The position numbers and the translations under genes are program-made. This document shows positions 1 to 13,996 of a stretch of 13,996 nt of DNA, piece after piece. The stretch lies in assembly GCA_022566355.1 (NCBI GenBank), contig JADFJB010000117.1:1-13996 (forward strand), in the 5' to 3' direction. The notes under the pieces were generated by a model. That model worked only from the letters and a program-made list of their open reading frames with translations. It was not told the origin of the DNA and did no database searches. Within the stretch, counting starts at the first letter, position 1. The number at the start of each line of letters is the position of its first letter. This stretch comes from a candidate division KSB1 bacterium (GTDB lineage Bacteria > Zhuqueibacterota > JdFR-76 > DREG01).

Positions 1-1
1 T

Positions 2-826
2 CATGGTTCAAAGATGCATTATGTCGATGAAGGCGCCGGCGACCCCATTCTTTTTTTACATGGTAATCCGACTTCTTCCTACCTGTGGCGAAATATTATT
101 CCCTATGCTGTCCCGCATGGGCGATGTATTGCTCCCGATCTCATCGGCATGGGAAAATCCGACAAACCCAATTTAAGGTATCGTTTTTTAGATCATTATA
201 AATATATAGAGGGCTTTATCGAGAAGCTGGAATTGAAAAATATTGCTTTTGTGATTCATGATTGGGGCTCCGGGCTTGGTTTTCATTATGCCATGGGACA
301 TGAAGAAAATGTCAGGGGAATTGCGTTCATGGAAGCGATCGTAAAAACCGTCAGCTGGAAGGGATTCAACAAAGATTTCAAAGTGGGTTTCAAATTAATG
401 CGTTCTCCGTTTATTGGCTGGTTGATGATTAGCGTGATGAACGTATTTGTCAAACAGATATTGCCCCGAGCAACTGTGCGGAAATTGGATTCTGAAGAGA
501 AAAGAATATATCAGGAACCGTATCAAACCATCGCTTCCAGAAAGCCATTGCGCCAATGGCCGTGTGAAATTCCTATCGATGGCAAACCGGCCGATATGCA
601 CGAACTGATTTCAGCCTACAGCCAAAAGCTGCAGGAATCGGATTTACCAAAGTTATTATTTTATGCAACCCCTGGTGGAATTATTACCAGCCAGGTTCTC
701 GACTGGTGCAAACAGAATTTTAAGAATTTAAAGACGGTAGATATTGGGGCTGGAATTCATTATTTACAAGAAGACAATCCCCATAAAATTGGTGAAGAAC
801 TGGCAAAATGGCTTCAAAGTTTGTAA
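2..826 (+). CDS. Haloalkane dehalogenase (HLD-II-like alpha/beta hydrolase), 5'-truncated by the window edge
   Basis: Hydrolyses carbon-halogen bonds of haloalkanes to an alcohol and halide, if the family assignment holds. Numbering from the ATG at 14, the full haloalkane dehalogenase pentad is visible: halide-binding Asn18 in HGNPTSSYLWR, nucleophile Asp83 and halide-binding Trp84 in HDWGSGLGF, catalytic acid Glu107 in FMEAIV, and His249 in GIHYLQEDNP. The order and spacing match LinB-type (subfamily II) enzymes, where the acid follows beta-strand 6. A cap domain lies at about residues 115-205. The reading frame stays open to base 2 (HGSK before the Met), and LinB-type enzymes have about 20 more N-terminal residues, so the true start lies outside the window and ATG 14 is internal. 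Ends in TAA at 824. It is not obviously in an operon with the next gene, 202 bases away. Renilla-luciferase-like hydrolases share the fold, but the intact pentad favours dehalogenase. Confidence 0.85.
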   Translation, partial: HGSKMHYVDEGAGDPILFLHGNPTSSYLWRNIIPYAVPHGRCIAPDLIGMGKSDKPNLRYRFLDHYKYIEGFIEKLELKNIAFVIHDWGSGLGFHYAMGHEENVRGIAFMEAIVKTVSWKGFNKDFKVGFKLMRSPFIGWLMISVMNVFVKQILPRATVRKLDSEEKRIYQEPYQTIASRKPLRQWPCEIPIDGKPADMHELISAYSQKLQESDLPKLLFYATPGGIITSQVLDWCKQNFKNLKTVDIGAGIHYLQEDNPHKIGEELAKWLQSL

Positions 827-1028
827 CCCTTTTGCAATGAACAATGACCAATAACAAATGAATTTGTTTGTTAAGAATGATGATAACACAAGACTTTATG
901 TAATGGCCACTACTGCCAGAATCTGCCTGGATCGCCGTATTGATAATTAGTGAATCAATAAAATGAAAATTGCGTTTTTATAAGAAACAACAATTAATTT
1001 TTCATTAGAATTAGAAGGAGTAAAAAAC

Positions 1029-1931
1029 ATGAACCCGCAAATCACACCATTTTTCACAAAAACAATCCTGGTTGGCGTACTGCTGTTGAATGGCGCCTCA
1101 TCTTTTCCCGGCATGAAAGATATTCGTAATCGCGAGCCAACATGGTCTCCTGATAACGCCAAGATTGCGTTTGTCTCAAATAGAGACGGCAATCCCGAGA
1201 TTTACATCATGGATGCCGATGGCAGTAATCAACGCAATATGACCAATAGCCCGGCAATGGATATTGGCCTGGCCTGGGCGAATGACGGCAAGAAGCTGGC
1301 GTTCGTTTCAAATAAAGGCGGCAAAAAGGACATCTATCTGTTGAACGTAAACAGCGGCGAAGTAACCCGGCTAACCAATCATGGCGATGTACTAACCACG
1401 CCTGCTGCCTGGTCGCCGGATGACTCGAAGATTGTTTTTGCGGCCGGTTCACACCGCAACGCCGATCTTTATATTGTCGATCTGAATACAAACCAGGAGG
1501 TTCGGTTAACCAAAGATGATGTTTTGAATGCTATGCCGTCCTGGTCTCCTGACGGCTCAAAAATTGCTTTTATGTCGAACCGCAGCGGTAATCTTGATAT
1601 TTACACGATCAAACCGTCCGGTGAGGAATTGATCCAAATCACCACCCATGATGCCGAGGACGGCTGGCCGCGCTGGTCGCCTAACGGATTCCAGATCGCC
1701 TTTTTTTCTATGAGAGATGGAAATTTTGAAATCTATGTCATGCGTGCAGACGGAAAGTATAAACACAATTTAACCAAAAACCCCGGCAGTGATGCGGCGC
1801 CATCCTGGTCCTCCGATGGCAAGAAAATCCTTTTTCATTCCAACAGGTACCAGGATCAGGAGGAAGTTTATGTGATGAATGCGGATGGCACCGACTCGGT
1901 GCGATTAACGAATGGCGCTGGTGGAAAATAG
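1029..1931 (+). CDS. Exported PD40 (TolB-like) six-repeat beta-propeller protein
   Basis: A 300-residue protein with an N-terminal signal sequence (hydrophobic stretch at residues 12-25), so probably periplasmic. The rest is six WxxDGxxIAF-type PD40 repeats whose first Trp residues sit at 39, 83, 128, 172, 216 and 260, a very regular period of about 44. Each repeat continues with an [E/D]IYxM(D)ADG strand and ends in an RLT-like motif. Six repeats predict one complete six-bladed propeller like the C-terminal part of TolB. The N-terminal TolB domain is missing, and no tolA, pal or tolQR lies nearby, so this is not TolB itself. Such proteins are thought to be protein- or glycan-binding scaffolds; no catalytic residues are apparent. 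The start is well supported by AGAAGGAG at 1012-1019, about 9 bases before the ATG. It looks monocistronic, with 202 bases before and 84 after it. Confidence 0.85.
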   Translation: MNPQITPFFTKTILVGVLLLNGASSFPGMKDIRNREPTWSPDNAKIAFVSNRDGNPEIYIMDADGSNQRNMTNSPAMDIGLAWANDGKKLAFVSNKGGKKDIYLLNVNSGEVTRLTNHGDVLTTPAAWSPDDSKIVFAAGSHRNADLYIVDLNTNQEVRLTKDDVLNAMPSWSPDGSKIAFMSNRSGNLDIYTIKPSGEELIQITTHDAEDGWPRWSPNGFQIAFFSMRDGNFEIYVMRADGKYKHNLTKNPGSDAAPSWSSDGKKILFHSNRYQDQEEVYVMNADGTDSVRLTNGAGGK

Positions 1932-2015
1932 GACTTTTTATCTATTCGTTTTTTTGTAGAAATTAGAACAAGCCAAATAACGCCACAATCTCAGGTTTAA
2001 ATCGGGAGAATGAAA

Positions 2016-2543
2016 ATGCGCACGGTAATTTTTGGTGTTGCCAACAGCCTCGATAACTACATCGCCCGCAGAGACGATTCTGTTGATTGGCTCCTTTGGA
2101 GCGATGACATGAAATCCCTCATGACAGATTTTTGGAAGAACATCGACACCGTTTTGATGGGACGAAAGACTTACGAGGTTTCTCTGAAACACGGGAGAGG
2201 CAGTGGCGGTACTCCCGGCATGAAGACCTATGTTTTTTCCCGTACTATAAAGGAAAGCGACGATAAAGATGTTGAAATCATTTCGGAAGACGTCGCCAAT
2301 TTTCTCAAAAAACTGAAAAATCAGGCAGGCAAAGACATCTGTGTTATGGGCGGCGGCGAGTTGGCAAAACCGCTTTTCGAGGCCAACCTGATCGATGAGG
2401 TCGGCTTGAACATTCACCCAATTTTGCTCGGCTCGGGAATTCCTCTTTTCCTCGAAATGAAACACCAGGTCGATTTGGAGCTAGTTGAATGTAGGTCCTT
2501 CAAAAACGGCTGTGTGTATGTTTCTTACCGGGTGAAAAAGTGA
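2016..2543 (+). CDS. Dihydrofolate reductase family protein (RibD C-terminal-like)
   Basis: A 175-residue stand-alone reductase of the RibD_C/DHFR-like superfamily (YwjB/YyaP type), cytoplasmic and expected to bind NAD(P)H. Visible family features are an N-terminal strand with SLDNYIA (residues 11-17), VLMGRKTYE near residues 47-55, YVFSRT near 73, ICVMGGGEL near 109-117 in the nucleotide-binding loop, and the LIDEVGLNIHPILLGSGIPLF segment near the C-terminus. The last is typical of this family rather than of true FolA. The substrate is unknown; FolA and riboflavin-pathway roles are unlikely because no folate or riboflavin genes surround it. The start chosen is the ATG at 2016, 7 bases after GGGAG (2004-2008). 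An ATG at 2010 gives two more residues but leaves only one base after that Shine-Dalgarno. It converges on the minus-strand pseudogene ending at 2719. Confidence 0.85.
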   Translation: MRTVIFGVANSLDNYIARRDDSVDWLLWSDDMKSLMTDFWKNIDTVLMGRKTYEVSLKHGRGSGGTPGMKTYVFSRTIKESDDKDVEIISEDVANFLKKLKNQAGKDICVMGGGELAKPLFEANLIDEVGLNIHPILLGSGIPLFLEMKHQVDLELVECRSFKNGCVYVSYRVKK

Positions 2544-2718
2544 GAAGGCTGATCTCTTTTAAAGTATTGTCATGACCAGTTGAAGGAATTTTTTAATAAA
2601 AAACAGTATCTTACGCAAGGTTAAATAGATTTCTCCTAAATGACATCAATTTAGTGTGATTGAATTTATGCGCAAGATTTGAGTTCAATGCAATAGCTTG
2701 ACAAATAAGAATCATAGA

Positions 2719-3169
2719 TCATTCAGGATGACTATAAAATATTTTGCCTACAATCTTCCAGCCATCTTCAAATTTGTAGAGAAGGAAATAATCCGTATAA
2801 ACATGTTTTGAATCTATAAAAATTTCCATTTTGGCTGTCGCCGCGTTTCCCGTCACATCGATTGAGCCAAACTCATGTTCGATTTTCTTGGGATTCTTTA
2901 CACCATCTAATTTCATTCGGCTTAGCCACATATCCAAACTCGCATGGATCATCTGATCGTCAGCATAAACTTTCATGACAAAATCCGGATGAAATCCTTT
3001 TCTGACAGCCACTGAATCTCGATTCATATGAATGCCCTCGACATAAGCGCTCACCAATACACTCCTTATTTTATTCGCTTCGTCATTTATTAGCAGCCTG
3101 TTCCACGGCACATGAAGATAGGAAAATTGACAAAATAAAAATACCGATAAAATAGCTTTTTACTTTCAT
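2719..3169 (-). pseudogene. NTF2/lumazine-binding-like lipoprotein, frameshifted near its N-terminus
   Basis: The body (2719-3111) has the look of the small SnoaL/NTF2-like 'putative lumazine-binding' family: DEANKIRSVLVSAYVEG helix at the start and VYTDYFLLYKFEDGWKIVGK at the end, roughly 120 residues. The only start in that frame is a GTG at 3111 with no ribosome site. One base out of frame, an ATG at 3169 follows AGGAGC (3177-3182, 7-base spacing) and encodes a lipoprotein signal: MKVKS, a hydrophobic stretch, then FLSSC with Cys20. It reads AVEQAANK into TGA at 3083-3085. Removing one T from the AAATGAC there joins the frames as AANKDEANKIR. The original gene therefore ran 3169-2719 as a lipoprotein of about 150 residues. 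It starts 22 bases after the amidohydrolase stop, so it sits in that operon. This is either a real disruption or a one-base sequence error. Substrate unknown. Confidence 0.75.
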
Positions 3170-3191
3170 AAAAATAGCTCCTATTTATTTT

Positions 3192-4934
3192 TTATTCTTT
3201 TTGGTAAACTATCTTCCCACCTACAATCGTATATAACACTTCAGTATCGAGAATTTTATCGGGCTCGATCTCCAACAGGTTTTGCGATAACACGGCCAAA
3301 TCAGCCAACTTACCGACCGTTATAGAGCCTTTAATATCCTCTTCAAAATTGGCATAGGCTGTATTTAAGGTATAAGCTCTGATTGCATCTTCCATGCTGA
3401 TCCGTTCATCCGGAAACCAACCTTCCGGCGGTGTGCCTTTGACCGTCTTCCGCGTCACCGCAGCATAAATGCCCAACATAGGGTTGATGGGATATTCCGC
3501 TGCTGAGGTGCCGGGCCAGTCGGTGCCAAAGGATAGAACAGCGCCGCTTTCCTGAATACTCTTGAACGCATACGCGCCTTTACAGCGCTCGTGGCCGATA
3601 CGCTCTTCCATCCAGCGCATATCGTCGCTTAAATGAAAGGGCTGCATTTCGGCGACGATGCCCAATTCACCCAGGCGCGGAAAGCTTTTGGGCGCTATTA
3701 CCTGGGCGTGAACCAGGCGAAACCGTCGGTCCTTTTCACCGTTTTGTGCATTCAATTCTTCCAAATAATCCATCAATAAATCATTGGCCTGGTCACCGAT
3801 GGCATGTACGGTCAACTGCAAACCTGCTTTGTCGGCATCCAGCATATATTTGACGAATTTGCCTTCGACAAAATTGCCGTCATCATCCACCATAAGCTGG
3901 CGCCAGCGACCGCGATTGCTGGGGCTGTTTGAATAAGGCTCGAAGAAGCGAGCGGAGCTGGTTCCCATAATGCCATCGATGTGCCCTTTCAATGATCCAA
4001 AACGGATCCATTCGTCGCCACTGCCTATTTTAATTCCCTGCTCTTGCAGCTCACTCCAGCGATCTAGAAAATAGCGAAAATGGATACGGCAGGTCAGCTC
4101 TCCGCCTTTGCGCAATTCGCGGTAAATTTCCAACTGCTCATCATCCGACATATCACTGACATTGGTGACGCCAAATTTACGGATTTCCGCAAGCGCCCGC
4201 CGGGTTTGCTGCAGACGGCGCTCATGAGAAAAATTCCTGGGTATGAAATCTGCAAAGAGGCTACTGGCTGCCCGACCACGAATGATTCCCGTAAAGTTTC
4301 CCTGCAGATTCCGGAGAAACTCAACTTCCGGATTTTTGGGATTAACAGGATCGAGTCCGGCTGCTGCCATTGCACCTGCGTTAACAGCAAATTCGCTGTT
4401 ATCGAATTTGCGAATGAACATGGGGTTATCTTTAGTTATCTCCTTTACCAGTGACATATCCGGGGCAAAAGACTCCCGACTCTCACTGCCGACACTGGCA
4501 ACCGCCCACTGATCGTAAGCGCCCCAGTAACCTCCGAGGATCCAGTCTCCATTCGGCAGGTTTTCAACAACCTGTTTAACGCGGTTGACGAACTCATCCT
4601 GATTGAAAACCGCCATAATATTGAATTCGAGAAAACGGGCTGCCGAGGCAAAGTGCACATGATTGTCGTTAAACCCGGGAACGACAAATTCGCCATTCAA
4701 ATCGATTAATTGGGTGTTTGCGCCCTGCAATGGCAGGACTTCTTCATCCGAACCCACCGCGATAAATTTGCCATCCTGAATGGCAACCGCTTCAGCGCGA
4801 GGGTTCTTTTCATCAACCGTCCAGATAGTGGCATTGTGCACAATCAGATCTGGCTCCTTGGTTTGGGAACAACCTGAGATGAAAACTATGATTAAACTTA
4901 AAATAATGAACACTACCGTAAACATCCGTTTCAT
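3192..4934 (-). CDS. Lipoprotein amidohydrolase, amidohydrolase_3 (YtcJ-like) family
   Basis: A 580-residue metal-dependent hydrolase of C-N bonds in amides or imides, probably anchored in the envelope. Residues 1-22 form a lipoprotein signal (MKR, hydrophobic core, ISGC with Cys22). The catalytic domain shows a GFNDNHVHF metal motif (His92, His94), a GSLKGHIDG segment with Lys316 that may be carboxylated as in N-substituted formamide deformylase relatives, LTVHAIGD (His377), RLVHAQ (His409), and FGTDWP (Asp472). The C-terminal composite domain ends in GKLADLAVLSQN and TIVGGKIVY, as usual for the family. Length is normal (about 530-580). The start is firmly set by AAAGGAGG at 4939-4946, four bases before the ATG. 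It is followed within 22 bases by the lipoprotein pseudogene, so they are co-transcribed. The natural substrate cannot be read from the sequence. Confidence 0.9.
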   Translation of the reverse strand: MKRMFTVVFIILSLIIVFISGCSQTKEPDLIVHNATIWTVDEKNPRAEAVAIQDGKFIAVGSDEEVLPLQGANTQLIDLNGEFVVPGFNDNHVHFASAARFLEFNIMAVFNQDEFVNRVKQVVENLPNGDWILGGYWGAYDQWAVASVGSESRESFAPDMSLVKEITKDNPMFIRKFDNSEFAVNAGAMAAAGLDPVNPKNPEVEFLRNLQGNFTGIIRGRAASSLFADFIPRNFSHERRLQQTRRALAEIRKFGVTNVSDMSDDEQLEIYRELRKGGELTCRIHFRYFLDRWSELQEQGIKIGSGDEWIRFGSLKGHIDGIMGTSSARFFEPYSNSPSNRGRWRQLMVDDDGNFVEGKFVKYMLDADKAGLQLTVHAIGDQANDLLMDYLEELNAQNGEKDRRFRLVHAQVIAPKSFPRLGELGIVAEMQPFHLSDDMRWMEERIGHERCKGAYAFKSIQESGAVLSFGTDWPGTSAAEYPINPMLGIYAAVTRKTVKGTPPEGWFPDERISMEDAIRAYTLNTAYANFEEDIKGSITVGKLADLAVLSQNLLEIEPDKILDTEVLYTIVGGKIVYQKE

Positions 4935-4966
4935 GTAGCCTCCTTTTGGTTATTTTTAATTATCAC

Positions 4967-4981
4967 AAAAACTGAGTTTTT
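4967..4981. promoter_or_regulatory. Near-palindrome, candidate operator upstream of the amidohydrolase
   Basis: AAAAACTGAGTTTTT: arms AAAAACT and AGTTTTT around one central G. It lies 33 bases before the amidohydrolase start, and its reverse complement recurs at 5053-5067. The dyad and its position suit a repressor or activator site. Having no loop, it is a poor hairpin. No known regulator is matched, and AT-rich dyads can arise by chance. Confidence 0.35.
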
Positions 4982-5049
4982 TTAATAAACAAGAGTTTAT
5001 TTGCTAAGTATTATTCTTTTCTAAAGTTAAAAATGAATTCCCATCCTCA

Positions 5050-5070
5050 CTTAAAAACTCAGTTTTTAAG
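5050..5070. repeat. Near-perfect 21-base palindrome just after the aldolase-like gene
   Basis: CTTAAAAACT, then a central C, then AGTTTTTAAG: 10-base arms. It begins 5 bases past the aldolase-like stop codon on the minus strand. The inner 15 bases are the exact reverse complement of the 4967-4981 element, with 71 bases between them. It could be a second operator for the downstream amidohydrolase, or a weak terminator. However, the stem is AT-rich, has essentially no loop, and no T-run follows on the minus strand. Confidence 0.4.
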
Positions 5071-5074
5071 CTAT

Positions 5075-6187
5075 CTATGGAAAAAACCGACCCATGCTTA
5101 TTCTCTCACCTTCAAGTGTTGTGTAACCACCCAATAAATTGGCGGTTAAACATGAATGAACCGGCAATACGTACAGTGTATCACCGATGTTGATTTGATT
5201 AAAAAAATGGCTGTCGGTTTTAACAGTTCCATGTTCCTGGGAAAGACCAGCAACAGTTGTATTTGCTACAATTTGTCCCCAGCCTTTTTCATTTGGAGTG
5301 CAAATTCTACCGAAGATTTTGTTTTCATTGTCAAATATGTAGTCCTTGGAAAGATGAACAGCGCCGCAATATAAAATGATCTCATTTCGATTGGGATGTT
5401 TGGCAACGACCGGGCAGGCAAGCGCGACTGCAATTTCCTCTTCTAAACAGGAACCGATTCCAAGCTGCATTACATCATAAAAAACAAAATTGCCGGGCCG
5501 GATCTCATCCACATCACCAAAGTCATCTATGATGCTGCAACCCGGTGTGTCGCCTATCGAAATTTCTACGTTGTCGAATTTTTCTTTTAATTCATTGCGA
5601 ACCTGGTTCATTGCCAGGATCGATTGAATAGTACTATTTACTACGTCATCTTTACTTTTGGCATCATATGTGTGGCCTGCGTGAGTTAGCAATCCCTTAA
5701 AAGAAAGATAGGTAGAGTTTGCAATTTCATCTGCAAGCTTGACAACAGCTTCGTGGTTGCTTGCCAGAATCCCGGTCCTTCCCGTTCCAACATCTATTTT
5801 GATCCAGACATTCACACCTGTCTGAAGGTGGTCACCTAAAAACTGTACTGTTTCTTTGGATTCTACCAAAAGATTCAGGTTGATCTGGTTCGCCAATCGA
5901 TTGATTTGTGCTATTTCCAATAAATTGACCGGAAAGGCAATAGTAATATCATCCCAACCATTTTCAGCAAAATAGGCTGCCATCGAAACCGAAGAAACCG
6001 TGATGGCATTCACATCGAATTGGCGGTACCATTCTCCAACCCGGGCGGATTGATGGGTCTTGAAATGGGGTCGAAACCGAACGCCGTTACGTCGGGCTTT
6101 TGCAGCCATTTTTTCAATATTCTCAAGCACTCTTTTTTTGTCGAGTATAAGTGTTGGTTTTACAATGTTAGAAGACTCGATTTTCAT
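5075..6187 (-). CDS. PLP-dependent D-threonine aldolase / D-serine dehydratase-like enzyme (fold type III)
   Basis: Cytoplasmic fold-type III PLP enzyme of the alanine racemase-like N-domain family, cleaving D-threonine-type 3-hydroxy amino acids to glycine plus aldehyde or dehydrating D-serine to pyruvate. Numbered from the ATG at 6187, the PLP lysine is Lys43 in RFRPHFKTHQS. KIDVGTGRTG and THAGHTYD are strands of the barrel. GDTPGCS and DEIRPGNFVFYD are phosphate and pyridine contacts typical of the family. The C-terminal PVHSC provides the His and Cys (344 and 346) that bind the metal in eukaryotic-type D-serine dehydratase and D-threonine aldolase. Length, 370 residues, is normal. A GTG at 6190 directly precedes the ATG, and an in-frame TAA at 6194-6196 rules out any earlier start. 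There is no clear Shine-Dalgarno. It lies 103 bases after the M20 gene on the same strand. Aldolase versus dehydratase cannot be decided from sequence alone. Confidence 0.8.
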   Translation of the reverse strand: MKIESSNIVKPTLILDKKRVLENIEKMAAKARRNGVRFRPHFKTHQSARVGEWYRQFDVNAITVSSVSMAAYFAENGWDDITIAFPVNLLEIAQINRLANQINLNLLVESKETVQFLGDHLQTGVNVWIKIDVGTGRTGILASNHEAVVKLADEIANSTYLSFKGLLTHAGHTYDAKSKDDVVNSTIQSILAMNQVRNELKEKFDNVEISIGDTPGCSIIDDFGDVDEIRPGNFVFYDVMQLGIGSCLEEEIAVALACPVVAKHPNRNEIILYCGAVHLSKDYIFDNENKIFGRICTPNEKGWGQIVANTTVAGLSQEHGTVKTDSHFFNQINIGDTLYVLPVHSCLTANLLGGYTTLEGERISMGRFFP

Positions 6188-6226
6188 CACCGATTATTAG
6201 GGTTTAAGTTCAAACAAAACCATTTG

Positions 6227-6255
6227 TTGACACCAGGTAAAACGAAGTTCATAAT
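6227..6255 (+). promoter_or_regulatory. Sigma70-like promoter match, antisense to its neighbours
   Basis: TTGACA (6227-6232), a 17-base spacer, then CATAAT (6250-6255): 11 of 12 consensus positions with ideal spacing. It points along the plus strand in the gap between two minus-strand genes and would read antisense into the M20 peptidase 3' end. One such match by chance in a window this size is not very unlikely, so it is only a candidate. Confidence 0.25.
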
Positions 6256-6290
6256 GACACTATTTTGAGATCCTGGGGAATAGAAATCCT

Positions 6291-7865
6291 CTAATCCTCA
6301 ACCCAAACTTCTCCCAACCTGGCAAAAACGCTGCTAAAAATTTCAATGCCATCCCATAAGTTTTGCAAACGCAGGTTTTCATTGGGAGCATGCTGATTAT
6401 CGTCATGGTTGGCAATGGGCAATATGACGATTGGCCGTTCCAGAATTTGATAAAATGTATGAATCGGAATACTACCGCCAAAAGTGGGGAGTTTAACGAT
6501 CGACTCTCCCTCCAAATCTTCCATGACTCGAATCAACGACCGGGAAATTGGCAAATCCATTGAGGTGCGAGACGGTGGATATCCACCCCGCCAATTTGCC
6601 TGGATGATTTTCGGGTGTTTTCGTCTCATTTCAGGGGTTGGATCTTCATAGACTATTTTAAACCCTTGTTTTTGAATATGATCTTCCACTCGATCTCGAA
6701 CCATTTTTAAGGTTTGGTTCGGTACCAACCTGAATCCTATTACAGCGTTCGCCTGATCCTGGATGGCGTTTTTAGCGATGGGACCACCAGCATGAAAAGA
6801 ACGCAGATTCAAAGCGGGTAACATGATTAACTCCTCCAATCGTTTACCGCTTCCTTCCGTCCAGGCCAGGCCAAATTCTTCTTTTAATTGTTGATCGATG
6901 TTAGGGATCTCATCGATAGCTTTTTTTTCAGTGGCTGTGATCTGTGCGACATCATCGTAGAAATTTTTAATGAGAATCTTTCCATCTGTATTTCGCATAC
7001 TGGCGATTAAATTTGTTAGCAGCACGATGGGATTTGGCGCCCAATTGCCATAATGGCCGCTATGCAGAGGTAAAAGAGGTCCGTATGTGGTCAATTTAAC
7101 TCCGGTTATACCACGGGCGCCAAAAGCCAGCAGCTTTCGCCGGGTTTGGTGAACGGGCCCATCACACAGAATCCAGGCATCCGAGGCCAGTAGCTCTTTA
7201 TACTTTGACAATATTTGGCTCAAATGTGGAGAACCGGCTTCTTCCTCGCCTTCAAAAAAGAATTTAATATTAATCGAAGGGGTTATGTTTAATTTTTTGA
7301 GAGCATCTAATGCATGAATGATGGCTATGACAGGCGCTTTATCATCTCCGGCGGAACGACCATAAATCAGCCATTCCGGATTTAAAGGAGATTGAAGTGT
7401 CGAAAGTTCAATCTCTTTACCGCCTTCTTCCACTTTCTTGTCCCTTATTACAGGTTTCCAGGGCGCGCCGGTCCATTGCGTTTTATCCACTGGCTGGCCA
7501 TCATAATGAACATAAAAGACAATCGTTTTTTTTGCACCTGGTGAATTTATCTCACCATAGACAACCGGTGGACTTCCTTCAACTTCGAGAAGTTTGGTAG
7601 TAATCCCTCGTTTTTGAAGCAAAGCTTTAATATGTGCTGCGTTTCTCCTTATATTTTCAGTATCAGATGCTATATTAGGAATAGCGAGCAGCGCTGCAAA
7701 ATCCTGCAGGATTTTAACTTCATTCTGCTTTCGATATTGTCGAACTTTATTTCGTAGGGTGACGGGATCTGAATCATCAATGGATTTGCTGAAACTTGTA
7801 GAGGCTAAGATTACGAATAAAACCAAGAAATTGATACTTGTGAAGGGGTTCTGTTTCTTTATCAT
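6291..7865 (-). CDS. Exported M20-family metallopeptidase (dipeptidase / carboxypeptidase-like)
   Basis: A 524-residue di-zinc peptidase of the M20 (ArgE/DapE/CPG2) family. Residues 1-26 form a signal peptide (KK, hydrophobic core, ending near TSFS), so it acts in the periplasm. Metal and catalytic residues are in order: His120 and Asp122 in VFYVHYDGQP, the Asp174/175 pair in GRSAGDDKAP, general base Glu209 with metal ligand Glu210 in EGEEEAGSP, and His492 in NQHAPNE. The dimerisation domain spans about 240-420 and includes the HSGHYGNWAPNP segment. Length fits the longer secreted dipeptidases that act on short peptides. The start follows AGAAGGAGA (7872-7880) by 6 bases. It begins 34 bases after the dehydrogenase stop, which suggests co-transcription. 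The exact peptide specificity is not visible. Confidence 0.9.
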   Translation of the reverse strand: MIKKQNPFTSINFLVLFVILASTSFSKSIDDSDPVTLRNKVRQYRKQNEVKILQDFAALLAIPNIASDTENIRRNAAHIKALLQKRGITTKLLEVEGSPPVVYGEINSPGAKKTIVFYVHYDGQPVDKTQWTGAPWKPVIRDKKVEEGGKEIELSTLQSPLNPEWLIYGRSAGDDKAPVIAIIHALDALKKLNITPSINIKFFFEGEEEAGSPHLSQILSKYKELLASDAWILCDGPVHQTRRKLLAFGARGITGVKLTTYGPLLPLHSGHYGNWAPNPIVLLTNLIASMRNTDGKILIKNFYDDVAQITATEKKAIDEIPNIDQQLKEEFGLAWTEGSGKRLEELIMLPALNLRSFHAGGPIAKNAIQDQANAVIGFRLVPNQTLKMVRDRVEDHIQKQGFKIVYEDPTPEMRRKHPKIIQANWRGGYPPSRTSMDLPISRSLIRVMEDLEGESIVKLPTFGGSIPIHTFYQILERPIVILPIANHDDNQHAPNENLRLQNLWDGIEIFSSVFARLGEVWVED

Positions 7866-7899
7866 TTTTTATCTCCTTCTAATACTTTTGGAAATAAGG

Positions 7900-8949
7900 T
7901 TATTCGGGTTTTAACATCACCTTTAAACATCCATCCTCTTTTTTATCAAAGATATGGTAGCCATGAACGCCATCCTGGAGAGACATTTTGTGGGTGATGA
8001 TGGATGTATAATCATATTTTTTGTTTTGCACCAGCGGCATTAATTGTTCGATATAAAACCGCACCGGGCATCGTCCCGCTTTAAAGGTGAGATTTTTGTT
8101 ATATGCTTCTATTGGCGAAAATGCAATATGTTCTTCGGTATGCATGCCAACAGCTGAAATGATTCCGCACGGCCGTACCAAATCTACTGATAACCTGGCA
8201 GCGGATGGATTTCCAACCACCTCCAAAACCGCATCTGCTCCGCGACCGTCCGTTGCATCCCGGATGATTTCAACCGGATCTGTTGACGAATAATCAATTG
8301 GAATAGCGCCAAACCTTTGCGCGTGATTCAAGCGTTTTGGTATCGAGTCGATTGCATAGAGCTTCTCCGCTCCCAATTCGATAGCACCCAGGATAGCCAT
8401 TAATCCCACCGGACCGCAGCCGATCACAACATAAACTCCTTTGGGTTGGATTTCGGCCATGTCTGCGCAAAAATAACCTGTCGATAAGATGTCTCCAAGC
8501 AAGACGCCTTCCTCCATCGTTACGCCATTGGCTAAATGGACTAAAGTAGACTCGGCTAAAGGCACATGGACATATTGAGCTTGTGCGCCTTGCAAACCTT
8601 TACCGCCTTCTACCCAACCATAGCAATTACCATATATACACCTACAGGTCAGACCTTTCAAACAATAATAACAAATTCCACAGTTGGTTGTAAACGGACT
8701 GACCACCAGATCGCCGATTTGCAAAGATGTTACAGCCGTGCCGATTTCAACAACTTCACCCACGAATTCGTGCCCCATAACGGTGCCATGATCCAATCCT
8801 TTTTCACGTTCGTGATAGGGATGTAAATCGGAGCCACAAATTCCTGCGAGCCTGGTTTTGACAATCGCATCTGTCGGAGATTTAATTTCGGGATCTGGAA
8901 TTGATTCGTAGTGGACTGTTTCTTTTCCATGAAATGTTAAGCCATACAT
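7900..8949 (-). CDS. Zinc-dependent alcohol dehydrogenase (MDR family, formaldehyde dehydrogenase-like)
   Basis: Cytoplasmic medium-chain NAD(P)-dependent dehydrogenase of 349 residues. Numbering from the ATG at 8949, the catalytic zinc site is Cys38 in ICGSDLH, His60/Glu61 in MGHEFVGEV, and Asp153 in LGDILSTGY, as in glutathione-independent formaldehyde dehydrogenase relatives. The structural zinc site is the four cysteines 90, 93, 96 and 104 in CGICYYC plus CRC. The Rossmann fold carries GCGPVG (177-182), and Asp201 at the end of the next strand (YAID) predicts preference for NAD over NADP. A GTG at 8958 would add three residues; both starts have weak ribosome sites, and ATG is preferred. 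It is the first gene of the minus-strand cluster, directly after a terminator. The substrate is unknown. Formaldehyde, threonine-type or other alcohols are all possible, and the aldolase-like enzyme in the cluster could supply or use aldehydes. Confidence 0.85.
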   Translation of the reverse strand: MYGLTFHGKETVHYESIPDPEIKSPTDAIVKTRLAGICGSDLHPYHEREKGLDHGTVMGHEFVGEVVEIGTAVTSLQIGDLVVSPFTTNCGICYYCLKGLTCRCIYGNCYGWVEGGKGLQGAQAQYVHVPLAESTLVHLANGVTMEEGVLLGDILSTGYFCADMAEIQPKGVYVVIGCGPVGLMAILGAIELGAEKLYAIDSIPKRLNHAQRFGAIPIDYSSTDPVEIIRDATDGRGADAVLEVVGNPSAARLSVDLVRPCGIISAVGMHTEEHIAFSPIEAYNKNLTFKAGRCPVRFYIEQLMPLVQNKKYDYTSIITHKMSLQDGVHGYHIFDKKEDGCLKVMLKPE

Positions 8950-8993
8950 AGGAACCACTTCATTGAGTGAATGGATTGATTGACCTGTGAGCT

Positions 8994-9022
8994 ATTTTAA
9001 TGCTTACGGTGAAATAAAACAA
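8994..9022 (-). promoter_or_regulatory. Candidate sigma70-type promoter for the dehydrogenase cluster
   Basis: On the minus strand, TTGTTT (9022-9017) is followed after 17 bases by TAAAAT (8999-8994), which differs from TATAAT at one position. It lies between the terminator at 9072-9109 and the dehydrogenase start, where a promoter is expected. The -35 box is only a half match, so this is tentative. Confidence 0.35.
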
Positions 9023-9071
9023 GAGGTTTTTAATATAAATGAAGGTGAAAAAATAATTGCGCTTGAGGTGC

Positions 9072-9109
9072 AAAAAAACGATTCCATCGCTAGAAGCGAT
9101 GGAATCGTT
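9072..9109 (-). terminator. Strong Rho-independent terminator after the DUF72 gene
   Basis: A perfect 15-bp stem: AACGATTCCATCGCT (9077-9091) and AGCGATGGAATCGTT (9095-9109) with loop AGA. On the minus strand it is followed by a run of seven T (9078-9072), the standard intrinsic terminator form. It starts 17 bases after the DUF72 stop codon and separates that gene from the dehydrogenase cluster. The plus strand also has a T-rich tail (9111-9120), so it may act both ways. Confidence 0.92.
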
Positions 9110-9125
9110 ACGTTTTCTTTAACTT

Positions 9126-9893
9126 CTAATTTATATAACCAAGCGCCTCAATCTTACTCCTCAAATTCTCTGCTGTACCTGGTGCAAATCCTTCATAGCG
9201 GTTACTGCAATACACATACACATCGATGCCCTCTTTGAGCATGTCAACGATTCTTTTAGCCCAATCGGCGAGCTTGTCATCTTTCTCCACTTGTATATGG
9301 GTAAAATCTTCCTTGATCTTTCGGCGGTCGCCGATCAAGCGAATATAAACGAATGGCGCCGTTAAGCGCACCAATTTCGGCATGTAATACAGATCCTGAA
9401 CCACGAAGGCGCATTTATACTTTTCCAACAGCTCAAAGAATTCCGGTTCATCCAGCCACTTGCGATTACGCACTTCGACAGCATAACGGAAATCCTGCGG
9501 CAACTGCGGTAAGAAATCGGTTAATTGAGGTAAATTATCTGGAGAAAACTTGTAATCGAATTGCAGCAACAACGGGCCGAGTTTATCTCCGAGCGTTTTA
9601 ATTCTGTTCAGGTAAAACTCCAATTCATCCGAACAATCCTCCAGGCGCTTAAAATGGGTGATCTTGCGTGGGAATTTTGGCGAAAACGAAAACGCTTCGG
9701 GAGTAACGGCCAGCCAGTTATCGATCATTTCCGGTTTGGGCGTGCGGTAAAAAGTAAAATCGATCTCGACGGAATTAAATTTTTGGGATATAAACTGCAG
9801 ATATTCGTTGGGCTTTGTGCCTTTCGGGTAGAAGGGTCCAACCCAGTCTTTGTAAGACCATGCTACTGTGCCGATGTGAAGTTTTCCTGCCAT
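9126..9893 (-). CDS. DUF72 (YecE-like) TIM-barrel protein
   Basis: A 255-residue cytoplasmic protein of the DUF72 family, a TIM barrel related to the endonuclease IV/xylose isomerase-like fold; its biochemical role is not established. Family signatures are the N-terminal GTVAWSYKDWVGPFYP (residues 8-23), VEIDFTFYRTP near 42-52, LGPLLLQFDYKF near 105-116, YAVEVRNRKWL near 138-148, FVYIRLIGD near 181-189, and YCSNRYEGFAPGTAENL near the C-terminus. Length is typical. The ATG at 9893 has no strong Shine-Dalgarno (only a GAG 8 bases upstream), but homology begins within six residues of it. It is transcribed alone: a strong terminator follows, and upstream lies the oppositely oriented toxin-antitoxin relic. 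Confidence 0.88.
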   Translation of the reverse strand: MAGKLHIGTVAWSYKDWVGPFYPKGTKPNEYLQFISQKFNSVEIDFTFYRTPKPEMIDNWLAVTPEAFSFSPKFPRKITHFKRLEDCSDELEFYLNRIKTLGDKLGPLLLQFDYKFSPDNLPQLTDFLPQLPQDFRYAVEVRNRKWLDEPEFFELLEKYKCAFVVQDLYYMPKLVRLTAPFVYIRLIGDRRKIKEDFTHIQVEKDDKLADWAKRIVDMLKEGIDVYVYCSNRYEGFAPGTAENLRSKIEALGYIN

Positions 9894-10021
9894 TTAAAAC
9901 TCGTTTAAAAACCAAATGGATAATATCGAAACTAAATCAATAAATACTGAATATGAAATTTTTGTTTATACTAATAAAGCTAATTATTAATGAAAATCAC
10001 CAATTTTATTAAAGGTGTTTT

Positions 10022-10214
10022 ATGGAAGGCATCCAATTTTTGATTGATGAAAAAGGTAATAAAAAAGCAGTTCTTATCGATCTTGATAAGCACGGGGATT
10101 TATGGGAAGATTTTTATGACAGGTTAGTACTATCATGATAGGATTAATGAACCACGAGAAACATTGTCTGAAGTCAAAGAAAAATTAGTAGAGCAAAAGA
10201 AGCTGGATGGATGA
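10022..10214 (+). pseudogene. Type II antitoxin relic (Phd/RelB-like), frameshifted
   Basis: After AAAGGTG (10011-10017) an ATG opens MEGIQFLIDEKGNKKAVLID and continues LDKHGDLWEDFYDRLVLS into TGA at 10136-10138. One base later another frame reads DRINEPRETLSEVKEKLVEQ and KKLDG to TGA at 10212-10214. Skipping the T at 10136 joins the two into a 63-residue protein with the form of small antitoxins: an N-terminal DNA-binding part with a conserved 'DEKGNKKAVLIDL' strand, then the 'EDFYD...S..NEP...SxEEVKxxL' C-terminal arm that wraps the toxin. As sequenced it cannot make the toxin-binding arm. The next reading frame starts 8 bases before its end, the usual coupling of antitoxin and toxin. A single-base sequence error is the alternative, but the broken toxin beside it favours decay. 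Confidence 0.65.
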
Positions 10215-10323
10215 ATATCACATTACTTTTACACGATCCGCCCGAAAAGAACTTGGGGGTTCCTTATTTAATATTATCCAGAAACTCTTTTACAGTTTTT
10301 GTGTTTGGATGATTCTCACCTAA
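10207..10323 (+). pseudogene. RelE/ParE-type toxin remnant, truncated after about 16 codons
   Basis: The ATG at 10207 overlaps the antitoxin stop by 8 bases and encodes MDEYHITFTRSARKEL, the standard opening of RelE/ParE-family toxins: a first beta-strand YxITFTxSARKEL, then the start of helix 1. A complete toxin would have about 85-95 residues. Here the similarity stops at about 10254, and the frame runs through 22 unrelated codons, in antisense to the end of the NB-ARC gene, to TAA at 10321. Core strands and the catalytic C-terminal residues are absent, so it cannot be an active nuclease or gyrase poison. No continuation of the toxin is seen upstream of the NB-ARC gene. The recognition rests on a short motif plus the antitoxin context. 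Confidence 0.6.
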
Positions 10324-12087
10324 TGTTTTTAAGAATATCGTGTATGCAGATAACCACAAATCCCGCGCTTTTTCATATTCACCCAAATCTGAATATCTAA
10401 GTCCAAGATTATTTTGTAATGTTGAAATTTCAGAACAATCCTTTCGAGGAAATAGTTTTAGAATAGCGTCACCGAACGGTATATATTGAAATTTATCAAG
10501 CGGATTTTCTTTTGCCTGGTCGAGAGATAATAAGTTTGTGGCTCTATCAATTAAAAATTCCAGATCACCGGCTGTGGTTTTTATTTGGGAGAAAAGAGAT
10601 TCAACCAGTACCGGGTGCATTTTGTAACTGTCTGTTTTGTCCTCTTTTTGTATATACCCTTTTAAGTAAAGATTTTCCAGGACGCCGGAAAATTCTTCCT
10701 GCCATTCCAATTCTTCTACTTGCAATATCTCTTTCAGAAATTCGTAATCCAACCATAAATTGGGTAAGGCTGTAAACTGTTTTAGCAGGTAATTTTCATG
10801 CTTCCCAAGATTACTAATCTTAAAAATTCCTGTTAAGTATGATTTTATTCGCTCTATTTTTTCATAATTAGAATGATCTATATCGATACCGGCAATGGCA
10901 TCTATTGCAAATGCTTCCTGCACTTTTTCAAAACTCCAATGATTTTTTTGGGCGGATTTGGCAAGTATTTCGATGGTCAAAGTATGCAATTCCACCCGGT
11001 TAACAATAACACCCATTTGCTCATCTGAATAGCGTTTGCAAAACTTTTTAAACAACAGGATGGCTTCCCCTTCAGGTAGAAAATCCAGGTCTATTATGTG
11101 AAATGGCGTGATGCGCTCGCGGGAAGTTACCAGCACATGCCAGGCCGGCGCTTTTGGAAGTTCTTGATAATTTGCGGATAAGGATTCGTTCGCATTGTCT
11201 ATGATCAGAAGCTTGGGTCTCTTGCTTTCTAAAATACGCAATTCATTTAAACATGCCCTCAACTGCTGATTCGGTTGAATATCCTGAATTTTCAAATTTT
11301 TGAGTAAAGAATAATTTGCCAGGATCGCTTCTTCTACAGTATTCTCAATGGTCAGCCACACGATATGGTCATAATCTGCATAGAAAGTATCAGCATAAAC
11401 AGCCGCGAGGGTTGTTTTTCCTATACCACCCATACCATTAATGAGGGCAGTTTCTTTATTTTGTAATAATGAGTCCCGCAGGGCTTGCAGCTCTTTTTTC
11501 CTGCCAACGATATTCTTTTTCGAAACCCTGCTCAATGAGGTAAGCTCTTTGGGGAATGTACCTGATGGAGTTTTATCTATAAGTTTCTTTACATCTTCTT
11601 TAATTTCAGATGTATCCTGTTTTATTGCTTTAATAGCAGTTAAAGCTGCATCAAACGTTGCAGAAATATTAAAAATTTCTTCTTTATAATTCTCATCAAT
11701 AACAAGGCTTTTTAATTCCTCGTCTGCTTTTATGTTTTGTTCGAAAAGGGTAAGAAAAATATTTATTTGATTTTGGTCGGGGGGTATAATATTCGGATTC
11801 TTTCTTAATTCAGTCTGAATCGTATTTACATCAGGTTGATATTTTCCTTTACTAAAAAACCTGCATTTTAATAACTCATCTACAAGTATTTGAGATTTAT
11901 AAAAAGCAAATTTTCCCTGGTTGTCTTCTATTGGATCATTTTTTTTATACTCCTCAATTGTATGATCAATTACTTTTGCCAGTCTTTTTTCAGCAGCATT
12001 CTTTACTGTGAGTATATTGTCTAAGCCTTTATTAATCGAAAAAGACGCAATCGATTTTGCAACGAAAATTCCTATGGAGGTTAACAT
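10264..12087 (-). CDS. NB-ARC STAND NTPase with unassigned N-terminal region and one C-terminal TPR unit
   Basis: A 607-residue signal-transduction ATPase of the NLR-like STAND class. Residues 1-190 are mostly helical and highly charged, match no family I recognise, and occupy the place of an effector or sensor domain. Residues 150-172 look like a short coiled coil. The NB-ARC core begins with IVGRKKEL (193). It has the P-loop GMGGIGKTT (218-226), Walker B LLIIDNA (Asp297), sensor-type VTSRE (320-324), a GLP-like helix near 365-378, and an MHD-like motif with Met490-His491 in YKMHPVL. The C-terminus (about 553-607) is one kinesin-light-chain-type TPR (STLQNNLGLRYSDLGEYEKA, then GENHPNTKTV). 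Proteins of this build sense invaders and oligomerise; many are antiphage. The ATG has a weak GAAGTG site. It looks more AT-rich than the metabolic genes and lies beside a toxin-antitoxin relic, which suggests acquisition. Confidence 0.85.
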   Translation of the reverse strand: MLTSIGIFVAKSIASFSINKGLDNILTVKNAAEKRLAKVIDHTIEEYKKNDPIEDNQGKFAFYKSQILVDELLKCRFFSKGKYQPDVNTIQTELRKNPNIIPPDQNQINIFLTLFEQNIKADEELKSLVIDENYKEEIFNISATFDAALTAIKAIKQDTSEIKEDVKKLIDKTPSGTFPKELTSLSRVSKKNIVGRKKELQALRDSLLQNKETALINGMGGIGKTTLAAVYADTFYADYDHIVWLTIENTVEEAILANYSLLKNLKIQDIQPNQQLRACLNELRILESKRPKLLIIDNANESLSANYQELPKAPAWHVLVTSRERITPFHIIDLDFLPEGEAILLFKKFCKRYSDEQMGVIVNRVELHTLTIEILAKSAQKNHWSFEKVQEAFAIDAIAGIDIDHSNYEKIERIKSYLTGIFKISNLGKHENYLLKQFTALPNLWLDYEFLKEILQVEELEWQEEFSGVLENLYLKGYIQKEDKTDSYKMHPVLVESLFSQIKTTAGDLEFLIDRATNLLSLDQAKENPLDKFQYIPFGDAILKLFPRKDCSEISTLQNNLGLRYSDLGEYEKARDLWLSAYTIFLKTLGENHPNTKTVKEFLDNIK

Positions 12088-12445
12088 ATTAACACTTCAG
12101 TAATAATTGTTTGTTTTAAAAATTTGTGTTCTCCCACTAAAAGATAGTTAACTGTGAACTCGTAAAAGAATATTAAATTAATTAGAATAGTTCAAAATAA
12201 AATCTAATACTCAACCAAATTGTTCCTTAAGTTGAGAATCTTTTTGATACAAAAACATTTTATTGATAATTATTAACCACAGACCCCGGAGTTTTACAAA
12301 CTCCGGGGTTTAAATCAATAAATCTTGTACCTACTCTCACCCCGTTCACCCCTGCCATTCAGAACGGTGGAATATTGAAGGGTAGTTAAAATGGTGTGAT
12401 TCTGGAATTTCTTTATAAATTTAATAAATCAGATGGAATTGTATA
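12088..12445. other. Intergenic stretch between the NB-ARC and TPR genes
   Basis: 358 bases without a convincing gene. The half next to the NB-ARC gene is very AT-rich and should hold its promoter; the best match on the minus strand is TTGAAC, 17 bases, TATTCT, which is weak. The hairpin at 12283-12309 lies in the middle. The adjacent 12310-12390 part is GC-richer and looks like part of a repeated element or degraded coding sequence rather than a promoter. No tRNA-like or tandem repeat structure was seen. Confidence 0.6.
12283..12309. repeat. 12-bp GC-rich hairpin, terminator or dispersed hairpin element
   Basis: Perfect arms ACCCCGGAGTTT (12283-12294) and AAACTCCGGGGT (12298-12309) with loop TAC. 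It lies 137 bases past the stop of the minus-strand TPR gene and 196 bases before the NB-ARC start. On the minus strand no T-run follows; on the plus strand only a short TT follows. It is therefore not a classic terminator in either direction, although the stem is stable enough to halt polymerase or protect an RNA end. The GC-rich stem in AT-rich surroundings fits a REP-like intergenic element. Confidence 0.6.
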
Positions 12446-13225
12446 CTATTTGGCGCTTATTTCTTGCAGCAACTTGCTGGCATTCCCCTTATTCCATTCA
12501 TCATCCTGGTCGGTTATGGGCATCGATGGAATATTTGTCAACACTTCCCGCGCATCTTCGAATTTCTTCAATTGCACTAAAAGACGGGCATAGTCTATAT
12601 TGTAAAGCACAAGATTGGGTCTAAACTTGAGCGCTGCTTCATAATATTCCTTAGCTTTCTTTTTACTGGCCCAACCTAATCCTAATGGGTACCGGAACAA
12701 CTTCCCCTTCTCTGCAATCTTTTGATGTGTTCGTCCATATACATACAATGCAATGTCGTCATCAGGATTTAATTCCAGGGCAATCTCCAATTCTTTCCTG
12801 ATATTTTTAGCGAGTCCAATGGATTTCCATACACCTTTAAACAGAGCAATCTTGCCAAAAGCGATCGCCCGATAGGTGTGTCCCTCATATCCATCCGGGT
12901 TGACGGAAATTGCGCTATCGGCCATAATTTCCGCTTTCCGATAGTAAAAAAGCTGTTGATCTTTAGGCAGATGTTCACCAATTTCCACATAAACACGGCC
13001 GCAACGCCAAATCGCCTGGTATTCCTTTGGGTCCAAGTCCAGTGCTTTTTGATAATATTCCAATGCCAGCTCATTCTCGAATTTAACGAAAGCCGAGTCG
13101 CCATCTGCGATGAAAACTTCAATGGATTTTTGATCTGTGTTAAGAGCGGGCGAAAAAAGAGTGCAAATATAAACAATAGATAAAGCGAATTTGGTTGCTG
13201 CATTAAAATGAATATTGCCATCCAT
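12446..13225 (-). CDS. Exported TPR protein resembling the RMDN family
   Basis: A 259-residue protein with a moderate N-terminal signal sequence (hydrophobic residues about 13-27), probably periplasmic. The rest is helical TPR-type repeats: DSAFVKFENELALEYYQKAL with DLDPKEYQAIWRCGRVY (about 43-79), a middle unit with ADSAISVNPDGYEGHTYRAI (about 101-120), and ELEIALELNPDDDIALYVYG (about 144-163). Then come AKEYYEAALKFRPNLVLYNIDYARLL and KKFEDAREVL near the C-terminus. The layout, with the conserved EGHTYRAIAFGKIA and the LFRYPLGLGWASKKKAKEYYEAAL segments between repeats, resembles regulator-of-microtubule-dynamics (RMDN)-type proteins, whose bacterial role is unknown. The ATG at 13225 has only a weak GAGAA site. 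It stands alone, 358 bases from the NB-ARC gene. Function cannot be assigned beyond protein-protein contacts. Confidence 0.75.
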   Translation of the reverse strand: MDGNIHFNAATKFALSIVYICTLFSPALNTDQKSIEVFIADGDSAFVKFENELALEYYQKALDLDPKEYQAIWRCGRVYVEIGEHLPKDQQLFYYRKAEIMADSAISVNPDGYEGHTYRAIAFGKIALFKGVWKSIGLAKNIRKELEIALELNPDDDIALYVYGRTHQKIAEKGKLFRYPLGLGWASKKKAKEYYEAALKFRPNLVLYNIDYARLLVQLKKFEDAREVLTNIPSMPITDQDDEWNKGNASKLLQEISAK

Positions 13226-13588
13226 AACATTCTCAAAATTATTTGATCAAGTATTTAAACCTGTCTTTCAGGTTTGGAGCTTAAATGAGTTGCATTCAAA
13301 ATTGCTGTTCAATGATTAATAGTTTTCAAACTTAATTTATTTAAAATTTGATTTCTAAAGAACTTCAAATACTAACCGACAAGCCTCGTCAAAGTTTCAT
13401 TTCTGATCAGAAAAAATATTGATTTTATCCTATACTAATTATAGGCATTTTTTAACATTTTTATAATAGAGCATTTGAAACTCCGAATATGAACCTGTTA
13501 AGGTACTTTATGCAAATTGGGATTGAACCTTTAAAATCTTCTTGATTGTGGGTTTGAATAAAAGGTACTAGCGGACTAAATTCCCATT
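13226..13588. other. AT-rich spacer between the TPR and TonB-receptor genes
   Basis: 363 bases with no open frame of note. It contains three dyads. AAACCTG/CAGGTTT (13257-13275, 5-base loop) lies 32 bases upstream of the TPR start. The perfect palindrome TTTCTGATCAGAAA is at 13400-13413. A 6-bp CCTATA/TATAGG hairpin is at 13429-13445. None has the T-run of an intrinsic terminator on the minus strand. The region should hold the TPR gene promoter and the end of the receptor transcript. Confidence 0.5.
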
Positions 13589-13996
13589 TTACAGCTCAAC
13601 CTTGGTATTGACAAAAACCTGTCGTTCTGCCGCTGGGAAGAAGGAACTTCCTTCGCCATGAGTGATGTACAATGTATCAAAAATATTTTGCAGATGAAGT
13701 TGAATGGTCAATCCGGCCAGTCCGAAACGATTGGTAAAATGATAACCAAACATGCCATTGGCAACGGTATATGCATCCACTGTATTTTCTTCATTCTTGA
13801 AATTATCCGTGTACTGCTTGCCCACATGTTTGAGGGATAGCGATGCATTGAATCCTTTGTTTGAATAGTTTATCATGGCGTTTGCAAGAAAATCGGGGAA
13901 TCCTGCGATCGGGTTGCCATTTAAAACTGTTGGGGAGCCATCGCCGGAAAATACCGTATATTTCTTCAATTCATTATTACTGATGGAAATATTTCC
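13589..13996 (-). CDS. TonB-dependent receptor, C-terminal part (N-terminus beyond the window)
   Basis: The last 135 or so residues of an outer-membrane TonB-dependent transporter, which would import siderophores, vitamins or glycans using energy from TonB-ExbBD. Alternating beta-barrel strands are seen: IAGFPDFLANAMINYSNKGF, NASLSLKHVGKQYTDNF, AYTVANGMFGYHF, GLTIQLHLQNIFDTLY and RQVFVNTKVEL. The motif GxQYTDNF followed by a late NIFDTLY turn is characteristic of the end of these receptors. The frame stays open to the window edge; a TTG at 13969 is internal, not a start. The final residue is Leu rather than the more usual Phe or Trp of outer-membrane barrels. The substrate cannot be read from this fragment. 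Ends in TAA at 13589-13591. Confidence 0.85.
   Translation of the reverse strand, partial: GNISISNNELKKYTVFSGDGSPTVLNGNPIAGFPDFLANAMINYSNKGFNASLSLKHVGKQYTDNFKNEENTVDAYTVANGMFGYHFTNRFGLAGLTIQLHLQNIFDTLYITHGEGSSFFPAAERQVFVNTKVEL

What the first reader, a model, noticed from the sequence alone, without database searches (positions are those of the whole stretch)
10264..12087. NB-ARC STAND protein with an unassigned N-terminal domain: candidate antiphage sensor
The NTPase core is intact (GMGGIGKTT, LLIIDNA, VTSRE, MHP), but the first 190 residues match no effector family I can name (no TIR, nuclease, protease or transmembrane signature). The sensor end is reduced to one kinesin-type TPR. STAND ATPases with unusual N-termini are a known source of new antiphage systems, and the neighbour is a broken toxin-antitoxin module, as in defence-rich accessory loci.
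Basis: partly seen in the sequence, partly recalled or inferred. Interest (0 to 1): 0.62.

Follow-up and report, generated by a model that had tools for sequence, protein, structure and literature searches.

The report
Bacterial immune receptor with swapped effector
This is a bacterial NLR-like (NB-ARC) receptor gene whose supposedly unknown front end turns out to be the same exchangeable front domain carried by the known antiphage protein Avs2 of E. coli, which makes it very likely a single-gene immune receptor built by domain swapping; its trigger and killing activity are untested.

Summary
The gene is real: minus strand, 12087 to 10264, 607 aa, intact NB-ARC/STAND core. The main correction concerns the N-terminus. 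Residues 1-165 are not without relatives: they are homologous to residues 1-165 of Avs2 (PDB chain 9o4e, phmmer 6e-10, the only hit; hhalign probability 98.6%; shuffle z of 21 or more). In E. coli and Vibrio Avs2 this domain occupies an exchangeable N-terminal slot: NCBIfam's Avs2 model starts only at residue 178, and other Avs2-like proteins carry a PD-(D/E)xK-like or SMEK domain there. The rest of the window protein is unrelated to Avs2: an Apaf-1/NRC-like NB-ARC with winged helix and minimal TPR arm, 41% identical to a same-order protein with a different N-terminus. So it is an effector swap between two receptor frames. A 51-53% full-length relative with nine TPRs sits alone between lepB and lepA in another phylum. 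The single TPR is a first/last-repeat hybrid, not a C-terminal truncation, though assembly collapse is possible. Most likely a stand-alone antiphage STAND. The domain shows no recognised catalytic motif and its most hydrophobic stretch is its extreme N-terminus; a membrane-acting or clustering effector is plausible but unproven. New variant of a known kind.

The parts
10264..12087 (-). whole gene: NB-ARC STAND receptor, 607 aa, ATG at 12087
   Evidence: intact ORF, Pfam NB-ARC, full-length relative in L011
11593..12087 (-). N-terminal domain, residues 1-165, homologous to residues 1-165 of Avs2 (E. coli, Vibrio, PDB 9o4e)
   Evidence: phmmer 6e-10, BLASTP 7e-12, hhalign 98.6% E 1e-15, shuffle z 21
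12013..12087 (-). most hydrophobic stretch of the N-terminal domain, residues 1-25
   Evidence: top hydropathy window starts at residue 1-4 in all four homologues examined; low confidence in the model
11518..11592 (-). linker helix region, residues 166-190
   Evidence: structure model, low confidence; the Avs2 match ends by about 142-156 and the L002 match begins at 171
11020..11517 (-). NB-ARC nucleotide-binding domain, residues 191-356
   Evidence: Pfam 9.6e-11; model matches NRC1 NB-ARC Z 20.2 and Apaf-1 Z 19.5
11410..11436 (-). P-loop GMGGIGKTT, residues 218-226
   Evidence: sequence; identical in L011, GLGGIGKTT in L002 and L003
11191..11211 (-). Walker B LLIIDNA, residues 293-299
   Evidence: sequence
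11116..11130 (-). sensor motif VTSRE, residues 320-324
   Evidence: sequence
10573..11019 (-). helical and winged-helix regions, residues 357-505, with the MHP (MHD-like) motif at 490-492
   Evidence: sequence; structural match of 189-505 to plant NRC1 NB-ARC
10267..10572 (-). C-terminal arm and minimal TPR sensor, residues 506-607; hybrid first/last TPR at 557-607
   Evidence: TPR_10 at 558-595; 511-607 matches KLC1 TPR, Z 12.2 over 93 residues; hybrid repeat
10022..10138 (+). neighbouring RelB-like antitoxin remnant, broken frame
   Evidence: sequence, weak RelB-like match E 0.05
10207..10272 (+). neighbouring RelE-like toxin remnant cut short at the edge of the STAND gene
   Evidence: sequence reading, no Pfam hit

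Best explanation
A stand-alone NLR-like (NB-ARC STAND) immune receptor that carries an Avs2-type N-terminal effector module on an NB-ARC/winged-helix/TPR frame. Proposed working: at rest the NB-ARC is closed with ADP; a ligand, most likely a phage protein, is sensed through the C-terminal arm and TPR; ADP is exchanged for ATP, the receptor oligomerises through the NB-ARC, and the clustered Avs2-type N-terminal domains become toxic and stop the infected cell. Shown here: the architecture, the homology of residues 1-165 with Avs2, the swap of frames, and the intact switch motifs. Inferred: antiphage role, ligand, oligomerisation and toxicity. The nature of the toxic act is open; I lean towards a non-catalytic helical effector that acts by clustering, possibly on the membrane through its hydrophobic N-terminus (about 1 in 3).
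For: Residues 1-165 share ancestry with Avs2. The domain sits in an exchangeable slot of Avs2: NCBIfam Avs2 starts at residue 178; most plasmid Avs2-like proteins align to E. coli Avs2 only from residues 146-168 onwards, and those examined have PD-(D/E)xK-like (sequence reading) or SMEK N-termini. 87 of 5,426 complete E. coli genomes hold the domain, and every record listed names the gene avs2. The same NB-ARC frame carries another N-terminus in L002 (41% identity from residue 171 on) and, more distantly, a TIR domain in L003. The structure model matches Apaf-1, plant NRC receptors, MalT and the archaeal TPR-STAND 6mfv. Patchy spread (1 of 82 genomes of its phylum), a relative in another phylum and lower G+C than its flanks fit horizontal gain. 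A held paper summarises Avs2 as sensing phage protein at the C-terminus, oligomerising with ATP and activating a toxic N-terminal effector (PMC12724215).
Against: No defence genes are adjacent in the window or around L011. The TPR sensor is minimal, so the receptor may have lost its ligand-binding surface or be an assembly collapse of repeats. No biochemical activity was found for the N-terminal domain by sequence or fold. Bacterial STANDs also include regulators such as MalT and AfsR.
Confidence: 0.68

Rival explanations
1. The N-terminal domain is a nuclease or other enzyme of a divergent fold, so that the receptor kills by cutting nucleic acid as other Avs2-like proteins are expected to.
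For: Other Avs2-like proteins carry a PD-(D/E)xK-like domain in the same slot (sequence reading). A held paper describes Avs1-4 effectors collectively as nucleases (PMC12931631).
Against: hhalign finds no relation to one such PD-(D/E)xK-like N-terminus or to the SMEK one. The predicted domain is mostly helical. The 24 columns invariant across the family (M1 K20 D23 L36 I40 T43 P52 F62 Y63 S65 L72 P98 P102 P103 Q107 F111 L125 K126 L128 E132 Y134 K135 I138 F139) show no recognised nuclease motif.
Confidence: 0.2
2. An adaptor: the N-terminal domain is a homotypic or heterotypic recruitment domain (death-fold-like in role) that passes the signal to a partner encoded elsewhere.
For: Small helical domain without an evident active site.
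Against: No candidate partner was evident next to the window gene, L011 or the E. coli and Vibrio avs2 genes looked at. Avs2 is described as a single-module system.
Confidence: 0.15
3. A regulatory STAND (transcription or development) unrelated to defence, like MalT or AfsR.
For: AfsR and MalT are among the sequence or structure relatives of the core; the L011 and window neighbours are housekeeping genes.
Against: No DNA-binding domain was found. The N-terminal domain is shared with a defence protein. The gene is absent from nearly all relatives.
Confidence: 0.1
4. A decayed receptor: internal TPR repeats were lost, so the gene no longer senses anything.
For: One hybrid TPR against nine in L011; decayed toxin-antitoxin pair next to it.
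Against: The ORF is intact with all switch motifs and a proper C-terminal cap repeat; L002 has only two TPRs with the same kind of cap.
Confidence: 0.15

Closest known systems
Avs2 (AVAST type 2), E. coli/Vibrio lineage with this N-terminal domain; PDB 9o4e
   Same: Homologous N-terminal domain of about 165 residues at the same position, followed by a STAND NTPase; single gene
   Different: The NTPase is NB-ARC instead of the Avs2 core, and the C-terminal sensor is a short TPR arm instead of the roughly 1,000-residue Avs2 sensor; no match to Avs2 profiles
Bacterial NB-ARC-TPR STANDs (L002, L003; distant: FxSxx_TPR NF040586)
   Same: NB-ARC, winged helix and kinesin-light-chain-type TPR frame; L002 41% identical over 171-596
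   Different: Their N-termini are different (L002 unidentified, L003 TIR)
Apaf-1, CED-4 and plant NRC resistosomes
   Same: NB-ARC and winged-helix fold (best Z 12-20) with P-loop, sensor R and MHD-like motifs
   Different: N-terminal domain not shown to be CARD or CC; bacterial TPR sensor instead of WD40 or LRR
TPR-sensor STAND of 6mfv, and MalT (8bob)
   Same: STAND switch with repeat sensor (Z 17)
   Different: Repeat arm much shorter; different N-terminus or output domain

Membership tests
STAND / NB-ARC receptor | P-loop, Walker B, sensor R, winged helix with MHD-like motif | tested here: met
   motifs at 218-226, 293-299, 320-324, 490-492
STAND / NB-ARC receptor | C-terminal repeat sensor | tested here: met
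   one kinesin-type TPR, 558-595, 511-607 fits the KLC1 TPR fold; minimal
STAND / NB-ARC receptor | ligand-induced ATP-dependent oligomerisation | not testable with these tools
   needs purified protein
Avs2 | N-terminal domain of the E. coli/Vibrio Avs2 lineage | tested here: met
Avs2 | Avs2 STAND core and C-terminal sensor (NCBIfam NF041813, PADLOC Avs2 profiles) | tested here: not met
   no Avs2 hit for the window protein or L011; significant BLASTP similarity to Avs2 is confined to residues 4-142
Avs2 | recognition of phage terminase and protection against phage | not testable with these tools
   needs a phage assay
TIR, SMEK or PD-(D/E)xK effector STANDs | corresponding N-terminal domain | tested here: not met
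   no Pfam hit; no profile similarity to one SMEK and one PD-(D/E)xK-like Avs2 N-terminus
HeLo/MLKL/CC-type membrane-perforating domains | four-helix bundle with membrane-inserting N-terminal helix | tested here: inconclusive
   helical model, hydrophobic first 18-20 residues, but no Pfam or fold match and low confidence in residues 1-20

The most novel reading that the evidence does not exclude
The Avs2 N-terminal domain is a transferable, non-nuclease effector family of its own, used by at least two unrelated STAND receptor frames (Avs2 and NB-ARC-TPR), that kills by ordered clustering, perhaps by inserting its hydrophobic N-terminus into the membrane like plant resistosomes.
Probability: 0.25. 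Interest if true: 0.7.

Novelty: new variant of a known kind. Interest (0 to 1): 0.5.

Why it matters
It defines the Avs2 N-terminal domain as a portable module found on two unrelated receptor frames. That gives a compact 607-aa protein in which to study an effector otherwise buried in a 1,484-aa protein, and it suggests a search for the same module elsewhere. It is also a clear case of effector swapping between NB-ARC and Avs2-type STANDs, and the one-TPR arm would be the smallest sensor of its group seen here if it is not an assembly collapse.

Tried and rejected
Pfam, NCBIfam and PADLOC with residues 1-190 or 1-169: only chance-level hits. PADLOC PDC-M04B (E 0.016 with the L011 domain) was followed to real family members in 10 of 395 genomes; the four loci read are proteins of a different sequence type next to a DUF3800-like gene, so the match was rejected as chance. 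Foldseek and VIA-align with the N-terminal model: no match with E below 0.001 or Z above 5.6; 9o4e did not appear, which excludes nothing. tblastn of the domain in plasmids and phages: no match with the window query, but two Vibrio Avs2 genes with the 9o4e fragment as query. A whole-protein scan of viral contigs found nothing; the domain alone found only Avs2-type loci. Within E. coli the domain and the Avs2 core were each found in 87 genomes, so exchange is seen only between distant lineages. An empty-site test failed: the flanking genes are not adjacent in relatives. No flanking repeats suggesting a mobile element. No TPR remnants downstream of the stop. The original Avs2 papers (Gao 2022, Bechon 2024) are not held, so what is published on the activity of this particular domain was not checked.

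Full report
What is there. The finding's coordinates hold one intact gene, on the minus strand (12087 down to 10264), 607 aa. NB-ARC motifs are as described and Pfam NB-ARC is above its cut-off. The gene is A+T-rich (30-41% G+C in windows across it) against about 40-50% in most of the flanking genes. The rest of the 14-kb contig carries metabolic and transport genes (DUF72, alcohol dehydrogenase, a TPR protein, part of a TonB receptor). A broken RelB/RelE-like pair lies at 10022-10272, its toxin-like frame failing at the 3' edge of the STAND gene.

The N-terminus is not unassigned. Against all PDB sequences, residues 1-170 hit exactly one chain up to E 10: 9o4e, Avs2, residues 40-149, E 6e-10. 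BLASTP of the whole protein with E. coli-type Avs2 (L014) gives 31% over 4-142, E 7e-12, and nothing else significant; the L011 relative gives 30% over 162 positions of L018, E 1e-17. Profile-profile comparison of the two groups: 98.6%, E 1e-15. Shuffled queries never came near (z 21-26, 2,000 shuffles each). Invariant positions include F62-Y63-x-S65, P98, P102-P103, L125-K126-x-L128, E132-x-Y134-K135-x-x-I138-F139.

In Avs2 that domain sits in an exchangeable slot. The NCBIfam Avs2 model starts at residue 178 of L014, and four of the six PADLOC Avs2 models that match it do so only from residues 163-164 on. On plasmids, Avs2-like proteins from Rhodothermus, Staphylococcus, Acetobacter, Haloplanus, Burkholderia and others align with L014 only from residues 146-168 onward. 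Their own N-termini of 159-185 aa show the FEELC...D(A/G)G(I/V)EC...GWQ(A/V)K pattern of PD-(D/E)xK nucleases (my reading; no Pfam hit) or a SMEK domain.

The rest of the protein belongs to another frame. Residues 171-596 are 41% identical to L002, a protein of the same length from the same order with a different N-terminus; L003 has the frame with a TIR domain. The full model (mean pLDDT 76) matches plant NRC1 NB-ARC (Z 20.2, 302 residues, 4.0 A), Apaf-1 (Z 19.5, 390 residues, 5.5 A), the TPR-STAND 6mfv (Z 17.3, 337 residues, 5.0 A) and MalT (Z 17.1, 364 residues, 5.1 A).

The closest relative, L011 from a deltaproteobacterial MAG, is 51-53% identical over 1-606 with nine TPR units, and sits alone between lepB and lepA (gene names are my reading of the ORFs). 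The window's lone TPR is a hybrid: its first half scores best with repeats at 547 and 631 of L011 (547 is the first repeat and shares its LQNNL start), its second half only with the last one (69 against 25 for the next). So the array contracted internally, in the genome or in the assembly.

Spread. The domain is in 1 of 82 genomes of the phylum and 1 of 395 drawn from the phylum of L011, was not found in the phage collection, and is found in Avs2 of 87 of 5,426 E. coli genomes and of some viral-contig and Vibrio plasmid records. This patchy spread fits horizontal transfer.

How it probably works. By analogy with Avs2 (PMC12724215) and STANDs in general: sensing by the C-terminal arm, ATP-dependent oligomerisation, activation of the clustered N-terminal domains, death or arrest of the infected cell. 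Sequence and model show a mostly helical domain without a recognised active site, with the most hydrophobic stretch at the extreme N-terminus in all four homologues examined. I therefore lean to a non-enzymatic effector; a nuclease remains possible. Residues 1-20 of the model are of low confidence, and fold searches with the domain were uninformative.

Membership. It is an NB-ARC STAND receptor. It is not an Avs2: the defining core was tested and is absent. It carries an Avs2-type N-terminal domain. Novelty: new variant of a known kind.

Noticed in passing
window 10022-10272: Decayed RelB/RelE-like toxin-antitoxin pair: the antitoxin frame is broken and the toxin-like frame is lost where the STAND gene ends, suggesting an insertion or deletion boundary.
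   Followed up: partly
L002 (residues about 20-120 of its 606-aa ORF): NB-ARC-TPR receptor of the same order with a different N-terminus that includes a G-rich stretch (NLQGNGAIVVKEAHGGGITID) of unknown role.
   Followed up: no
L040, L041, L043, L044: Avs2-like plasmid proteins (one of them archaeal, Haloplanus) with PD-(D/E)xK-like N-termini in the slot that E. coli Avs2 fills with the domain studied here; the pattern is a sequence reading, without a Pfam hit.
   Followed up: partly
L042:2524-6828: Avs2-like protein on a Staphylococcus equorum plasmid with a SMEK domain in the N-terminal slot.
   Followed up: partly
L011:8001-10817: Nine near-identical TPR units of 42 aa; the array may vary in number between strains or collapse in assemblies.
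   Followed up: partly
L045-L048: PADLOC PDC-M04B members lie directly next to a DUF3800-like gene as a conserved two-gene unit in the phylum of L011.
   Followed up: no
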